This document shows positions 1-64,000 of a stretch of DNA of 64,000 nucleotides, in pieces. A program made the translations under genes and the position numbers. Source of the DNA: Streptomyces sp. NBC_01551 (GTDB lineage Bacteria; Actinomycetota; Actinomycetes; Streptomycetales; Streptomycetaceae); the NCBI RefSeq assembly GCF_026339935.1, contig NZ_JAPEPX010000001.1:1594501-1658500 (forward strand). The letters are read 5' to 3'. Position 1 is the stretch's first letter, and every line of letters starts with the position of its first letter. The notes under the pieces are model-generated. The model searched no databases, was not told the DNA's origin, and saw nothing but the letters and a program-made list of their open reading frames with translations.

Positions 1-2
1 TG

Positions 3-494
3 CGGGCGGCGGCCCTGGCCTGGGGCGGTCCGGTCGTACTGGGCCCCGGGCCGGGGAACCCGGCGGATGTGGCGGACCCGAAGATCCGGCTGCTGCGCGG
101 GCTGGCGCGGGACCTGCTGGCCTCCCACCGGGGCGGGCTGCTGGCGGTGTGCCTGGGGCACCAGCTGCTGTCGGCGGAGCTGGGGCTGCCGCTGGTGCGC
201 AAGGCGGAGCCGGCGCAGGGGGCGCAGACGCGGATCTCGCTGTTCGGGGGTGAGGAGGTGGTGGGGTTCTACAACGCGTATGCGGCGCGCTGCGACGACT
301 CGGCGGCGGGGGCGCTGGCGGGCCGGGGCGTCGAGGTCTCCCGTGACCTCGAAACGGGCGAGGTGCACGCGCTCCGCTCCCCCAGGGGCGGTTTCGCAGG
401 CGTCCAGTTCCACCCGGAGTCGGTCCTCACCCTCCGCGGCGCGGACCTCCTGCGCGACCTCCTCACCACGATCCGCACCCCGGCCTCCGCGTAG
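3..494 (+). CDS. Anthranilate synthase family protein, C-terminal glutamine amidotransferase part (5' truncated by window edge)
   Basis: Only the last 163 codons are present. They form a class I glutamine amidotransferase domain: an oxyanion-type segment VVLGPGPGNP near the left edge, the nucleophile in LAVCLGHQLL (Cys codon at 150-152) and the His-Glu pair in VQFHPES near 410. The domain releases ammonia from glutamine for a chorismate-using partner. GPGPG followed directly by a CLGHQ elbow is the pattern of TrpG/PhzE-type subunits. The missing upstream part is probably a fused chorismate-binding TrpE/PhzE domain, because anthranilate synthases of this kind neighbour pfkA in Streptomyces; that is inferred from memory of synteny. 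A separate TrpG-like gene is the alternative. Confidence 0.8.
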   Translation, partial: RAAALAWGGPVVLGPGPGNPADVADPKIRLLRGLARDLLASHRGGLLAVCLGHQLLSAELGLPLVRKAEPAQGAQTRISLFGGEEVVGFYNAYAARCDDSAAGALAGRGVEVSRDLETGEVHALRSPRGGFAGVQFHPESVLTLRGADLLRDLLTTIRTPASA

Positions 495-580
495 CCCGGA
501 GCCTCCGCGTAGCCCTGCGGGGCGGGAAGCTCTCCCCGCCCCGCCCTTTCACCGTTTCCCGTGCTCCGCCCGGGGAGCGG

Positions 581-868
581 TCAGGCGGTCGGGGCCGGCT
601 TGGAGCGGCGGGACGTGATGGTTCGGATCAGCTGCCAGGTGAGGACCGGGCCGAGCAGGGCCATCCCGCACAGGAACAGCGTCCAGTTGCCGAAGGCCAG
701 GGCCAGGGTCACCGGGATCCCGGCCGCGGGATCGGCGAACGCCAGCCACGCGTCCACCCGCTCCCCGGCCTGGGCCGATAGCGCGGGCCGCAAGGCCCGG
801 ACGGCGTACACGAGCTGTACGGCGGCGCAGGCCGCCATGATCCACCGGATCACCGAAGGTATGTCCAC
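581..868 (-). CDS. Small conserved membrane protein, function unknown
   Basis: About 95 residues with two or three hydrophobic segments (VIRWIMAACAAVQLVYAV, PVTLALAFGNWTLFLCGM and GPVLTWQLIRTI) and a basic C-terminal tail. I chose the GTG that begins VDIPSVIRWIM, because the reading frame upstream of it is arginine-rich and looks non-coding. No strong ribosome site is visible before this GTG, so the start is tentative. No enzymatic motif is present. It sits tail to tail with the amidotransferase gene and upstream of pfkA on the same strand. Unrecognised family; probably an actinobacterial lineage-specific membrane protein. Confidence 0.6.
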   Translation of the reverse strand: MDIPSVIRWIMAACAAVQLVYAVRALRPALSAQAGERVDAWLAFADPAAGIPVTLALAFGNWTLFLCGMALLGPVLTWQLIRTITSRRSKPAPTA

Positions 869-1061
869 GTGGCCGAATCTAGCCCCCGCCCGGGCCCGCC
901 GGCATGGCCGTCCGGCCAACCCCCGGTGAATTCGCCGCCCACCGCGCCGGGGACAGCGTGTTCCGCGATCTCCGCCCGGTCGGGCTCCCCGAGTCGGACC
1001 GCGGGTCGCTTTGTCGCCGTACGACCCACGATCCGCCCTCGCGCCCCGGCTCGGCGCGGGG

Positions 1062-2090
1062 TCAGCCGAAGAACACCCCGACCTCCTCGTACAGCGCCGG
1101 GTCGACCGTCTTGAGCTTCGCCGTGGCCTCCTGGATCGGCACCCGGACGATGTCCGTCCCCTTCAGCGCGACCATCTTCCCGAAGTCGCCCTCCCGCACC
1201 GCGTCGACCGCGTGCAGCCCGAACCGGGTGGCCAGCCACCGGTCGTACGCGCTCGGCGTGCCGCCCCGCTGGATGTGCCCGAGCACGGTCGTGCGGGCCT
1301 CCTTGCCGGTCCGCGCCTCGATCTCCTTGGCCAGCCACTCGCCCACGCCCGAGAGCCGGACGTGCCCGAAGGAGTCCGTGGTGGCGTCCTTGAGCACCAG
1401 CTCCCCGTCCTTCGGCATCGCGCCCTCCGCGACGACCACGATCGGCGCGTAGCTCGCCTTGAACCGGGAGGTCACCCAGGCGCACACCTTGTCCAGGTCG
1501 AAGCGCTGCTCCGGGATGAGGATGACGTTGGCGCCGCCCGCGAGTCCCGAGTGCAGGGCGATCCAGCCGGCGTGCCGGCCCATGACCTCGACGACCAGCA
1601 CCCGCATGTGCGACTCGGCTGTGGTGTGCAGCCGGTCGATGGCCTCGGTGGCGATGCCGACGGCGGTGTCGAAGCCGAAGGTGTAGTCCGTGCCCGACAG
1701 GTCGTTGTCGATGGTCTTGGGGACGCCGACGCAGGGGATGCCGTACTCCTCGTACAGCCGGGCCGCGACGCCCAGGGTGTCCTCGCCGCCGATCGCGACG
1801 AGCGCCTCGACCTCGTACTTGGCGAGGTTCTCCTTGATCTGCCGGACCCCGTTCTCCTGCTTGAAGGGGTTCGTGCGCGAGGAGCCGAGGATCGTTCCGC
1901 CGCGCGGCAGGATCCCGCGGACGTTGGGGATGCCGAGCGGGACGGTGTCGCCCTCGATCGCGCCGCGCCAGCCGTCCTTGAAGCCGACGAACTCGTACGC
2001 GTACTCCTGTACGCCCTTGCGCACGACGGCCCGGATCACCGCGTTGAGCCCGGGGCAGTCGCCGCCGCCCGTCAGCACTCCGACCTTCAT
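1062..2090 (-). CDS. pfkA: 6-phosphofructokinase, group III (ATP or PPi dependent)
   Basis: This 342-residue protein phosphorylates fructose 6-phosphate at C1 in glycolysis. Family landmarks: MKVGVLTGGGDCPGLNA at the N-terminus, PRGGTILGSSRTNPF (62-76), GGEDTLG (101-107), catalytic PKTIDND (124-130), MGRHAGWIA and HIQRGGTPSAYDR. I start at the ATG giving MKVGVLTGG at 2090; an in-frame ATG at 2108 would add MAKGDS. Residue 104 is Asp and residue 125 is Lys. In this family Gly104 goes with ATP use, while Asp104 is typical of pyrophosphate-dependent enzymes such as that of Amycolatopsis methanolica, so the phosphoryl donor should not be assumed to be ATP. The gene stands alone between the macRS pair and a small membrane protein gene. 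Confidence 0.93.
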   Translation of the reverse strand: MKVGVLTGGGDCPGLNAVIRAVVRKGVQEYAYEFVGFKDGWRGAIEGDTVPLGIPNVRGILPRGGTILGSSRTNPFKQENGVRQIKENLAKYEVEALVAIGGEDTLGVAARLYEEYGIPCVGVPKTIDNDLSGTDYTFGFDTAVGIATEAIDRLHTTAESHMRVLVVEVMGRHAGWIALHSGLAGGANVILIPEQRFDLDKVCAWVTSRFKASYAPIVVVAEGAMPKDGELVLKDATTDSFGHVRLSGVGEWLAKEIEARTGKEARTTVLGHIQRGGTPSAYDRWLATRFGLHAVDAVREGDFGKMVALKGTDIVRVPIQEATAKLKTVDPALYEEVGVFFG

Positions 2091-2275
2091 GGAATCTCCC
2101 TTCGCCACAGGGCCCGCTGAGCCCGCATGACGGCCACGCTAGTGGTGACCCAGGTCACATCAAGGTGCTGGGTTTGGTCAATTCCGGTGGAATCGCGGGG
2201 CGTTGCGTACTCCCGTTCACTCGTACGAGGACGTAAGTACGACGTACGACACCGCTTGCGCGGGGCCGTACGGCC

Positions 2276-2983
2276 CTACGCGTCGTCGAGGCCGCGCTCT
2301 ATGGCGTACCGGACGAGCTCCACCCGGTTGTGCAACTGGAGCTTGCCCAGGGTGTTCTGGACGTGGTTCTGGACCGTGCGGTGGGAGATGACCAGCCGCT
2401 CCGCGATCTGCTTGTACGAGAGCCCCTTGGCCACCAGGCGCAGCACCTCGGTCTCGCGGTCGGTCAGCTGCGGCGCCTTCGGCTCGTCGGGCGCGGCGGG
2501 CGCCGGGTCGGTGGCCAGGCGCCGGTACTCGCCGAGAACCAGCCCGGCCAGGCCCGGGGTGAACACCGGGTCGCCCGCGGCGGTGCGGCGGACCGCGTCG
2601 ATCAGCTCCTGCGCGCCGGCGGACTTCAGGAGGTAGCCGGTCGCGCCGGACTTGACCGCCTCCAGGACGTCGGCGTGCTCCCCGCTCGCGGAGAGGACGA
2701 GGACCCGCAGCGCCGGGTTGGCGCCGACCAGCTCCTTGCAGACCTGGACGCCGGGCATGCCGGGCAGGTTGAGGTCGAGGACCAGCACGTGCGGGGCGGC
2801 GGCGCGGGCCCGGCGGACCGCCTCGGGGCCGTCGCCGGCGGTGGCGACCACGTCGAAGCCGGCGGCGGCCAGGTCGCGGGCGACCGCGTCCCGCCACATC
2901 GGGTGGTCGTCGACGACCATCACCTTGATGTCGCTCAGCCCGTTCGGCTCGCTCGGCACACTCGACTGGCTCGGCACGCTCAC
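2276..2983 (-). CDS. macR: Two-component response regulator, NarL/LuxR type (MacR-like)
   Basis: 235 residues. The N-terminal receiver domain has the acidic pair D25-D26, phosphoacceptor D70 in VLDLNLPGMPG and the conserved Lys in GYLLKSAG. A linker leads to a LuxR-type helix-turn-helix (LTDRETEVLRLVAKGLS to ISHRTVQNHVQNTLGKL, about 173-220). The GTG start overlaps the stop of the kinase gene in a GTGA, so the pair is translationally coupled. Position next to pfkA and the domain order match MacR of S. coelicolor (morphogenesis and actinorhodin regulator); the name is given by synteny from memory. Confidence 0.88.
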   Translation of the reverse strand: MSVPSQSSVPSEPNGLSDIKVMVVDDHPMWRDAVARDLAAAGFDVVATAGDGPEAVRRARAAAPHVLVLDLNLPGMPGVQVCKELVGANPALRVLVLSASGEHADVLEAVKSGATGYLLKSAGAQELIDAVRRTAAGDPVFTPGLAGLVLGEYRRLATDPAPAAPDEPKAPQLTDRETEVLRLVAKGLSYKQIAERLVISHRTVQNHVQNTLGKLQLHNRVELVRYAIERGLDDA

Positions 2984-4200
2984 TGGGTCCTCCCCCTCGG
3001 TACTTTCAGTTCCACTTCGGTGCCCTGTCCGGGGACGGACACCAGCTCGGCGGTGCCGCCGAGGTCACGCAGCCGGCCGCGGATGGACAGGGCCACTCCC
3101 ATCCGGCCCTCGCCCTCCGCCTGGTCGAGGCGCCCGGCCGGGATGCCCGGGCCGTCGTCCCGGACGGTCACGATCACCTCGTCGCCCCAGTCCTCGACCA
3201 GGATCCAGGCCCGGGCACCCTCCCCGGCGTGCTTGCGCACGTTGTCCAGGGCCGCGCCCACCGCCGCGGCCAGCTCCTTCGCCGCGGGCACCGGCAGCGG
3301 CACCGGGGTGCCCGGCTCGGCGAAGCTCACCCGCGACCCGGCGTGCGGGGCGAGCAGCGTCCGCAGGTCCAGCTCGCCCTCGTCGGCGCCGGGCTCGTCC
3401 ACCTCGTACGCGTCGACCAGCGCGCCGAGCGACTCGTCGCGGGAGATCCGGGAGGTGTGCACGAGCCCGCTGGAGACCAGGGTGCGCAGCGCCACCTCCT
3501 GCTCCCCCGCCATCCGGCCGAGCTCCGCGGCCTCGCCGCCCAGCTCGGTGCCGCGCCGCTGGACCATGGCGAGGACCTGGAGGACCCCGTCGTGGATGTC
3601 GCGGGCGAGGCGCTCGCGCTCGCGGGTGGCGGCCTCGATCTCCAGGGCGCGGGCGAGGGTCGCCTCGCTGGCCCGGGCGACCTCGACGACGTACCCGATG
3701 GCTATGGAGGCCACCCAGACCAGCAGCACGTTGTGCAGGGTGTCCCGGGTGGGGTCGCCGCCGTGGACGACGATGTTGGCCACGGCCACGAAGGTGGAGG
3801 CGAACCCGGCCCAGCGCCAGCCGCCCTTGATGGCGAAGGCGAGGACCGCGCCGGCCGTCCAGATGCTGGGCAGGGTGGGACCGCCCGCCACGATCCGCTC
3901 GTGGGTGTCCGCGATCGGGGTCAGCAGGATGCCGACGATCGCGACGGTGAGGTCGGCGACGAGGAACCGCCTGGTGCAGCTGGCGGCGTTGGCGACCTTG
4001 GAGTAGGTCGCCAGGGTCCACACGGTCAGGCACGCGAGGTAGCCGACCGCGACCCAGGGATGGTCGAAGCGCTTGTACGCGGACCCGAACAGCAGGATCG
4101 CGTAGACCATGGTGAGCAGCCGGTAGGCCGTCAGGGCCCGCCACAGCGGCTGCTCGACCGACATGCGCACGACGCGCTCGCGTTTCGCCATCTCCCCCAC
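2980..4200 (-). CDS. macS: Two-component sensor histidine kinase (MacS-like)
   Basis: 406 residues. Around five or six membrane helices occupy residues 25-180, with no large extracellular domain. A HisKA_3 dimerisation domain follows, with phosphorylatable H203 in LARDIHDGVLQVL, then a HATPase_c domain with N-box ALDNVRKHAG and G-box VRDDGPGIPAG. It should autophosphorylate and pass phosphate to the overlapping response regulator. Start is the GTG at 4200; an ATG at 4191 is equally possible and neither has ideal Shine-Dalgarno spacing. Paired by a 4-bp overlap with the regulator, matching the MacRS arrangement. Confidence 0.88.
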   Translation of the reverse strand: MGEMAKRERVVRMSVEQPLWRALTAYRLLTMVYAILLFGSAYKRFDHPWVAVGYLACLTVWTLATYSKVANAASCTRRFLVADLTVAIVGILLTPIADTHERIVAGGPTLPSIWTAGAVLAFAIKGGWRWAGFASTFVAVANIVVHGGDPTRDTLHNVLLVWVASIAIGYVVEVARASEATLARALEIEAATRERERLARDIHDGVLQVLAMVQRRGTELGGEAAELGRMAGEQEVALRTLVSSGLVHTSRISRDESLGALVDAYEVDEPGADEGELDLRTLLAPHAGSRVSFAEPGTPVPLPVPAAKELAAAVGAALDNVRKHAGEGARAWILVEDWGDEVIVTVRDDGPGIPAGRLDQAEGEGRMGVALSIRGRLRDLGGTAELVSVPGQGTEVELKVPRGRTQ

Positions 4201-4224
4201 CCCTTGCGGGCGGTGCCGCCCGTC

Positions 4225-4983
4225 CTACTCCGCGCTCTTGTCGGCCTTCTCGGCCTTCTCGGCCTTGTCCGCCTTGTCGGCGGCCTTGGCGGCCTTCTCG
4301 GCGTCGGCGATCTGGCGCTTGGCCGCCGTCGCGTAGATGTCGACGTACTCCTGGCCGGAAAGCTTCATGATCTCGTACATGACCTCGTCGGTCACCGAGC
4401 GCAGGATGAAGCGGTCTCCGTCCATGCCCTGGTAGCGGCTGAAGTCCAGCGGCTTGCCGATCCGGATGCCCGGGCGCATCAGCTTCGGGACCACCTTGCC
4501 GGGCGGCTGGATCTTCTCGGTGTCGATCATCGCGACGGGGATCACCGGGGCGCCGGTGGCCAGGGCCACGCGGGCCAGGCCGCCGGGCTTGCCGCGGTAG
4601 AGGCGACCGTCGGGTGAACGCGTCCCCTCGGGGTAAATACCGAACAGCTCCCCGCGTTCGATGACCTCGATGCCGCTCTTGATGGCGGCCTCGCCGGCCC
4701 CGCGGGCGCCGGAGCGGTCCACCGGGAGCTGGCCGACGCCCTTGAAGAAGGCGGCCGTCAGCTTGCCCTTGACGCCGGGGGAGGTGAAGTACTCCGCCTT
4801 CGCGATGAAGGTGACCTTCCGGTCCAGCACGGCCGGCAGGAAGAAGGAGTCGGAGAACGAAAGGTGGTTGCTCGCGAGGATCGCCGGCCCCTCCGCGGGA
4901 ATGTTCTCGAGGCCCTCCACCCAGGGCCTGAAGGCGAGCTTCAGGGACCCGCCGATGGAGAACTTCATTGCGCCGTAGATCAA
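4225..4983 (-). CDS. 1-acyl-sn-glycerol-3-phosphate acyltransferase (PlsC family)
   Basis: 252 residues. It probably transfers an acyl group to lysophosphatidic acid or a related lysolipid at the inner face of the membrane. The HX4D catalytic motif is in SNHLSFSDSFFLP and the phosphate-binding motif in GIYPEGTRSPDGRLYRGK; KAEYF lies between them. The start is TTG at 4983 with an AAGG site eight bases upstream; an ATG at 4968 is too far from that site. The last 25 residues are an Ala/Lys/Asp/Glu low-complexity tail built from repeats such as KADKAEKAEKADK, not part of the acyltransferase fold. Confidence 0.87.
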   Translation of the reverse strand: MIYGAMKFSIGGSLKLAFRPWVEGLENIPAEGPAILASNHLSFSDSFFLPAVLDRKVTFIAKAEYFTSPGVKGKLTAAFFKGVGQLPVDRSGARGAGEAAIKSGIEVIERGELFGIYPEGTRSPDGRLYRGKPGGLARVALATGAPVIPVAMIDTEKIQPPGKVVPKLMRPGIRIGKPLDFSRYQGMDGDRFILRSVTDEVMYEIMKLSGQEYVDIYATAAKRQIADAEKAAKAADKADKAEKAEKADKSAE

Positions 4984-5130
4984 CTCGAATGCCTTCCTGT
5001 GTCTGTCGAACAGACCTTATCCCCTGGGTCGGCCCCAGCGGCCCGACGACCCTGGTCGGTGTCACCCCGGTCGCGTACGGTGAAGTCACACAGCGCTACG
5101 TACCCCCCACCCCTTCCTAAGGAGACCCTG

Positions 5131-5910
5131 GTGCCCGTCCTCCCTGGAGCAGAGCCGTTCCGCCACGAGGGCGGAGAGGTCGGCGTGCTTCTCTGCCACG
5201 GCTTCACCGGTTCCCCGCAGTCGCTGCGCCCCTGGGCCGAGTATCTGGCCGAGCGGGGTCTGTCGGTGTCGCTGCCGCTGCTGCCCGGGCACGGGACGCG
5301 CTGGCAGGACATGCAGCTCACGGGCTGGCAGGACTGGTACGCGGAGGTGGACCGCGCGCTGCGGGAGCTGCTGGACCGGTGCGAGCGGGTGTTCGTCTTC
5401 GGGCTGTCGATGGGCGGGGCGCTGACACTGCGGCTGGCGGCGAAGCACGGGGACGCGATCAGCGGCATCGTGCTGGTCAACCCGGCCAACAAGGTGCACG
5501 ACCCGCTGGCCTTCGCGCTGCCGGTGGCCCAGCACTTCGTCCGGTCGACGCCGGGGATCGCGAGCGACATCGCGAAGCCGGGGTCCGACGAGGTCGGCTA
5601 CGACCGGGTGCCGACGCGGGCCGCGCACTCCCTGCGGCAGTTCCTCCGGCTCGTGGACACGGAGCTGCCGCAGGTCACGCAGCCGGTGCTGCTGCTGCAC
5701 AGCCCGCAGGACCATGTCGTGCCGCCGGTGGACTCGGCGCGGGTCCTCGCCAGGATCTCCTCGACGGACGTCACCGAGACCCTGCTGGAACAGAGCTACC
5801 ACGTCGCGACGTTGGACTACGACGCGGAGCGGATCTTCGCGGACAGCTTCGCGTTCGTCGGGCGGCTCACGGAGAGCGTCAGCAGGGAGGGGGCGGCCAG
5901 CGGTGGCTGA
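5131..5910 (+). CDS. Alpha/beta-hydrolase, carboxylesterase/monoacylglycerol lipase type
   Basis: 259 residues. Visible features are the oxyanion motif LCHGFTGSP near residue 25, the nucleophile elbow GLSMGG, the acid in HSPQDHVVPP and the catalytic His in QSYHVATLDYD. This arrangement and the length fit Est30-type carboxylesterases and short monoacylglycerol lipases. The GTG start is fixed by AAGGAG ending eight bases upstream (5119-5124). It is divergent from the plsC-like gene, and its last codons overlap the start of the following membrane-protein gene by 8 bp. A role in lipid turnover is plausible but the substrate cannot be read from sequence. Confidence 0.87.
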   Translation: MPVLPGAEPFRHEGGEVGVLLCHGFTGSPQSLRPWAEYLAERGLSVSLPLLPGHGTRWQDMQLTGWQDWYAEVDRALRELLDRCERVFVFGLSMGGALTLRLAAKHGDAISGIVLVNPANKVHDPLAFALPVAQHFVRSTPGIASDIAKPGSDEVGYDRVPTRAAHSLRQFLRLVDTELPQVTQPVLLLHSPQDHVVPPVDSARVLARISSTDVTETLLEQSYHVATLDYDAERIFADSFAFVGRLTESVSREGAASGG

Positions 5911-6466
5911 GCACGAGGAATCACCAGGGGGTGTGCCCCCGCTGGACGAGGAGGCGGCGTGGGCGGCGATCGTCGCCGGGTACGGGCAGGAACCGCCGGA
6001 CCCGCCGGGGGCGCGACCGTTCAGACCGATCGAGAACCTGATGCTGCCGGAGGAAGACGTCAAGCCGGAGCCGTCGGCGTCTGAGCCGGATCCGGAGCCT
6101 CCGGCGCTGGGCAGCTCGGTGGTCTTCGCCCCGGGCGTGGGCATCGCGGGCCCGGGCCCCCGGGACCACTCGCCGGCGGAGCCGGCGGACTCGGACACGC
6201 CTGAGGCCGAAGCCGGGGAGGAGGGACACTTCGTCCAGCCGGAGCCGGAGCTGCCGCAGGCCGACACGACGACGAAGTTCGCGTGGCTGGCGGTGGTGGG
6301 CGGCCCGGTCCTGTTGCTGCTGGCGGTGCTGCTCCAGTGGGACATGACCTGGTGGCTCACGACGCTGGGCATCGGCGGCTTCCTGGGCGGCTTCGCCACC
6401 CTGGTGGGCCGGATGTCGCAGGGCGACGACGACGATGACGACCCGGGCCGCGGCGCGGTCGTCTGA
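5903..6466 (+). CDS. Hypothetical protein with acidic N-terminal region and two C-terminal membrane helices
   Basis: 187 residues. Residues 1-115 are rich in Pro, Glu and Asp and look disordered. The C-terminal part has two hydrophobic helices (FAWLAVVGGPVLLLLAVLL and WWLTTLGIGGFLGGFATLV) joined by a short loop with WDMTW, and ends in an acidic tail with a run of six Asp. The GTG start has GGGAGGGGG upstream and lies 8 bp inside the esterase gene, so the two are probably co-transcribed and coupled. No catalytic motif is seen. Function unknown. Confidence 0.75.
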   Translation: MAEHEESPGGVPPLDEEAAWAAIVAGYGQEPPDPPGARPFRPIENLMLPEEDVKPEPSASEPDPEPPALGSSVVFAPGVGIAGPGPRDHSPAEPADSDTPEAEAGEEGHFVQPEPELPQADTTTKFAWLAVVGGPVLLLLAVLLQWDMTWWLTTLGIGGFLGGFATLVGRMSQGDDDDDDPGRGAVV

Positions 6467-6702
6467 CCCTCCCGACGCGCCACTCGCGCGGCTCGGCCCC
6501 TGGGGGGCCTTCCCGGCTTCGCGCCGCTTCGCCGGACTCCGTCCGGCGGGGGCCCGGGGCGGCCGCCCGGGCGGGCGCGGGACGGACCAGGTGCGGGACT
6601 CCATCGCCGAACCCGGGCCGCTGGATGCGGCGGGCCGGGTGCGGCGCCGCCTTGCAAGCGCCCCCGGGCTGCGCCCGGGCCCCTGGGGCTCCGCCCCAGA
6701 CC

Positions 6703-6945
6703 CCGCGCCTCAAACGCCGGCGAGGCTGTATCGGCCCGGCCCGACAGGTGCGGCGAAGCCGGGATTGGCCCAGACCGGCCTGACGGGTGCGGCGAGGCCG
6801 GGGTTGGCCCGGACAGGCCTGACGGGTGCGGCGGGGCTGGGGTTGCCATCCGGGCAAGCCAGTCCGCCGGGCGGGGTGCCGGGCGAAGCCCGGGCACCCG
6901 CAGCGCCCGCCGCACCATCCAGCCCCGCCGGCGTTTGAGGCGCGG
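6703..6945. repeat. 20-bp perfect inverted repeat enclosing about 200 bp
   Basis: The left arm 6703-6722 (CCGCGCCTCAAACGCCGGCG) is the exact reverse complement of the right arm 6926-6945. The 203 bp between them carry the 39-bp tandem repeats. The arm sequence is the 'CTCAAACGCCGGCG' type found dispersed in Streptomyces intergenic DNA; a shorter relative lies at 39048-39087. No target-site duplication was found at the ends. Confidence 0.75.
6738..6854. repeat. Three tandem 39-bp repeats
   Basis: Copies begin at 6738, 6777 and 6816, each starting GGCCyGAC(a/g)GGTGCGGCG. The second copy closely matches the first, and the third diverges in its last 10 bases. The period equals 13 codons, and a minus-strand frame would read a repeating APVRP.ANPG peptide, but no start or ribosome site supports translation. 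Confidence 0.75.
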
Positions 6946-7142
6946 GGGTCCGGGGGCTGGTCCCCGGCAACGGCGCCGCAGACACACGACCACGGGTGCC
7001 GCACGACCCGGCCCCGCCCCACATCCAACCGCGCCAACCCAACCCCGGCTTCGACGACCCCATCCAGTCCCGCCGGGGCGGGGGCTGGCCGGGGCTGGTT
7101 CACCGGAGTGGTGTCGGCGGCGCGGGAGCGGCGGGCGGTGTG

Positions 7143-7904
7143 TCAGGGGGCCGGAAGGCGGAGGGTGGCCAGGACTGGGAGGTGGTCCGTGGCCGTGTGG
7201 AGGTCGGAGGCGGTGACGCCCGGAAGGGCGGTGGGGACGCCGCAGGCCAGGACTTCCACGCCCCGGGAGGCGAAGATCGCGTCGATTCGGCGGGACGGCG
7301 TCGGGGCGGGGAAGGTGTGCTCCCCGCCCCAGGGGGCGACCGTGCGGCAGTCCTGGAGGCAGGCGGCGACACGGGCGAAGGCCTGGCCCTGCGGGGGCTC
7401 GTTGAAGTCGCCCGCCACGATCTTGTACGGGGTGTCCATCCCCTCCAGCCGCTCCAGCAGCAGCCCCGCCTGGGCGAGCCGCTCGCCGGGGTCCAGCGAG
7501 AGGTGCGCGCTCAGCACCCCCACCCGCGCCGCTCCGAGCCGTACGACGGCGGTCGCGAAGCCTCGCCGGTGCAAGCCGCGCGTCATCGGCAGCAGCACGT
7601 CTTCGGTGCTTTCCACGAAGGCTCGTAGGGAACACAACAGCAGCGGCCCGGCCGCCGTCGCACCCCCGCTCAGCACCACCAGCTCGCTCTTCGCCGCCAG
7701 CCGCGCCGCGTGCTTGCGCCAGCGGAAGAACCGCGGGGCCTCCTGGACGAAGACCAGGTCGGGGGCGCACGCGCGGATCACCCTCGCCAGCGCGTCCTCG
7801 TCGTCGCGCAGCGAGCGGATGTTGTAGCTGAGCACCCGGATCACGGCAGAACCGTCGGGCTCCGTATGGGACTTCGGCAGCGAAGGCAGCACAGGCAGGT
7901 CCAT
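7143..7904 (-). CDS. Endonuclease/exonuclease/phosphatase (EEP) family protein
   Basis: 253 residues. EEP-fold landmarks run in order: VLSYNIRSLRDDEDA (metal-binding Asn), VFVQEAPRFF (catalytic Glu), VGVLSAHLSLDPGERLAQ, VAGDFNEPPQG (Asp/Asn pair), RRIDAIFAS and a terminal TATDHLPVLATL (Asp-His). These coordinate Mg2+ and cut phosphodiester or phosphomonoester bonds; the substrate may be DNA, a phospholipid or an inositol phosphate. I start at ATG 7904 (MDLPVLPSLPK) because the upstream extension is Arg/Pro-rich and would run into the glucokinase gene. Likely cytoplasmic, since no signal peptide is visible. Confidence 0.85.
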   Translation of the reverse strand: MDLPVLPSLPKSHTEPDGSAVIRVLSYNIRSLRDDEDALARVIRACAPDLVFVQEAPRFFRWRKHAARLAAKSELVVLSGGATAAGPLLLCSLRAFVESTEDVLLPMTRGLHRRGFATAVVRLGAARVGVLSAHLSLDPGERLAQAGLLLERLEGMDTPYKIVAGDFNEPPQGQAFARVAACLQDCRTVAPWGGEHTFPAPTPSRRIDAIFASRGVEVLACGVPTALPGVTASDLHTATDHLPVLATLRLPAP

Positions 7905-7978
7905 GCCCCGCAAGATACGCAGCTGCCCGCCGCTCCCCCAGAGGGCGCGGCGGGCAGGACGGGGAACAGCCGGTGTCG

Positions 7979-8920
7979 TCAGCCCTGGCGGGCCAGGTCC
8001 GCCGCGCCGACGAGCCCGGCCTTGCCGCCGAGCTGCGCGGCCAGCACCTGCGCGTGCGGACGCCACGCGCCGCCGATCAGCCAGCGCTTGAAGGACTTGC
8101 GGATCGGGTCGAGGACGAGGTCGCCCTCGTCGGAGACCCCGCCGCCGACGATGAACGCCGACGGGTCGAAGAGAGAGGCCAGGTCCGCGAGACCCGCGCC
8201 CGCCCAGCGGGCCAGCTCGCGGAAGGAGTCGATGGCCACCAGGTCACCGGCCCGCGCGGCCTCGCTGATGTGCTTGCCCTCGATGCCCTCGGGGGTGCCG
8301 TCGCCGAGGGCGAGCAGCGTCGCCGCGTTCTCGGGGGTGGCGTTCGCGCGCTGCTTCGCGTACCGGACGAGCGCGCGCCCGGAGGCGTACTGCTCCCAGC
8401 AGCCCTGGCTGCCGCAGCCGCACAGCAGGCCGTCCGGGACGACCCGGATGTGCCCGAATTCGGCGGCGACGCCGAAGCGCCCGCGCCGCAGCTTGTTGCC
8501 GATGATGATGCCGCCGCCGAGGCCGGTGCCGAGGGTGATGCAGATGACGTCCTCGTGGCCCTGACCGGCGCCGAAGCGGTATTCGCCCCAGGCCGCGCAG
8601 TTCGCGTCGTTCTCGACGACGACCGGCAGGCCGATGCGCTGCTCGACCTTGTCCTTCAGCGGCTCGTGCCGCCAGTTGATGTTGGGCGCGAAGAGTACGG
8701 TCGCGCGCTTGTCGTCCACGTAGCCGGCGGCGCCGATGCCGACGGCCTCGATGGTGTGGTTGCTGCTGACCTCGGACACGGCGGAGCAGATCGCGTCCGT
8801 CACTCCGTCCGCGGTCGGCGGGGTGGGCACCTTGTACGTCTCAAGGATGGTGCCCTCTTCGTCGACCACGCCGGCCGCGATCTTCGTGCCGCCGATGTCG
8901 ACGCCGATGGTGAGTCCCAT
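7979..8920 (-). CDS. glkA: Glucokinase, ROK family
   Basis: 313 residues. It phosphorylates glucose with ATP and, in Streptomyces, glkA is known to be needed for carbon catabolite repression. Seen: ATP phosphate-binding DIGGTKIAAGVVD (8-20), NDANCAAWGEYRFG with the catalytic Asp, LGTGLGGGII, EFGHIRVVPDG and the zinc/ROK signature CGCGSQGCWEQYASG. Length and motifs match ROK glucokinases without an N-terminal DNA-binding domain, so it is the enzyme rather than a ROK repressor. Start is ATG at 8920, overlapping nothing. From memory the S. coelicolor counterpart (SCO2126) has similar neighbours. Confidence 0.95.
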   Translation of the reverse strand: MGLTIGVDIGGTKIAAGVVDEEGTILETYKVPTPPTADGVTDAICSAVSEVSSNHTIEAVGIGAAGYVDDKRATVLFAPNINWRHEPLKDKVEQRIGLPVVVENDANCAAWGEYRFGAGQGHEDVICITLGTGLGGGIIIGNKLRRGRFGVAAEFGHIRVVPDGLLCGCGSQGCWEQYASGRALVRYAKQRANATPENAATLLALGDGTPEGIEGKHISEAARAGDLVAIDSFRELARWAGAGLADLASLFDPSAFIVGGGVSDEGDLVLDPIRKSFKRWLIGGAWRPHAQVLAAQLGGKAGLVGAADLARQG

Positions 8921-8981
8921 TAGTCCCTCGGTTTCCGGTCAAACCCCGCCACGGCCAACGGTACCCGAGGGCGGAGGCGCC

Positions 8982-9479
8982 TCAGTCGAGATCGATCCGC
9001 CCGCTGGGGCCGTCGTCCTCGGGGCCCTCACCGTCGTCGCGGGGGTCGCGGGCGTCCCGGGGGTCGCCCTCGTCGGCCGCTGCCCGGCGCGGGGCGGGCG
9101 GCTCGTCCTGGGTCCAGCGGCGCTCGTGGCCCTCCACGGCCGAGCGGTAGGCGGCCAGCAGCTCCGAGCCGGCGGCCGCGAGGTGGTCGAACACCTCGGG
9201 GTTGCGCTCGATGACGGGCTTGGCCGCGGTCTTGGCCTGGTTGACGAACTGCCGCACCGCGCCTTGGGCGGCGCCGCCCAGCAGCGGGTTGTTCAGCGCG
9301 GAGACCTTGTCGGCGACGGCCTCGAACAGCTTGAACAGCTCCTCGGCGGCGGTCCCGGTGGCCCCGCCGGCGCCGGCGCCCTGTTCCGCCCGGCGGCGGG
9401 CCCTCTCGGCGGCGAGGTCCTCGGCGCAGGCCTTGGCCCAGGCGTCGTCGTCGGTGGGGCGGTCGGTGGCCTCGCTCAT
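8982..9479 (-). CDS. DUF5304-like conserved hypothetical protein
   Basis: 165 residues, soluble and highly charged. The middle part (50-120) is predicted helical: ELFKLFEAVADKVSAL, then QGAVRQFVNQAKTAAKPVI. Both ends are low-complexity; the C-terminus is Asp/Arg/Pro rich and ends in IDLD. There are no membrane helices or catalytic motifs. It lies 61 bp upstream of glucokinase on the same strand. I recall a Streptomyces family named DUF5304 in this place; function unknown. Confidence 0.78.
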   Translation of the reverse strand: MSEATDRPTDDDAWAKACAEDLAAERARRRAEQGAGAGGATGTAAEELFKLFEAVADKVSALNNPLLGGAAQGAVRQFVNQAKTAAKPVIERNPEVFDHLAAAGSELLAAYRSAVEGHERRWTQDEPPAPRRAAADEGDPRDARDPRDDGEGPEDDGPSGRIDLD

Positions 9480-9555
9480 GGCGGACTCTCCTGCGGCGGC
9501 TGCGGGACGTGCGGTACGGGCTACCTTCGACGTTACCCGAATGGGGGTACGGGCT

Positions 9556-10770
9556 TCAGCGCTCGCGGGGCCAGAGCCCCGGGTCGGGGGTGAAGCGGAT
9601 GCGGAGCGCGCCGTCGGCGAGGGCGGCGCCGGAGACGGTGCAGCGGCGCAGCGCGGCGGGCAGCGGAACGATCCTGCGGTACGGGCCGACCGTGAGCAGG
9701 AGCTCGTCGCCGCGCCGGATCAGGTCGAGGTCGCGCTTCTCGGCGCGGGGCAGCGGAACCACCCAGACGAGCACCCCGTCCTCGGCGAGGCGGTCCTCGA
9801 CGGGCCACTCGGGACGGGGCCCGGGGGCGGCGGCCGGGGCCGGCGGGGCGGTGTCCGGGAGGGCGGCGAGCGCCGCGAGGTCGTCGGGGCCCTGGGGGTC
9901 GCGGCCGAGGTGCGCGAGCGGGAGCACGGGCAGGTCGGCGGCCCACTGGGCGGTGTGCTTCTCCTGCTGGGCGGCGAGCCCGGCGAGCCACGGGTCCGCG
10001 GAGCCCCGGGGCAGGATCCGGTTGGCGACGACGTCGGCGACGCGCAGGCGCTGGAGGGCGAGCCCGAGCCGCCCGGTCCGCAGGGCGGCGTCGGCGGCCG
10101 GACCCGGCTCGGCGACGAGCCGTACCTCGGTGGTGTCGGCCTCGATGACGGCCTGGACGGCGGCCAGCTCCTCGTCCCAGCGCGCGGCGGCCTCGTACAG
10201 CCACTGCGCCGGCATGGGCACGCCGGCCAGCTGGGCGAGTACGGGGCGCAGGGCGCGGGCCGCCTGGCGCTCCGCGGGGAGCAGCCGGGCGAGGTAGCGG
10301 CGCAGCTGGGCGGGGAGGGCGAGGGTGGCGGCTGCCTGGTGCAGCGGGGGCATGTCCACGACGACGAGGTCGACGCCGGGGGCGGTGGCGGCCCGGCGCA
10401 GGGCCCTGAGCAGCGCGAACTGTTCGGCGCCGGGCAGCTCGGTGAGCTCCTCGGCGCCGAGGGCGCGGCCGCCGAGCATGCCGAGCACGGCGGCTCCGCG
10501 TTCCTGGAGCGCGACGAGCTCGGCCCGGAACTCCTCTCCGGAGTCGATCCGGCCGACGAGCACCCCGCCGGTCACGGGCACGGCCCGCATTCCGGGCGCG
10601 ATGTCTTCGGGCGGCCCGTCGGCCGGCCCGACCAGCGCGGCCATCGGGTCCCCCGGATCACCGGACAGCAGCAGCACGCGCCGCCCCGCGCGGGCCGCGG
10701 CCAGCGCGGTCACGGCGGCGGTGGTGGTCCGCCCGGCCCCGCCGGGGCCGGTGACGAGCAGGGTGTGCAT
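9556..10770 (-). CDS. ArsA/Get3-like P-loop ATPase with altered Walker A motif
   Basis: 404 residues. The N-terminus begins MHTLLVTGPGGAGRTTTAA, aligned with the deviant Walker A GKGGxGKT of ArsA/Get3 ATPases, but both lysines are replaced (Pro and Arg). LLSGDPGDP, LVVVDMPPLHQ and VVANRILP follow the family layout (switch I, Walker B, nucleotide-base loop). A C-terminal small beta domain (VWVVPLPRAEKRDL to TVGPYRRIVPLP) resembles the ArsA HSP20-like domain. The ATG at 10770 has AAGGAG ten bases upstream; the longer open frame upstream is not coding. It probably binds nucleotide and a client or partner, but hydrolysis is doubtful. Confidence 0.82.
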   Translation of the reverse strand: MHTLLVTGPGGAGRTTTAAVTALAAARAGRRVLLLSGDPGDPMAALVGPADGPPEDIAPGMRAVPVTGGVLVGRIDSGEEFRAELVALQERGAAVLGMLGGRALGAEELTELPGAEQFALLRALRRAATAPGVDLVVVDMPPLHQAAATLALPAQLRRYLARLLPAERQAARALRPVLAQLAGVPMPAQWLYEAAARWDEELAAVQAVIEADTTEVRLVAEPGPAADAALRTGRLGLALQRLRVADVVANRILPRGSADPWLAGLAAQQEKHTAQWAADLPVLPLAHLGRDPQGPDDLAALAALPDTAPPAPAAAPGPRPEWPVEDRLAEDGVLVWVVPLPRAEKRDLDLIRRGDELLLTVGPYRRIVPLPAALRRCTVSGAALADGALRIRFTPDPGLWPRER

Positions 10771-11029
10771 GGTGCGGTGCTCCTTGAACGCGGTGCCGCC
10801 TCGGGCTCCGCCCGGACGATGTGTGACTGGCTCGGCCGCCGACGCGCCTGGGCGGGGGCCCGTGGGGGGCTGTTCCCCTACCCGCCCTTCCACCGTTCCC
10901 CGAGCTCCGCCCGGCCCCGGTCCTCAAGCGCCGGACGGGCTGCCCCGGCCTCGAAAGCCGGACGGGCCGGAGGGGCCGGGCAGGCAGCCGCGTCCCGGCC
11001 CCGCCGGGCGGGGCCGCGGCGGGGTCCGG
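10771..11029. repeat. Intergenic DNA with dispersed Streptomyces-type short repeats
   Basis: Around 10878-10975 are the phrases TTCCCCGAGCTCCGCCCGG and TCAAGCGCCGGACGGGC, the second repeated with changes as TCGAAAGCCGGACGGGC. Similar blocks occur at about 540-575, 6680-6950, 39045-39110 and 54430-54500. They are probably members of one interspersed family and can fold into hairpins. I see no gene here. Confidence 0.55.
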
Positions 11030-11473
11030 TCAGGCGGTGGCTTCGACGCGCTTCTTCAGGCCCGCCAGCGCGCGGTCGATGATGACCTTCTCCGCCTTGC
11101 GCTTGATCATGCCCAGCATCGGGATCTTGACGTCCACGGTCAGCTGGTAGGTGACCTCGGTGCGCTTGCCGCCCTCCAGCGGGGCCAGCGAGTACGAGCC
11201 GTCCAGCTGCCGCAGCATCTGGGACTTGTCCAGGGTCCAGCTGACCTCGTTCGCACCCTTCCAGGTGTAGGCCAGCGTGTGGTCGTCCTTGATCGCGCCC
11301 GCGTCCAGCAGCAGGCGGACCGTCGACGCGCGGCCCTCGGCGTCAGTGGCCAGCACCTCGGCCTCCTTCACCTCGCCGGTCCACTCGGGGTAGCGGGCGA
11401 AGTCGGCGATCACGGCCATGACGTCGGCCGGCGCCGCCTCGATCGTGATGCTCGAGCTGGTGTGTTCCGCCAT
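11030..11473 (-). CDS. SRPBCC (START-like/polyketide cyclase) family protein
   Basis: 147 residues. Pattern of a helix-grip fold: SSSITIEAAPADVMAVIAD, then FARYPEWTGEVKEAEVL, alternating strands, and a long C-terminal helix (AEKVIIDRALAGLKKRVE). Such proteins bind hydrophobic ligands or act as cyclase-like enzymes. ATG 11473 is preceded by GGAGG. It sits upstream of the ArsA-like gene on the same strand, separated by about 260 bp of repeat-containing DNA. Ligand unknown. Confidence 0.82.
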   Translation of the reverse strand: MAEHTSSSITIEAAPADVMAVIADFARYPEWTGEVKEAEVLATDAEGRASTVRLLLDAGAIKDDHTLAYTWKGANEVSWTLDKSQMLRQLDGSYSLAPLEGGKRTEVTYQLTVDVKIPMLGMIKRKAEKVIIDRALAGLKKRVEATA

Positions 11474-11635
11474 CGCGGTCGCTCCTCCGTGGAGTGTTCG
11501 AGGAAGTGTGCGGGCGGCCCCCGGCCGCCGCGTGAAGGCTACCGCGCGTGCGGACCCCGCCACTCCAGCGGACCCCACGACTCCGTCAGATCCCCCCTGC
11601 CGCGGCTGAATCCAACGCCACCGCTCACCACTCGC

Positions 11636-12427
11636 TCACCACTCCAGCACCCACGGCCGCCCCGTCGACGCGAAGTGCCCGACGTTCACGCACTCCGTCC
11701 CCCCGATCCGCATCCGTCGCGCCAGCGGCTGGTGCACGTGCCCGAACAGCGCGTACCGCGGCCTGCTCCGCCGGATCGCGGCCAGCAGCGCCTCGCTGCC
11801 CCGCTCGAACCGCCGCGCCACCGTGTCGTAGCAGAGCTCCGGCACCTCCGGCGGGATGTGCGAGCACAGCACGTCCACCTCCCCCAGTGCCTCCACCTTC
11901 GCCGCGTACTCCTCCTCGGAGATCTCGTACGGCGTCCGCATCGGCGAGGGCAGGCCACCGCCGACGAACCCGAAGACGCGGCCGCCGATCTCCACCCGCT
12001 GCCCGTCCAGAACGGTGGTGCCGGGTCCGGCGTACTCCCGCCACAGGCCCGGGATGTCGACATTGCCGTACGTGGCGTACGTCGGGGAGGGCAGGGCCGC
12101 GAACATCTGCGCGTACTGCCGCCGGACCGCGCCCTCGATCAGCCGCTCCCGGTCGAGCCCGGCCCACAGCTGCCGCCCGAAGTCCCTGGCCTCCGCGAAC
12201 CGGCGCGCCGTCCGCAGCTCCACGATCCGGTCGGCGTTCTCGACGCCGAACAGGTCGGGGAAGATGCCGCGCGAATGGTCGGCGTAGTCGAGGAAGAGGA
12301 CGAGGTCACCGAGGCAGATCAGCGCGTCGGCGCCGTCTCCGGCCCGCGCGAGCGCCTCGGTGTTGCCATGGACGTCGCTGACGACGTGCACCCGCGTGCC
12401 GGCCCGGCCGGTTTTGCTGCCACCCAT
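11636..12427 (-). CDS. Metallophosphoesterase
   Basis: 263 residues of a calcineurin-like phosphoesterase. The five metal-ligand blocks are visible in order: VVSDVHGNTEA (D, H), CLGDLVLF (D), YGNVDIPG (N), CSHIPPEVP (H) and FGHVHQP (H-x-H). These bind two metal ions and cleave phosphomono- or diesters. Start is the ATG giving MGGSKTGRAG; the longer frame overlaps the upstream promoter region of the acyl-CoA synthetase gene. It is divergent from fadD. Substrate unknown; cytosolic. Confidence 0.87.
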   Translation of the reverse strand: MGGSKTGRAGTRVHVVSDVHGNTEALARAGDGADALICLGDLVLFLDYADHSRGIFPDLFGVENADRIVELRTARRFAEARDFGRQLWAGLDRERLIEGAVRRQYAQMFAALPSPTYATYGNVDIPGLWREYAGPGTTVLDGQRVEIGGRVFGFVGGGLPSPMRTPYEISEEEYAAKVEALGEVDVLCSHIPPEVPELCYDTVARRFERGSEALLAAIRRSRPRYALFGHVHQPLARRMRIGGTECVNVGHFASTGRPWVLEW

Positions 12428-12656
12428 GCCCGCCACCCTAGGGGCGCCTGGGGAGTGGGGGTAGTGGGAGTCGTACAGGCAGCCGGACCTGCGGTTACTT
12501 CCGCGTCCCGAACGGGGTCGACTAGTGTCGGTACGGCACGGCCGCGTCATGTGACGCACGGAACATCTGGCCGGTTCCCTCTATCCGGAACCCACTACCG
12601 GTGGGTAACGTCCGGTCGGTCCACACGTGGCGATGGCGCCCAGAGGAGCAGCAGTC

Positions 12657-14453
12657 TTGCGCGAGTTCAGCCTTCCGGCCCTGTACGAGGTCCCGTCGGA
12701 CGGGAACCTGACGGATCTCATCCGCCGCAATGCCGCTCAGCATCCAGACACCGCCGTCATGAGCCGCAAGGTCGACGGCCGGTGGCAGGACGTGACCGCG
12801 ACCGAGTTCCTGGCCGAGGTCCGCACGGCGGCCAAGGGCCTGATCGCCTCGGGCATCCGGCCCGGCGACCGGGTCGCCCTGATTTCCCGCACCCGTTACG
12901 AGTGGGTCCTGTTCGACTTCGCGATCTGGAGCGCCGGCGGCATCACCGTCCCGGTGTACGAGACCAGCTCGCCCGAGCAGATCCAGTGGATCCTCGGTGA
13001 CTCCGGCGCGGTCGCCGTCATCGCCGAGAGCCCCGCGCACAGCGAGGCCGTTGCCTCCCTGCGCGACCGGCTGCCGGAGCTGCGGGACGTCTGGGAGATC
13101 GAGGCGGGCGCCCTGGAGACGCTGGCCGTCGCCGGCGCCGGTGTCACCGACGCCGAGGTCGACGAGCGCAGCAACCTGGCCAACGCGGACGACCCGGCCA
13201 CCATCGTCTACACCTCGGGCACCACCGGCCGCCCCAAGGGCTGCGTGCTGACCCACCGCAACTTCTTCGCGGAGTGCGGCAACGCGGTGGAGCGCCTGAG
13301 CCCGCTGTTCAAGACCGGCGAGTGCTCGGTGCTGCTGTTCCTGCCGGCCGCGCACGTCTTCGGGCGCCTGGTCGAGGTGGCAGCCGTTCTGGCGCCGATC
13401 CGGCTGGGCTGCGTACCGGACATCAAGAACCTCACCGACGAGCTGCAGTCCTTCCGGCCCACGCTGATCCTCGGCGTCCCGCGCGTCTTCGAGAAGGTCT
13501 ACAACTCGGCGCGCGCCAAGGCGCAGGCCGACGGCAAGGGGAAGATCTTCGACGCGGCGGCCGACACGGCGATCGCGTACAGCCGCGCGCTGGACACCCC
13601 GCGCGGCCCGTCCTTCGGCCTGAAGCTGAAGCACAAGATCTTCACGAAGCTGGTCTACAGCAAGCTGCACGCCGTCCTCGGCGGGCGCGGCGAGTACGCG
13701 ATCTCCGGCGGCGCCCCGCTGGGCGAGCGGCTCGGGCACTTCTTCCGCGGCATCGGCTTCACGGTGCTGGAGGGCTACGGCCTGACCGAGTCCTGCGCGG
13801 CCACCACCTTCAACCCGTGGGACAAGCAGAAGATCGGTACGGTCGGCCAGCCCATGCCGGGTTCCGTGGTGCGCATCGCGGACGACGGCGAGGTGCTGCT
13901 GCACGGCGAGCAGATCTTCAGCGGGTACTGGAAGAACGAGACCGCGACGGCGGAAGCGCTGGCCGACGGCTGGTTCCACACCGGCGACGTCGGCACGCTC
14001 GACGAGGACGGCTACCTCACCATCACCGGGCGCAAGAAGGAGCTCATCGTCACGGCGGGCGGCAAGAACGTGGCCCCCGCGGTGATCGAGGACCGGATCC
14101 GGGCACACGCGCTGGTCGCGGAGTGCATGGTGGTCGGTGACGCGAGGCCGTTCGTGGCCGCGCTGGTCACGATCGACGAGGAGTTCCTCGGCCGCTGGGC
14201 GGCGGAGAACGGCAAGCCGGCCGGCGTCACGGCGGCGGAACTGCGCGAGGACGCGGACCTCATCGCCGCCGTCCAGAAGGCCGTGGACGACGGCAACGCG
14301 GCGGTTTCCAAGGCGGAATCGGTGCGGAAATTCCGCATTCTGCCCTCCCAGTTCACGGAGGAGTCGGGCCACATCACGCCGTCGCTGAAGCTGAAGCGGA
14401 ACGTGGTGGCGAAGGACTTCGCGGACGAGATCGAGGCGCTGTACCGCGGCTGA
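12657..14453 (+). CDS. fadD: Long-chain fatty-acid-CoA ligase / AMP-dependent synthetase
   Basis: 598 residues. It activates a fatty acid with ATP to acyl-AMP, then forms acyl-CoA. Visible: P-loop motif YTSGTTGRPKGC, linker motif near LEGYGLTESCAAT, FHTGDVGTLDEDGYLTITGRK with the catalytic Asp and hinge, and GGKNVAPAVIEDRI. The C-terminal catalytic Lys is in the segment ITPSLKLKRN. I chose TTG at 12657 because GAGGAG lies exactly eight bases upstream; ATGs at 12627 and 12633 lack a site. Divergent from the phosphoesterase gene. FACL group of the ANL superfamily; chain-length preference unknown. Confidence 0.92.
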   Translation: MREFSLPALYEVPSDGNLTDLIRRNAAQHPDTAVMSRKVDGRWQDVTATEFLAEVRTAAKGLIASGIRPGDRVALISRTRYEWVLFDFAIWSAGGITVPVYETSSPEQIQWILGDSGAVAVIAESPAHSEAVASLRDRLPELRDVWEIEAGALETLAVAGAGVTDAEVDERSNLANADDPATIVYTSGTTGRPKGCVLTHRNFFAECGNAVERLSPLFKTGECSVLLFLPAAHVFGRLVEVAAVLAPIRLGCVPDIKNLTDELQSFRPTLILGVPRVFEKVYNSARAKAQADGKGKIFDAAADTAIAYSRALDTPRGPSFGLKLKHKIFTKLVYSKLHAVLGGRGEYAISGGAPLGERLGHFFRGIGFTVLEGYGLTESCAATTFNPWDKQKIGTVGQPMPGSVVRIADDGEVLLHGEQIFSGYWKNETATAEALADGWFHTGDVGTLDEDGYLTITGRKKELIVTAGGKNVAPAVIEDRIRAHALVAECMVVGDARPFVAALVTIDEEFLGRWAAENGKPAGVTAAELREDADLIAAVQKAVDDGNAAVSKAESVRKFRILPSQFTEESGHITPSLKLKRNVVAKDFADEIEALYRG

Positions 14454-14469
14454 TCAGGGCCGCCCGGCC

Positions 14470-14486
14470 CGCCTGGTCAGGGCCTG
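14470..14486. terminator. Short hairpin between convergent fadD and cholesterol oxidase genes
   Basis: TGGTCAGggcCTGACCA folds as a 7-bp stem with a 3-base loop; related GGCCTGACC/CAGGGCC segments around it could extend or compete. There is no T-tract, as is common in Streptomyces. It could serve both genes. Confidence 0.4.
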
Positions 14487-14520
14487 ACCAGGGCCCGTTC
14501 AGGACCTGTTCGGTGCATGA

Positions 14521-16203
<1,683 letters not shown>

Positions 16204-16383
16204 TCAGGCATGGCGGAGGATCATACGACTCACACGACCTGCTCGGTCGGGCGTACCACCAGCTCCGCCAGGGCCACCCGCCTCGGCCGCATCCCTTCCG
16301 CGTACGGCGGGGGCCGCGCGGACGGGAGGCGGACACGCCGCCGTCGGCCCAATCGCAGCAGGGGCGGGACCCCGGGGGCCGCT

Positions 16384-17526
16384 TCAGAGCAGCTCGCGCA
16401 GCCGGTCGGCCAGGAGGTCCCAGCGCCACTTCTCCTCGACCCAGGCACGGCCGCGCTCGCCCATCCGGCGGCGCAGCTCCGGGTCCTGGAGCAGGGTGAC
16501 GATCCGGTCGGCCGCGTCCTCGGGCGAGCCGCCCTTGACCACCCAGCCCGTCTCGCCGTCGAGCACCGCGTCCGGCGCCCCGCCCGAGTCGCCCGCGACC
16601 ACGGGCAGGCCCGTCGCCGAGGCCTCCAGGTAGACGATGCCGAGCCCCTCGACGTCCAGGCCGCCGCGCCGGGTCCGGCACGGCATCGCGAACACGTCCC
16701 CCGCGCCGTAGTGGGCGGGGAGCTCGGCCCACGGCACCGCCCCCGTGAACACCACGGAGCGGGCCACGCCGGTGGACTCGGCGAGGGCCCGCAGGTCCCC
16801 TTCGTAGGGGCCGCCGCCGACGATGAGCAGCGCCGCGTCCGGGACCTTCGCGAGGATCCGCGGCATGGCCTCGATCAGGGTGTCCTGGCCCTTGCGGGGC
16901 ACCAGGCGCGAGACGCACACCACCACCGGGCGGTCGGCCAGCCCCAGCCGGGCCCGGACCTCGTCGCCGCCGGAGCCCGGGTGGAAGGTCTTCTCGTCGA
17001 CGCCCGGCGGGAGCTGCGTCATCCGCGCCGCCGCCCGGTCGGTCACCGCCGAGGCGATCCGCGAGCGCGTGTACTCCCCCAGGTACGTCAGGGTGTCCGT
17101 GCCCTCGCCGATCCGCCGCAGCAGCTGCCGCGCGGCAGGGAGCTGCGCCCAGCCCGCCTCGTGCCCGTGGGTGGTCGCGACCAGCCGGCGCGCGCCCGCC
17201 CGGCGCAGTGCCGGACCCATCAGCCCGAGCGGGGCCGCCGCCCCGAACCACACCGACTCGCAGCCGTGTTCGCGCAGCAGGCCGACCGCCCGCCGGGTCA
17301 CGCGCGGCGTCGGCAGCAGCATCGTTGTGCGGTCGCGGACGACTTGGAACGGCTGCTCGGCGTCGAAGGCGGCGGTCGCCTCGCGGCCCTCCTCGCCGTG
17401 CTTCCAGGTGGAGGCGTAGACGACGATCCGGTCGGGATCCAGCCTCAGCGCCATGTTGTGCAGGAAGGCCTGGATGCCGCCCGGGCGCGGCGGGAAGTCG
17501 TTGGTCACGATCAGCGTCTTGTGCAT
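16384..17526 (-). CDS. Glycosyltransferase family 4, PimB'-like mannosyltransferase
   Basis: 380 residues, GT-B fold, no membrane helix. N-terminal LIVTNDFPPRPGGIQAFLHNM is the acceptor-side glycine loop typical of PimB' enzymes, which add the second mannose to phosphatidylinositol mannoside. The donor side has LPPGVDEKTFHPG, VSRLVPRKGQDTLIEA (Arg/Lys binding GDP-mannose phosphates) and the E-x7-E region EGLGIVYLEASATGLPVV. Expected location is the inner membrane face. ATG 17526. No PIM partner genes are adjacent, so the exact acceptor is inferred from sequence only. Confidence 0.82.
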   Translation of the reverse strand: MHKTLIVTNDFPPRPGGIQAFLHNMALRLDPDRIVVYASTWKHGEEGREATAAFDAEQPFQVVRDRTTMLLPTPRVTRRAVGLLREHGCESVWFGAAAPLGLMGPALRRAGARRLVATTHGHEAGWAQLPAARQLLRRIGEGTDTLTYLGEYTRSRIASAVTDRAAARMTQLPPGVDEKTFHPGSGGDEVRARLGLADRPVVVCVSRLVPRKGQDTLIEAMPRILAKVPDAALLIVGGGPYEGDLRALAESTGVARSVVFTGAVPWAELPAHYGAGDVFAMPCRTRRGGLDVEGLGIVYLEASATGLPVVAGDSGGAPDAVLDGETGWVVKGGSPEDAADRIVTLLQDPELRRRMGERGRAWVEEKWRWDLLADRLRELL

Positions 17527-17683
17527 CGCCAGCCAAAGTACCCGAAGCCCCGGCGCGCGCCGCCGGACGGCCTCGCGGGAGTGTCCTGCCGGTCGGGCCG
17601 GGTCACGGAGCGGCGTCCGGAGCGTGTCTGGCGGACGGCGTGAGCGGCGCGACCCGCGCCCGGCGCCCGATCGGCGCCCACCT

Positions 17684-18826
17684 CTAAGGCCCCAGCTCCT
17701 CCCGCAGGTACGCCTGCCAGGCCCGGGTGAGTTCCGGGAGGTCGAGGCCCAGGGTCCCGGCCAGCGCCGTGGGCAGCGGCTCGCGCCCGGCCTTCCCGTA
17801 CAGCCGCACCAGCGCCGCGTCGCCCCACTTCGCCGCGATGAGGCGGCAGGCGAGCCAGGCGCCCTCGTAGGCGCGCGCGACCGCCTCGGGGTCGCCGCCG
17901 AAGCCGAACGCCTCGTCCGCGGGCAGCGCGCCCGGCAGTTCGCCGCGCCGCACAGCCCGGGCCAGCTCGGGCGCGGCCCCGGGGACCGCCCCGCCCGTCC
18001 CCCGGTACGCCGCCCAGTCCGCGAAGCCCTCCGAGAGCCACAGCGGGGTCCGCTCCGAGGTCGCGGCGCGGGTGGCGACGTGCGTGACCTCGTGGGTCAG
18101 GACGATCCGCCGGCCCTCCCCCGTGAGCTCCGCGTACCCCTCGGGGTTGACGACGACCCGGTCCGCGGGGTGGGGTCCGGCGCCCACCCGGCCCGTGGTG
18201 ACGGCGCCCAGGCCCCGGTACTCGGAGGCGGGCCGGCCGAGCAGCGCCGCCATGGCGTCCAGCGTGCCCGGGACCAGCACGACCACCCGCCCGGCCCACC
18301 GCTGCGGCCAGGCGGCGCGGACCGCGGGCACCGCCCGGTCGGCCTCGGCCGCGATCGCGGACAGCTCCTGCGGGGGCCGGCCCGCGCCCAGCACCAGGGA
18401 GTGCGCCCCGCGGGCCACCGTCACGGGGCCCTGGTCCCACAGCTGCGGAGGCGCGCCGGGCGCGGGCCGGTCGCCGGTGACCCGCCAGGCCGCGCCGTCC
18501 CGGACCAGCTCCACCTCGCGCGCCGACCCCGCCGGGGCCGTGTCGTATCCGGCGAGGCGGTAGCGCAGCTCCGCCCGCGCGAAGGCCCGTACGCCGTCCC
18601 GCCGGACCGAGGTGACCTCGTAGGCCCAGTCCTCCAGCGGGATCCCGGCGAGCCGCCCGGGCGGCGCCGCGGACCACCGGGCCACCGCCCGCCGGATGTC
18701 GCCCTCGGCCGTGTCGGCGGTGCCGGCGGGCGCCCCGCACGCGGCGAGCGGCGCGCACAGCAGCAGCGGCAGTACGCGGAGCACGGCACGGCGGGCGGGA
18801 GGCACGGCACGGCGGGCGGGGGGCAC
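17684..18826 (-). CDS. Putative lipoprotein with gluzincin-type peptidase domain
   Basis: About 380 residues. A signal peptide with lipobox LAAC (VLRVLPLLLCAPLAAC) predicts a membrane-anchored extracellular protein. The central domain has LTHEVTHVATRAA (HExxH-like HEVTH) and, about 25 residues on, LSEGFADWAA, the Glu-containing third ligand motif of gluzincins (MA clan). This suggests a zinc metallopeptidase. The start is uncertain: GTG codons at 18826, 18805 and 18784 are spaced exactly 21 bp because the first 42 bases are two near-identical copies. No strong ribosome site is visible for any. Substrate unknown. Confidence 0.75.
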   Translation of the reverse strand: MPPARRAVPPARRAVLRVLPLLLCAPLAACGAPAGTADTAEGDIRRAVARWSAAPPGRLAGIPLEDWAYEVTSVRRDGVRAFARAELRYRLAGYDTAPAGSAREVELVRDGAAWRVTGDRPAPGAPPQLWDQGPVTVARGAHSLVLGAGRPPQELSAIAAEADRAVPAVRAAWPQRWAGRVVVLVPGTLDAMAALLGRPASEYRGLGAVTTGRVGAGPHPADRVVVNPEGYAELTGEGRRIVLTHEVTHVATRAATSERTPLWLSEGFADWAAYRGTGGAVPGAAPELARAVRRGELPGALPADEAFGFGGDPEAVARAYEGAWLACRLIAAKWGDAALVRLYGKAGREPLPTALAGTLGLDLPELTRAWQAYLREELGP

Positions 18827-18854
18827 CCGCCGATCGTACGCAGCCCCGCGAGCC

Positions 18855-19904
18855 CTACGGCCGCGTCACCGACGACACCGGCATCATCCCGACCGGGTCG
18901 TACCGCACCCGAGCTCCCGGGTACGGGGCGTGCACCACCTGGCCGTTGCCCACGTACATGCCGACGTGGCTGGCGTCCGAGCGGTACGTCACCAGGTCGC
19001 CCGGACGCGCCTCCGACAGCGGGACCTGCCGTCCGGCGTGCCGCTGGGCCTGCGAGGTGCGCGGCAGGGCGACGCCGGCCTGCCGGTACGACCACACCAT
19101 CAGCCCGGAGCAGTCGAAGCCGGACGGGCCGGTGGAACCCCATACGTACGGGCGCCCGACGGCGGCCCGGGCGGCCATCACGGCGGCCGCGGCGCGCCCC
19201 GAGGCGGGGCCGAAGGAGGGCAGGTCGGGCAGGGCCTCGGAGCGTCCGCCGGAGCGCGAGGAGCGCTCGAAGTCGGCGCGTTCCTGCGAGGGCATCGCGT
19301 CCAGCAGCCGGCGCGCGGCGGCGAGCTTCGCCGTGATGGACCGCTTGTCGCGGGCCGCCTCGGTGCGCAGGGTCTCCAGTTCGGCGAGTTTGCGGGAGGC
19401 CTCGTGGCGTTCCTGGCCGAGCCGGCGCTGTTCCTCGCGCAGGGCGTCGAGCTGGCGGGCCTGGCTGCCCGTCAGCCGGTCCAGGGCGGCGGCCCGCTCC
19501 AGGTAGTCGTCCGGGTTGTCGGACAGCATCAGCTCCACGGCGGGGTCGATGCCGCCGGAGCGGTACTGGGCCCCCGCGAACTGGCCGAGGAGGCCCCGCA
19601 TGGTGTTGATGCGGTCCTGGCCGCGGGCCACCGCGTCCCGGGCCCGGCCGACCTCGGCGCGGAGCTTCGCGGCGCGCTCGCCGGTCCGGTTGAAGCGTTC
19701 GGTGGCCTGCTCGGCCTCCTCGAAGAGCCGGTCGACCTGGGCGCGGGAGCCCGCAGGCTCCTGCGGGCGGCCGGGGGCGGCGCTCGCTGACGCCCCGGTC
19801 ATGGCGACCGCGGCGGTGGCCGCCGCTGCGGTGAAGACGGTGACCTTCGTGTTCCGGTCGAGGCCGGTGAGGCCACTGAGGCCGGGCCGGCGATGGGACG
19901 CCAC
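18855..19904 (-). CDS. NlpC/P60 peptidoglycan endopeptidase (paralogue 1)
   Basis: 349 residues. A signal sequence (VASHRRPG then TVFTAAAATAAVAMTGASASAA) is followed by a long coiled-coil region (about 50-225) and a C-terminal NlpC/P60 domain. The catalytic Cys is in GFDCSGLMVW, the His in ASHVGMYVGNGQVVH and the third His in the VHAPYPG region. Such enzymes cut stem peptides of peptidoglycan; the coiled coil usually inhibits or anchors (RipC/CwlO-like). GTG 19904 is preceded by AAGGGAG. It is the downstream member of a tandem pair, with a strong hairpin in between. Confidence 0.9.
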   Translation of the reverse strand: MASHRRPGLSGLTGLDRNTKVTVFTAAAATAAVAMTGASASAAPGRPQEPAGSRAQVDRLFEEAEQATERFNRTGERAAKLRAEVGRARDAVARGQDRINTMRGLLGQFAGAQYRSGGIDPAVELMLSDNPDDYLERAAALDRLTGSQARQLDALREEQRRLGQERHEASRKLAELETLRTEAARDKRSITAKLAAARRLLDAMPSQERADFERSSRSGGRSEALPDLPSFGPASGRAAAAVMAARAAVGRPYVWGSTGPSGFDCSGLMVWSYRQAGVALPRTSQAQRHAGRQVPLSEARPGDLVTYRSDASHVGMYVGNGQVVHAPYPGARVRYDPVGMMPVSSVTRP

Positions 19905-20039
19905 GTGAAACCGCTCCCTTCCGCTGCGCGGGACCCGGGTCCGCCCCCCGTGGACGGCCGTGTGCCGGGTTTCCGCGCTGGCAGACAGTAGCGGCGTGAT
20001 CACGCACCGGCCAACGACCGCCGGAGGGCACACACAGTG

Positions 20040-20075
20040 ACGCCCCGCCTCAGACGCAGGTCACCGGCGGGGCGT
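20040..20075 (-). terminator. Rho-independent-type hairpin between the two NlpC/P60 genes
   Basis: ACGCCCCGCC (20040-20049) pairs perfectly with GGCGGGGCGT (20066-20075) across a 16-base loop. It lies after the stop of the upstream paralogue in the direction of transcription and before the leader of the downstream one. No U-tract is present. Confidence 0.6.
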
Positions 20076-20182
20076 GTGGTCAGAGCGGGGCCTCGTAATT
20101 CGCCCGGATGGGCGGTGTACGGCGCGCCCGACACTCAGCCCGCACGGACGATCAGCCCGTGCGGTTCGGCCGACGCGGACGA

Positions 20183-21223
20183 TCAGCCGACGCGGACGCC
20201 GAACTGGAACGGCATGTTGTCCATCGACTCGTACTTGACGCCGCCGCGCGGGTTCGAGGCGTGCAGCGTCATGTTGTTGCCCGCGTACAGGCCGACGTGG
20301 TGCAGGTCTCCGTAGAAGAAGACCAGGTCGCCCGGCTGGAGCTGGCTGCGGCCGATGCGCGTGCCGTCGTTGACCTGCGTGAAGGTCGTGCGGCTGATGT
20401 TGACGCCGGCCTGCTTGTACGCCCACTGCGTCAGCCCGGAGCAGTCGAAGGCGGTGGGGCCCTCGTAGCCGGATATGTACGCGCTGCCCAGCTTGGTCTT
20501 GGCGGCGGCGAGCGCGGCGCCCGCGCGACCGGAGGGCTTCACGTCGCCGAGGTCGGGGGCGCGCTCGCCCTCGCTGCGGCTGGCGCGGCTGGACTTGGCC
20601 TCGTCGTCCTTGAGCTGTGCGCGCTCCTGCGCCGTCAGGGTGTTGAGGAGGGCCTGGGCCTCGGCGAGCTTGTCCGCCGTGACCTTCTTCTTCTCGCCGA
20701 GCTCCTTGCGGGTGGCGTCGAGGTCGGCGAGCTTGCCGGCGGCCTCCTGGCGCTCCTGCGCGAGGCTGCGCTGCTTGGCCTGGATCTTCGTGACCGATTC
20801 GACCTGCTTGCCCGTCAACTGGTCGAGCGTGGCGGCCTTGTCGAGGTAGTCGTCCGGGTCGGCGGAGAGGAAGAGGGCGATGGACTGGTCCACGCCGCCG
20901 CTGCGGTACTGGGCGCTGGCCATCGAACCGAGCGTGTTGCGAAGCTGGTTGAGCTCGTCCTGGCCGCGGGCGACCCGGTCCTGGAGCTGCCCGATCTCCT
21001 TTTCGAGCTTCTCCTGGCGCTCCTTGGCCCCGTTGAACTTCTCGGTGGCCTGCTCCGCCTCTTCGTAGAGGGCGTCGACCTTGGCCTTGACCTCGTCCTT
21101 GCTCGGCTTCGCCGGGGCGGCGCTGGCGCCGTGGGCCGAGAGGGCGACCGCCGCCGCCGCCGTGGCGGTGAGGAAGGTCACACGGGCGCGGTTCGGCTGC
21201 TTGGGTCGACGGTGGGACGCCAC
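20183..21223 (-). CDS. NlpC/P60 peptidoglycan endopeptidase (paralogue 2)
   Basis: 346 residues with the same layout as its downstream neighbour: signal peptide (VASHRRPKQPN then TFLTATAAAAVALSAHGASA), a Lys/Glu-rich coiled coil (about 40-220) and the NlpC/P60 domain with AFDCSGLTQWAYKQAG (Cys), HHVGLYAGNNMTLH (His) and HASNPRGG. The first residues VASHRRP and many coiled-coil phrases (EEAEQATEKFN, AQYRSGGVDQS) are shared with paralogue 1, so they arose by duplication. GTG 21223 has AAGGAG nine bases upstream. Predicted to be exported and to cleave peptidoglycan cross-bridges or stem peptides during growth or sporulation. Confidence 0.9.
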   Translation of the reverse strand: MASHRRPKQPNRARVTFLTATAAAAVALSAHGASAAPAKPSKDEVKAKVDALYEEAEQATEKFNGAKERQEKLEKEIGQLQDRVARGQDELNQLRNTLGSMASAQYRSGGVDQSIALFLSADPDDYLDKAATLDQLTGKQVESVTKIQAKQRSLAQERQEAAGKLADLDATRKELGEKKKVTADKLAEAQALLNTLTAQERAQLKDDEAKSSRASRSEGERAPDLGDVKPSGRAGAALAAAKTKLGSAYISGYEGPTAFDCSGLTQWAYKQAGVNISRTTFTQVNDGTRIGRSQLQPGDLVFFYGDLHHVGLYAGNNMTLHASNPRGGVKYESMDNMPFQFGVRVG

Positions 21224-21488
21224 GAAGGCGAGCTCCTTCTTCCTCTGGCCGCCGAACGGCGCGCGCAACGATGCGCACTCGGCAGCACCTCCGCCGGCAC
21301 CCCGAATGAGTGACCTACCGCACGAAGGTTTGACCAGACCCTAGTGACCCGCCTGTGATCAGTTCAAATCCTGGCGGGCAAAAAATCGGTCCCCGACCAG
21401 CTTCTTTACCTTCAGCGCACGCTCTGTGCCGGGCACTTGACGGTACGTCCTCCACAGGACGGGCCAATTCGGGCATTCAGCCTGGCGG

Positions 21489-22850
21489 TTACGAAACGCG
21501 CGAAAGCCGCTTCAGCAACAAGGCGGACGTCACCGGACGGGCCCCGGCCTTCGCCACGCCGTCGGCGACCTCGCGGTCCGTGGAGACCACGACCACCGGC
21601 CGCCCCGCCGGCTCGGCGCGCACCAGCTGGCGGATCAGCTCGTCCGCCGTCACCCCGGCCTTGGAGAACAGCACCCGCACCCCGCGCGGCGGCGCGAGCA
21701 GCACCGGGGCCGCCAGTTCCGCCCCGTCGAAGACGCAGGTCATCTCCGCGCCCGTCTGCGCGGCCAGCATCGACAGCCCGCCCAGCAGCCGCAGCCGCTG
21801 CTTCTCCAGCGGCATCGTCGGATAGCCCGTCTTCGTCACGTTGTAGCCGTCGACCACCAGATGCGCCTGGGGCAGCGCCAGCAGCTGGTCCAGCAGCGCC
21901 GGGTCGGTCTCCGAAAGGGCCCGCGCCGCGATGTCCTTCGGGGTCATCCGGCCCGGCTCCACCGCGTCGACGGTGTCCGCGGGCCGCGTCGACACCGGCG
22001 GCAGCGCCAGCTCGCGGCGCAGCCCGGCGGCCGCGTCGAGCACGGTGTCGAGCAGCAGCCGCAGCCGCATGTCCTCGATGCTGCGCCCCTCGCGGGTGGC
22101 CCGGCGGGAGGTCTCCAGCGCCGTCTCCACCTCCGCCAGGCGGGACTTGAGCCGCCGGCTCTCGCTCTCGGCGGCCGCCACCTGCGCGGCGGCCTCCGCC
22201 CGGAAGCCGTCGATCTCGGCGGTGACCTTGCGCAGCGCGGCCTCGCCCCGCTTGACGTCGCTGAGGGCGCTGCGCAGTTTGCGCTGAAGCGATTCCGCTT
22301 CCCGGCGCGCCGCGTCCAGCTCGGCGCGCACCTGCTCACCGCCGGTGCGCTGCAGCTCCCGTACGTGGGCCAGTTCCTCGCGGAGCCGGTCCAGTTCGCG
22401 CCTGCTCTCCTCGTCGGCCCGCTCGGCGTCGGCCCGCTGGGCCTCCTCGCCTGCGGCGGCCACCAGCTTGACCCAGCCGGCCGGGCGCAGGACGTACGCG
22501 GCGGCCGCCACGTCCAGGGGGTCGGCGGCGGCGGGCGGGGCGCCGGACTCCAGCGCGGTGGCCAGTTCCGCCTGGGCCTCGCGCAGCTTCTCGGCGACGC
22601 GGCCGCGGAAGACGGCGTCCGTCTCCACCGCCGCCGCCATCGCGTTCCCGGCGAACTTGGCGCGCCGGGTCGGGGTGAAGCGGGCGTACTGGCGCAGCTG
22701 CGCCGGGAGGTCCGCGACCGTCAGTCCGCCGAACGCGTCCGAGACGAGCGCGATGACCCGGCGCCGCACCCCTTCGGGCAGCGGGCGGTCGAGCGCGTCG
22801 GCGGCGTCGCCGGCCGCGTCGGCCGGCTCAGCGCCGCTTGCTGGCTCCAC
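21489..22850 (-). CDS. NYN-domain (PIN-like) protein with coiled coil, putative ribonuclease
   Basis: 453 residues. The N-terminal helical domain (30-130) is rich in Ala/Arg. A coiled coil follows (about 140-250; QRTGGEQVRAELDAARREAE and on). The C-terminal NYN/YacP-Rae1-type domain begins HLVVDGYNVTKTGYP, with TCVFDGAE, RVLFSKAGVTADELI and VVVSTDREVAD. The acidic residues DGYN, DGAE, DELI and STDRE are the metal-binding set of PIN-like nucleases. It probably cleaves RNA, perhaps on ribosomes as Rae1 does, but the fusion to a long coiled coil is actinobacterial. Start ATG at 22850. It is the last gene before a small zinc-ribbon protein read the same way. Confidence 0.83.
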   Translation of the reverse strand: MEPASGAEPADAAGDAADALDRPLPEGVRRRVIALVSDAFGGLTVADLPAQLRQYARFTPTRRAKFAGNAMAAAVETDAVFRGRVAEKLREAQAELATALESGAPPAAADPLDVAAAAYVLRPAGWVKLVAAAGEEAQRADAERADEESRRELDRLREELAHVRELQRTGGEQVRAELDAARREAESLQRKLRSALSDVKRGEAALRKVTAEIDGFRAEAAAQVAAAESESRRLKSRLAEVETALETSRRATREGRSIEDMRLRLLLDTVLDAAAGLRRELALPPVSTRPADTVDAVEPGRMTPKDIAARALSETDPALLDQLLALPQAHLVVDGYNVTKTGYPTMPLEKQRLRLLGGLSMLAAQTGAEMTCVFDGAELAAPVLLAPPRGVRVLFSKAGVTADELIRQLVRAEPAGRPVVVVSTDREVADGVAKAGARPVTSALLLKRLSRVS

Positions 22851-22892
22851 GATCCGTCACCCCTACCGTGATCTACTGTGGGCCCGGCTCCT

Positions 22893-23132
22893 TCAGGAGT
22901 CCGCGCCCGGCCTGTCCACGAGCTCGATCTGGTCCACCGCGTTGCACCAGCGGCAGCGCACCGACTCGATGGTCTCATTGACCACCTCGCGCTCCTCGAC
23001 CTTGGGCTCCCCGGCGAGGTCGAGGTGGATGTACTCGACGACCTTCGACGAACGGGTGACGTCGAACCGCGTGAGGTTGCCGCACAGGGTGCAGCGCCAC
23101 CGGGTGGTGTCGGTCGGCAGGGGAACCGTCAT
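22893..23132 (-). CDS. Small zinc-ribbon protein
   Basis: 79 residues with two knuckles, CTLCGN and CRWCNA, separated by about 45 residues including FDVTRSSKVVEYIHLDLAG. This is a four-Cys zinc-binding fold, common in small actinobacterial proteins of unknown function. I start at the ATG giving MTVPLPTDTTRW because AAGGAG lies just upstream; an in-frame ATG nine codons earlier (MSYEGESGL) overlaps that ribosome site. Upstream of the NYN gene on the same strand, so possibly co-transcribed. Confidence 0.78.
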   Translation of the reverse strand: MTVPLPTDTTRWRCTLCGNLTRFDVTRSSKVVEYIHLDLAGEPKVEEREVVNETIESVRCRWCNAVDQIELVDRPGADS

Positions 23133-23257
23133 CAGGCCGCTCTCTCCTTCGTAGCTCATTCAATTAAAGCCGTCGCCCGGCCGGTCCGCGCAGGTGTCGG
23201 CGCACGCAGCTCGTAACCCTACGGCCTGCCACCGCTCCGGGTGGGTCCGGTTGCGTC

Positions 23258-23992
23258 ATGCTCGGTCGCATGATCGTAAGGTGGCGGGCCGTCCGTGAGG
23301 CCGCGCGGGGCCCGGTGATCACCCACGCCCTGATCGCGACGTGCTGCGTGGTGTTCCTGATGGGCCCGGCCTCGGGCCTGAACCCGTCATACGGGACGGG
23401 CGACCAGCTGCTGGCGACGGGGACGGCCTACTTCCGGCGCTGGGGCGTGGTCCCGGACGAGCTCTTCGCGGGCTCCGCGCGGGCCCTGCTGACCCCGCTG
23501 ACCGCGCTGTTCGTCCACGGCAGCTGGCTGCACCTGCTCGGGAACATGCTGTTCCTCTACGTCTTCGGCGCGATGACGGAGGAGCGGATGGGCCGACCGG
23601 AGTTCCTCTGCTTCACCGTCTGTACGGGCTACCTCGCCCTCGCGGCGTACGCGGCGGCCAACGCCTCCTCGGACCAGACCCTGGTCGGGGCGTCCGGGGC
23701 GATCTCGGCGGTGCTGGGCGCGTTCCTGTGCCTGTTCCCGCGGGCGCGGGTGACGAGCCTGTTCCCGTTCCTGCTCTTCCTGCCGCTCCGGTTCCCGGCG
23801 TGGCTCGTGCTGCTGTTCTGGTTCGCCCTCCAGTGGCTGGCGGCGCACCGCGCGGAGAGCGGCCCCGGGGTCGCCTACCTCGCCCACCTGGTGGGCTTCT
23901 CGCTGGGCTTCCTCTACGCGTGGGTGCGCTACCGGCGTGCGACTAGAGTGAGGCGACCAGCGACGGCCACCGAGGGAGACAGCCAACCGTGA
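23258..23992 (+). CDS. Rhomboid-family intramembrane serine protease
   Basis: 244 residues with six or seven membrane helices. The rhomboid core is complete: HGSWLHLLGNMLFLY (His/Asn oxyanion side), the catalytic S146 in LVGASGAISAVLG and H210 in YLAHLVGF. Such enzymes cut single-pass membrane proteins within the bilayer. Start may be ATG 23258 or ATG 23270; neither has a clear ribosome site. The stop overlaps the next start in a GTGA, so it is translationally coupled to a RAM-domain protein. Substrate unknown. Confidence 0.88.
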   Translation: MLGRMIVRWRAVREAARGPVITHALIATCCVVFLMGPASGLNPSYGTGDQLLATGTAYFRRWGVVPDELFAGSARALLTPLTALFVHGSWLHLLGNMLFLYVFGAMTEERMGRPEFLCFTVCTGYLALAAYAAANASSDQTLVGASGAISAVLGAFLCLFPRARVTSLFPFLLFLPLRFPAWLVLLFWFALQWLAAHRAESGPGVAYLAHLVGFSLGFLYAWVRYRRATRVRRPATATEGDSQP

Positions 23993-24270
23993 TCACCGCG
24001 ATCGTGCTCATCAAGACCAGCGTGGACCGCATCCCCGAGATCGCCGAGTCCATCGCCGCGCTGGACAGCGTCAGCGAGGTCTACTCCGTCACCGGTACGT
24101 ACGACCTCATCGCCCTGGTCCGCGTGGCCCGCCACGAGAACCTGGCGGACATCATCCCGGGCCGCATCAGCAAGATCCCGGGCGTCGAGGCGACGGACAC
24201 CCACGTCGCGTTCCGCACGTACTCCCAGCACGACCTGGAAGCTGCCTTCGCCATCGGCCTGGACGCGTAG
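23989..24270 (+). CDS. Lrp/AsnC-type ligand-binding (RAM) domain protein without DNA-binding domain
   Basis: 93 residues that consist only of the alpha/beta RAM effector domain: ITAIVLIKTSVDRIPEIAE, then VYSVTGTYDLIALVRV, GRISKIPGVEATDTHVAFRTY. The helix-turn-helix of Lrp is missing by design rather than truncation, since the start GTG has GAGGGAGA upstream. Stand-alone RAM proteins bind amino acids and form oligomers. It overlaps the rhomboid stop by 4 bp. Role unknown. Confidence 0.88.
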   Translation: MITAIVLIKTSVDRIPEIAESIAALDSVSEVYSVTGTYDLIALVRVARHENLADIIPGRISKIPGVEATDTHVAFRTYSQHDLEAAFAIGLDA

Positions 24271-24302
24271 CCTCCGCGGGGCGCGCGCCGGACCCCCCGG
24301 GC

Positions 24303-24878
24303 TCAGAGCCCGGGCAGCCCCTCGCCGACCCGGGCCGGGCGACCCTCCCGGAGCCGGAAGAGGTACCCGCGCAGGTACTCCCCGAGGTCCCCGTCGATGT
24401 GGGCCACGTACGCCCGTGCTCCGCCGGCGGCATCGTTCATCCAGTCGCTCGGGGCGGTCGCCCAGGGACCCCACCCGACCCCCACGGCCCACTCGCGCAC
24501 CCGTGCCCGGTTCCGCCACCAGTCCCGGACGGACTCCGGCGTCCAGTGCGCGTCGCCGTCACCGCCGTACGAGCCGAACGGTTCACATTCGGCGGCGCAG
24601 GTCAGCGCATGCACCTCCGCGGGCGTCCGGGGCTGGCGGTACACGAACTCGCTCCCGTGGTCGTCGTACGTGACGTGGTCGGGCGCGCACTGCCGTCCGG
24701 TGAGGCAGTTGTCGGAGTTGGCCGCATAGAACGGACCCGGAACGCCGCGCCAGTCCCGCTGCTCCCAACCGTCGGGGGCCGGTCCGGACCAGTCGCGGCT
24801 CACCCGGTCGCCCCGCCACAGCGGATGCGGACGGCCCACCAGCGCCCGGACGGTCGGTATCGGATCCCAGTACGTCAT
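24303..24878 (-). CDS. Hypothetical protein, unrecognised family
   Basis: 191 residues, soluble, unusually rich in Trp (about 15), Asp and Gly. Features include WDPIPTVRALVGRPHPLWRG, a Cys-containing stretch SDNCLTGRQCAPDHVTYDDHG and TCAAECEPFGSYGG, so it could bind a metal or form disulfides. No signal peptide or membrane helix is visible. ATG 24878 begins MTYWDPIP. It is convergent with the RAM protein and immediately downstream (12 bp) of the SufS-like gene, with which it may be co-transcribed under the riboswitch. I do not recognise it. Confidence 0.68.
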   Translation of the reverse strand: MTYWDPIPTVRALVGRPHPLWRGDRVSRDWSGPAPDGWEQRDWRGVPGPFYAANSDNCLTGRQCAPDHVTYDDHGSEFVYRQPRTPAEVHALTCAAECEPFGSYGGDGDAHWTPESVRDWWRNRARVREWAVGVGWGPWATAPSDWMNDAAGGARAYVAHIDGDLGEYLRGYLFRLREGRPARVGEGLPGL

Positions 24879-24890
24879 GGACGAACGATG

Positions 24891-26288
24891 TCAGACGGCC
24901 GGCACGCAGCGGCCTTCCTCCGTGCGGTACTGCCACTTGGCGCCGTCCGCGACGAGTTCCCGCACCGCGCGGACGAAGCGGTCGACGTGCTCGTCGGGGG
25001 TGCCGGCGCCGAAGCTGACGCGGATGGCGTTGAGGGAGCGCTCGCCCGGGGCCGCCTCGGGGGCACCGCATTCGCCCTGGGCCTGCGGCTCGCTGCCCAG
25101 CAGCGTGCGCACCAGCGGGTGCGCGCAGAACAGGCCGTCGCGGACGCCGATCCCGTACTCCGCGGACAGCGCGGCGGCGAAGTGGGAGCTGTTCCAGCCG
25201 TCCACCACGAACGAGATGACGCCGACGCGCGGCGCGTCGTCCCCGAAGAGGGACAGGACCCGCACCGCCGGAACCTCCGCCAGGCCCTCGCGGACCTTCG
25301 CGATGAGGTGGCGCTCCCGCTCGACGAGGCTCTCGAACCCGGCTTCCGTCAGGGCCTTGCACGCCGAGGCGATCGAGTAGACGCCGATCACGTTCGGGGA
25401 GCCGGCCTCGTGGCGGGCGGCCGTGGTGTGCCACTCGACGTCGACGCCGCCGTCCTCGCGGCGGGCCACCTTCCGCGAGGCGCCGCCGCCCGCGAGGTAC
25501 GGCTCGGCTTCCTGGAGCCAGTCCGCCCGGCCGGCCAGCACGCCCGAGCCGAACGGCGCGTACAGCTTGTGCCCCGAGAAGGCGACCCAGTCCACGTCCA
25601 GCTCCCGCACCGAGACGGGGTGGTGCGGGGCCAGCTGGGCGGCGTCGAGCACGATCCGCGCCCCGTGGGCGTGCGCGGCGGCGGCGAGCTCCCTGACCGG
25701 CCACAGCTCACCGGTGACGTTGGACGCGCCGGTCACGCAGACCAGCGCCGGGCCGTACGGGTCGCGGTCGGCGAGGGCCCGCTCCAGCGTCGCGACGGCC
25801 TCGGCCGGGGTGCGCGGCGCGTTGAGGTAGGTGACCCGGGCGTTCGTCCACGGCAGCAGCGAGGCGTGGTGCTCGGTCTCGAAGACGAAGACCTGGCAGT
25901 CGGCCGGCAGCACGGCGGCGAGCAGGTTCAGGGAGTCGGTGGTGGACCGGGTGAAGACCACCTGGTCGGACGGACGGCAGTCGAGGAACTCGGCGACGGT
26001 GACCCGGCTCTGCTCGAAGAGGTCCGTGGACAGCTGGGAGAGGTAGCCCGCACCGCGGTGCACGCTGCCGTAGTACGGGGCGTACGCGGCCACGTCGTCC
26101 CAGACCCGCTGGAGCGCGGGGGCACTGGCCGCGTAGTCGAGGGCGGCGTAGGTGACCTCGCCGCCGGTGACGAGCGGGACGGTGACGTCGCGGCCGAGGA
26201 CGGCGAGCGGCTCGGTGGCACAGCCGGGCTCGCAAGCGGAGGCGGCGACGGTGGCGGCGGTGGCGGCGGCGTTCAGGGATGCGGACAT
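24891..26288 (-). CDS. SufS-like PLP-dependent aminotransferase class V (cysteine desulfurase type)
   Basis: 465 residues. PLP Schiff-base Lys is K241 in VDWVAFSGHKLYAPFGSG; the cofactor-stacking His is in FETEHHASLLPW (139-141), and VLDAAQLAPHHPV holds the Asp. The SufS-type active-site Cys is C388 in RDGLFCAHPL. This set fits desulfurases that take sulfur from cysteine or related thio-amino acids. The N-terminus has an extra CEPGC pair. ATG 26288 has GGGAGA upstream. The leader contains a SAM-IV riboswitch, so expression should fall when S-adenosylmethionine is plentiful, which links it to sulfur-amino-acid balance rather than general Fe-S assembly. Other class V activities cannot be excluded. 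Confidence 0.87.
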   Translation of the reverse strand: MSASLNAAATAATVAASACEPGCATEPLAVLGRDVTVPLVTGGEVTYAALDYAASAPALQRVWDDVAAYAPYYGSVHRGAGYLSQLSTDLFEQSRVTVAEFLDCRPSDQVVFTRSTTDSLNLLAAVLPADCQVFVFETEHHASLLPWTNARVTYLNAPRTPAEAVATLERALADRDPYGPALVCVTGASNVTGELWPVRELAAAAHAHGARIVLDAAQLAPHHPVSVRELDVDWVAFSGHKLYAPFGSGVLAGRADWLQEAEPYLAGGGASRKVARREDGGVDVEWHTTAARHEAGSPNVIGVYSIASACKALTEAGFESLVERERHLIAKVREGLAEVPAVRVLSLFGDDAPRVGVISFVVDGWNSSHFAAALSAEYGIGVRDGLFCAHPLVRTLLGSEPQAQGECGAPEAAPGERSLNAIRVSFGAGTPDEHVDRFVRAVRELVADGAKWQYRTEEGRCVPAV

Positions 26289-26376
26289 GGCGGTATCTCC
26301 CGGCAGGCAGGGCTGAATGGCTTCGGTGTGCCCGTACGCGGGTACGGCTCGGCAGCCGTCCGGGGTACGGGAAGGA

Positions 26377-26420
26377 CCTCGGAATGAACGGGGGTACACG
26401 GAAGTGACCCTGTTCCGAGG
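26377..26420 (-). promoter_or_regulatory. Secondary hairpin in the SufS-like gene leader
   Basis: CCTCGGAA (26377-26384) pairs with TTCCGAGG (26413-26420) across a 28-base loop. It lies between the riboswitch and the start codon, so it could be part of the regulatory leader. Significance is unproven. Confidence 0.35.
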
Positions 26421-26466
26421 GGTGAAGAAGGGGCGGATTCGCCCTATCGCATTCGCTTGCTCACGG

Positions 26467-26504
26467 AAAACGCTCCTCGAGAGACCAGGACCCCTGGTGT
26501 CGAG
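26467..26504 (-). terminator. Terminator-like expression platform of the SAM-IV riboswitch
   Basis: Directly after the aptamer, CTCGACACCAGG / CCTGGTCTCTCGAG (26476-26504) forms an 11-12 bp stem with one bulge and a 3-base loop. On the minus strand it is followed by GAGCGTTTT, giving a short U-run at 26467-26470, unusual in this GC-rich DNA. This is consistent with control by premature termination. Alternative pairing with the aptamer was not worked out. Confidence 0.65.
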
Positions 26505-26624
26505 GGATCCGCGCTTGCCGTAGGCCTTGCTGCCTACGACCTGGTCATCACCCGGGGCACCCCGCCACGGAAGGAGGGTTGCCGGACAGCAAGCCGGGGC
26601 CTAAACGCTGTCACTCGTGACCTG
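26505..26624 (-). ncRNA. SAM-IV riboswitch
   Basis: Read on the minus strand this follows the actinobacterial SAM-IV consensus. It begins GGTCACGAGTGACAGC, continues GGCCCCGGCTTGCTGTCCGG, CAACCCTCC, GGCGGGGTGCCCCGGGTGAT and closes the P1 helix with GATGACC. A further hairpin (GTAGGC/GCCTAC) and the conserved GGCAAGCGCGG tail follow. It senses S-adenosylmethionine. It is about 220 bp upstream of the SufS-like gene, in the right orientation. Recognised by consensus and structure; a covariance-model search would settle it. Confidence 0.93.
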
Positions 26625-26656
26625 GTCAGCATCCTGCCACAAGATCCCGCACGCGC

Positions 26657-26688
26657 AAGACCCCGGTCCGCATCGTGGACCGGGGTCT
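26657..26688 (-). terminator. Terminator downstream of trpD
   Basis: AGACCCCGGTCC pairs perfectly with GGACCGGGGTCT (12 bp) across a 7-base loop. It lies 45 bp after the trpD stop and before the riboswitch leader, so it separates the two transcription units. Strong stem without a clear U-run. Confidence 0.75.
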
Positions 26689-26732
26689 GCGCTTTCACGC
26701 CGTTCTCGCACCGCTCGGCCGCGGCCGGACCT

Positions 26733-27797
26733 CTACGCGTTGCTCGCCGCCACCCAGCGCTCCAGCGCGGCCCGCGCCGCACCCGAGTCGATGGACTCGG
26801 CCGCACGGGCGATCCCGGCGGCGATCTGCTCTTCCAGCGACGCCGCCGACGGGTCCAGCGCCACCAGCGCCGCCGCCGAGTTCAGCAGCACCGCGTCGCG
26901 CACCGGGCCCGTCTCCCCGGCCAGCAGCCGGCGGGCGACGTCCGCGTTGTACGAGGCGTCCGCGCCCCGCAGCTCCGCGACGTCGACCAGGGCGATCCCC
27001 ACGTCGCGCGGGTCGAACGGCCGCTCCTGCACCCCGCCGTCGCGGACCCACCACACCCGGGAGGTCGCGGTCGTCGTCAGCTCGTCGAGGCCGTCGTCGC
27101 CGCGGAAGACCAGCGCGGAGGAGCCCCGCTCGGCGAGCACGCCCGCGACGATGGGCGCGACCCGCGGGTCGGCCACCCCGGTCGCCTGGGCCCGTACCCG
27201 CGCCGGGTTGGTCAGCGGGCCGAGGAAGTTGAACAGGGTCCGGATGCCCAGCTCCTTGCGGGCGGCGGCCACGTGCCGCAGCGCCGGGTGGAACTTCACG
27301 GCGAAGCAGAACGTGATCCCGGCCTCCTCTGCCACCCGCACCACCCCGGCGGGGGTCAGGTCCAGGTTGACGCCGAGCTTCTCCAGGACGTCCGAGGACC
27401 CGCTCGCGGAGGACGCGGCCCGGTTGCCGTGCTTGACGACCTTGGCGCCCGTGCCGGCCACGACGATCGCCGACATCGTGGAGATGTTCACCGTCTTGGC
27501 CCCGTCGCCGCCGGTACCGACGATGTCCACCGTCCGGCCCGGCACCTCGATCAGGTTGGCGTGTTCGTACATGCTCCCGACGAGGCCGCTGATCTCCTCG
27601 ACGGTCTCCCCCTTGGCGCGCAGCGCGACCACGAAGCCCGCGATCTGGGCGTCGGTGGCCTCCCCGCGCATGATCCGGTCCATGGCCCAGGCCGTGTCGT
27701 CCGCGCCGAGGTCGTGGCCGGTCAGCAGGGCGTCGAGGAGGCCCGGCCAGCCGCGGGCCGCCACGCTGTCGCCGCCTGCCGGGGTCACAACGTTCAT
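26733..27797 (-). CDS. trpD: Anthranilate phosphoribosyltransferase
   Basis: 354 residues. It joins anthranilate to phosphoribosyl pyrophosphate, the second step of the tryptophan branch. Seen: PRPP-binding [17 protein letters not shown] (the GTGGD motif), [15 protein letters not shown] and metal-binding region GDDGLDEL, with [16 protein letters not shown] contacting anthranilate. ATG 27797 (MNVVTPAGG) is set by AGGAG upstream rather than the earlier ATG at 27818. It is a lone trp gene here, bracketed by two strong hairpins, so not in the qcr operon though it is directly downstream. Confidence 0.94.
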
Positions 27798-27865
27798 GGT
27801 CCGCTCCTGATGGTCCACGTGGAAATGGGAAGGGGTTCAGCCTATCCAGCCCCGGAGGACGGCAA

Positions 27866-27896
27866 AGAGCCCCGTCCAGACACTGGACGGGGCTCT
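27866..27896 (-). terminator. Terminator between qcrB and trpD
   Basis: AGAGCCCCGTCCA pairs with TGGACGGGGCTCT (13 bp, loop of five). It is 58 bp beyond the qcrB stop and upstream of the trpD start, so it probably ends the ctaE-qcrCAB transcript. Confidence 0.78.
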
Positions 27897-27953
27897 CGCC
27901 GTGGCGACACCGGGACTGGCCGTAATCAGTCCCTCAAACGGTGGTGCGGGGGA

Positions 27954-29582
27954 TCAGTGGTGGCCGTGGCCGCTCTGGATCTCCTTGTACTCCTCGACCG
28001 TGGGCTTGGGGATGAAGTTGTCTTCCCCGTAGTAGCCCTTGCTGAGCTTGGCGCGCAGCTTCTCGGTCAGCTTCACCTTGCGCTCGACACCGTTCTCGTC
28101 GACCGTCGGGCCGATCTCGACCGGCTTGTACTGCTCGTGCGCGGTGAGGGTGTGCAGCTTGCTCTGCGAGAGCGGCTCGTGCACCTCGACGAACTCACCG
28201 TGCGGCAGGCGCTTGATGATGCCGGTCTCGCGACCGTGCAGCACCTTGTCCGCGTCCCGGCGCTGGAGGCCGAGGCAGATCCGCTTGGTGATGATGAAGG
28301 CGATGACCGGGCCGACGAAGAACGCGATGCGGGCGAACCAGGTGATCGCGTTGATCGACAGGTGGAAGTACTGCGCGAACATGTCGTTTCCACCGGCGAT
28401 CAGCAGGATGACGTACCACGTCAGCCATGCCACACCGAAGCCCGTACGGGTCGGGACGTTGCGCGGGCGGTCCAGGATGTGGTGCTCGCGCTTGTCCCCG
28501 GTGACCCAGGACTCGATGAACGGGTACACCGCGATCGCGGCCAGGACCAGCGGGAAGATCACCAGCGGGACGAACACGCCCAGGACGAGCGTGTGGCCCC
28601 AGAGGTTGATCTCCCAGCCGGGCATGGCACGGATGAGGCCCTCGGAGAAGCCCATGTACCAGTCGGGCTGCGCACCGGTGGACACGTGGTCCGGGCGGTA
28701 CGGGCCGAGCGCCCAGATCGGGTTGATCGAGGCGATCGCCGCGATGGCCGCGATGACACCGAAGACCAGGAAGAAGAAGCCTCCGGCCTTGGCCATGTAG
28801 ACCGGCAGCAGCGGCATGCCGACGACGTTGTTGTTCGTCTTGCCGGGACCCGCGAACTGGGTGTGCTTGTGGTAGAAGACCAGGATCAGGTGGGCCACCA
28901 GCAGGCCCATCATGATGCCGGGCAGCAGCAGGATGTGGATCGAGTAGAACCGCGCGACGAAGTCGCCGCCCGGGAACTCTCCGCCGAAGAGGAAGAACGA
29001 CAGGTACGTGCCGACGATCGGCACGGACAGGATCGCGCCCTCCATGAAGCGGACACCGGTGCCCGAGAGCAGGTCGTCCGGCAGCGAGTAACCGGTGAAA
29101 CCGGTGAACATGCCGAGGACCAGCAGCAGGAAACCGAAGACCCAGTTGACCTCACGCGGCTTGCGGAACGCGCCGGTGAAGAACACGCGCATCATGTGCA
29201 CGAGCATGGCGGCGACGAAGATCAGGGCCGCCCAGTGGTGGATCTGCCGGATGAGCAGACCACCGCGGACGTCGAAGCTGATGTCCAGGGTCGAGGCGAA
29301 CGCCTCGGACATCGTGACGCCCTGCATCGGCACGTACGAGCCGTGGTACACGACCTCGTTCATGCTCGGGTGGAAGAACAGCGTCAGGTACACACCCGTG
29401 AGGATGATGATGATGAAGCTGTAGAGGCAGATCTCGCCGAGCATGAAGGACCAGTGGTCCGGGAAGATCTTGCGCATGTTCGACTTCGCGAGCGAGTAGA
29501 TGCCCAGGCGGCCGTCCGCCCAGTCAGCTACGCGTTCGCCGGCCGGCGCTTTGCGTGCCTTGGTGTCAGTGGCAGTGCTCAT
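27954..29582 (-). CDS. qcrB: Cytochrome bc1 (bcc) complex cytochrome b subunit
   Basis: 542 residues. It carries the two b hemes and both quinone sites of menaquinol:cytochrome c reductase. Eight or more membrane helices are visible; IHHWAALIFVAAMLVHMMRVF carries heme ligands, and AQPDWYMGF is the Qo-site P(E/D)WY motif. The C-terminal extension of about 120 soluble residues, ending SGHGHH, is typical of actinobacterial QcrB. The ATG overlaps the qcrA stop by 4 bp (ATGA). In actinobacteria this subunit forms a supercomplex with aa3 oxidase. Confidence 0.96.
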   Translation of the reverse strand: MSTATDTKARKAPAGERVADWADGRLGIYSLAKSNMRKIFPDHWSFMLGEICLYSFIIIILTGVYLTLFFHPSMNEVVYHGSYVPMQGVTMSEAFASTLDISFDVRGGLLIRQIHHWAALIFVAAMLVHMMRVFFTGAFRKPREVNWVFGFLLLVLGMFTGFTGYSLPDDLLSGTGVRFMEGAILSVPIVGTYLSFFLFGGEFPGGDFVARFYSIHILLLPGIMMGLLVAHLILVFYHKHTQFAGPGKTNNNVVGMPLLPVYMAKAGGFFFLVFGVIAAIAAIASINPIWALGPYRPDHVSTGAQPDWYMGFSEGLIRAMPGWEINLWGHTLVLGVFVPLVIFPLVLAAIAVYPFIESWVTGDKREHHILDRPRNVPTRTGFGVAWLTWYVILLIAGGNDMFAQYFHLSINAITWFARIAFFVGPVIAFIITKRICLGLQRRDADKVLHGRETGIIKRLPHGEFVEVHEPLSQSKLHTLTAHEQYKPVEIGPTVDENGVERKVKLTEKLRAKLSKGYYGEDNFIPKPTVEEYKEIQSGHGHH

Positions 29583-30637
29583 CCGCGCTCCCAGAATGCA
29601 GGACCGACGGGCTCTTCGAAGTCGCCGAGCGCCTCGAGGAAACCTTCGTCATTGACGCCGATCCGCAGCTGCGGAAGCGCGTGACCAGCCGGGCCGAAGA
29701 TGACTCGGGCGCCGTCGGAGAGGTCGAAGGTGGACTGGTGGCACGGGCAGAGCACGTGGTGCGTCTGCTGCTCGTACAGGCTGATCGGGCAGCCGACGTG
29801 GGTACAGATCTTGGAGTAGGCCACGATCCCGTCGTGGGACCACTCCAGTTCCTTCTTGTCCTTGATGTTCTCCGGCTGGATACGGACGATCATCAGGGCG
29901 GCCTTGGCGATCTGGACCTGGAAGTCGTGCTGCTCCTCCTCCAGGCCTTCCGGCATGGCGAAGGTCAGCGAACCGACGGCCACGTCCTCGGGACGCAGCG
30001 GCTCCATCGTGTTCTGGTTGATGAGCAGCTTGCCCTTGGCCCAGACCGTCTTGCGGAGCTTGACCTCGGGCAGCGGGCCCAGGTCGCGCAGGATCACGAC
30101 GGCGGACAGCGGCAGCATGGCCAGCGCGCCGAGCATCGTGTTGCGGATCAGCGGGCGACGGCCGATGCCGGACTCGTTCGCACCGTCGGCGAAGTCCTGG
30201 AGGACCTTCGCCTTGACCTCCGCCGGCGCCGCGATCGCGTGGCGCTCGTCGGCGACCTCCACGTCGGACATCAGGGTGCGGGCCCAGTGGACCGCGCCCG
30301 CGCCGATGCAGAAGAGGGCCGTGCCCAGGGTCATGCCCAGGGCGAAGTTGAGCGCGCTCACCTTCCCGATGGGGAAGATGAAAACGATCTTGTCGACCGG
30401 GAGGGTCACGTAGGAGGCGATGAAGCCGATCGTGGCGAGCATCGACAGCGTGAACAGCATGGCCACGGTGCGCTCGGAGCGCTTCGCGGCCCGCTCGTCG
30501 ATGTCCTGGATGCGCGGCTTGTGGACCGGCAGGCCCGGGTCGGCGAACGGGTCGTCCGCCACCGCGACACCACCGTGGTGCGCGTCGCCCTGCTCGCTCG
30601 GCAGGTGCTTCTCTTCGGGAATGTCTTGGCTACTCAT
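29579..30637 (-). CDS. qcrA: Rieske iron-sulfur subunit of cytochrome bcc complex
   Basis: 352 residues. Three membrane helices lie in the N-terminal half, as in actinobacterial QcrA, and a Rieske domain is at the C-terminus. The 2Fe-2S ligands are in CTHVGCPISL and CPCHQSTFD, and GPAGHALPQLRI ends the fold. It passes electrons from menaquinol to the cytochrome c subunit. Start and stop overlap those of qcrC and qcrB by 4 bp each, giving a tightly coupled operon. Confidence 0.96.
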   Translation of the reverse strand: MSSQDIPEEKHLPSEQGDAHHGGVAVADDPFADPGLPVHKPRIQDIDERAAKRSERTVAMLFTLSMLATIGFIASYVTLPVDKIVFIFPIGKVSALNFALGMTLGTALFCIGAGAVHWARTLMSDVEVADERHAIAAPAEVKAKVLQDFADGANESGIGRRPLIRNTMLGALAMLPLSAVVILRDLGPLPEVKLRKTVWAKGKLLINQNTMEPLRPEDVAVGSLTFAMPEGLEEEQHDFQVQIAKAALMIVRIQPENIKDKKELEWSHDGIVAYSKICTHVGCPISLYEQQTHHVLCPCHQSTFDLSDGARVIFGPAGHALPQLRIGVNDEGFLEALGDFEEPVGPAFWERG

Positions 30638-31443
30638 GACTTCTTGGCCTTAGCGGTGTGGGCCGCGACCCAGACGGCGACAGCGATCAGCGCACCCAGA
30701 CCGAAGATCCAGCCGAACAGACCCTCGGAGACGGGGCCGAGGCCACCGAGCTTCAGGCCACCGGGGCTGGTCGACTTCTCGCCGTTCACGTTCTGGAGGT
30801 ACGCGATGATGTCCTTCTTCTGCTTCTCCGGCATGGTGCTGTCCGGGAAGGAGGGCATGTTCTGCGGGCCGGTGAGCATGGCCTCGTAGATGTGCTTCGG
30901 CGAGACGTCCTCAAGGTTGGGGGCGTACTTGCCGTTCGTCAGTGCGCCGCCCTCGCCGGTGAAGTTGTGGCACTGCGCGCAGTTGTTGCGGAACAGCTCA
31001 CCACCCTTGGCGATGTCGGCACCCGCCGGGTCGTACTGCTTCTCGGTCGGCGTGCTGGGGCCGGCGCCGAGGGAGGCGATGTAGGCGGCCAGCTGGTCCG
31101 TCTGGGCCTGGGTGTAGATGACGGGCTTCTTCGGCACCTGGGCGCCGGGCTGCTGGGCGGGCATGCGGCCCGTGCTCACCTGGAAGTCGACGGCCGCAGC
31201 GCCGACGCCGACCAGGCTCGGGCCGTCAGAGGAACCCTGACCGCCGGTTCCGTGGCAGCTTGCGCAACCCACGGCGTAGAGCTTCTTGCCCTCCTCGATG
31301 GCGAGGGACTGGGCGGTTTCGTCGGCCTGCGCATTGCCCGCGGGCGCGAAGGCGGCGTACAGCCCCCCAGTGACCGCCAGCGCGAAGAGTAGAACGACGA
31401 CCGCCGCCAGCGGATGGCGTCGTCGTGCGGAGAGCTTTTTCAC
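30634..31443 (-). CDS. qcrC: Diheme cytochrome c subunit of the bcc complex
   Basis: 269 residues. There is an N-terminal membrane anchor (AAVVVLLFALAVTGGLYAAF), two c-type heme sites CASCHG and CAQCHN in tandem cytochrome c domains, and a C-terminal membrane helix (FGWIFGLGALIAVAVWV). Axial Met residues are expected in the GRMPAQQ and NMPSFPDSTMP loops. It replaces soluble cytochrome c by handing electrons directly to CtaC. Second gene of the operon, after ctaE. Confidence 0.96.
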   Translation of the reverse strand: MKKLSARRRHPLAAVVVLLFALAVTGGLYAAFAPAGNAQADETAQSLAIEEGKKLYAVGCASCHGTGGQGSSDGPSLVGVGAAAVDFQVSTGRMPAQQPGAQVPKKPVIYTQAQTDQLAAYIASLGAGPSTPTEKQYDPAGADIAKGGELFRNNCAQCHNFTGEGGALTNGKYAPNLEDVSPKHIYEAMLTGPQNMPSFPDSTMPEKQKKDIIAYLQNVNGEKSTSPGGLKLGGLGPVSEGLFGWIFGLGALIAVAVWVAAHTAKAKKS

Positions 31444-31519
31444 GGATTACCCCGGTGTCAGGATCTTCTGCGTCGGTGTTTCTGGATGGAGTACCGGGCC
31501 GGGCCCGGTGACGTATTCG

Positions 31520-32140
31520 CTACTTGATCAGGTAGATCGTGGCGAAGAGGCCGATCCAGACGACATCGACGAAGTGCCAGTAGTAGGACACGACGATGGC
31601 CGACGTGGCCTGTTCGTGGGTGAACCTCTTGGCCGCGTACGTCCGGCCGAGGACCAGCAGGAAGGCGATGAGACCGCCCGTCACGTGCAGACCGTGGAAG
31701 CCGGTGGTCAGGTAGAACACCGAGCCGTACGGACCGGACGAGAGGCTCATGCCCTCGTGCTTGACCAGCTCGGTGTACTCGAACACCTGGCCGCCAATGA
31801 AGATCGCACCCATGACGAACGTGATGATGAACCACGTCCGGAGCTTCTTCACGTCACCGCGCTCGGCGGCGAACACGCCGAGCTGGCAGGTGAGCGAGGA
31901 GAGCACCAGGATCGTGGTGTTCGTCGCCGAGAAGGGCAGATTCAAGGCCGAGGCCTGCTCTGTCCAGTACTCGGCGCCCGTCACGGATCGCAGGGTGAAG
32001 TACATCGCGAAGAGGGCCGCGAAGAACATCAGCTCGGAACTCAACCAGATGATGGTTCCGACGCTGACGAGGTTCGGCCGGTTGACCGTCGGGTGCGCGT
32101 GCCCGGTATCTACTGTCGTTGCTGTCGCCACGACCGACAT
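31520..32140 (-). CDS. ctaE: Cytochrome c oxidase subunit III
   Basis: 206 residues with five hydrophobic helices. Typical subunit III phrases are [52 protein letters not shown] and [20 protein letters not shown]. It is a structural subunit of the aa3 oxidase, placed first in the operon with qcrC-A-B as in other actinobacteria. The ATG lies inside a perfect 21-bp palindrome. A GTG three codons later is an alternative start. Confidence 0.95.
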
Positions 32141-32151
32141 TATGTCGGTCG
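32131..32151 (-). promoter_or_regulatory. Perfect palindrome covering the ctaE start codon
   Basis: CGACCGACAT (32131-32140), one T, then ATGTCGGTCG (32142-32151): 10-bp arms with a single central base. On the ctaE transcript it would place the AUG at the loop of a hairpin and occlude the initiation region. It could instead be a protein-binding operator. Confidence 0.6.
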
Positions 32152-32256
32152 CTTATCCCGCCCTCACCCCGGGGGGTGCCGTTCGGAGTGTCCAGGGCGT
32201 GTGCAAGGCCCGAACGGCCCATCAGATCGTCGATCGCGAGGCTGTCCGAACCGATG

Positions 32257-32283
32257 TTGACACCGGGTCGGACGGAGTAGCAT
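32257..32283 (+). promoter_or_regulatory. Candidate vegetative promoter for the receiver-like gene
   Basis: TTGACA at 32257-32262 and TAGCAT at 32278-32283 are separated by 15 bp, somewhat short. The downstream gene starts at 32328, leaving a leader of about 35 bases with GGAGGA as ribosome site. Confidence 0.5.
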
Positions 32284-32327
32284 CCCGCGCAACATCAACG
32301 TGGTTCACGTGACGTGTGGAGGACGAA

Positions 32328-32732
32328 ATGCGGGCGACTGCGCGGGTTCTGGTCTACAGCGACGACGCGGGTACCCGGGAGCAGGTGCGGATGGCGGCCG
32401 GGCGCAGGCCGGCGGCGGACCTGCCGCCCGTGGAGTTCGTGGAGTGCGCGACGCTTCCGGCGGTCCTGAGCGAACTGGACGCGGGCGGTGTCGACGTCTG
32501 CGTGTTGGACGGCGAGGCGGTCCCGGCCGGGGGCATGGGCGTGTGCCGCCAGATCAAGGACGAGATCTTCCGCTGCCCGCCGGTGCTGCTGCTCATGGGG
32601 CGCCCGCAGGACGCCTGGCTGGCCACGTGGAGCCGCGCGGACGCCGCGGTGACCCTTCCGGTGGACCCCGTGGAGTTCGCGGACGCCCTGGCGGGGCTGT
32701 TGCGGGCGCGGCTGTCCTCCAACGCGGCCTGA
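32328..32732 (+). CDS. Stand-alone response-regulator receiver-like protein, atypical
   Basis: 134 residues with a CheY-like alternation but no output domain. The acidic pair D12-D13 and an Asp at the phosphoacceptor place (D61 in VCVLDGEAV) are present. The Thr/Ser after the fourth strand is replaced (VLLLMGRP) and the conserved Lys-Pro near residue 110 reads Leu-Pro (VTLPVDP). So normal phosphorylation switching is doubtful. The ATG is fixed by GGAGGA five bases upstream. It is divergent from ctaE, next to the oxidase genes, which makes a respiratory link tempting but unproven. Confidence 0.8.
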   Translation: MRATARVLVYSDDAGTREQVRMAAGRRPAADLPPVEFVECATLPAVLSELDAGGVDVCVLDGEAVPAGGMGVCRQIKDEIFRCPPVLLLMGRPQDAWLATWSRADAAVTLPVDPVEFADALAGLLRARLSSNAA

Positions 32733-32892
32733 GGCGGGCGCGACCGGCGCGCGGGGGCCGTGAGGCTCCGCGCGCACCGGTGGTGGACGTACCGCCCCGC
32801 GAGGCCCGCAAGGGCCCTGGCCAGGCCTTATGGGGCCTGCGGGGTCCAGGAGGGGCTTGCGGGGCGCCGACCGGGGCGCCGGCGCGCGGGGG

Positions 32893-34140
32893 TCAGACCT
32901 GCGGGCGCAGGCGCGCCTGGTCGAGCGCGCTGCGGCCTTCCTCGGTGCCCTTGAGCAGCACGCTGCCCTCGCGCCAGTCCTTCCAGTCCAGGTTCCAGTC
33001 GCCGTAGCCGTTGCCGAAGTTGTCCATGTCGTCGCCGATGCTGTTGATCACCTTGACGATGTCGCCCTCGGTGATGTTCTCGTAGAACCAGGCGGCGTTC
33101 CCGGTGCTCATGCCGGTGCAGCCGTGGCTGACGTTCTCGTAGCCCTGGGAGCCGACGGACCACGGCGCGGCGTGCACGTATTCACCGCTCCATGTCACCC
33201 GGGTGGCGTAGTACACCGGCAGGTTGTAGTACTCGCTGCCGCCGATGCCGACGGTGTCGCCGCGCATCTGGACGAAGTACTGCTTGCCGAGGACCACCTT
33301 GACCCCGTTGCGGGTGGAGAAGCCGGGCTTGCCGGTGGTCACCGGAATGGTGTTGATCACTTCTCCGTTGCGCTTGAACTCCAGGTAGTGCGAGGAGGCG
33401 TCGGTGGTGACCTCGACGCGGTCGCCGATCTCCAGCGTCACCGGCTTGGCCGCGGCGCCGTAGAGCTCGTCGGTGACCTTGATGCCCTCCAGATTGCTCC
33501 GTACGGAGACAGTGCTGTGCGCGGGCCAGTAGTCCTTCGGGCGATAGTGCAGCGTCTTGTCGTCCACCCAGTACCAGTTGCCGACGACTCCGGGCGGCGC
33601 GTCGACGATCAGGCCGCGTTCCACGATCGCGCGGGCGGCCTTGTCCTTGACGGGCTCGTTGAGTTCGGCGGTGAGCGGCTGTCCGACGCCGTATTTGCCC
33701 TCCTCCGGGCCGAATTCGACCTTGAGGACCCCCTTGGCCGGGGTGGTGTCGAACGTGAGCGTGCGCTGCCCTGGAGCGCCGCGTTCGTCCTCCGTGCCCA
33801 CGATGACGGTGTAGCGGACACCGGCGGCCATCGGGACGGTGCTGTGCCAGCGGTCCCCGGTGGCGGACAGCTCGCCCGCCAGGCGGCGGCCGTGGGTGTC
33901 CACGGCGGTGACGTCGGTGATCCGGCCGCCACCGCTCTTGGCGGTGACCTCCAGGGGCCGGCTGTGGTCCACGGGGCGGGTGCCGGCGACCTGGTTGAAG
34001 GCGATCTTGTCGCCCGCGTCGTACGGGCGGGCGGACAGCGGGTTGTCGGCGGACGACCCGCATGCGGTGGCGCCGGCCCCGAGGGACGCGACCAGCAGGG
34101 AGCAGCTGAGTACCGTCCAAAGACGCGGTGAGTGCTTCAT
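32893..34140 (-). CDS. L,D-transpeptidase lipoprotein (YkuD family)
   Basis: 415 residues. Signal peptide with lipobox (LVASLGAGATACGSS) gives a membrane-anchored cell-wall enzyme. Two Ig-like domains (about 40-270, including RVEVTTDASSHYLEF) precede the YkuD catalytic domain. The active site reads YVHAAPWSVGSQGYENVSHGC, with the catalytic His-Gly-Cys followed by TGMSTGNAAWFY, as in LdtMt2-type enzymes. It makes 3-3 cross-links in peptidoglycan. Start ATG 34140 (MKHSPRLW) gives a proper signal; no clear Shine-Dalgarno is seen. Downstream of the ctaCDF terminator, so its own unit. Confidence 0.92.
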   Translation of the reverse strand: MKHSPRLWTVLSCSLLVASLGAGATACGSSADNPLSARPYDAGDKIAFNQVAGTRPVDHSRPLEVTAKSGGGRITDVTAVDTHGRRLAGELSATGDRWHSTVPMAAGVRYTVIVGTEDERGAPGQRTLTFDTTPAKGVLKVEFGPEEGKYGVGQPLTAELNEPVKDKAARAIVERGLIVDAPPGVVGNWYWVDDKTLHYRPKDYWPAHSTVSVRSNLEGIKVTDELYGAAAKPVTLEIGDRVEVTTDASSHYLEFKRNGEVINTIPVTTGKPGFSTRNGVKVVLGKQYFVQMRGDTVGIGGSEYYNLPVYYATRVTWSGEYVHAAPWSVGSQGYENVSHGCTGMSTGNAAWFYENITEGDIVKVINSIGDDMDNFGNGYGDWNLDWKDWREGSVLLKGTEEGRSALDQARLRPQV

Positions 34141-34195
34141 GGAGCCAACGCTATGAAGATATGAGAAATCCGGCGCGCGGGATGACTGCAAACGA

Positions 34196-34232
34196 GGGGC
34201 CCGGGTACCTCTGTTCGAGGTACCCGGGCCCC
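34196..34232 (-). terminator. Terminator after ctaCDF
   Basis: GGGGCCCGGGTACCTC pairs perfectly with GAGGTACCCGGGCCCC (16 bp, loop TGTTC). It is 31 bp past the ctaF stop and upstream of the L,D-transpeptidase gene. No U-tract. Confidence 0.8.
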
Positions 34233-34263
34233 ACGTGGTGGTGCTGCCTACGTGCCGCAGGTG

Positions 34264-34662
34264 CTACTGGTTCTGGTTCTCACCGCGGTAGTACTCGTAC
34301 ACCCAGCCCCACAGACCGACCAGGATGACCGGGGCCGAGAAGTACATGAGCCACCAGCCGAAGACGACGCCCATGAAGGCGAGTGCGCCACCGATGGCCA
34401 GCGAGAGCGGCTGCCAGCTGTGCGGGGAGAAGAACCCCAGCTCGCCCGCCTCGTCCGCGACGTCGGCCTCCAGGTTGTCCTGGGCCATCTCGTCCACGCG
34501 CTTGGCCGTGAAGGCCAGGTAGTAGCCGATCATGACGCTCAGGCCGAAGGCCAGGAAGAGCGCGGTGGTGCCTACGGGCTCCTTCGACCACACGCCGTAC
34601 ACGACGGCCATGATCAGGATGAAGAAGGAGAGCCAGAGGAACATCTTGCCCTGGATCTTCAC
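34264..34662 (-). CDS. ctaF: Cytochrome c oxidase subunit IV (actinobacterial)
   Basis: 132 residues with four membrane helices ([74 protein letters not shown]). This small actinobacterial subunit stabilises aa3 oxidase. The GTG start overlaps the ctaD stop by 4 bp and is preceded by AGGAGG inside ctaD. Last gene of the operon. Confidence 0.93.
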
Positions 34663-36389
34663 TTGCCGGCCTCCTTGCCACCGGTGACTGCCTTGGTGGG
34701 CACGCTGTGGTCCTCGAGGTGATCGAGGGCCGCGATCTCCGGGTGGTGCAGGTCGAACGCCGGGGATTCGGAACGGATCCGCGGCAGGGTGAGGAAGTTG
34801 TGCCGCGGCGGCGGGCAGGACGTCGCCCACTCCAGCGAACGGCCGTAGCCCCACGGGTCGTCGACCTCGATCTTCTTGCCGTACTTGGCCGTCTTCCAGA
34901 CGTTGTACATGAACGGCAGCATCGACAGGCCCAGCAGGAACGAGCTGATCGTCGAGATCGTGTTCAGCGTGGTGAAGCCGTCGGCGGCGAGGTAGTCCGC
35001 GTAACGACGCGGCATGCCCTCGGCACCCAGCCAGTGCTGCACCAGGAACGTGCCGTGGAAGCCGATGAACAGCGTCCAGAAGGTGATCTTGCCGAGGCGC
35101 TCGTCCAGCATCTTGCCCGTGAACTTCGGCCACCAGAAGTGGAAGCCGGCGAACATCGCGAAGACCACGGTGCCGAAGACGACGTAGTGGAAGTGCGCGA
35201 CGACGAAGTACGAGTCGGAGACGTGGAAGTCCATCGGGGGCGAGGCCAGGATGACGCCGGTCAGACCACCGAAGGTGAAGGTGACCAGGAAGCCGATCGT
35301 CCAGAGCATCGGGGTCTCGAAGGACAGCGAGCCCTTCCACATGGTGCCGATCCAGTTGAAGAACTTCACACCGGTCGGGACCGCGATCAGGAAGGTCATG
35401 AAGGAGAAGAACGGCAGGAGCACACCGCCGGTGACGTACATGTGGTGGGCCCACACGGTCACGGAGAGGCCGGCGATCGCGATCGTCGCACCGATCAGAC
35501 CGATGTAACCGAACATCGGCTTGCGGGAGAAGACCGGGATGATCTCGGAAACGATTCCGAAGAACGGCAGCGCGATGATGTACACCTCTGGGTGTCCGAA
35601 GAACCAGAAGAGGTGTTGCCAGAGCAATGCCCCGCCGTTCGAGGCGTCGAACACGTGCGCACCGAACTTGCGGTCGGCCTCCAGCGCGAAGAGCGCGGCG
35701 GCGAGCACCGGGAAGGCGAGCAGGACCAGGACACCGGTCAGCAGGACGTTCCAGGTGAAGATCGGCATGCGGAACATCGTCATGCCGGGGGCGCGCATGC
35801 AGATGATCGTGGTGATGAAGTTGACCGAGCCGAGGATCGTGCCGAAGCCGGAGAAGGCCAGACCCATGATCCACATGTCGGCGCCGATGCCCGGCGAGCG
35901 GACGGCGTCCGACAGCGGGGAGTAGGCGAACCAGCCGAAGTCGGCGGCGCCGTTCGGCGTGACGAAGCCGGCCACCGCGATGGTCGAGCCGAAGAGGTAC
36001 AGCCAGTACGCGAACATGTTCAGCCGCGGGAACGCCACGTCGGGCGCGCCGATCTGCAGCGGCATGATCCAGTTCGCGAAGCCCGCGAAGAGCGGGGTGG
36101 CGAACATCAGCAGCATGATCGTGCCATGCATGGTGAACGCCTGGTTGAACTGCTCGTTCGACATGATCTGCGTGCCCGGACGGGCCAGCTCGGCGCGCAT
36201 GAAGAGCGCCAGGAGACCGCCGATGAGGAAGAACACGAACGACGTGACCAGGTACATCGTGCCGATGGTCTTGTGGTCGGTCGTGGTCAGCCACTTCACG
36301 ATCACGTTGCCCGGCTGCTTGCGCCGCACCGGCAGCTCGTTCTCATACGAGTCGGCGGCGGCACCCTGGGATTCGTTGAGGATGCTCAC
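34659..36389 (-). CDS. ctaD: Cytochrome c oxidase subunit I
   Basis: 576 residues with twelve membrane helices. Catalytic core: heme a/a3 and CuB ligands in [37 protein letters not shown] and [15 protein letters not shown]. It reduces oxygen to water and pumps protons. The GTG start overlaps the ctaC stop in a GTGA; the extended upstream frame is not coding. The protein begins VSILNESQG. In the ctaC-D-F operon. Confidence 0.96.
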
Positions 36390-37360
36390 AGTTTGTTCAC
36401 TTCCGCATTCCGGGCCGGGTCGGTCTGCTTGATGCCGGCGGGGAGGAAGCCGGTCTGGCCCTTCTCCGCCAGTTCCTTCAGGTGCGCCCGGTACTCCTCC
36501 GGCGAGACGACCTTCACGTTGAAGAGCATCCGGGAGTGGTCGACACCGCACAGCTCGGCGCACTTGCCGACGAAGGTGCCTTCCTGGCTGGGCGTGACCT
36601 CGAAGACGTTGGTGTGGCCCGGGATGACGTCCTGCTTGAACAGGAAGGGCACCACCCAGAAGGAGTGGATGACGTCGTTCGACGACAGGATGAAGCGGAC
36701 CTTCTCACCCTTGGGCAGGTAGAGGGTCGGGCCCGGGTTGTTGGTGTCCGGGTTGCGCTCGCCGGGGACGCCCTGGGTGTAGACACCCTCGGCGCCCGCC
36801 GGGAAGTCCTTGGTGAAGCGGTCCGGGATGGAGGCGAGCTCCTTGGGAACCTCGCCCGCCTTCGGGGTCGCGGCGTCACCGTCGACGTTCTCGATGTAGT
36901 TGAAGCCCCAGCTCCACTGGTAGCCGATCACGTTGATCGTGTGCGCCGGCTTGGGGGTGAGGGCGAGGAGCTTCGACTCGTCACGCGCGGTGAAGTAGAA
37001 GAGCACCGAGACGATGATGAGCGGGACCACGGTGTACAGCGCCTCGATGGGCATGTTGTACCGGGTCTGCGGAGGGACCTCCACCTTCGTCCGGCTGCGC
37101 CGGTGGAAGATGACGCTCCAGATGATCAGGCCCCAGACCAGGATGCCCGTGATGAGGGCAGCTGCCCACGACCCCTGCCACAGGGACAGGATGCGAGGCG
37201 CCTCCTCCGTGACCGGATAGGGCATTCCGAGGCGGGGGAAGTCTTGCCAGTTGTACGAGCAACCAGTGGCGGTCGCCAGGACCGCGCCCGCAGTCAGCGC
37301 CTGGAGCAGCTTCCGCCGCATCGGGCGCCGCGGCGAGCGGTCGGAGCCGTAGGGACTCAC
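36386..37360 (-). CDS. ctaC: Cytochrome c oxidase subunit II, lipoprotein
   Basis: 324 residues. Signal with lipobox [11 protein letters not shown], two membrane helices ([37 protein letters not shown]) and a CuA cupredoxin domain. CuA ligands lie in SNDVIHSFW and [12 protein letters not shown]. It receives electrons from QcrC. GTG 37360 has GGGAAGG upstream; the longer frame starts in the promoter region. First gene of the operon, divergent from the desulfurase-TusA gene. Confidence 0.94.
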
Positions 37361-37440
37361 GTAGCGCCTTCCCGAGAGTCTCGGCCCGCGCGGCCGGGCG
37401 CGGCCGTATTCGGGTCGGTCGCCGGCCCTGACGCAGGCAG

Positions 37441-37469
37441 GGGTTTGGATGTTTATGCGGACCAAACCC
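37441..37469 (-). promoter_or_regulatory. Inverted repeat upstream of ctaC
   Basis: GGGTTTGG (37441-37448) and CCAAACCC (37462-37469) form perfect 8-bp arms with a 13-base AT-richer spacer. It lies 81-109 bp upstream of the ctaC start and could be an operator for ctaC or for the divergent desulfurase gene. Confidence 0.5.
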
Positions 37470-37643
37470 TACTGGACGCTATTTGGGGTCGCGCGGGGAG
37501 GGTGCCCAACGCGCCGCTACTGCCCCCGAAGGGATGGATCCGCCGTCCGGGGGACGGTCCATCCGGCCCTGAATGGTGGGCTCCGGACGACATCTGACGG
37601 CCCCTGACCTCGGTCGCTCCCGGCCTCCGGTTAGCGTGGCGGG

Positions 37644-39023
37644 ATGCCCTACTTCGACACCGCGTCCGCCGCCCCGATGCATCCCGTGGCCCGTCAGGCG
37701 CTGCTGGCCGCCCTGGACGAGGGGTGGTCGGACCCGGCCCGGCTCTACCGGGAGGGGCGGCGGGCCAGACTGCTGCTGGACGCCGCGCGGGAGGCGGCCG
37801 CCGAGGCGGTGGGCGCTCGCCCCGACGAGCTCGTGTTCACTCCTTCGGGGACGCACGCGGTTCACTCGGGCATCGCGGGGGCGCTCGCGGGGCGGCGCCG
37901 CGTCGGCGGGCATCTCGTCGTATCGGCGGTCGAGCACAGTTCCGTACTGCACGCGGCCGAGACCCACGCGGCGGCCGGCGGCACGGTCACGGAGGTCCCG
38001 GTCGGCCGGACCGGCGCGGTCGCGGCCGACGGGTACGCGGCCGCGCTGACGGCGACGACGGCGCTGGCGTGCCTGCAGTCCGCCAACCACGAGGTGGGCA
38101 CGGTGCAGCCGGTGGCCGAGGTGGCGGAGGTCTGCGGGGCGGCCGGGGTGCCGCTGCTCGTGGACGCGGCGCAGTCGCTGGGGTGGGGGCCGGTGGCAGG
38201 GGCCTGGTCGATCCTGACGGGCAGCGCGCACAAGTGGGGCGGCCCGCCCGGGGTCGGCCTGCTGGTGGTGCGCAAGGGGGTGCGCTTCTCGCCCCAAGGC
38301 CCGGCGGACGAGCGGGAGTCGGGGCGCTCCCCCGGCTTCGCGAACCTCCCGGCGATCGTCGCGGCGGCGGCGTCGCTGCGGGCCGTACGGGCGGAGGCGG
38401 ACGCGGAGGCGGCCCGGCTGCGGGTGCTGGTGGACCGGATCCGGCGGCGGGTGGCGCGGCTGGTGCCGGACGTGGAGGTGGTGGGCGACGCGGAGCGGCG
38501 GCTGCCGCACCTGGTCACCTTCTCCTGCCTGTACGTGGACGGCGAGACCCTGTTGCACGAGCTGGACCGGGCGGGGTACTCGGTGTCCTCGGGGTCCTCG
38601 TGCACCAGCTCGACCCTGACCCCGAGTCATGTGCTGCGGGCGATGGGGGTGCTGTCGGAGGGGAACGTCCGGGTCTCGCTGCCGGCCGGGACCACGGCGG
38701 AGGAGGTCAACGGCTTCCTGGAGGTGCTGCCGGGGGTGGTGGCGGGGGTGCGGGCGGAGCTGGGGGTGGCGGAGCCGGAGCCGGCGGCGCCGGTGGCGGA
38801 GTCCGTGGAGCTGGACGCGCTGGGGCTGCGGTGCCCCCAGCCGGTGATCGAGCTGGCCCGGGCCATCGGCACGGTCCCGGTGGGCGGGACCGTGACCGTC
38901 CTGTCGGACGACGAGGTCGCGCGGCTGGACATCCCGGCGTGGTGCGCGATGCGGGGCCACGCGTACCTGGGGGAATCCCCCCGCCCCGAGGGCGTGGCGT
39001 ACGCCGTCCGCCGCCTGCTGTGA
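37644..39023 (+). CDS. Cysteine desulfurase fused to a TusA-type sulfur carrier
   Basis: 459 residues in two parts. Residues 1-370 form a NifS/IscS-like PLP enzyme: SANHEVGTVQ (148-157), LLVDAAQSLGWG (Asp174), Schiff-base K197 in TGSAHKWGG and the mobile-loop Cys C320 in SVSSGSSCTSS. Residues 388-459 are a TusA/SirA domain with LDALGLRCPQPVIELA, where C397 in the CPxP motif would take the persulfide. The fusion implies direct handover of sulfur from the enzyme to its carrier. Start ATG 37644 with a weak site. Possible targets are tRNA thiolation or other thio-cofactors; the acceptor is not known. Confidence 0.87.
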   Translation: MPYFDTASAAPMHPVARQALLAALDEGWSDPARLYREGRRARLLLDAAREAAAEAVGARPDELVFTPSGTHAVHSGIAGALAGRRRVGGHLVVSAVEHSSVLHAAETHAAAGGTVTEVPVGRTGAVAADGYAAALTATTALACLQSANHEVGTVQPVAEVAEVCGAAGVPLLVDAAQSLGWGPVAGAWSILTGSAHKWGGPPGVGLLVVRKGVRFSPQGPADERESGRSPGFANLPAIVAAAASLRAVRAEADAEAARLRVLVDRIRRRVARLVPDVEVVGDAERRLPHLVTFSCLYVDGETLLHELDRAGYSVSSGSSCTSSTLTPSHVLRAMGVLSEGNVRVSLPAGTTAEEVNGFLEVLPGVVAGVRAELGVAEPEPAAPVAESVELDALGLRCPQPVIELARAIGTVPVGGTVTVLSDDEVARLDIPAWCAMRGHAYLGESPRPEGVAYAVRRLL

Positions 39024-39047
39024 CGGCCGGGCCCGCCCGGACCCGGC

Positions 39048-39087
39048 CCTCGAACGCCGACCGATCCGACCTCGCCGGCGTTCGAGG
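39048..39087. terminator. Hairpin of dispersed-repeat type between convergent genes
   Basis: CCTCGAACGCCG (39048-39059) pairs with CGGCGTTCGAGG (39076-39087), 12 bp, 16-base loop. The sequence belongs to the same family as the 6703-6945 repeat and is followed by a GGGGTCCGGGGCGGAGCCCC block. It lies between the desulfurase-TusA gene and the kinase gene and probably terminates both. Confidence 0.6.
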
Positions 39088-39117
39088 CGCTGGGGGTCCG
39101 GGGCGGAGCCCCAAGGG

Positions 39118-40092
39118 TTACGACAGGTGGGCGCGGACCTCGGAGGCGGCGGGCTCGCCGTAGGCCTTGGTGAAGCGCTCCATGAAGTGGGCGCGGGCCA
39201 GGGTGTACTCCTGGGTGCCCAGGGTCTCGATGACCAGCGTCGCCAGCATGCAGCCCAGCTGCGCCGCCCGCTCCAGGCCGACGCCCCAGCCCAGCCCCGT
39301 CAGGAACCCGGCGCGGAACGCGTCGCCGACACCCGTCGGGTCGACCTTCGCGGTCTCCTCCGGGCAGCCGACCACGATCGGCTCTTCGCCGACCCGCTCG
39401 ATCCGCACGCCCCGCGAGCCCAGCGTGGTCACGCGGGTGCCGACCTTCGCCAGGATCTGCTCGTCGCTCCAGCCGGACTTCGACTCGATGAGCCCCTTCT
39501 CGTACTCGTTCGAGAAGAGGTACGTCGCGCCCTCCATCAGGGTGCGGATGTTGTCGCCGTCCATCCGCGCGATCTGCTGCGAGAAGTCGGCCGCGAAGGG
39601 GATCCCCCGGGTCCGGCACTCCTCGGTGTGGCGCAGCATCGCCTCGGGGTCGTCCGCGCCGATCAGGACGAGGTCCAGCCCGCCCACCCGGTCGGCGACG
39701 GCCTTCAGCTCGATCAGCCGGGCCTCGCTCATCGCGCCCGTGTAGAAGGAGCCGATCTGGTTGTGGTCGGAGTCCGTGGTGCACACGAAGCGCGCGGTGT
39801 GCAGAACCTCGGAGATCCGCACCGACTCGGTGTCGACGCCGTGCCGGTCCAGCCAGGCCCGGTACTCGTCGAAGTCGTAGCCCGCGGCACCGACGAGGAT
39901 CGGGCGGCTGCCGAGCTGTCCCATGCCGAAGCAGATGTTCGGGCCCACACCGCCCCTGCGGACGTCGAGGTTGTCGACAAGGAAGGAGAGGGAGACCGTG
40001 TGCAGCTGGTCCGCGACCAGCTGGTCGGCGAAACGGCCGGGGAAGGTCATGAGGTGGTCGGTGGCGATGGAGCCGGTGACTGCGATACGCAC
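39118..40092 (-). CDS. PfkB-family carbohydrate kinase, adenosine-kinase-like
   Basis: 324 residues. PfkB signatures: IAVTGSIATDHLMTFPGRF near the N-terminus, GGVGPNICFGMGQLG and the anion hole/catalytic motif DPTGVGDAFRAGFLTG with Asp. In Mycobacterium the counterpart next to ctaC is adenosine kinase (AdoK/CbhK), and the same adjacency to cta genes is seen here, so adenosine is the likeliest substrate; ribokinase-type sugars are the alternative. GTG 40092 with AGGAG about ten bases upstream. Confidence 0.82.
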   Translation of the reverse strand: MRIAVTGSIATDHLMTFPGRFADQLVADQLHTVSLSFLVDNLDVRRGGVGPNICFGMGQLGSRPILVGAAGYDFDEYRAWLDRHGVDTESVRISEVLHTARFVCTTDSDHNQIGSFYTGAMSEARLIELKAVADRVGGLDLVLIGADDPEAMLRHTEECRTRGIPFAADFSQQIARMDGDNIRTLMEGATYLFSNEYEKGLIESKSGWSDEQILAKVGTRVTTLGSRGVRIERVGEEPIVVGCPEETAKVDPTGVGDAFRAGFLTGLGWGVGLERAAQLGCMLATLVIETLGTQEYTLARAHFMERFTKAYGEPAASEVRAHLS

Positions 40093-40225
40093 GGCGTGGA
40101 CGCTCCTGCGAAGGAAGGCAAGCTGACAGTCAAAACTACCTGGTACCAGCAAGGGAAGCCGACCATACGAAACTACCCCGTAGTAGCTCTTTCTTCGTCG
40201 CCCGCGGGGTGCCTACGGTGCCCCC

Positions 40226-40453
40226 ATGACCTACACGGATGACTTCGGTTACACCGAGTACACCGAGTACGTGCCCGACGGGCGCCCCGGCTTCGCGCGG
40301 CTGCTGGGCGACTGCGCCCGGATGGCCCCGCACTGGGCGGTCCCGGCCGGGCCCCGGCCGGACCCGGTGGCGCCCTCGCAGATCCACGGGATCAGCGTCC
40401 CGCCCGCCTCGGCCCGCCTGATCGCCGCGACGGCGGCGTACGGGGACGTCTAG
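40226..40453 (+). CDS. Small conserved hypothetical protein
   Basis: 75 residues beginning MTYTDDFGYTEYTEYVPDG, with a Tyr/Asp-rich start and a second half SQIHGISVPPASARLIAATA. No membrane helix. Its ribosome site is poor. It lies between adoK-like and a membrane-anchored protein gene on the same strand as the latter. Coding is supported mainly by codon bias and clean limits. Confidence 0.55.
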   Translation: MTYTDDFGYTEYTEYVPDGRPGFARLLGDCARMAPHWAVPAGPRPDPVAPSQIHGISVPPASARLIAATAAYGDV

Positions 40454-40542
40454 CGGCGGGCAGGGAACCAGGAGCGCTCCCGTTCCGTCACACCCGCATC
40501 AAGCCCGAAGCGAACCAGCGGGACAGGCGAAGGAGCGATGCG

Positions 40543-42006
40543 GTGACCAGCGAAGAACCCGACACATCACGCGGCGCACGACGGCGGCCGGCCTGGGCCA
40601 TCGGCTCGATCGCCGCCGCCGTCCTGATCGCGGGCGGCGGTACGGCGTACTGGGCGTCCACGGCCTACGGGGACGGCGGGGGCGGTGGCCGTACGGGGGA
40701 CAGCTCGGCCTCCGCGCCCCGTGTCGCGCCGAGCCCCTCAGGCCCCGGCATCGCCCCCGGCGAGCCGGACCCGAACGGGGCCGGGGTGACGTACCGGGCG
40801 GAGGTCAAGCTGCCGGAGGCGCCGGACACCGCGCCCGCCTTCGCCGCGTCCGGCGAGGTCACCTCGCAGGAGGTGGCCCGGCTGGCGGCGGCCCTCGGCA
40901 TCGAGGGCGCCCCGCGGCTGGCGGGCGAGACGTGGCAGGCCGGGGAGAGCGGCGACGGCTCGGGCCCCCGGCTGACGGTGAACCTCAAGGCTCCGGGCAC
41001 CTGGAACTTCAGCCGCTACCAGCCGGGCAACGGCGCCGGGGACGACTGCGTGCGCGGCAAGGACACCTGCGGCCCCGGCACGCTCCCACTGGAGGCGGGA
41101 CCCGGCAAGGCGGCGCAGGGCAGTCCGGCGCAGGGCGAGACGGCGCAGGGCAAACCGGTCAGCGAGGAGGCCGCGAAGGCCGCCGCGGCCCCGGTGCTCG
41201 CGGCCGCCGGCCAGGACGGAGCCAGGCTGGACGCCCGCCTCACGGAGGGCTCGGCCCGGTCCGTCACCGCGGACCCGGTGATCGGCGGCCTGCCCACGCA
41301 GGGCTGGGCCACGAAGATCAGCGTCGGCCCCGGCTCCGAGGTGCTGGCGGGCAGCGGCGAGCTGAAGGCCCCCGTGCGCGCCGGCGAGCAGAAGCTGGTC
41401 GGGGCCGTCGAGGCGCTGGCCCGGCTGAACGAGAAGGGGAAGGGCCCGGACGGCACCGGCCCCGGCCCGAGCGGCTGCGCGACCTCGGTCCCGCTGGAGC
41501 CGGACACCCCGGTCGGGCCCGGTGACCCGCTGCCCTGCAACCCGGAGCCCCGGCCGATGAAGCCGCCGCGGACCGAGACCGTCAAGGCGGCCGTGCTCGG
41601 ACTGGCGCCCGGGACGGTCGACGGCGCGCGGGGTCTGGTGCCGGCCTGGCTGTTCGAGGTGGCCGGCAAGGACGGCGCCCCGAGCCACACGGTGGTCCAG
41701 CCGGCGGCGGCCGACGACGCCACCGCGGCCCCCGGGAACGGACGTACCGTGCCCGGATACTCGTACGCGCAGGCCGACCGGAAGCTGACGGTGAACTTCT
41801 GGGGCAGCGTGTGCAGCACGTACGCCCTGGAGGCGCGGGAGCAGCCCGAGTCGGTCCTGGTCAAGATCATCGACACCCCGAACCAGCCGGGGAAGGCCTG
41901 CATCATGCTCGCGCAGGAGATGACCGTCACGGCCACGCTCCGGGAGCCGCTGGGTGACCGGAAGGTCGTCGACGCGACCTCGGGCAAGCCGCTCCCCCGC
42001 CAGTAG
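40543..42006 (+). CDS. Membrane-anchored hypothetical protein with large extracytoplasmic part
   Basis: 487 residues. A short basic cytoplasmic start, one helix (WAIGSIAAAVLIAGGGTAYWA, about 20-40), a Gly/Ser/Pro linker and an exported domain of roughly 430 residues. The exported part contains three Cys pairs (DDCVRGKDTC, SGCATSV...LPCNPEP, VCSTYALE...KACIML) that may form disulfides, and a tandem QG-rich segment at about 185-205. GTG 40543 has AAGGAG upstream. Family unrecognised; perhaps an envelope or signalling accessory protein. Confidence 0.72.
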   Translation: MTSEEPDTSRGARRRPAWAIGSIAAAVLIAGGGTAYWASTAYGDGGGGGRTGDSSASAPRVAPSPSGPGIAPGEPDPNGAGVTYRAEVKLPEAPDTAPAFAASGEVTSQEVARLAAALGIEGAPRLAGETWQAGESGDGSGPRLTVNLKAPGTWNFSRYQPGNGAGDDCVRGKDTCGPGTLPLEAGPGKAAQGSPAQGETAQGKPVSEEAAKAAAAPVLAAAGQDGARLDARLTEGSARSVTADPVIGGLPTQGWATKISVGPGSEVLAGSGELKAPVRAGEQKLVGAVEALARLNEKGKGPDGTGPGPSGCATSVPLEPDTPVGPGDPLPCNPEPRPMKPPRTETVKAAVLGLAPGTVDGARGLVPAWLFEVAGKDGAPSHTVVQPAAADDATAAPGNGRTVPGYSYAQADRKLTVNFWGSVCSTYALEAREQPESVLVKIIDTPNQPGKACIMLAQEMTVTATLREPLGDRKVVDATSGKPLPRQ

Positions 42007-42028
42007 GCACCCGGTACGCGCGGGAACG

Positions 42029-42068
42029 CGAGAGGGCCCGGCCACCAGACGGTGGCCGGGCCCTCTCG
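42029..42068 (+). terminator. Strong terminator hairpin
   Basis: CGAGAGGGCCCGGCCACC pairs perfectly with GGTGGCCGGGCCCTCTCG (18 bp, loop AGAC). It sits between convergent genes and probably stops transcription from both sides; the bases after it on the plus strand are TTCG. Confidence 0.85.
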
Positions 42069-42112
42069 TTCGCCCGGGCTCGGCGCGCAACGCTCCGCCC
42101 GGACGGGTGTGG

Positions 42113-42469
42113 TTAGCTGAACGAGTCGCCGCAGGCGCAGGAGCCGGTGGCGTTCGGGTTGTCGATCGTGAAGCCCTGCTTCTCGATGGTGTCGACGAAG
42201 TCGATCGAGGCACCGTGCAGGTACGGGGAGCTCATCCGGTCCGTGACGACCTTCACGCCGTCGAAGTCCTTCACGACGTCGCCGTCGAGGGAGCGCTCGT
42301 CGAAGAAGAGCTGGTACCGCAGGCCGGAGCAGCCGCCGGGCTGGACGGCGACGCGCAGCGCCAGGTCCTCACGGCCTTCCTGCTCCAGCAGGGTCCTGAC
42401 CTTCTCGGCGGCGGCGTCGGACAGGAGGATGCCGTCGCTCACGGTGGTCTTGTCGTCCTGTACGGACAT
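42113..42469 (-). CDS. erpA: HesB/IscA/ErpA-type iron-sulfur carrier
   Basis: 118 residues of an A-type carrier. The three conserved Cys are in QPGGCSGLRYQLFFDE and the C-terminal GSCACGDSFS. It holds a 2Fe-2S or 4Fe-4S cluster and hands it to apoproteins. Start is the ATG of MSVQDDKT; an ATG two codons earlier is nearly as good. It is divergent from nadA, which encodes a 4Fe-4S enzyme, so it may help mature that enzyme. The symbol is by family, not by experiment. Confidence 0.9.
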   Translation of the reverse strand: MSVQDDKTTVSDGILLSDAAAEKVRTLLEQEGREDLALRVAVQPGGCSGLRYQLFFDERSLDGDVVKDFDGVKVVTDRMSSPYLHGASIDFVDTIEKQGFTIDNPNATGSCACGDSFS

Positions 42470-42679
42470 CTGCATTCACTCCCGAAGTGGGCGGCTCCCC
42501 GCCGGAAGCAGGGAAACGTCGGACTCTTGCCGTCGATGGCAACGAGCGGGGCCGCGGATTCATTCCTGACCCGACGCTTGTTTCAGATATTCATGCTCGC
42601 ACACCGGCGCGGACGAGTGGACCCGATGGACGGGCGGCTGTCGACGCGCCCGAATTCGTCACATGGACACTATGGCCAT
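42470..42679. other. Intergenic region between erpA and nadA
   Basis: The full erpA-nadA gap is 313 bp. Apart from the ribosome sites of both genes and the paired palindromes listed separately, I find no gene or strong hairpin in this part. Confidence 0.5.
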
Positions 42680-42726
42680 CGTCAAAGTGACGTGAAGCGG
42701 TTATGATAGATAGCGTCAAATAGACG
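42680..42726 (+). promoter_or_regulatory. Candidate nadA promoter with two matching palindromes
   Basis: A -10-like TATGAT (42702-42707) sits between two related short palindromes: CGTCAaagTGACG (42680-42692) and CGTCaaataGACG (42714-42726). Their longer frames also match as a direct repeat, GTCAAAnnGACGnGAAG, 34 bp apart. One overlaps the -35 place and the other the start-site region. This is the expected geometry of a repressor site, and the local AT content is unusually high. Confidence 0.6.
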
Positions 42727-42782
42727 AGAAGTCGAAGCGAACTTCAGAAGTCCCTAGTCGCAGAACAGAAAGGGTGCGTGTC

Positions 42783-43961
42783 GTGACCACCGCCCAGCCC
42801 TTGGACGTCCAGCCGACGCCCCTTGCCCTGCTGCTGCTCGGCCGCGAGGCCGACCCGAAGAGCGAGCGCGGGGTGGAATGCCCCGGCGACCTGCCCTCGC
42901 CGTCGGACCCGGACCTGGTGGCGCGGGCCCGCGCCGCCAAGGAGAAGCTCGGCGACAAGGTCTTCATCCTCGGCCACCACTACCAGCGTGACGAGGTCAT
43001 CGAGTTCGCGGACGTCACCGGCGACTCCTTCAAGCTGGCCAAGGACGCGGCCGCGAAGCCGGAGGCCGAGTACATCGTCTTCTGCGGCGTGCACTTCATG
43101 GCCGAGTCCGCGGACATCCTGACCTCGGACGACCAGAAGGTGGTCCTGCCCGACCTGGCCGCCGGCTGCTCGATGGCCGACATGGCCACCGCCGAGCAGG
43201 TCGCGGAGTGCTGGGACGTGCTGGCCGAGGCCGGCATCACCGACGTGACGGTGCCCGTCTCGTACATGAACTCCTCCGCCGACATCAAGGCGTTCACCGG
43301 CAAGCACGGCGGCACGATCTGTACGTCGTCCAACGCGAAGAAGGCCCTGGAGTGGGCCTTCGAGCAGGGCGAGAAGGTGCTCTTCCTCCCGGACCAGCAC
43401 CTGGGCCGCAACACCGCTGTGCGGGACATGGGCATGTCGCTGGACGACTGTGTGCTCTACAACCCGCACAAACCGAACGGCGGCCTGACGGTCGAGCAGC
43501 TGCGCGACGCCAAGATAATCCTGTGGCGCGGCCACTGCTCGGTCCACGGCCGCTTCTCGGTGGACTCGGTCAACGACGTGCGCGCCCGCATCCCCGGCGT
43601 GAACGTCCTGGTCCACCCCGAGTGCAAGCACGAGGTCGTGGCCGCCGCGGACCACGTCGGCTCGACGGAGTACATCATCAAGGCGCTGGAGGCGGCCCCG
43701 GCCGGCTCCAAGTGGGCCATCGGCACCGAGCTGAACCTCGTCCGCCGCCTGGCGAACCGGTTCGCCGCCGAGGACAAGGAAGTCGTCTTCCTCGACAAGA
43801 CGGTCTGCTTCTGCTCGACGATGAACCGCATCGACCTCCCGCACCTGGTGTGGACCCTGGAGTCCCTGGCCGAGGGCAACCTCGTCAACCAGATCCGGGT
43901 GGACAAGGAAACGGAGAGCTTCGCGAAGCTCGCCCTGGAGCGCATGCTCGCGCTGCCGTAG
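42783..43961 (+). CDS. nadA: Quinolinate synthase
   Basis: 392 residues. It condenses iminoaspartate with dihydroxyacetone phosphate to quinolinate in NAD synthesis, using a 4Fe-4S cluster. Motifs: FILGHHYQRDEVIEFAD, the Cys of IVFCGVHFMAES, LPDQHLGRNT, the Cys of WRGHCSVHGRFS, VHPECKHEVV and the Cys of DKTVCFCSTMNR. GTG 42783 has AAAGGG nine bases upstream; a GTG three codons earlier overlaps it. nadB and nadC are not adjacent, which is unusual for an operon gene but common in Streptomyces. Confidence 0.93.
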   Translation: MTTAQPLDVQPTPLALLLLGREADPKSERGVECPGDLPSPSDPDLVARARAAKEKLGDKVFILGHHYQRDEVIEFADVTGDSFKLAKDAAAKPEAEYIVFCGVHFMAESADILTSDDQKVVLPDLAAGCSMADMATAEQVAECWDVLAEAGITDVTVPVSYMNSSADIKAFTGKHGGTICTSSNAKKALEWAFEQGEKVLFLPDQHLGRNTAVRDMGMSLDDCVLYNPHKPNGGLTVEQLRDAKIILWRGHCSVHGRFSVDSVNDVRARIPGVNVLVHPECKHEVVAAADHVGSTEYIIKALEAAPAGSKWAIGTELNLVRRLANRFAAEDKEVVFLDKTVCFCSTMNRIDLPHLVWTLESLAEGNLVNQIRVDKETESFAKLALERMLALP

Positions 43962-43994
43962 GACCCGTGGCGACCACCGGGTCGCCGGACACGG

Positions 43995-44033
43995 CCGAAG
44001 GGCCGCCCCTCGACGTGAGGGGCGGCCCTTCGG
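43995..44033. terminator. Bidirectional terminator between nadA and RND gene
   Basis: CCGAAGGGCCGCCCCTC pairs perfectly with GAGGGGCGGCCCTTCGG (17 bp, loop GACGT). It lies 34 bp after nadA and 17 bp from the stop of the convergent exporter gene. Confidence 0.85.
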
Positions 44034-44049
44034 TGCGTACGGGACGGGG

Positions 44050-47000
44050 TCAGGCCTTGGCCGGGACCTCGTCTTCCTTGGCCGCGGGGGCCGGGACGAC
44101 CGTGAGGCGGGACGTCTTCTTCGCGCGGCGGCGTTCCTTGCGGAGTTCGACCATCGTGTAGAGGGTCGGCACCAGGAGGAGCGTCAGCAGGGTCGAGCTG
44201 ATCAGGCCGCCGATGACCACGACCGCGAGCGGCTGCGAGATGAAGCCGCCCTCGCCGGTGACGCCCAGGGCCATCGGAAGCAGGGCGAAGATCGTCGCCA
44301 GGGCCGTCATCAGGATCGGGCGGAGCCGGTGACGGCCGCCCTCGACGACCGCCTCGACGACGCCGAGGCCCTGTCGGCGGTACTGGTTGACCAGGTCGAT
44401 CAGGACGATCGCGTTGGTCACCACGATGCCGATGAGCATCAGCATGCCGATCATCGCGGGGACGCCCATCGGGGTGCCGGTCACGATGAGCAGGCCGAGC
44501 GCGCCGGTGGCCGCGAAGGGGATCGAGACCAGCAGGATCAGCGGCTGGACCAGCGAGCGGAACGTCGCGACCAGCAGCATGAACACGATCGCGATGGCCG
44601 CGAACATGGCCAGGAACAGCGAGGCGAAGGCCTCGTCCTGGTCCTCGGAGACACCGCCGATGGTGGCCGTGGCCCCGTCGGGCAGGTCCAGCGCCTTGAG
44701 CTTCGTCTGGAGCGTGGCGCTGACGGCTCCGGTGTTGTCGCCGGTCGGCCGGGCGGTGATGGTGGCGGCGCGGGCGCCGTCGATCCGGGTCATCGCGACC
44801 GGGCCGGGGACCTCCTTGACCTCGGCGATGTCGCCGAGCTTGACCGGCCCGACGGGCAGCGCCCGGAGTTCGGCCAGGGTGGTGGCCGGCTGGGCGGAGC
44901 GGATGACGATGTCCCGCTCGGTGTCGTCCAGTACGGCCTTGCCCGCCGGGTTGCCCCGTACGGCCTGCGCGACGATCGCGCCGAGCGCGGCCTGGTTCAG
45001 GCCCGCCTCGGCGGCCTTGGGCGTGGCGGTCACCGAGATCCGGGGCACGGACTGCGACAGGTCGCTCTGCACGTCGGCGACGTCCTTGAGCTTGGCGACC
45101 TCCGTGCGGACCTCCTCGGCGGCCTCGGCGAGCACCTTGGCGTCACCGGCCTTGACGACCACGCTGAGGTTCTGGTTGCCGAAGCCGTCGCCGGCCACGA
45201 TGCGGGTCTCGCCGATGCCGTCGAGGCCGGCCAGCTTGCCCTCGATCTCCTTCTTGACGGCGTCCGCCTTGCCGGCGTCCGCCAGGGTGACCTGGTACGA
45301 GGCCTGGTTGGAGCCCGTACCGCCGCCGAAGGCCGCGAGGAAGCCGGAGGAACCGACGGTGACCTGGTAGTCCTTGACGCCCTTGACCGAGCCCAGCACC
45401 TTCTCGATCTTGCGGCTCGCCTCGTCGCTGGCGGCGAGGGAGGTGCCGGGGGCCAGCTCCTGCTTGACCGTCAGGACTTCCTGCTCGCCCTGGTCGAAGA
45501 AGTTCGTCTTCAGCAGCGGGGTCATCCCGAAGGTGCCGAACAGGACGACGACGGCGATGGCCACACTGGTGAGCCGGCGCCGGGTCGCGAAGCGCAGGAC
45601 CCGGACGTAGAAGCGCTGGAGGCGGCTGCGCGCCTCCTTCTCCTCCGCCTCGCGGCGCGCCTTGGCGGCGCTCTCGGCATCGCCGGCCGTCACGCCCTTG
45701 GGGGCGCTCAGGAACCAGTACGACAGCACCGGTACGACGGTCAGCGACACGAGCAGCGAGGCCAGCAGGGCCGCGGTGACCGTGAGCGAGAAGGAGCCGA
45801 ACAGCTCGCCGATCATGCCGCCGGTCAGGCCGATCGGCAGGAAGACGGCGACGGTGGTCAGCGTGGAGGAGGTGACCGCGCCGGCGACCTCCTTGACCGC
45901 GGTGATGATCGCGGCTTCGCGCTCCTCGCCGTAGCCGAGGTGGCGCTTGATGTTCTCCAGGACCACGATCGAGTCGTCGACGACGCGGCCGATGGCGATG
46001 GTGAGCGCGCCCAGCGTCAGCATGTTCAGCGACAGGTCGCGGGTCCACAGCACGATCAGCGCGAGGACGACGGACAGCGGGATGGAGACCGCCGTGACCA
46101 GCGTCGAGCGCAACGAGGCCAGGAACACCAGGATCACGATCACCGCGAAGAGCAGGCCGAGCATGCCCTCGGTGGTGAGGCTGGAGATGGACTTGGCGAC
46201 GGCCGGGCCCTGGTCGCTGACGACGGTCAGGGCGGCGCCGGAGCCGAGCGTGGAACGCAGCTCGGGGAGCTTGTCCTTGACGGCGTCGGAGATGGCGACC
46301 GCGCTGCCGTCCTTGTCCATGGTGAGGACGAGGGCGAGGCTGGGCTTGCCGTTGGTACGGGTGATGGAGACGGCCTTGGCGGTCTCCTGCTTCACCGTGG
46401 CGACGTCGCCGAGGCGGACGGCCTGCTTCCCCGGGCCGGGGCTCAGGCGGAGGTCCTCCAGCTGGGAGAGGGAGGTGAAGCCCCCGCCGACGCGGACGGT
46501 CCGGTTCTTGCCGCCCTCGTCGAAGGCGCCGGCGGGGACGGTCGCGCCGCCCGCCTGGATGCCCTGGGCGAGCGAGGCGCCGTCGAGGCCGGCGGCCGCG
46601 AGCTTGGCGTCGTCCGGGGTGATGGTGACCTGGAGGTCCTGGACGCCGTCGACGCTGACCTGCGCGACGCCGTCGACGTCCTCCAGGACGGGGACGACGG
46701 AGCTCTCCAGCTGGTCGGCGAGCGCCTGCTGGTCCTTGTCGGAGGTGACGGCGAGGATCACGGTCGGGATGTCGTCCGTGGAGCCGGCGACCACCTGGGG
46801 GTCGACGTCGGCGGGCAGCCGCACGCGGGCCCGGTTGACGGCCTGCTGGACGTCGGCGACGAGCTGCTTGGTGCCGCTGTCGCCGTAGTCGAAGCTGGCC
46901 ATGATGAGGGCGTTGCCCTCGCTGGCGGTCGAGGTGATGCCGGTGAGGCCGTCAACACCCTTGAGGGTGGCCTCGATCGGCTCGATGACCTGCTTCTCGA

Positions 47001-47178
47001 CCACGTCGGGCGAGGCGCCCTGGTACGGGGCGAGCACGGACACCATCGGGAGTTCGATGGACGGCAGCAGCTGCTGTTTGAGCTGCGGGATGGCTATGGC
47101 GCCGAAGACGAGCGCGACGATCGACACGAGGCCGATCAACGCCCGCTGGGCAAGGCTGAAGCGGGACAGCCAGGACAT
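44050..47178 (-). CDS. RND-family (HAE1/SwrC-like) efflux permease
   Basis: 1042 residues with the twelve-helix RND layout and two large extracytoplasmic loops (about 35-335 and 560-855). N-terminal FSLAQRALIGLVSIVAL; TM4 carries the acidic pair D401-D402 in IGRVVDDSIVVLENI; the TM10 segment reads IGIVVTNAIVLID. It exports hydrophobic compounds using the proton gradient. The AcrB lysine in TM10 is a Thr here while an Arg (R398) precedes the acidic pair. There is no adjacent membrane-fusion protein, in keeping with Gram-positive SwrC-like exporters. Start ATG 47178. Confidence 0.9.
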   Translation of the reverse strand: MSWLSRFSLAQRALIGLVSIVALVFGAIAIPQLKQQLLPSIELPMVSVLAPYQGASPDVVEKQVIEPIEATLKGVDGLTGITSTASEGNALIMASFDYGDSGTKQLVADVQQAVNRARVRLPADVDPQVVAGSTDDIPTVILAVTSDKDQQALADQLESSVVPVLEDVDGVAQVSVDGVQDLQVTITPDDAKLAAAGLDGASLAQGIQAGGATVPAGAFDEGGKNRTVRVGGGFTSLSQLEDLRLSPGPGKQAVRLGDVATVKQETAKAVSITRTNGKPSLALVLTMDKDGSAVAISDAVKDKLPELRSTLGSGAALTVVSDQGPAVAKSISSLTTEGMLGLLFAVIVILVFLASLRSTLVTAVSIPLSVVLALIVLWTRDLSLNMLTLGALTIAIGRVVDDSIVVLENIKRHLGYGEEREAAIITAVKEVAGAVTSSTLTTVAVFLPIGLTGGMIGELFGSFSLTVTAALLASLLVSLTVVPVLSYWFLSAPKGVTAGDAESAAKARREAEEKEARSRLQRFYVRVLRFATRRRLTSVAIAVVVLFGTFGMTPLLKTNFFDQGEQEVLTVKQELAPGTSLAASDEASRKIEKVLGSVKGVKDYQVTVGSSGFLAAFGGGTGSNQASYQVTLADAGKADAVKKEIEGKLAGLDGIGETRIVAGDGFGNQNLSVVVKAGDAKVLAEAAEEVRTEVAKLKDVADVQSDLSQSVPRISVTATPKAAEAGLNQAALGAIVAQAVRGNPAGKAVLDDTERDIVIRSAQPATTLAELRALPVGPVKLGDIAEVKEVPGPVAMTRIDGARAATITARPTGDNTGAVSATLQTKLKALDLPDGATATIGGVSEDQDEAFASLFLAMFAAIAIVFMLLVATFRSLVQPLILLVSIPFAATGALGLLIVTGTPMGVPAMIGMLMLIGIVVTNAIVLIDLVNQYRRQGLGVVEAVVEGGRHRLRPILMTALATIFALLPMALGVTGEGGFISQPLAVVVIGGLISSTLLTLLLVPTLYTMVELRKERRRAKKTSRLTVVPAPAAKEDEVPAKA

Positions 47179-47300
47179 GGTCGGGGATCTCTCTGCAGTG
47201 ACGAACGCGAGGGCCTTCAGCCTCGCTCACGCCGGGACGCCACGGCGTCGCTCCCAGGTCCTGTCCTTATCTGGCGCATACCGCGTCCGCAGTACGCGCG

Positions 47301-48002
47301 CTACTCCGCCCGAGGCCTGACAAGTCCCGATTCGTACGCGATGACCACCAATTGGGCCCGGTCGCGGGCGCCGAGCTTGGCCATCGCCCGGTTCACGTGC
47401 GTCTTGACGGTGAGCGGGCTGACCTCCAGCCGGCCGGCGATCCCGTCGTTGGAGAGACCGGCGGCGACGTGCACGAGGACCTCGCGCTCGCGCACGGTCA
47501 GCGCGGCGAGCCGTTCGGCGTGGGCGCCGGTGGCGGTGGTGGCGTCGTCGCGGCCGCCCTGGGCCAGGAAGGTGGCGATCAGGCCCTTGGTGGCGGCCGG
47601 GGAGAGCAGCGCCTCGCCGGCGGCGGCGACGCGGATGGCGTTGAGCAGCTCGTCGGGCTCGGCGCCCTTGCCGAGGAAGCCGGAGGCGCCGGCGCGCAGC
47701 GACTGGACCACGTACTCGTCGACCTCGAAGGTCGTCAGCATCACGACGCGGACGTCGGCGAGTTCGGGGTCGGCGCTGATCATGCGGGTGGCGGCGAGCC
47801 CGTCGGTGCCGGGCATCCGGATGTCCATGAGCACGACGTCGGCGCGGCGTTCGCGGGCGAGCGCGTAGGCCTGCGCCCCGTCGGAGGCCTCCCCCACGAC
47901 CTCCATGTCGGGCTCGGAGTCGACGAGCACCTTGAAGGCGCTGCGCAGCAGGGCCTGGTCGTCGGCGAGCAGCACCCTGATGGTCGTCGGCGTCTCTTCC
48001 AC
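47301..48002 (-). CDS. NarL/LuxR-type response regulator
   Basis: 233 residues. Receiver with D14-D15, phosphoacceptor D60 (VVLMDIRMPGTDG), T90 and K112. LuxR helix-turn-helix LTVREREVLVHVAAGLSND to LEVSPLTVKTHVNRAMAKLG at about 165-215. No kinase gene is adjacent; the nearest DesK-like kinase is at 58257-59489. It lies upstream of the RND gene on the same strand with 122 bp between, so it may control the exporter. Start GTG 48002. Confidence 0.88.
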   Translation of the reverse strand: MEETPTTIRVLLADDQALLRSAFKVLVDSEPDMEVVGEASDGAQAYALARERRADVVLMDIRMPGTDGLAATRMISADPELADVRVVMLTTFEVDEYVVQSLRAGASGFLGKGAEPDELLNAIRVAAAGEALLSPAATKGLIATFLAQGGRDDATTATGAHAERLAALTVREREVLVHVAAGLSNDGIAGRLEVSPLTVKTHVNRAMAKLGARDRAQLVVIAYESGLVRPRAE

Positions 48003-48048
48003 GGGGCCGACCCTACCTGCCGCCCCCGGCGGCCCCGGGCGGATCCGC

Positions 48049-48870
48049 TCAGCCGAGGGCGAGGACGACCAGCGCCGTCGTCGCCGCGACCTCGGCGAGG
48101 GCGCCGAACACGTCGCCCGTGACGCCGTCGAAGCGGCGGACGCAGCGGCGCAGCAGGAGCTCCGCCGCCCCGAGCGCGGCGAGGACGGCGGCCGGGTACT
48201 GGACGACGGCGGGCAGGCCGAGCGGGAGGGCGGCGGCCGCGGCGGCCACCAGCGTCAGCGCGGCGACGACGGCGGCCGACCGGCGCGGCACCACGCCCGC
48301 GACCGCCGCGCCCAGGCCCTCGGGGCGGGCCGCCGGAACTCCGTCGCGGGAGGCCAGCGTCATGACGAGCCGGGCGGTGACGGCGGCCAGGACGGCGGCG
48401 AGGGCGCCGCGGACCCAGCTGTCGCCGTACGCGTCGGCCAGGGCGGCGACCTGGATGAGCAGCACGAGCAGCAGCGTCACCACCCCGAAGGGGCCGATGT
48501 CGGACTGCTTCATGATCCGCAGCGCCTCGTCGGCGGGCTTCGCGCTGCCCAGTCCGTCGGCGGTGTCGGCCAGACCGTCCAGGTGCAGCCCGCGGGTCAG
48601 AGCGGCCGGCACGGCCACGGTCACCGCCGCCGCGAGCAGCGGGCCGCCGCCGCCCGCCAGCAGCAGCGCGCCCGGCACGGCCGCGAGCAGCCCGACGGCC
48701 AGTCCGGCGACGGGGGCGCAGGCCATGCCGGTCCGGGCGGCGGGGCGGTCCCAGCGGGTGATGCGGGCCGGGAGCACGGTGAGGGTGCCGAACGCGAAGC
48801 GGAGCCCGTCGGCCAGCGAGGCGCGTTCCGAGGGCGGGACCTGCGGCGGATCTTCGAACGAATCTGTCAT
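48049..48870 (-). CDS. cobS: Cobalamin synthase (adenosylcobinamide-GDP ribazoletransferase)
   Basis: 273 residues, polytopic. The motif RGLHLDGLADTADGLGSAKP with clustered Asp (about 92-111), SDIGPFGVVTLLL and GLGAAVAGVVPRRS are family signatures. It joins adenosylcobinamide-GDP to alpha-ribazole in the last steps of B12 assembly. It stands apart from cobU and cobT (4.3 kb away on the other strand) rather than in an operon. ATG 48870. No cobalamin riboswitch is visible before it. Confidence 0.92.
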   Translation of the reverse strand: MTDSFEDPPQVPPSERASLADGLRFAFGTLTVLPARITRWDRPAARTGMACAPVAGLAVGLLAAVPGALLLAGGGGPLLAAAVTVAVPAALTRGLHLDGLADTADGLGSAKPADEALRIMKQSDIGPFGVVTLLLVLLIQVAALADAYGDSWVRGALAAVLAAVTARLVMTLASRDGVPAARPEGLGAAVAGVVPRRSAAVVAALTLVAAAAAALPLGLPAVVQYPAAVLAALGAAELLLRRCVRRFDGVTGDVFGALAEVAATTALVVLALG

Positions 48871-48955
48871 CGGCGAGAACGGTACCCGTTGGCCCCGGAC
48901 GGTAAATTACCCATTACGTACCAAAGGGGAGCCGCCACAGCAGGGGAGCCGGCGC

Positions 48956-49753
48956 ATGGGTCACTGGTGGTATCGGAACATCGTCGAACCGGAGAAGCTG
49001 CCGCTCCTGCTGGCCCTGCTCTCGTTCGTGACGTCGTTCCTGGTCACCCGTGTCATCACCCGGCTGATCCGGGCCGGCCGGGGCCCCTTCAAGAACATCA
49101 CCCCGGGCGGGATGCACGTCCACCACGTGGTGCCGGGCGTGATCCTCGTGATCATCGGCGGCTTCGGCGCCATCGGCAGCGGCCGGCACAGCTTCGGCGG
49201 ACTGCTCTCCGCCGTGATCTTCGGGCTCGGCGCGGGCCTGGTACTGGACGAGTTCGCGCTGATCCTGCACCTCGACGACGTCTACTGGAGCGAGCAGGGC
49301 CGCAAGAGCGTGGAGATCGTGGTGCTGACCGCCGCCCTGGTGGCGCTGGTGCTCGGCGGCTTCCTGCCCTTCGGGGTCAACGACCTCACCACCGAGGAAC
49401 GCCAGAGCCGCGGGCTCGTCGTCATGAACATGGCCACGAACTTCTTCCTGGCCCTGATCGCCCTGTGGAAAGGGAAGGCCCGCACCGCGTTCTTCGGGAC
49501 GGTCATCCCGTTCGTCGCGCTGATCGGCGCGATCCGGCTGGCCCGGCCCGGCTCCCCGTACGCGAAGCGCTTCTACGCCAACCGCCCCCGGGCCCGCGCC
49601 AAGGCCGGGTTGCGCGCGTTCCACCACGACCGGCGCTGGGCGGCCCCGCGCCGCAAGTTCGAGAACTTCATCGGCGGGACGCCCGATCCGGCCGTCGCCC
49701 CGGACCCGCCCGCCGTCGAGAAGAGTCCCACCGAGAAGAAGCCGGGGCCGTGA
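48956..49753 (+). CDS. Conserved membrane protein, function unknown
   Basis: 265 residues with about six helices. A conserved-looking block GGMHVHHVVPGVILVIIGG contains three His close to a helix, then SGRHSFGGLLSAVIFGLGAGLVLDEFALILHL with Asp/Glu inside the membrane. These could bind a metal or be channel residues. The C-terminus is basic and Pro-rich. ATG 48956 with GGGGAGC upstream. Divergent from cobS. I recognise it only as an actinobacterial integral membrane family. Confidence 0.75.
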   Translation: MGHWWYRNIVEPEKLPLLLALLSFVTSFLVTRVITRLIRAGRGPFKNITPGGMHVHHVVPGVILVIIGGFGAIGSGRHSFGGLLSAVIFGLGAGLVLDEFALILHLDDVYWSEQGRKSVEIVVLTAALVALVLGGFLPFGVNDLTTEERQSRGLVVMNMATNFFLALIALWKGKARTAFFGTVIPFVALIGAIRLARPGSPYAKRFYANRPRARAKAGLRAFHHDRRWAAPRRKFENFIGGTPDPAVAPDPPAVEKSPTEKKPGP

Positions 49754-49759
49754 GCCCGC

Positions 49760-49797
49760 GCGACGGGCCCGCCCCCGGGAAGGGGCGGGCCCGTCGC
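49760..49797. terminator. Bidirectional terminator between membrane-protein and pspAA genes
   Basis: GCGACGGGCCCGCCCC pairs perfectly with GGGGCGGGCCCGTCGC (16 bp, loop of six) between two convergent genes. Confidence 0.85.
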
Positions 49798-49837
49798 ACT
49801 GTCACGCGTTGGTGTCCTGTTCGTCCCGCCGCAGGGC

Positions 49838-50116
49838 TCAGCCCGGGATCAGCCCGTCGTCGCTGAGCAGCTCCTTGACCTCGTCGAGGCTCGCGTCCTG
49901 CGCGGGGAGGATCAGCTCCGACGGCTCCAGGGCGGCGTCCGGGAGCGGCGTGCCGAGCCGCCGCACGGCGTCGAGCAGCGCGCCCAGCGTCCGCCGGAAG
50001 CCTTCCTCGTCACCGGACTCCATCTCCGCGAGGAGTTCGTCGTCCAGCGTGTTGAGCTCGGCGAGGTGGCCGTCGGCCACCTTCAGCTGCCCTTCCCCCA
50101 TGATGCGGACAATCAT
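49838..50116 (-). CDS. PspA-associated protein (PspAA-type)
   Basis: 92 residues: MIVRIMGEGQLKV, then helices DGHLAELNTLDDELLAEM and EEGFRRTLGALLDAVRRLG, ending LPAQDASLDEVKELLSDDGLIPG. This matches the small PspAA domain protein found next to PspA in actinobacteria and archaea. It follows pspA by 13 bp on the same strand. Predicted to modulate PspA at the membrane. Confidence 0.85.
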   Translation of the reverse strand: MIVRIMGEGQLKVADGHLAELNTLDDELLAEMESGDEEGFRRTLGALLDAVRRLGTPLPDAALEPSELILPAQDASLDEVKELLSDDGLIPG

Positions 50117-50129
50117 GACGGGCCCCGTC

Positions 50130-50924
50130 CTACTGCTTGTCGAACCGGTGCTGGGTCTGCGACGGCTGGGCGGCGCCCGGGGCGCCACCCTCGATGGCCT
50201 GCTGCTGGGCGGACGGGCCACCCGCCAGCTCGGCCTTCATGCGCTGGAGCTCCAGCTCCACGTCCGTCCCGCCGGAGAGGCGGTCCAGCTCGGCCTGGAT
50301 GTCGTCCTTGGAACCGAGCCCGCTCTGGTCGTCGAGCGCGCCGGAGGCCAGCAGCTCGTCGATCGCGCCGGCGCGGGCCTGCAGCTGGGCGGTCTTGTCC
50401 TCGGCCCGCTGGATGGCCAGGCCGACGTCGCTCATCTCCTCGGAGATGCCGGAGAAGGACTCCGCGATCCGCGTCTGCGCCTGGGCGGCCGTGTACGTGG
50501 CCTTGATGGTCTCCTTCTTGGTGCGGAAGGCGTCGACCTTGGCCTGGAGCCGCTGGGAGGCGAGGGTCAGCTTCTCCTCCTCGCCCTGCAGGGTCTGGTG
50601 CTGCACCTCAAGGTCGCTGACCTGCTGCTGGAGCGAGGCGCGGCGGGAGAGGGCCTCGCGGGCCAGGTCCTCGCGGCCCAGGGCGAGGGCCTTGCGGCCC
50701 TGGTCCTCCAGCTTGGCGGACTGCCCCTGGAGCTGGTTCAGCTGGAGCTCCAGACGCTTGCGGGAGGTCGCCACGTCGGCGACGCCGCGGCGCACCTTCT
50801 GAAGCAGCTCCAGCTGCTTCTGGTACGAGTAGTCGAGGGTCTCGCGCGGGTCCTCGGCCCGGTCAAGGGCCTTGTTCGCCTTCGCGCGGAAGATCATCCC
50901 CATACGCTTCATGACACCGCTCAT
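50130..50924 (-). CDS. pspA: Phage-shock protein A / IM30 homologue
   Basis: 264 residues, almost wholly coiled coil (about 15-215). N-terminal MSGVMKRMGMIFRAKANKAL can form an amphipathic helix for membrane binding; YSYQKQLELLQKVRRGVADV is the family core. The C-terminus is Gln/Ala/Gly rich. It protects the membrane under stress and in Streptomyces is part of envelope-stress response. The ATG at 50924 is used; an ATG four codons later is possible. It forms a two-gene unit with pspAA. Confidence 0.92.
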   Translation of the reverse strand: MSGVMKRMGMIFRAKANKALDRAEDPRETLDYSYQKQLELLQKVRRGVADVATSRKRLELQLNQLQGQSAKLEDQGRKALALGREDLAREALSRRASLQQQVSDLEVQHQTLQGEEEKLTLASQRLQAKVDAFRTKKETIKATYTAAQAQTRIAESFSGISEEMSDVGLAIQRAEDKTAQLQARAGAIDELLASGALDDQSGLGSKDDIQAELDRLSGGTDVELELQRMKAELAGGPSAQQQAIEGGAPGAAQPSQTQHRFDKQ

Positions 50925-51247
50925 GGGCTTCGCGCGCCCCCTTCTAGACGGACTGTGCTCCAGGTCACCAACAGAACCCACAGTACGGGCCCTGCTTCCA
51001 TTACCGCACTGTTCGAGTACGGATGCGCTCCTCCTCCAGGACGACTGATCCTGCGCCGTGTCAGGCGTAAGGAGTAGGTGGCCCCCCGACCCGGTCCGGG
51101 TGCGCACCGGGGTGGGCGGCCTCGCGCGAGAACCTCGCGGCCCTCACGAGAACCTCACGGCCCTCACAAAGGGAAGACGCCCGCCGTTGCCGGATCGTTC
51201 CCCACCGGGGTGGGGCCCGTGCCCGCAACCACGTAGGCTTGGGTTTT
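50925..51247. other. 323-bp divergent promoter region of pspA and DUF3043 gene
   Basis: No gene. It contains two 20-bp tandem copies of CGAGAACCTC(g/a)CGGCCCTCA at 51127-51166 and a perfect 16-bp palindrome CCCCACCGGGGTGGGG at 51200-51215, 33 bp before the DUF3043 start. The palindrome could be an operator or a leader hairpin. Confidence 0.55.
51127..51166. repeat. Two tandem 20-bp repeats
   Basis: The first copy is 51127-51146 and the second 51147-51166; they differ at one base (CTCGCGG against CTCACGG). They are in the intergenic region upstream of the DUF3043 gene. Confidence 0.75.
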
Positions 51248-51847
51248 GTGTTTGGTAGCCGCTCCTCCAAGGAAGAGAAGGCCGCCGCCACCGACAAGGT
51301 GAGCGCCGACCTCTCGCAGCCCCGTGACCCGCAGGCCCCGAAGGGCCGCCCTACGCCGAAGCGTGCTGTGGCCCAGTCGCAGCGCAAGGCCGTGGTGGCC
51401 TCGACCGGCAACCGCAAGGAGGATGCCAAGCGAGCCCGTGAGCGCCGTCGCGTAGAGATGGCCAAGCAGCGCGAGGCGCTGGCCAGCGGCGACGAGCGCT
51501 ACCTGCCCGCCCGTGACAAGGGGCCGGTGCGCAAGTACGTCCGCGACTTCGTGGACTCCCGCTTCTCCGTCGCCGAGATGTTCCTGCCGCTCGCGGTGAT
51601 CATCCTGGTGCTCAGCATGGTGCGGGTGCCGTCGATCCAGAACATCGCGCTGATCCTGTGGCTCGCCGTGATCGCGCTGATCATCGTCGACTCCATCGGC
51701 CTGCTGTTCCGTCTGCGCAAGGCCCTGGCCGCGCGCTTCCCGGACGAGCCGAGGCGCGGCGCCGTCGCGTACGGCCTGATGCGCACCCTCCAAATGCGCC
51801 GGCTTCGCCTGCCGAAGCCGCAGGTCAAGCGCGGGGAACGGCCCTGA
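51248..51847 (+). CDS. DUF3043 membrane protein
   Basis: 199 residues. A long basic N-terminal half (FGSRSSKEEKAAATDKVS, KRAVAQSQRKAVVAS, RKEDAKRARERRRVEM) with a conserved block YLPARDKGPVRKYVRDFVDSR precedes two membrane helices (FLPLAVIILVLSMV; IALILWLAVIALIIVDSIGL). It fits the actinobacterial DUF3043 family. GTG at 51248 taken as start. Its stop overlaps the next gene start. Function unknown; the basic domain may contact nucleic acid or anionic lipid. Confidence 0.85.
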   Translation: MFGSRSSKEEKAAATDKVSADLSQPRDPQAPKGRPTPKRAVAQSQRKAVVASTGNRKEDAKRARERRRVEMAKQREALASGDERYLPARDKGPVRKYVRDFVDSRFSVAEMFLPLAVIILVLSMVRVPSIQNIALILWLAVIALIIVDSIGLLFRLRKALAARFPDEPRRGAVAYGLMRTLQMRRLRLPKPQVKRGERP

Positions 51848-52671
51848 GCGGAGGGACGCCCGGAGCGTCGGGGGGCAATTCCAAAGGCTGGGCCTCGGGG
51901 GGCGCCAGGCTGTGGCTCGAGGGTCTGGGCGGACTGCGCAACGCCGTCCGCCAGGAACTCGTGGGCCGGCAGGTCGACGAGCAGATCGCGCAGCGCTTCC
52001 CGGTCGGGCAGCGGCTGCGCGTCCTCGACGTCGGCATGGGCCAGGGCACCCAGGCACTGCGCCTCGCACGCGCCGGGCACAAGGTCACCGGCCTGGAGAA
52101 GGATCCGGCCATGCTGGACGTCGCCCGTGAGGCGCTGGCCGGCGAGCCCGCCGGGATCCAGGACCGCGTCGAGCTGATCGAGGGCGACGGCCGCGAGACC
52201 GGCGCGCACTTCCTGCCGGGCAGCTTCGACGTCGTGCTCTGCCACGGCGTGCTGATGTACGTACCGGAGCCGGACGCGATGCTCGCCGGGCTGGCCCGGA
52301 TGCTGGCGCCGGGCGGTCTGCTGTCCCTGCTGGTGCGCAACGGCGACGCGCTCGCCATGCGGCCCGGGCTGGACGGCGACTGGGCGGGCGCGCTGGCCGC
52401 GTTCGACACCACCGACTACACGAACCGGCTCGGCCTGGACGTGCGCGCCGACCGGCTGGCCGGGCTGACCGCCACGCTGTCCGGGATCGGGGCGCCGCTC
52501 CAGTCCTGGTACGGCGTACGCGTGTTCACCGACGGCACCGAGGCCGGGGAGAAGCTCCCGCCGGAGGACGAGCTGGAGCGGCTGCTGACCGCCGAGGAGC
52601 GCGCCGGGCGGATCGATCCGTACCGCGGCGTCGCCGCGCTGCTGCACCTGTGCGGTGTCCGGGGCGGCTAG
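51844..52671 (+). CDS. Class I SAM-dependent methyltransferase, apparent CTG start
   Basis: 275 residues. SAM motif I is LRVLDVGMGQGTQALRLAR; motif II LEKDPAMLDVA; post-motif VVLCHGVLMYVPEPDAML. Homologue-like residues begin at ARLWLEGLGGLRN, upstream of the only nearby GTG (51961), and there is no ATG, GTG or TTG between 51658 and that point. The best start is a CTG at 51844 that overlaps the DUF3043 stop in a CTGA, with GGGGAA upstream. Methyl acceptor unknown; a small molecule or cofactor is more likely than DNA. Confidence 0.82.
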   Translation: MSGGTPGASGGNSKGWASGGARLWLEGLGGLRNAVRQELVGRQVDEQIAQRFPVGQRLRVLDVGMGQGTQALRLARAGHKVTGLEKDPAMLDVAREALAGEPAGIQDRVELIEGDGRETGAHFLPGSFDVVLCHGVLMYVPEPDAMLAGLARMLAPGGLLSLLVRNGDALAMRPGLDGDWAGALAAFDTTDYTNRLGLDVRADRLAGLTATLSGIGAPLQSWYGVRVFTDGTEAGEKLPPEDELERLLTAEERAGRIDPYRGVAALLHLCGVRGG

Positions 52672-52700
52672 CCCGCCGACTGGAACGGGGCCTCCGGGCC

Positions 52701-52740
52701 CCGGCCTCGCGGCCCCGCCCGAGCGGGACCGCGAGGCCGG
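52701..52740. terminator. Terminator between convergent methyltransferase and small ORF genes
   Basis: CCGGCCTCGCGG pairs with CCGCGAGGCCGG (12 bp) and the inner CCCGC with GCGGG after one mismatch. It lies 30 bp after the methyltransferase stop. Confidence 0.75.
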
Positions 52741-52847
52741 TGGGGCCGCAACGGGGCGGGCCCCGTTCGTCGTCGGCCAGAGGACGGGCCAAACCCGTTC
52801 ACCCGCGGCCAGGGGCCGAGCCGGCCCCTTTCACCCCCGGGCGGGGA

Positions 52848-53060
52848 TCAGGCGTCCAGCGCCTCGCGCAGGCTCATCGTGTAGAGCTCCGCGCCGTTGT
52901 CGTCGGACAGCTTCACCTTCTCGGTGCCGCCCTCCAGCAGGTCCTTCCAGTACTCGCCGATCCAGGACTCCGCGTCCCCCTGCGTGGTGAACTCCTCGGG
53001 AACCACCGACGGGGTCGTCTCGCTGCCGTCGGCCTTCTCGAACCGCCACGTCCACGCCAT
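52848..53060 (-). CDS. Small conserved hypothetical protein
   Basis: 70 residues: MAWTWRFEKADGSETTPSVV, PEEFTTQGDAESWIGEYW, then VKLSDDNGAELYTMSLREALDA. Acidic and soluble, with Trp at regular places. GGAGG lies just upstream of the ATG, so it is clearly translated. Divergent from the cobU fusion gene. Function unknown. Confidence 0.82.
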   Translation of the reverse strand: MAWTWRFEKADGSETTPSVVPEEFTTQGDAESWIGEYWKDLLEGGTEKVKLSDDNGAELYTMSLREALDA

Positions 53061-53176
53061 GTCCGCCTCCGTTGCTCGTCCGCTGCTCGCGCGATGGTCG
53101 TCCGTCGCTCGCCATGAGTCTGCCCCGCAGAGTAGCCGGGCGAGCACCAGTCGCGGCGACGCGGGAGGATCATCCC

Positions 53177-54382
53177 GTGGAACTCACTCTGCTCGGTACC
53201 GGAACACCCGAAGGACTGCCCCGCCCCGGCTGTCCCTGCGCGGCCTGCGCGGTCTCCGTGGGCCCCCGGGCCCGGGCCGCGACCGCCGTCCTGGTCGACG
53301 GGGCGCTGCTGCTCGACCTGACCCCCGGCGCGGTGCTGGCGGGCGCCCGGGCCGGGCATTCGCTGGCCGGCGTACGGCAGGTCCTGCTGACGCACCCGCA
53401 CGACGGGCCGGCCGTGGAACTGCCGCCCGGGCTGCCGGCGGCGGGCCGGGTGCCGGACGGTCGGGAGCTCGCGGTGATCAGCGGGCACCGGGTCCGGGCG
53501 GTGGCGATGGACGCCCCGGGAACGGGGTACGAGGTGACCGGGCCGGACGGCGCCCGGCTGCTGTACCTGCCGCCGGGCGGGGCGCCCGCGGGGACGAACG
53601 GGACGCTCGCGCAGCGCCCGTACGACATGGTCCTCGCGGACGTACTCGGACGGCCGGAGGCGGTGGCCCGGCTGCGCGCGAGCGGCGCGGTGGGCCCGGC
53701 CACGGACGTGATCGCCGTGCACCTGGACCACGACACCCCGCCGGGCCGGGAGCTGGAGCGCCGGTGCGCGGCCGCAGGGGCCCGGGCGGTGCCGGACGGC
53801 ACCACGGTGGTGGTCGGCGAGTACCACGCGGCGGCGGACCCGCCGCGCCGCACGCTGGTGCTGGGCGGGGCGCGCTCGGGCAAGTCGTACGAGGCGGAGC
53901 GCCGGATGGCCGGGTTCCCGGAGGTCGTGTACGTGGCCACCGGCGGCTCCCGCGACGGTGACGCGGAGTGGGCGGCGCGAGTGGGGCTGCACCGGGAGCG
54001 GCGGCCGGCGTCCTGGCGGACCGTGGAGACCTGCGAGCTGGCCCCGCTGCTGGCGGAGGGAGGGCCGCCGCTGCTGATCGACTGTCTGGCGCTGTGGCTG
54101 ACGGACGCCATGGACCGGGCCGGGGCCTGGGACGACGCCGTCTGGGCGGCGACGGGCCGCAAGGACTTGGCCGAGCGGGTCGCGGAGCTGGTGGCGGCGG
54201 TCCGCGCGACGCGGCGGACGGTGGTGGCGGTGAGCAACGAGGTGGGCTCCGGGGTCGTCCCCGCGACGGCCTCGGGCCGCCGCTTCCGCGACGAGCTGGG
54301 CCGCCTGAACAACGCGGTGGCCGCCGAGTGCGAGCACGTGCTGCTGGTGGTGGCGGGGCAGTCGCTGGTCTTGAAGGACTGA
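53177..54382 (+). CDS. cobU: MBL-fold domain fused to adenosylcobinamide kinase/guanylyltransferase
   Basis: 401 residues. Residues 1-215 resemble PhnP-like metallo-beta-lactamase-fold proteins (LLGTGTPEGLPRPGCPCAAC), but the metal motif is reduced to THPHDGPA. Residues 225-401 are CobU: P-loop GGARSGKS (230-237), the GMP-attaching His in LHRERRPASWRTVE, LLIDCLALWLT, VSNEVGSGVVP and LGRLNNAVAAE. CobU phosphorylates adenosylcobinamide and adds GMP, making the substrate of CobS. GTG 53177 has GGGAGG upstream. It heads a two-gene cob stretch with cobT. Confidence 0.9.
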   Translation: MELTLLGTGTPEGLPRPGCPCAACAVSVGPRARAATAVLVDGALLLDLTPGAVLAGARAGHSLAGVRQVLLTHPHDGPAVELPPGLPAAGRVPDGRELAVISGHRVRAVAMDAPGTGYEVTGPDGARLLYLPPGGAPAGTNGTLAQRPYDMVLADVLGRPEAVARLRASGAVGPATDVIAVHLDHDTPPGRELERRCAAAGARAVPDGTTVVVGEYHAAADPPRRTLVLGGARSGKSYEAERRMAGFPEVVYVATGGSRDGDAEWAARVGLHRERRPASWRTVETCELAPLLAEGGPPLLIDCLALWLTDAMDRAGAWDDAVWAATGRKDLAERVAELVAAVRATRRTVVAVSNEVGSGVVPATASGRRFRDELGRLNNAVAAECEHVLLVVAGQSLVLKD

Positions 54383-54523
54383 CCGGCCGCCGGCTCCCGC
54401 GGGGGCTGGTGCGGCGCCCCGCGGGAGCCGGCCCCGACCCCCCGCGCCGCGAACGCCGGGAGGGCCGGGCGCAGGCCGCCGGCGGGGCTTGGGGAGGGCC
54501 TCACCGGCTGTACGCTCTGGCAG
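54383..54523. repeat. Dispersed repeat-like DNA between cobU and cobT
   Basis: The 141-bp gap contains GCGAACGCCGGGAGGGCCGG and GCCGGCGGGGCTTGGGG, members of the same family as the 6703 and 39048 elements. No gene or clear terminator is seen. Confidence 0.45.
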
Positions 54524-55588
54524 ATGACCACGCTGAATCTCGACGACTTCTCCGATCTGATCGAGCGCCCCGACGGGGGCGTTCGGCGTGACGCCGAGGA
54601 CCGGCGTGAGCGGCTGGCCGTGCCGCCCGGGGCACTCGGGCGGCTGGACGAGCTCGCCGAGTGGCTCGCCGCCGCGCAGGGGCAGGTCCCCGTCAAGCCG
54701 ATCGAGCGGCCGCGCGTCGTGCTGTTCGCCGCCGACCACGGCATCGCCGCCGAGGGCGTGTCCGGGCGGGCCGCCGGCACCGCCCACGAGCTGGTGCGCT
54801 CCGTACTGGACGGGCTGAGCCCCGTCTCGATCCTGGCCGGGCGGCTCGGCGCGACCGTACGGATCGTCGACGCGGGCCTGGACTGCGACCCGGAGCTGCT
54901 CCCCGCCGACGTCGTCCGCGACCGGGTGCGGCGCGGCAGCGGCCGCATCGACGTCGAGGACGCGCTGACGGCCGAGGAGGCCGAGGCGGCGCTGCGGCTC
55001 GGGATGCGGATCGCCGACGAGGAGGCCGACTCCGGCACCGACCTGGTGGTCCTCGGCGACCTGAGCGTCGGCGGCACCACCGTCGCGGCGACGCTGGTCG
55101 CCGCGCTCTGCGGAACCGATGCCTCGGTCGTCACCGGCCGCGGCGGGACGCCCATCGACGACCTCGCCTGGATGCGCAAGTGCGCCGCGATCCGCGACGC
55201 GCTGCGCCGGGCCCGTCCCGTGCTCGGGGACCAGGTCGCGCTGCTGGCGGCCGTCGGCGGCGCGGACGTCGCCGCGATCACCGGGTTCCTGCTCCAGTGC
55301 GCGGTGCGCCGTACGCCCGTCATCCTCGACGGCGTCGTCTCCGCGGCCTGTGGCCTGGTGGCCCAGCGGGCCGCGTTCCGGGCGCCGGACTGGTGGCTGG
55401 CCGGCCAGGCCAGCGGCGAGCCGGGGCAGGCGAAGGCGCTGGACCGGATGGCACTCAACCCTGTGCTCGACCACGGCGTCACTGTGGGAGAAGGAACCGG
55501 GGCCTTGCTGGCACTCCCCCTGGTCCAGGCGGCTGCCGCGCTCGCGGCGGAACTCCCGGAGCGGGCCGTGGAGCAGCCGACGGAATGA
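54524..55588 (+). CDS. cobT: Nicotinate-nucleotide-dimethylbenzimidazole phosphoribosyltransferase
   Basis: 354 residues. It makes alpha-ribazole 5'-phosphate from dimethylbenzimidazole and nicotinate mononucleotide for the lower ligand of B12. Motifs: LGRLDELAEWLA, VLFAADHGIAAEGVS, GDLSVGGTTVAATL, VTGRGGTPIDD, ILDGVVSAAC and the catalytic Glu of VTVGEGTGALLALPL. ATG 54524. Together with cobU and cobS it covers nucleotide loop assembly. Neighbouring corrin-ring genes are absent. Confidence 0.93.
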   Translation: MTTLNLDDFSDLIERPDGGVRRDAEDRRERLAVPPGALGRLDELAEWLAAAQGQVPVKPIERPRVVLFAADHGIAAEGVSGRAAGTAHELVRSVLDGLSPVSILAGRLGATVRIVDAGLDCDPELLPADVVRDRVRRGSGRIDVEDALTAEEAEAALRLGMRIADEEADSGTDLVVLGDLSVGGTTVAATLVAALCGTDASVVTGRGGTPIDDLAWMRKCAAIRDALRRARPVLGDQVALLAAVGGADVAAITGFLLQCAVRRTPVILDGVVSAACGLVAQRAAFRAPDWWLAGQASGEPGQAKALDRMALNPVLDHGVTVGEGTGALLALPLVQAAAALAAELPERAVEQPTE

Positions 55589-55597
55589 GGCGAACGG

Positions 55598-55626
55598 GCG
55601 CCGCGGACCCGACCAGTCCGCGGCGC
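55598..55626 (+). terminator. Hairpin after cobT
   Basis: GCGCCGCGGAC (55598-55608) pairs with GTCCGCGGCGC (55616-55626), 11 bp, loop of seven, ten bases past the cobT stop. Confidence 0.7.
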
Positions 55627-55669
55627 TTGGGCCGCCCGCGGACGGTGATGCCCCATATCATCGCTTTTC

Positions 55670-57532
55670 ATGGGAGAGGTCCGCTTGACCAGCGCAGACA
55701 CCGACCGGGGAGCCGTACCGGCACCCGGGAGGAACAGGATCGAGACCGGCGGGGAAGCGGCCGGCAAGCAGGGGGGCGGCCGGGAGACCGGCAGGGGAAG
55801 CACCCGGTCGCGGCGCGCCGCCGCGTTCGCGGTCTGGTACCTGCGCGCCGTCACGTTCGTCAACTTCCTCAGCGCGGTGTGGGTTTCGTTCGGGCAGGAT
55901 CTGCGCCGGCACAACACCGCCGACTTCTACACCCCTTACCTGCTGACGGCCGGCTTCGCCTCCGCGCTGTTCTCGCTGCTGCTCGCGGTCACCATGGGCC
56001 GCCGCAAGCGGGCCGCCTGGATCCTGAACCTGGTGGTGGGCGGGCTGCTGCTGCTGGCCTTCGCCGTGTCGGCGTTCACCGGCTACTACCCCGAGTTCCG
56101 TGAGCACGCCCAGAACTGGGTCTCGCTGGCCCTGACCGCGGCCTTCGTCGGCGCGCTGGTGCTGGGCCGCCACGAGTTCTACGCCAAGGGCGACCGTTCC
56201 AACCCCAAGCTGGCCGTGGCCGTCGCCGCCGTCGGCCTGCTGGTCACCTCGCTGGTCGCGGCGCTGCTCGTGGGCGCCGCCAACACCGACCCGGACGCCT
56301 CCGAGGCCTCGTTCCTGGCCCGCTGGAAGTACGGCGTGCTGCGGCTGATCACGCTGGCCCCGAACGACGTGGACTTCAAGGCGATCACCACCCCCGGCTG
56401 GGTGGACGTCACCGTCAACGTCATGTCGATGGTGCTGCTGCTCGCCGTGCTGTTCGCGGCGTTCCGCTCGCGCCGCGCCGTCGACCCGCTCACCGAGGAG
56501 GACGAGGACAGGCTCCGCGCCCTGCTCGCCAAGCAGGGCGACCGCGACTCGCTCGGCTACTTCGCGCTGCGCCGCGAGAAGTCCGTCATCTGGTCCCCCA
56601 CCGGCAAGGCCGCCGTGACCTACCGCGTGGTCGGCGGGGTCTCGCTCGCCTCCGGCGACCCGATCGGCGACCCCGAGGCCTGGCCCGGCGCGATCGAGCC
56701 GTGGCTGGCCGAGGCCCGCGAGCACGGCTGGGTGCCCGCCGTGATGGGGGCGAGCGAGGAGGCTGGGCAGATCTACGCCCGGCACGGCCTGGACGCGCTG
56801 GAGCTGGGTGACGAGGCGATCGTCGAGACCGCCGAGTTCACCCTGGAGGGCCGCGCCATGCGGACCGTCCGGCAGGCGTTCAACCGGGTCAAGCGGGCCG
56901 GCTACACCGTCCGGATCCGCCGCCACGCGGACATCCCGGCCGAGGAGATGGACGAGCTGGTGCGCCGCGCCGACGACTGGCGCGACGGCGCGACCGAGCG
57001 CGGCTTCTCGATGGCACTGGGCCGGCTGGGGGACCCCGCCGACGGCCAGTGCGTGATGCTGGAGTGCACGGACGGCAACGGCGAGCTGCGCGCCGTGCTG
57101 TCCTTCGTGCCGTGGGGCCCCAAGGGCCTGTCGCTGGACCTGATGCGCCGTGACCGCGATTCCGAGAACGGCCTGATGGAGTTCATGGTCATCGAACTCC
57201 TGGAACGCTCCAAGGAGATCGGCGTCACACAGGTCTCGCTGAACTTCGCGATGTTCCGTTCCGTCTTCGAGCGCGGGTCGAAGCTCGGCGCGGGTCCGGT
57301 GCTGCGGATGTGGCGCTCGCTGCTGAGCTTCTTCTCGCGCTGGTGGCAGATCGAGTCCCTCTACCGGGCCAACGCCAAATACCGGCCGATCTGGGAACCG
57401 CGGTTCATGCTCTTCGAGAAGAGTTCGGACCTGCTGCGGATCGGTGTCGCGGCGGGACGGGCCGAGGGCTTCCTGGAAGCCCCCGGCCTGCCGAAGTGGC
57501 TGCACCGCAGACATCTGGAGACCCGTCGTTGA
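55670..57532 (+). CDS. MprF/LysX-like phosphatidylglycerol aminoacyltransferase
   Basis: 620 residues. The N-terminal half has six or seven membrane helices after a Gly/Arg-rich leader; the soluble C-terminal half (about 285-600) is a DUF2156 domain of the dual-GNAT fold: RREKSVIWSPTGKAAVTYRV, LASGDPIGDPEAWPGAIE, EGRAMRTVRQAFNRVKRAG, GPKGLSLDLMRRD and NFAMFRSVFERG. Such enzymes add lysine or another amino acid from tRNA to phosphatidylglycerol and make the membrane less negative. Start ATG 55670; a TTG at 55685 has GGGAGAGG just upstream and may be the true start. Coupled to the next gene by a TTGA. Confidence 0.85.
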   Translation: MGEVRLTSADTDRGAVPAPGRNRIETGGEAAGKQGGGRETGRGSTRSRRAAAFAVWYLRAVTFVNFLSAVWVSFGQDLRRHNTADFYTPYLLTAGFASALFSLLLAVTMGRRKRAAWILNLVVGGLLLLAFAVSAFTGYYPEFREHAQNWVSLALTAAFVGALVLGRHEFYAKGDRSNPKLAVAVAAVGLLVTSLVAALLVGAANTDPDASEASFLARWKYGVLRLITLAPNDVDFKAITTPGWVDVTVNVMSMVLLLAVLFAAFRSRRAVDPLTEEDEDRLRALLAKQGDRDSLGYFALRREKSVIWSPTGKAAVTYRVVGGVSLASGDPIGDPEAWPGAIEPWLAEAREHGWVPAVMGASEEAGQIYARHGLDALELGDEAIVETAEFTLEGRAMRTVRQAFNRVKRAGYTVRIRRHADIPAEEMDELVRRADDWRDGATERGFSMALGRLGDPADGQCVMLECTDGNGELRAVLSFVPWGPKGLSLDLMRRDRDSENGLMEFMVIELLERSKEIGVTQVSLNFAMFRSVFERGSKLGAGPVLRMWRSLLSFFSRWWQIESLYRANAKYRPIWEPRFMLFEKSSDLLRIGVAAGRAEGFLEAPGLPKWLHRRHLETRR

Positions 57533-58260
57533 CAGCGTGGACCGACTCCTCACCGCGGCGGTTCGCCCGCCGCGAGTGGGGGCCCCTGCTATGGACGGTC
57601 CGCGGCGCGCTCGTCCGTGACAGGTGGCGGGCGATCCCGATGACCATCGGCGCGGTCTGCCTGACCTCGGTCTTCCAGATCGTCCAGAACACGTCCTGGG
57701 GCTTCCAGCCGGTCCAGAACCTCGGCTCCGTCAAGGCCGTCGACCCGCTGTGGCTGGCGGTGCTGCGGACCCCGCTGTCCCTGTTCGTGCCCGCGCTCGA
57801 CCTGCCGGTGTGGGGCGCGCTGGCGCAGATCCTGCTGGTCTTCGGGATCTCGGAGATCTGCGTCGGCTGGTGGCGCACCCTGGTCGTCGGCTACGTCGCC
57901 ACCCTCGCCGGGACCACGTACGCGCGGATCGGGCTCGCGCTCGGCCCCGACCATCCCCTCGGCCTGCCGGTGTCCGACCGCATCGTCAACGACACCGGGC
58001 CCTCGGCGGCGGTGGTCGGGCTGGCGATCTACGTGTGCTGGCGCTACCGGGCGTACCTCACCGGGGCGCTGGTGGTCCTGGTGATGATCGGCGAGGTGCT
58101 CGTCAAGGACAACCTCGCGGGCAAGGAGCACCTGGCGGCCATCGCGGCCGTCATGGTGATGTGCCTCGTGCGGGCGAAATGGGGTCCGGAGCGCTCGCGG
58201 CGGGAGGGGCCGCCACGGCGCGGCCCCGGGCGCGGGGCAGGCCGTACCGTATCGGGGTGA
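57529..58260 (+). CDS. Rhomboid-fold-like membrane protein
   Basis: 243 residues with about six helices, no soluble domain. TM4-like sequence DTGPSAAVVGLAIYV matches the active-serine region of rhomboids with GxSG reduced to GPSA (S159), and H201 in AGKEHLAAIAAVMVM is in the place of the catalytic His. It may be an unusual rhomboid protease or an inactive pseudo-rhomboid. TTG start overlaps the lysyltransferase stop; the stop overlaps the histidine kinase start, so the three genes are coupled. Confidence 0.75.
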   Translation: MTAWTDSSPRRFARREWGPLLWTVRGALVRDRWRAIPMTIGAVCLTSVFQIVQNTSWGFQPVQNLGSVKAVDPLWLAVLRTPLSLFVPALDLPVWGALAQILLVFGISEICVGWWRTLVVGYVATLAGTTYARIGLALGPDHPLGLPVSDRIVNDTGPSAAVVGLAIYVCWRYRAYLTGALVVLVMIGEVLVKDNLAGKEHLAAIAAVMVMCLVRAKWGPERSRREGPPRRGPGRGAGRTVSG

Positions 58261-59489
58261 CGACTCACCTCGGGCAGCCCTTCGCCCCCACGCGGCAGTG
58301 GATGCGGGCCCATCCGCTCGCCACCGACGCCGTACTCGCGCTCGGGGCGCTGATCTGCATGGTCGTCGGGTCCTTCGCCGATCCCCACGGGCCGCACGGC
58401 CCGACCTTCGGCACCCGGACCCCCGAGGCGTTCTCGCTCCTGCTGATGCTGCTGGGCGCGGCGACGCTGGTGTGGCGGCGCCGCCGGCCCCGCGCGGTGC
58501 TGGCCGTGACCGCCGGGCTCTCGCTGCTGGAGCTGACCACCGGGGAGCCCCGGGCGCCCGTCGCCATGAGCGCGGTGATCGCCCTGTTCACGGTGGCCGC
58601 GGTCACCGACCGGCCCACGACCTGGCGGATCGGGCTGCTCACCATGACGGGGCTGACGGGCGTGGCCATGCTGGTCGGCCCGCTGCCCTGGTACGCGCAG
58701 GAGAACATCGGCATCTTCGCCTGGACCGGCATGGCCGCGGCCGCCGGGGACGCGGTGCGCAGCCGCCGGGCGTTCGTGGACGCGATCCGGGAGCGCGCCG
58801 AGCGGGCCGAGCGGACCCGCGAGGAGGAGGCCCGGCGGCGGGTCGCGGAGGAGCGGCTGCGGATCGCCCGGGACCTCCACGACGTGGTGGCGCATCACAT
58901 CGCCCTGGTCAACGTGCAGGCGGGGGTGGCCGCGCACGTCATGGACAAGCGGCCCGACCAGGCCAAGGAGGCCCTCGCCCACGTGCGCGACGCCAGCCGC
59001 TCGGCGCTGAACGAGCTGCGGGCCACGGTCGGGCTGCTGCGGCAGACCGGAGACCCGGAGGCGCCGACCGAGCCCGCGCCGGGGCTGGCAGTACTGGACG
59101 ACCTGACGGCCACGTTCCAGCACGCCGGGCTGCCGGTGCGGGTGATGGTCCAGCTGGGCCGGGACCGGGACCCGCTGCCGTCGGCCGTGGACCTGGCGGC
59201 GTACCGGGTGATCCAGGAGGCCCTGACCAACGTGCGCAAGCACGCGGGCCCGGGGGCCCGGGCCGAGGTCAGCGTGGTGCGGGTCGGGGCCTCGGTGGAG
59301 GTGACCGTACTGGACGACGGGGGCGCGGGCCCCGAGGCGCTGCCCGCGCAGGCCGCGCAGGCCGAGGAGGGCGGCGGGCACGGGCTGCTCGGCATGCGCG
59401 AGCGGGCCACCGCGCTGGGCGGCTCCTGCTTCGCCGGACCCCGCTACGGGGGCGGCTACCGAGTGCACGCCATCCTTCCCGTGGCCTAG
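58257..59489 (+). CDS. DesK/NarX-like sensor histidine kinase
   Basis: 410 residues. About four or five membrane helices (25-165) with short loops, then a coiled segment (170-200). Phosphorylatable H208 lies in RIARDLHDVVAHH; HATPase region N-box EALTNVRKHAGPGARA and G-box DDGGAGPEALPA, with GHGLLGMRERATALGG near the end. No regulator gene follows. GTG 58257 overlaps the upstream stop. A likely partner is the NarL-type regulator at 47301-48002. Last gene of the lipid-modification unit. Confidence 0.88.
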   Translation: MTTHLGQPFAPTRQWMRAHPLATDAVLALGALICMVVGSFADPHGPHGPTFGTRTPEAFSLLLMLLGAATLVWRRRRPRAVLAVTAGLSLLELTTGEPRAPVAMSAVIALFTVAAVTDRPTTWRIGLLTMTGLTGVAMLVGPLPWYAQENIGIFAWTGMAAAAGDAVRSRRAFVDAIRERAERAERTREEEARRRVAEERLRIARDLHDVVAHHIALVNVQAGVAAHVMDKRPDQAKEALAHVRDASRSALNELRATVGLLRQTGDPEAPTEPAPGLAVLDDLTATFQHAGLPVRVMVQLGRDRDPLPSAVDLAAYRVIQEALTNVRKHAGPGARAEVSVVRVGASVEVTVLDDGGAGPEALPAQAAQAEEGGGHGLLGMRERATALGGSCFAGPRYGGGYRVHAILPVA

Positions 59490-59498
59490 CCGGCCGGG

Positions 59499-60323
59499 CT
59501 ACGGGCGGGGGCAGGCCTTGCGCCAGGGGCCCAGTTCGAGCTTCTTCTCCAGCGAGCTGAGCTTCAGCTTGCGCGTCCCGGCGCAGAACCGGCTCGTGGG
59601 AAGCTCGTACTCGACGTGGAAGACGGCCTTGTCGGCCTCGATGAACGGGGTCAGCAGCTCGCACTCCTCGTACTGGGCGCACTGCTCGTTGACCGCGAAG
59701 TCGAAGTCGCCGACCAGCTGCGGGATCTGGTCCAGGTCGTTCTTGAGCCCGACCGACAGGCCCCGGTCGTGGGCCATCTTCGCGATCAGCCGGTTGAACC
59801 TCAGCTGGTCCTCGGCGGTGACCGGGAAGCCCGACTCGTTGCGGTAGGCGTCCATGTTGTCCGGCTCCACCGCGTCGAAGCCCTTGTCCCGGCACATGTC
59901 GAACCGCTTGCCCATCAGCCGCTCCAGCTCGTCGAGCCGCCGGATGTCGAGCCAGCGCTCGCCCTCCCAGCCGTTGCCCTTGCCGAGCATCGACTCCGGG
60001 AACGCGTCGGCGTCCGGCCGGAAGTCCTCCCAGGCGCCGGTGGAGATGTAGCAGATCGTCTTGCGGCCCGCCTTGCGGAGCCCGGCGACCTGCTCCTTGG
60101 TGGTGTGGAACCCGTCGACGTCGTACACCGGCACCTTCACCGAGGTGTCGAGTTTGCCGGTGAGCTGCCACTGCCAGGCCGTCCCGGGCCTGGGCAGCCA
60201 GCGCTCCCCCGGCGCCGGGTCCGGGCCCGGGTCCTCGTCCTCGGCGGGCACGGCGGTACAGGCCGCGAGCCCGCCGAGGACGACGAGCAGCGCCCCGGCG
60301 AGCAGGACGGAGAAACGCTTCAT
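59499..60323 (-). CDS. Lipoprotein GH114 endo-alpha-1,4-polygalactosaminidase-like
   Basis: 274 residues. Signal peptide and lipobox LGGLAAC (Cys22). The GH114 barrel shows YDVDGFHTTKE (D68, D70), ICYISTGAWEDFRPD and DAVEPDNMDAYRN (E153, D155, D158), which hold the catalytic acids. Members cut alpha-1,4-linked galactosamine polymers, including the hydrolase half of PelA. ATG 60323 has GGAGG seven bases upstream and overlaps the stop of the spherulin-like gene. It is last in a four-gene cluster with a PelF-type glycosyltransferase. Confidence 0.87.
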   Translation of the reverse strand: MKRFSVLLAGALLVVLGGLAACTAVPAEDEDPGPDPAPGERWLPRPGTAWQWQLTGKLDTSVKVPVYDVDGFHTTKEQVAGLRKAGRKTICYISTGAWEDFRPDADAFPESMLGKGNGWEGERWLDIRRLDELERLMGKRFDMCRDKGFDAVEPDNMDAYRNESGFPVTAEDQLRFNRLIAKMAHDRGLSVGLKNDLDQIPQLVGDFDFAVNEQCAQYEECELLTPFIEADKAVFHVEYELPTSRFCAGTRKLKLSSLEKKLELGPWRKACPRP

Positions 60324-61000
60324 CCGGTGGCCTCCAGGGCGTACGGGAGGGTCCCCCACGGGTGCGCGCCGGACCCGGGGACCGCACAGTGCACCCCCGC
60401 GCCCCGTTCCGTCGCCAGCTGCTCGGCCAGCTCGGCGGCCGACGCGCCCGGCGGCACGGCGTACACGAGGTGGCAGAACCGCCGGGCGGGGTGCTCGGCG
60501 GTCCACGGCGGTACGGCGGCCGCGTCCCGGTACGCGTCCCAGGGGCCCTCGAAGGTGACGAGCAGATCGGCGAGTTCGGCGTAGCCAGGGTGCGGGTGCA
60601 CCCCGTGGTTGAGGACGAGGGTACGGGCGCCCGCCGCCCGGGCGGCGACGGTGAGCCGGCCGTAGTGCGGCAGCAGTTCGGGGCCGGAGGCGGCCTGGTC
60701 GAGGAAGGTGCCGTCGGTCGCGTACCAGTCGCGGTGGCGCAGCAGGTCCTGGACGACGGCGGCGTGCGGGCGGCGCCCGTAGTCGGTGTCGACGTACCCC
60801 AGGACGGGCACCCCGGCGTCCCGGAGCCGCCCGGCGACGGCGGCGAACCGCTCGTCGGGGGCGTCCCCGGGCCCGCTGGCGGGGTTGAGCACGACCGAGT
60901 GGAGCCGGCCCGCCGAGCGGATCAGCAGCTCCCAGGCCTCGGGCCGGTCGGCGGGGTGCTCGTAGAGGGGCACCAGCAGCATGTGGTCCTTCTTCTCCAT
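60320..61000 (-). CDS. Spherulin-4/GH135-like protein
   Basis: 226 residues. A TIM-barrel pattern: HMLLVPLYEHPADRPEAW, VVLNPASGPGDAPDERFAAV, VLGYVDTDYGRRP, TDGTFLDQAASG and LVLNHGVHPHPGY. This is the spherulin-4 family, to which fungal Sph3 (GH135), an enzyme of galactosaminogalactan production, belongs. No signal peptide is seen, so it is probably cytoplasmic. ATG 61000 has no clear ribosome site; an ATG at 60982 has AAGGA upstream. It overlaps the GH114 gene. Confidence 0.83.
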   Translation of the reverse strand: MEKKDHMLLVPLYEHPADRPEAWELLIRSAGRLHSVVLNPASGPGDAPDERFAAVAGRLRDAGVPVLGYVDTDYGRRPHAAVVQDLLRHRDWYATDGTFLDQAASGPELLPHYGRLTVAARAAGARTLVLNHGVHPHPGYAELADLLVTFEGPWDAYRDAAAVPPWTAEHPARRFCHLVYAVPPGASAAELAEQLATERGAGVHCAVPGSGAHPWGTLPYALEATG

Positions 61001-61016
61001 GAGGTACGTGAACGCG

Positions 61017-62558
61017 TCAGCGGTGTGCCGTCGCGCGGCCCAGCAGCAGGCAGACCAGCGTGGCCAGCGCCGCGGCGGCCGTGCCCGCGACCAGCAGCTG
61101 GACCACCCGCGGCTGCCCCAGCCCGGTCAGCAGCGCCAGGCTCTGGGCGAGGGCCGCCGAGGCGCAGACGGCGGCGGCCGGCCGGACCGCCCCGAAGGAC
61201 TGGAGCAGCAGCCCGGTCCACATCACCGAGCCGAGCAGCAGCAGGGTCGCGGCCCGGACCCCGGTGAGGCCGGGGGCGCCCGGCCAGAGCAGGGTGCCGA
61301 CCAGGCCGAGGGCCAGCAGCACCGCCAGGTACACGGCGACGCACCGGGTCAGCGCGGCGAGCATCCGGCGCCGGAACGCCCGGGGCGAGCGGGCCGCCCG
61401 GAGCCCGGCGAGGCTGCCGCTGCGGAAGCGGTGCAGCAGCCATTCGGCGGGCCCCATGCTGAGGGTGAGGGCGACCGCCGACGGGGCGGCGACCGCTTCG
61501 GCGGGACCGCCGGCGAGCACCTCCCCGAGGGCGGCGTACAGCACGAGCAGACCGGTGCCGAGGCCGAACACCCCGTACGGGACGGAGTCCCCGATCCGGG
61601 GCCCGCGCGGGGTGAACTCCTCCTCGGCGCCGCGCAGCATCCGCCAGCGCACCGGGCCCTCGCCGGGCCGGCGCCGCGACCAGCCGCGGATCCGGCGGGC
61701 GGCGGCGCGTACCCCTTCGGCGAGCGGCAGTTCCCGTACCGCGAGGGAGCAGGCGGCCAGCAGGGACAGCACCAGCAGGGTCACCCGTACCGGCACGGGC
61801 AGGTCCACGAACAGCGTCAGCACCGCGCCCGCGGCCATCGGGGCGAGCGCGGCCAGGAGCTTGCGCTCCCGCCCGAGGACCAGCAGGACGGTCGCGGCGC
61901 CGACGTAGAAGGCCTGCCCGGCGGCGAAGGCGTACGAGAACGGCGGCCCGCCGGGTACCGCCGACGCGGCGACGGTACCCAGCAGGGCCCCCGCGGGGGC
62001 TCCGACGAGCAGGGTCCGCCCGGCGGCGGCCCGGTCGCCGAGGCCGAGCCAGGAGTAGGCGCGGTGGGACAGGGTCTGGTCCCAGACCCAGCCGATGAGC
62101 GCCCCGGCGAGCAGGGTCAGGGTCCCGGCGGGCAGTCCGAGCCGGTCCGGCGGGCCCTCCAGCAGGGGCGCGCCGAGCAGGTAGGCCAGGCCCGGCAGCG
62201 CGAAGATGACCCCGCGCAGCAGGCAGGCGGTGAGGGAGACCTTCCAGGGGTCGGGGGCGCCTTCCGGCTCCGGGAAGGAGCGGGGCACCCGGGCGTAGAG
62301 CTCCTCGGCGAGTCCGAAGGAGTCGTGGCGGCCGTAGGTGAGCCGGATGTACTCGTCGGTCATCCCGTCGGATTCGAGGATGGCGGCGATCTCGTCCGGG
62401 TGGACGGCGGCGGCGATGAACACGTCGAGGCGCTCGGCGAGTTCGTCCATCGGGTCGGCGGCGGTACCCGTGGCCGCGGCCGGGCCGGTGCGGCGGGGGC
62501 GCGGGACGGCGGGCAGCGTGTTGCCGCCCGGCACCTTCAGCCAGAGGGATCCGCTCAC
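61017..62558 (-). CDS. Large polytopic membrane protein, possible polysaccharide exporter
   Basis: 513 residues. The first 110 are soluble (MDELAERLDVFIAAAVHPDE, YIRLTYGRHDSFGLAEELYARV) and the rest has about ten to twelve helices in two blocks. A polar stretch IGWVWDQTLSHRAYSWLGLGD lies in the first block. It has no recognised nucleotide or glycosyl motif. GTG 62558 overlaps the PelF-like stop in a GTGA. Its place suggests the transport role of PelG, but the sequence is not a clear PelG; it could be a scaffold. Confidence 0.72.
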   Translation of the reverse strand: MSGSLWLKVPGGNTLPAVPRPRRTGPAAATGTAADPMDELAERLDVFIAAAVHPDEIAAILESDGMTDEYIRLTYGRHDSFGLAEELYARVPRSFPEPEGAPDPWKVSLTACLLRGVIFALPGLAYLLGAPLLEGPPDRLGLPAGTLTLLAGALIGWVWDQTLSHRAYSWLGLGDRAAAGRTLLVGAPAGALLGTVAASAVPGGPPFSYAFAAGQAFYVGAATVLLVLGRERKLLAALAPMAAGAVLTLFVDLPVPVRVTLLVLSLLAACSLAVRELPLAEGVRAAARRIRGWSRRRPGEGPVRWRMLRGAEEEFTPRGPRIGDSVPYGVFGLGTGLLVLYAALGEVLAGGPAEAVAAPSAVALTLSMGPAEWLLHRFRSGSLAGLRAARSPRAFRRRMLAALTRCVAVYLAVLLALGLVGTLLWPGAPGLTGVRAATLLLLGSVMWTGLLLQSFGAVRPAAAVCASAALAQSLALLTGLGQPRVVQLLVAGTAAAALATLVCLLLGRATAHR

Positions 62559-64000
62559 CACAGGCTCCCGTCGGCCGCGAGCTCGCGGTACCAGGGGTCG
62601 GCGAGCCGCTGGGTCCACTCGTCGCCGGCGTGGACGGACAGGACGGGCTGGCCGGCCAGCTCCCGGTAGATGTGCCGGAAGCCGTCGACGGACCGGTGGA
62701 GGGTGAACTTCTCCACGACCCGCCTGCGGGCGGCCCGGCCGAGTTCGGCGCGGCGTTCGTCGTCGCGGAGCAGGGCGAGGGTGGCGCGGGCCATGGTCTC
62801 GGGCTCGCGGGGCGGGACGACGAGGCCGGTGTCCCCGACGGCCTCGCGGACCCCGCCGACGTCGGTGGAGACGGTGGTGCGGCCGCAGGACATGGCCTCG
62901 ATGATGCTGAAGGGGAAGCCCTCGCTGATGGAGGAGAGCATCACGACGCTGCCGGCGGCGTAGGCCCCGGCGACGTCCTCGACGCGGCCCTCGTAGGTGA
63001 TGCCGTCGGTGACGCCGAGTTCGGCGGCGAGCTTCTCCAGGTCGAGCCGGTAGTCCTCGCAGCCCGCCGGGACCGGCCCGAACAGCCGCAGCCGCAGGGC
63101 GGGCAGCTCCACGCGCATGAACGCGTAGGCCCGGATGAGGGTTTCGAGGTCCTTGATGGGGTCGATGCGGCCGCACCAGCTGAGGGTGGGCACCTCGGGT
63201 TCCGGTCCGGCCTCGGGGAAGGCGTGCGTGTCGACGCCGTTGTAGACGGTGCGGATCCGCTCGGAGTCGGCGCCTCCGCGCTCCTCCCAGCGGCGGTTGT
63301 ACTGGTTGCAGGGGGTGATCAGGTCGGCCTGCCGGTAGCCCTCGGAGTTGAGCTCGCGGTAGAAGCCGAGCAGCAGCGCCTTGACGGGCCAGCGCTGTTC
63401 GGCGGTGCGGTAGCCGAGGTAGCGCTCGCGCAGGTAGATGCCGTGTTCGGTGAGGAGGAACGGCACCCCGTCGAGGTACTTGGCGGCGAGGGCCGGGAGG
63501 GTGGCGAGACCGCTGCTGACGGCGTGCGCGACGCAGTCGGGCGGGATCCGCACCGAGAGCGGGCGCAGGGCGTGTTCCAGCAGGTCGGTGGCGGTCAGCG
63601 CGTCGTGGATGGTCGGCGCGGCGGCGGCGGTGGCCAGGCCCGGGCGGGTCCACACGTCCATCAGGAGGCGCAGGACCGACTCGGAGCGCAGGGCCGGGGC
63701 GAGTTTGCCCGCCCGGGCCAGGACGGCCAGTTCGCGCAGGGCCTCGGAGAAGCCCCCTCGGCCGGGTTCGAGCAGGGAGAGCAGGAAGCCCTCGTAGGTC
63801 TCGGTGAAGCGGCGGTGGGCCCTGCCGCGCAGGGCCTTGCGGCGGCTGCGGCCCGGCGGCGGGCCCCAGAGCGGCACGGCGGTGTGCCGGTACACGTTGC
63901 GCGGCAGGTCCCAGGTGACCGGCTCGCGTCCGGAGCCGGTCAGGGCTATGACGTTGAAGTCGACCTCCGGCATACCGCGTACCAGTTGGTCGCACCAGGT
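62555..64000 (-). CDS. PelF-type glycosyltransferase family 4 (5' truncated by window edge)
   Basis: 481 residues are present and the frame is open at the right edge, since the codons before the in-frame ATG at 63973 still read TWCDQLVRG and then MPEVDFNVIAL, as in PelF. The DUF3492-type N-terminal half includes LLTEHGIYLRERYL and PCNQYNRRWEERGG. The GT4 half has VYNGVDTHAFPE, SWCGRIDPIKDLETLI (donor-phosphate Arg/Lys) and SSISEGFPFSIIEAMSCG (E-x7-E). PelF uses UDP-N-acetylhexosamine to polymerise Pel. First visible gene of the four-gene unit. Confidence 0.88.
   Translation of the reverse strand, partial: TWCDQLVRGMPEVDFNVIALTGSGREPVTWDLPRNVYRHTAVPLWGPPPGRSRRKALRGRAHRRFTETYEGFLLSLLEPGRGGFSEALRELAVLARAGKLAPALRSESVLRLLMDVWTRPGLATAAAAPTIHDALTATDLLEHALRPLSVRIPPDCVAHAVSSGLATLPALAAKYLDGVPFLLTEHGIYLRERYLGYRTAEQRWPVKALLLGFYRELNSEGYRQADLITPCNQYNRRWEERGGADSERIRTVYNGVDTHAFPEAGPEPEVPTLSWCGRIDPIKDLETLIRAYAFMRVELPALRLRLFGPVPAGCEDYRLDLEKLAAELGVTDGITYEGRVEDVAGAYAAGSVVMLSSISEGFPFSIIEAMSCGRTTVSTDVGGVREAVGDTGLVVPPREPETMARATLALLRDDERRAELGRAARRRVVEKFTLHRSVDGFRHIYRELAGQPVLSVHAGDEWTQRLADPWYRELAADGSLW

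What the first reader, a model, noticed from the sequence alone, without database searches (positions are those of the whole stretch)
59499..64000. Pel- or galactosaminogalactan-like exopolysaccharide cluster with two galactosaminidase-type hydrolases
Seen: four minus-strand genes with 4-bp overlaps or a 16-bp gap encode a PelF-type GT4 (5' end outside), a large membrane protein, a spherulin-4/GH135-like protein without signal peptide and a GH114 lipoprotein. Known: PelF makes Pel, PelA contains a GH114-type hydrolase, fungal Sph3 is GH135, and both hydrolases act on alpha-1,4-galactosamine polymers. Inference: the operon makes a cationic galactosamine-rich wall or sheath polymer. The presence of two hydrolase families, one apparently cytoplasmic, and no visible PelD, PelE or PelG makes it differ from described Gram-positive pel operons. 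Novelty cannot be judged from memory alone.
Basis: partly seen in the sequence, partly recalled or inferred. Interest (0 to 1): 0.85.

Follow-up and report, generated by a model that had tools for sequence, protein, structure and literature searches.

The report
Streptomyces operon resembling fungal galactosaminogalactan cluster
This Streptomyces gene set probably makes, exports, trims and deacetylates a sticky galactosamine-rich polymer like those in mould and Pseudomonas biofilms; operons of this kind have been noted in print, but I found no description of its exporter, its cytoplasmic hydrolase or its sister clusters.

The parts
62555..64000 (-). pelF-type GT4 polymerase gene (504 aa; 5' end 69 bases beyond the window)
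   Evidence: DUF3492 5.1e-43 and GT4 domains; NCBIfam PelF 136.4 bits over cut-off 100; full frame in L005:4056-5570
61017..62558 (-). 513-aa exporter gene: MOP-fold membrane protein with N-terminal helical domain
62289..62453 (-). N-terminal helical domain of the exporter (residues 36-90), shared with PelF-linked PelG-like proteins of other Actinomycetota and with cluster C
   Evidence: hhalign of this domain alone 99.1 %, E 1.9e-18 over 60 columns; helices at 36-90; cluster C row
61020..62261 (-). MOP-fold transmembrane part of the exporter (residues 100-513)
60320..61000 (-). leaderless Spherulin4/GH135-like hydrolase (226 aa)
   Evidence: PF12138 113 bits; crystal spherulin-4 5c5g E 4e-9; no leader in any of 77 loci measured
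60698..60700 (-). GH135 catalytic Asp101 codon
   Evidence: aligned to the Asp of FFDE in 5c5g; D in 81 of 83 rows
60548..60550 (-). GH135 catalytic Glu151 codon
   Evidence: aligned to the Glu of VFE in 5c5g; E in 80 of 83 rows
59499..60323 (-). GH114 endo-alpha-1,4-galactosaminidase-like lipoprotein (274 aa, lipobox LAAC as read)
   Evidence: PF03537 280 bits; Ega3 crystal 6ojb E 3.9e-57; in 68 of 68 loci an in-frame ATG or GTG overlaps the sph stop by 4 bp, lipobox-like motif in 66 of 68
59859..59861 (-). GH114 nucleophile Asp155 codon
   Evidence: aligned with Ega3; D in 77 of 77 rows
59685..59687 (-). GH114 acid/base Glu213 codon
   Evidence: aligned with Ega3; E in 77 of 77 rows; spacing 58 as Asp189/Glu247 of Ega3

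Best explanation
The genes at 59499-64000, with the deacetylase gene 107 bp upstream of pelF (G000:C1:1658677-1660788), form a GAG/Pel-like exopolysaccharide system. Steps: PelF polymerises UDP-GalNAc (or a GalNAc/Gal mix) in the cytoplasm; the MOP-fold membrane protein, an analogue and probably a distant relative of PelG, exports the chain; its N-terminal helical domain is the likely docking or control site for PelF; the Agd3-like enzyme partly deacetylates the chain outside the cell, making it cationic and adhesive; the GH114 lipoprotein, anchored at the outer face of the membrane, cuts deacetylated stretches; the leaderless GH135-like enzyme acts in the cytoplasm on nascent or failed chains. 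Shown by sequence and predicted structure: protein families, catalytic residues, exporter fold, gene order and conservation. Inferred: polymer identity, direction of export, division of labour between the hydrolases, role of the N-terminal domain.
Against: No polymer data. The Agd3_CE score of this genome's copy (22.2-22.5 bits) is below the cut-off 27.6, and neither phmmer nor a profile found Agd3 among PDB sequences. The transmembrane part alone gives only weak profile similarity to PelG-like proteins (2.4 %, E 0.019; halves 0.0034 and 0.054; reversed controls 0.39-0.43). 10 of 80 loci lack a detected GH114 gene and one a Spherulin4 gene with 9 kb of sequence downstream; 8 of 32 full-length exporters have no GH114 within 12 kb. 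Cluster A shows no match to cluster B's epimerase models, so precursor supply from elsewhere is assumed. The 80 loci are the best 80 of 396 matches, chosen by similarity to the window protein, and not independent.
Confidence: 0.74

Rival explanations
1. The operon makes a different hexosamine- or galactose-containing wall polymer (for example a teichuronic-like or capsule glycan), and the deacetylase and hydrolases act on that polymer.
For: GT4 and MOP proteins serve many glycans (general knowledge); cluster B carries a nucleotidyltransferase and two epimerase/dehydratases of unsettled sugar specificity.
Against: Three families tied to alpha-1,4-GalNAc/GalN polymers (CE18, GH114, GH135) sit in one operon with conserved catalytic residues.
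Confidence: 0.17
2. The GH114 and GH135 proteins are for degrading foreign GAG or Pel from neighbouring moulds and bacteria (foraging or antibiofilm), and the polymerase genes are only neighbours.
For: Streptomyces griseus secretes an endogalactosaminidase (cited in PMC7229062); other GH114 genes occur away from exporters, 33 of 33 of the lower score class and 4 of 28 of the higher.
Against: Gene overlaps of 4 bp, a GH135 protein without leader that cannot act outside unless released, and the five-gene order with its own polymerase, exporter and deacetylase in 62 of 80 loci.
Confidence: 0.07
3. The 513-aa membrane protein is not the exporter; it is a scaffold like PelE, and another MOP flippase exports the chain.
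For: It misses Pfam PelG; in one distant locus a separate Wzx/MurJ-type flippase lies with two genes between it and the relative of this protein (L134:2023-3459).
Against: Predicted complete MOP fold over residues 100-513; the other four proteins of the set belong to soluble or secreted families.
Confidence: 0.12

Closest known systems
Bacterial Agd3-type operons described in PMC7229062 (Nat Commun 2020; first author Bamford, recalled)
   Same: Agd3 homologue, cytoplasmic glycosyltransferase, multi-spanning membrane protein, GH114; spherulin-4 in some Actinobacteria (section 13 read in full)
   Different: In the passages and the one section read there is no assignment of the membrane protein to the MOP fold, no note of a leaderless GH135, nor of three clusters per genome
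Fungal galactosaminogalactan (GAG) cluster uge3-sph3-gtb3-ega3-agd3
   Same: Deacetylase, GH114, GH135 and GT are all present; cluster B also has epimerase-type genes
   Different: Fungal Gtb3 is described as one integral membrane glycosyltransferase (passages); here polymerase and exporter are two proteins. Cluster A shows no epimerase match
Gram-positive pelDEADAFG (Bacillus cereus; PMC7112168, PMC13254593, passages)
   Same: PelF-type polymerase; MOP-fold exporter; de-N-acetylase and hydrolase acting outside
   Different: No PelD found (search inconclusive), PelE not searched; deacetylase is CE18-like with CBM87, not PelADA; hydrolases are GH114 and GH135, not the PelA hydrolase family; exporter carries an extra N-terminal domain

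Membership tests
Bacterial Agd3-type GAG-like operon (PMC7229062) | Agd3 (CE18) homologue in or next to the operon | tested here: met
Bacterial Agd3-type GAG-like operon (PMC7229062) | Cytoplasmic glycosyltransferase and multi-spanning membrane protein | tested here: met
Bacterial Agd3-type GAG-like operon (PMC7229062) | GH114 gene (spherulin-4 in some Actinobacteria) | tested here: met
Fungal GAG cluster | All five gene types including a UDP-hexose epimerase | tested here: not met
   Beside cluster A no match in L005 to the epimerase and nucleotidyltransferase models taken from clusters B and C (other epimerase types not searched); cluster B has such genes, substrate unsettled
PelG (PF16933) | Match to the Pfam PelG profile | tested here: not met
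   no match at E up to 1 and none in the own genome; among distant relatives P0126 scores 29.0, equal to the cut-off, and L133's protein 20.6
PelG (PF16933) | MOP superfamily 12-helix fold | tested here: met
   PelG fold as stated in PMC13254593
Pel operon | PelD c-di-GMP receptor and PelE | tested here: inconclusive
   PF16963 finds nothing in the own genome but also nothing in 14 controls; PelE not searched
PelF (NF038011) | Equivalog score above cut-off | tested here: met
   136.4 bits against 100
GH114 | Family profile and Asp/Glu pair | tested here: met
   280 bits; D155/E213 in 77 of 77 rows; aligned to Ega3
GH135 / Spherulin4 | Family profile and Asp/Glu pair | tested here: met
   113 bits; D101/E151 aligned to 5c5g; the next residue is Gln where Sph3 has Glu
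GH135 / Spherulin4 | Hydrolysis of alpha-1,4-GalNAc polymer | not testable with these tools
   needs an enzyme assay

The most novel reading that the evidence does not exclude
Actinomycetota run a Pel/GAG-type pathway with a different control and quality system: a small N-terminal helical domain on the MOP exporter, found in PelF-linked membrane proteins of several lineages, replaces PelD/PelE as the PelF docking and control site, so synthesis would not depend on c-di-GMP; and a cytoplasmic GH135 enzyme cuts nascent chains. In the third, widespread Streptomycetaceae cluster type the GH135 protein has become a non-catalytic chain-binding subunit, beside a shortened exporter and without GH114 or deacetylase, so these bacteria would make a second, unmodified galactosamine-type glycan.
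Probability: 0.28. Interest if true: 0.65.

Novelty: new member of a known kind. Interest (0 to 1): 0.42.

Why it matters
It gives a concrete operon, with a task proposed for every gene, to test reports of galactosamine polysaccharide and endogalactosaminidase in Streptomyces (cited in PMC7229062), in filamentous soil bacteria that may meet moulds making GAG. It bears on the proposal, made there, that the fungal GAG cluster came from bacteria. The exporter assignment and the conserved leaderless GH135 raise a direct question: why would a polymer system keep an endo-hydrolase in the cytoplasm?

Tried and rejected
Rejected: leaderless GH135 as a start-site error. Not settled: PelD absence (control silent).

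Led nowhere: phmmer and profile searches of PDB sequences with the Agd3-like protein and with the exporter profile (one hit at E 0.13); paper searches returned nothing. Homology to the membrane part of fungal Gtb3 was not tested; no fungal Gtb3 sequence was fetched.

Mistakes: one search covered the GH114 gene in a wrong frame and found nothing; one search repeats it in frame. In some searches two reference proteins were cut wrongly (exporters of clusters B and C); B was mended before one search's model, C, and searches use the rebuilt model. The census used truncated regions and is replaced. One search checked the sph-gh114 overlap by position only (67 of 68) and recognised the Spherulin4 motif in only 40 loci; others (68 of 68, start codon and frame checked; 77 of 81, four lack one of the two genes) replace it. 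The tally of strong and weak exporter matches, and of C-type genomes, are hand counts. The model 'epi1' also matches epi2 proteins and is no separate evidence there. My scan found no PelG match in P0121, though its record carries a precomputed PF16933 tag.

Novelty searches: (open-licence PMC papers only). Papers: PMC7229062 (passages and section 13 in full), PMC12054363, PMC7112168, PMC4817252, PMC13254593 (passages only). PMC4645995 and PMC6746457 are not held. That Sph3's nucleophile is Asp166 is recalled; the held paper prints Asp196, and the 56-residue spacing fits 166/222.

Full report
Observation. The window lies at G000:C1:1594501-1658500. Reading on in the same genome, pelF is complete at 504 aa, and 107 bp upstream on the same strand lies a gene for a protein of 676-703 aa with a hydrophobic N-terminal stretch (read; no predictor run). 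Its match to the Agd3 deacetylase domain is below the curated cut-off (22.2 of 27.6 bits), but 23 of 24 aligned relatives match that family at E up to 0.1 (best 2.2e-8) and 13 of 24 the Agd3 carbohydrate-binding module.

Hydrolases. The GH114 protein matches crystal Ega3 at E 3.9e-57, with Asp155 and Glu213 aligned and 58 residues apart, as Asp189/Glu247; both are kept in 77 of 77 rows. The Spherulin4 protein matches crystal spherulin-4 at E 4e-9; Asp101 and Glu151 align with its Asp and Glu. In 77 of 77 loci measured there is no hydrophobic leader.

Conservation. One scan of named genomes kept the best 80 of 396 matches: 78 titled Streptomyces, two 'Actinobacteria bacterium'. All five genes are found in 62 of 80; 7 of the 18 misses are short contig-end pieces, 10 lack a detected GH114 and one a Spherulin4. 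In 62 of these 62 the order and strand agree. pelF stop and exporter start overlap by 4 bp in 62 of 72 measured loci; sph and gh114 in 68 of 68. In the family-level sample 107 of 121 genomes match the exporter alignment; by my hand count 59 strongly (E below 1e-40) and 48 only weakly, mostly the short match that in the loci I opened marks cluster C. In the phylum sample 14 of 296 match. In 61 family genomes, 24 of 28 GH114 genes of the high score class lie within 12 kb of a full-length exporter against 0 of 33 of the low class; 24 of 32 such exporters have a GH114 near.

Sister clusters. Cluster B (L006) has agd, pelF (63 % identical), exporter (45 %), epimerase/dehydratase, nucleotidyltransferase, second epimerase, Spherulin4 and GH114. 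Cluster C (L007) has pelF (45 %), a 300-aa membrane protein with the N-terminal domain, an epimerase and Spherulin4, no GH114 or Agd3 match in 19.5 kb. Of 30 Spherulin4 loci fetched from family genomes, 23 are closer to C: the catalytic Glu is kept in 1 (L157; Asp in L166), the Asp in 18. The other 7 (one, L168, equally distant but beside GH114) keep both. C-type Spherulin4 occurs in 26 of the 61 genomes by my hand count, so it is widespread, not universal.

Interpretation. The combination points to a GAG/Pel-like cationic polymer. What is shown: families, active-site residues, predicted fold, order and conservation. What is inferred: the chemistry of the product, export, and the task of the cytoplasmic hydrolase. 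Fungal Sph3 is itself required for GAG synthesis (title of a reference seen), so a hydrolase needed for synthesis has precedent.

Prior knowledge. PMC7229062 (section 13 read) found Agd3 homologues in 45 bacterial species; 30 of 35 in its tree had agd3 in or near operons of carbohydrate enzymes, all identified operons with a glycosyltransferase and a multi-spanning membrane protein, GH114 highly consistent, spherulin-4 in some Actinobacteria. It also cites galactosamine polysaccharide and an endogalactosaminidase from Streptomyces. This finding is therefore a new member of that kind. I found no paper on the MOP assignment of the membrane protein, the leaderless GH135 or cluster C in nine searches of open-licence papers (listed under Tried and rejected); that is not proof of absence.

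Noticed in passing
L006 (G000:C1:6106500-6126000), 7046-16865: Second complete cluster with its own epimerase/dehydratases and nucleotidyltransferase; the deacetylase, GT, epimerase-type, Spherulin4 and GH114 genes of the GAG kind stand together.
   Followed up: partly
L007 (G000:C1:4371500-4391000), 8881-13927: Third, reduced PelF cluster with a short membrane protein and a Spherulin4 protein lacking the catalytic Asp and Glu; C-type Spherulin4 in 26 of 61 family genomes by hand count.
   Followed up: partly
L133, L134, L136: Other Actinomycetota pair PelF of 715-770 aa with an N-terminal-domain PelG-like exporter, in L133 and L134 also with proteins of 711-727 aa beside them and, in L133, a 954-aa HEAT-repeat protein; a different Pel-like layout.
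   Followed up: partly
L132:11943-13679: Agd3-like gene split over several frames beside pelF, a second PelF-like gene and GH114; broken gene or assembly errors, not resolved.
   Followed up: no
G000:C1:514838-515560 (L010): A further Spherulin4 gene (103 bits) away from the three clusters; context not examined.
   Followed up: no
61 family genomes: GH114 in Streptomycetaceae falls into two score classes (28 matches at 262-297 bits, 33 at 92-188); none of the 33 lies within 12 kb of a full-length exporter.
   Followed up: partly
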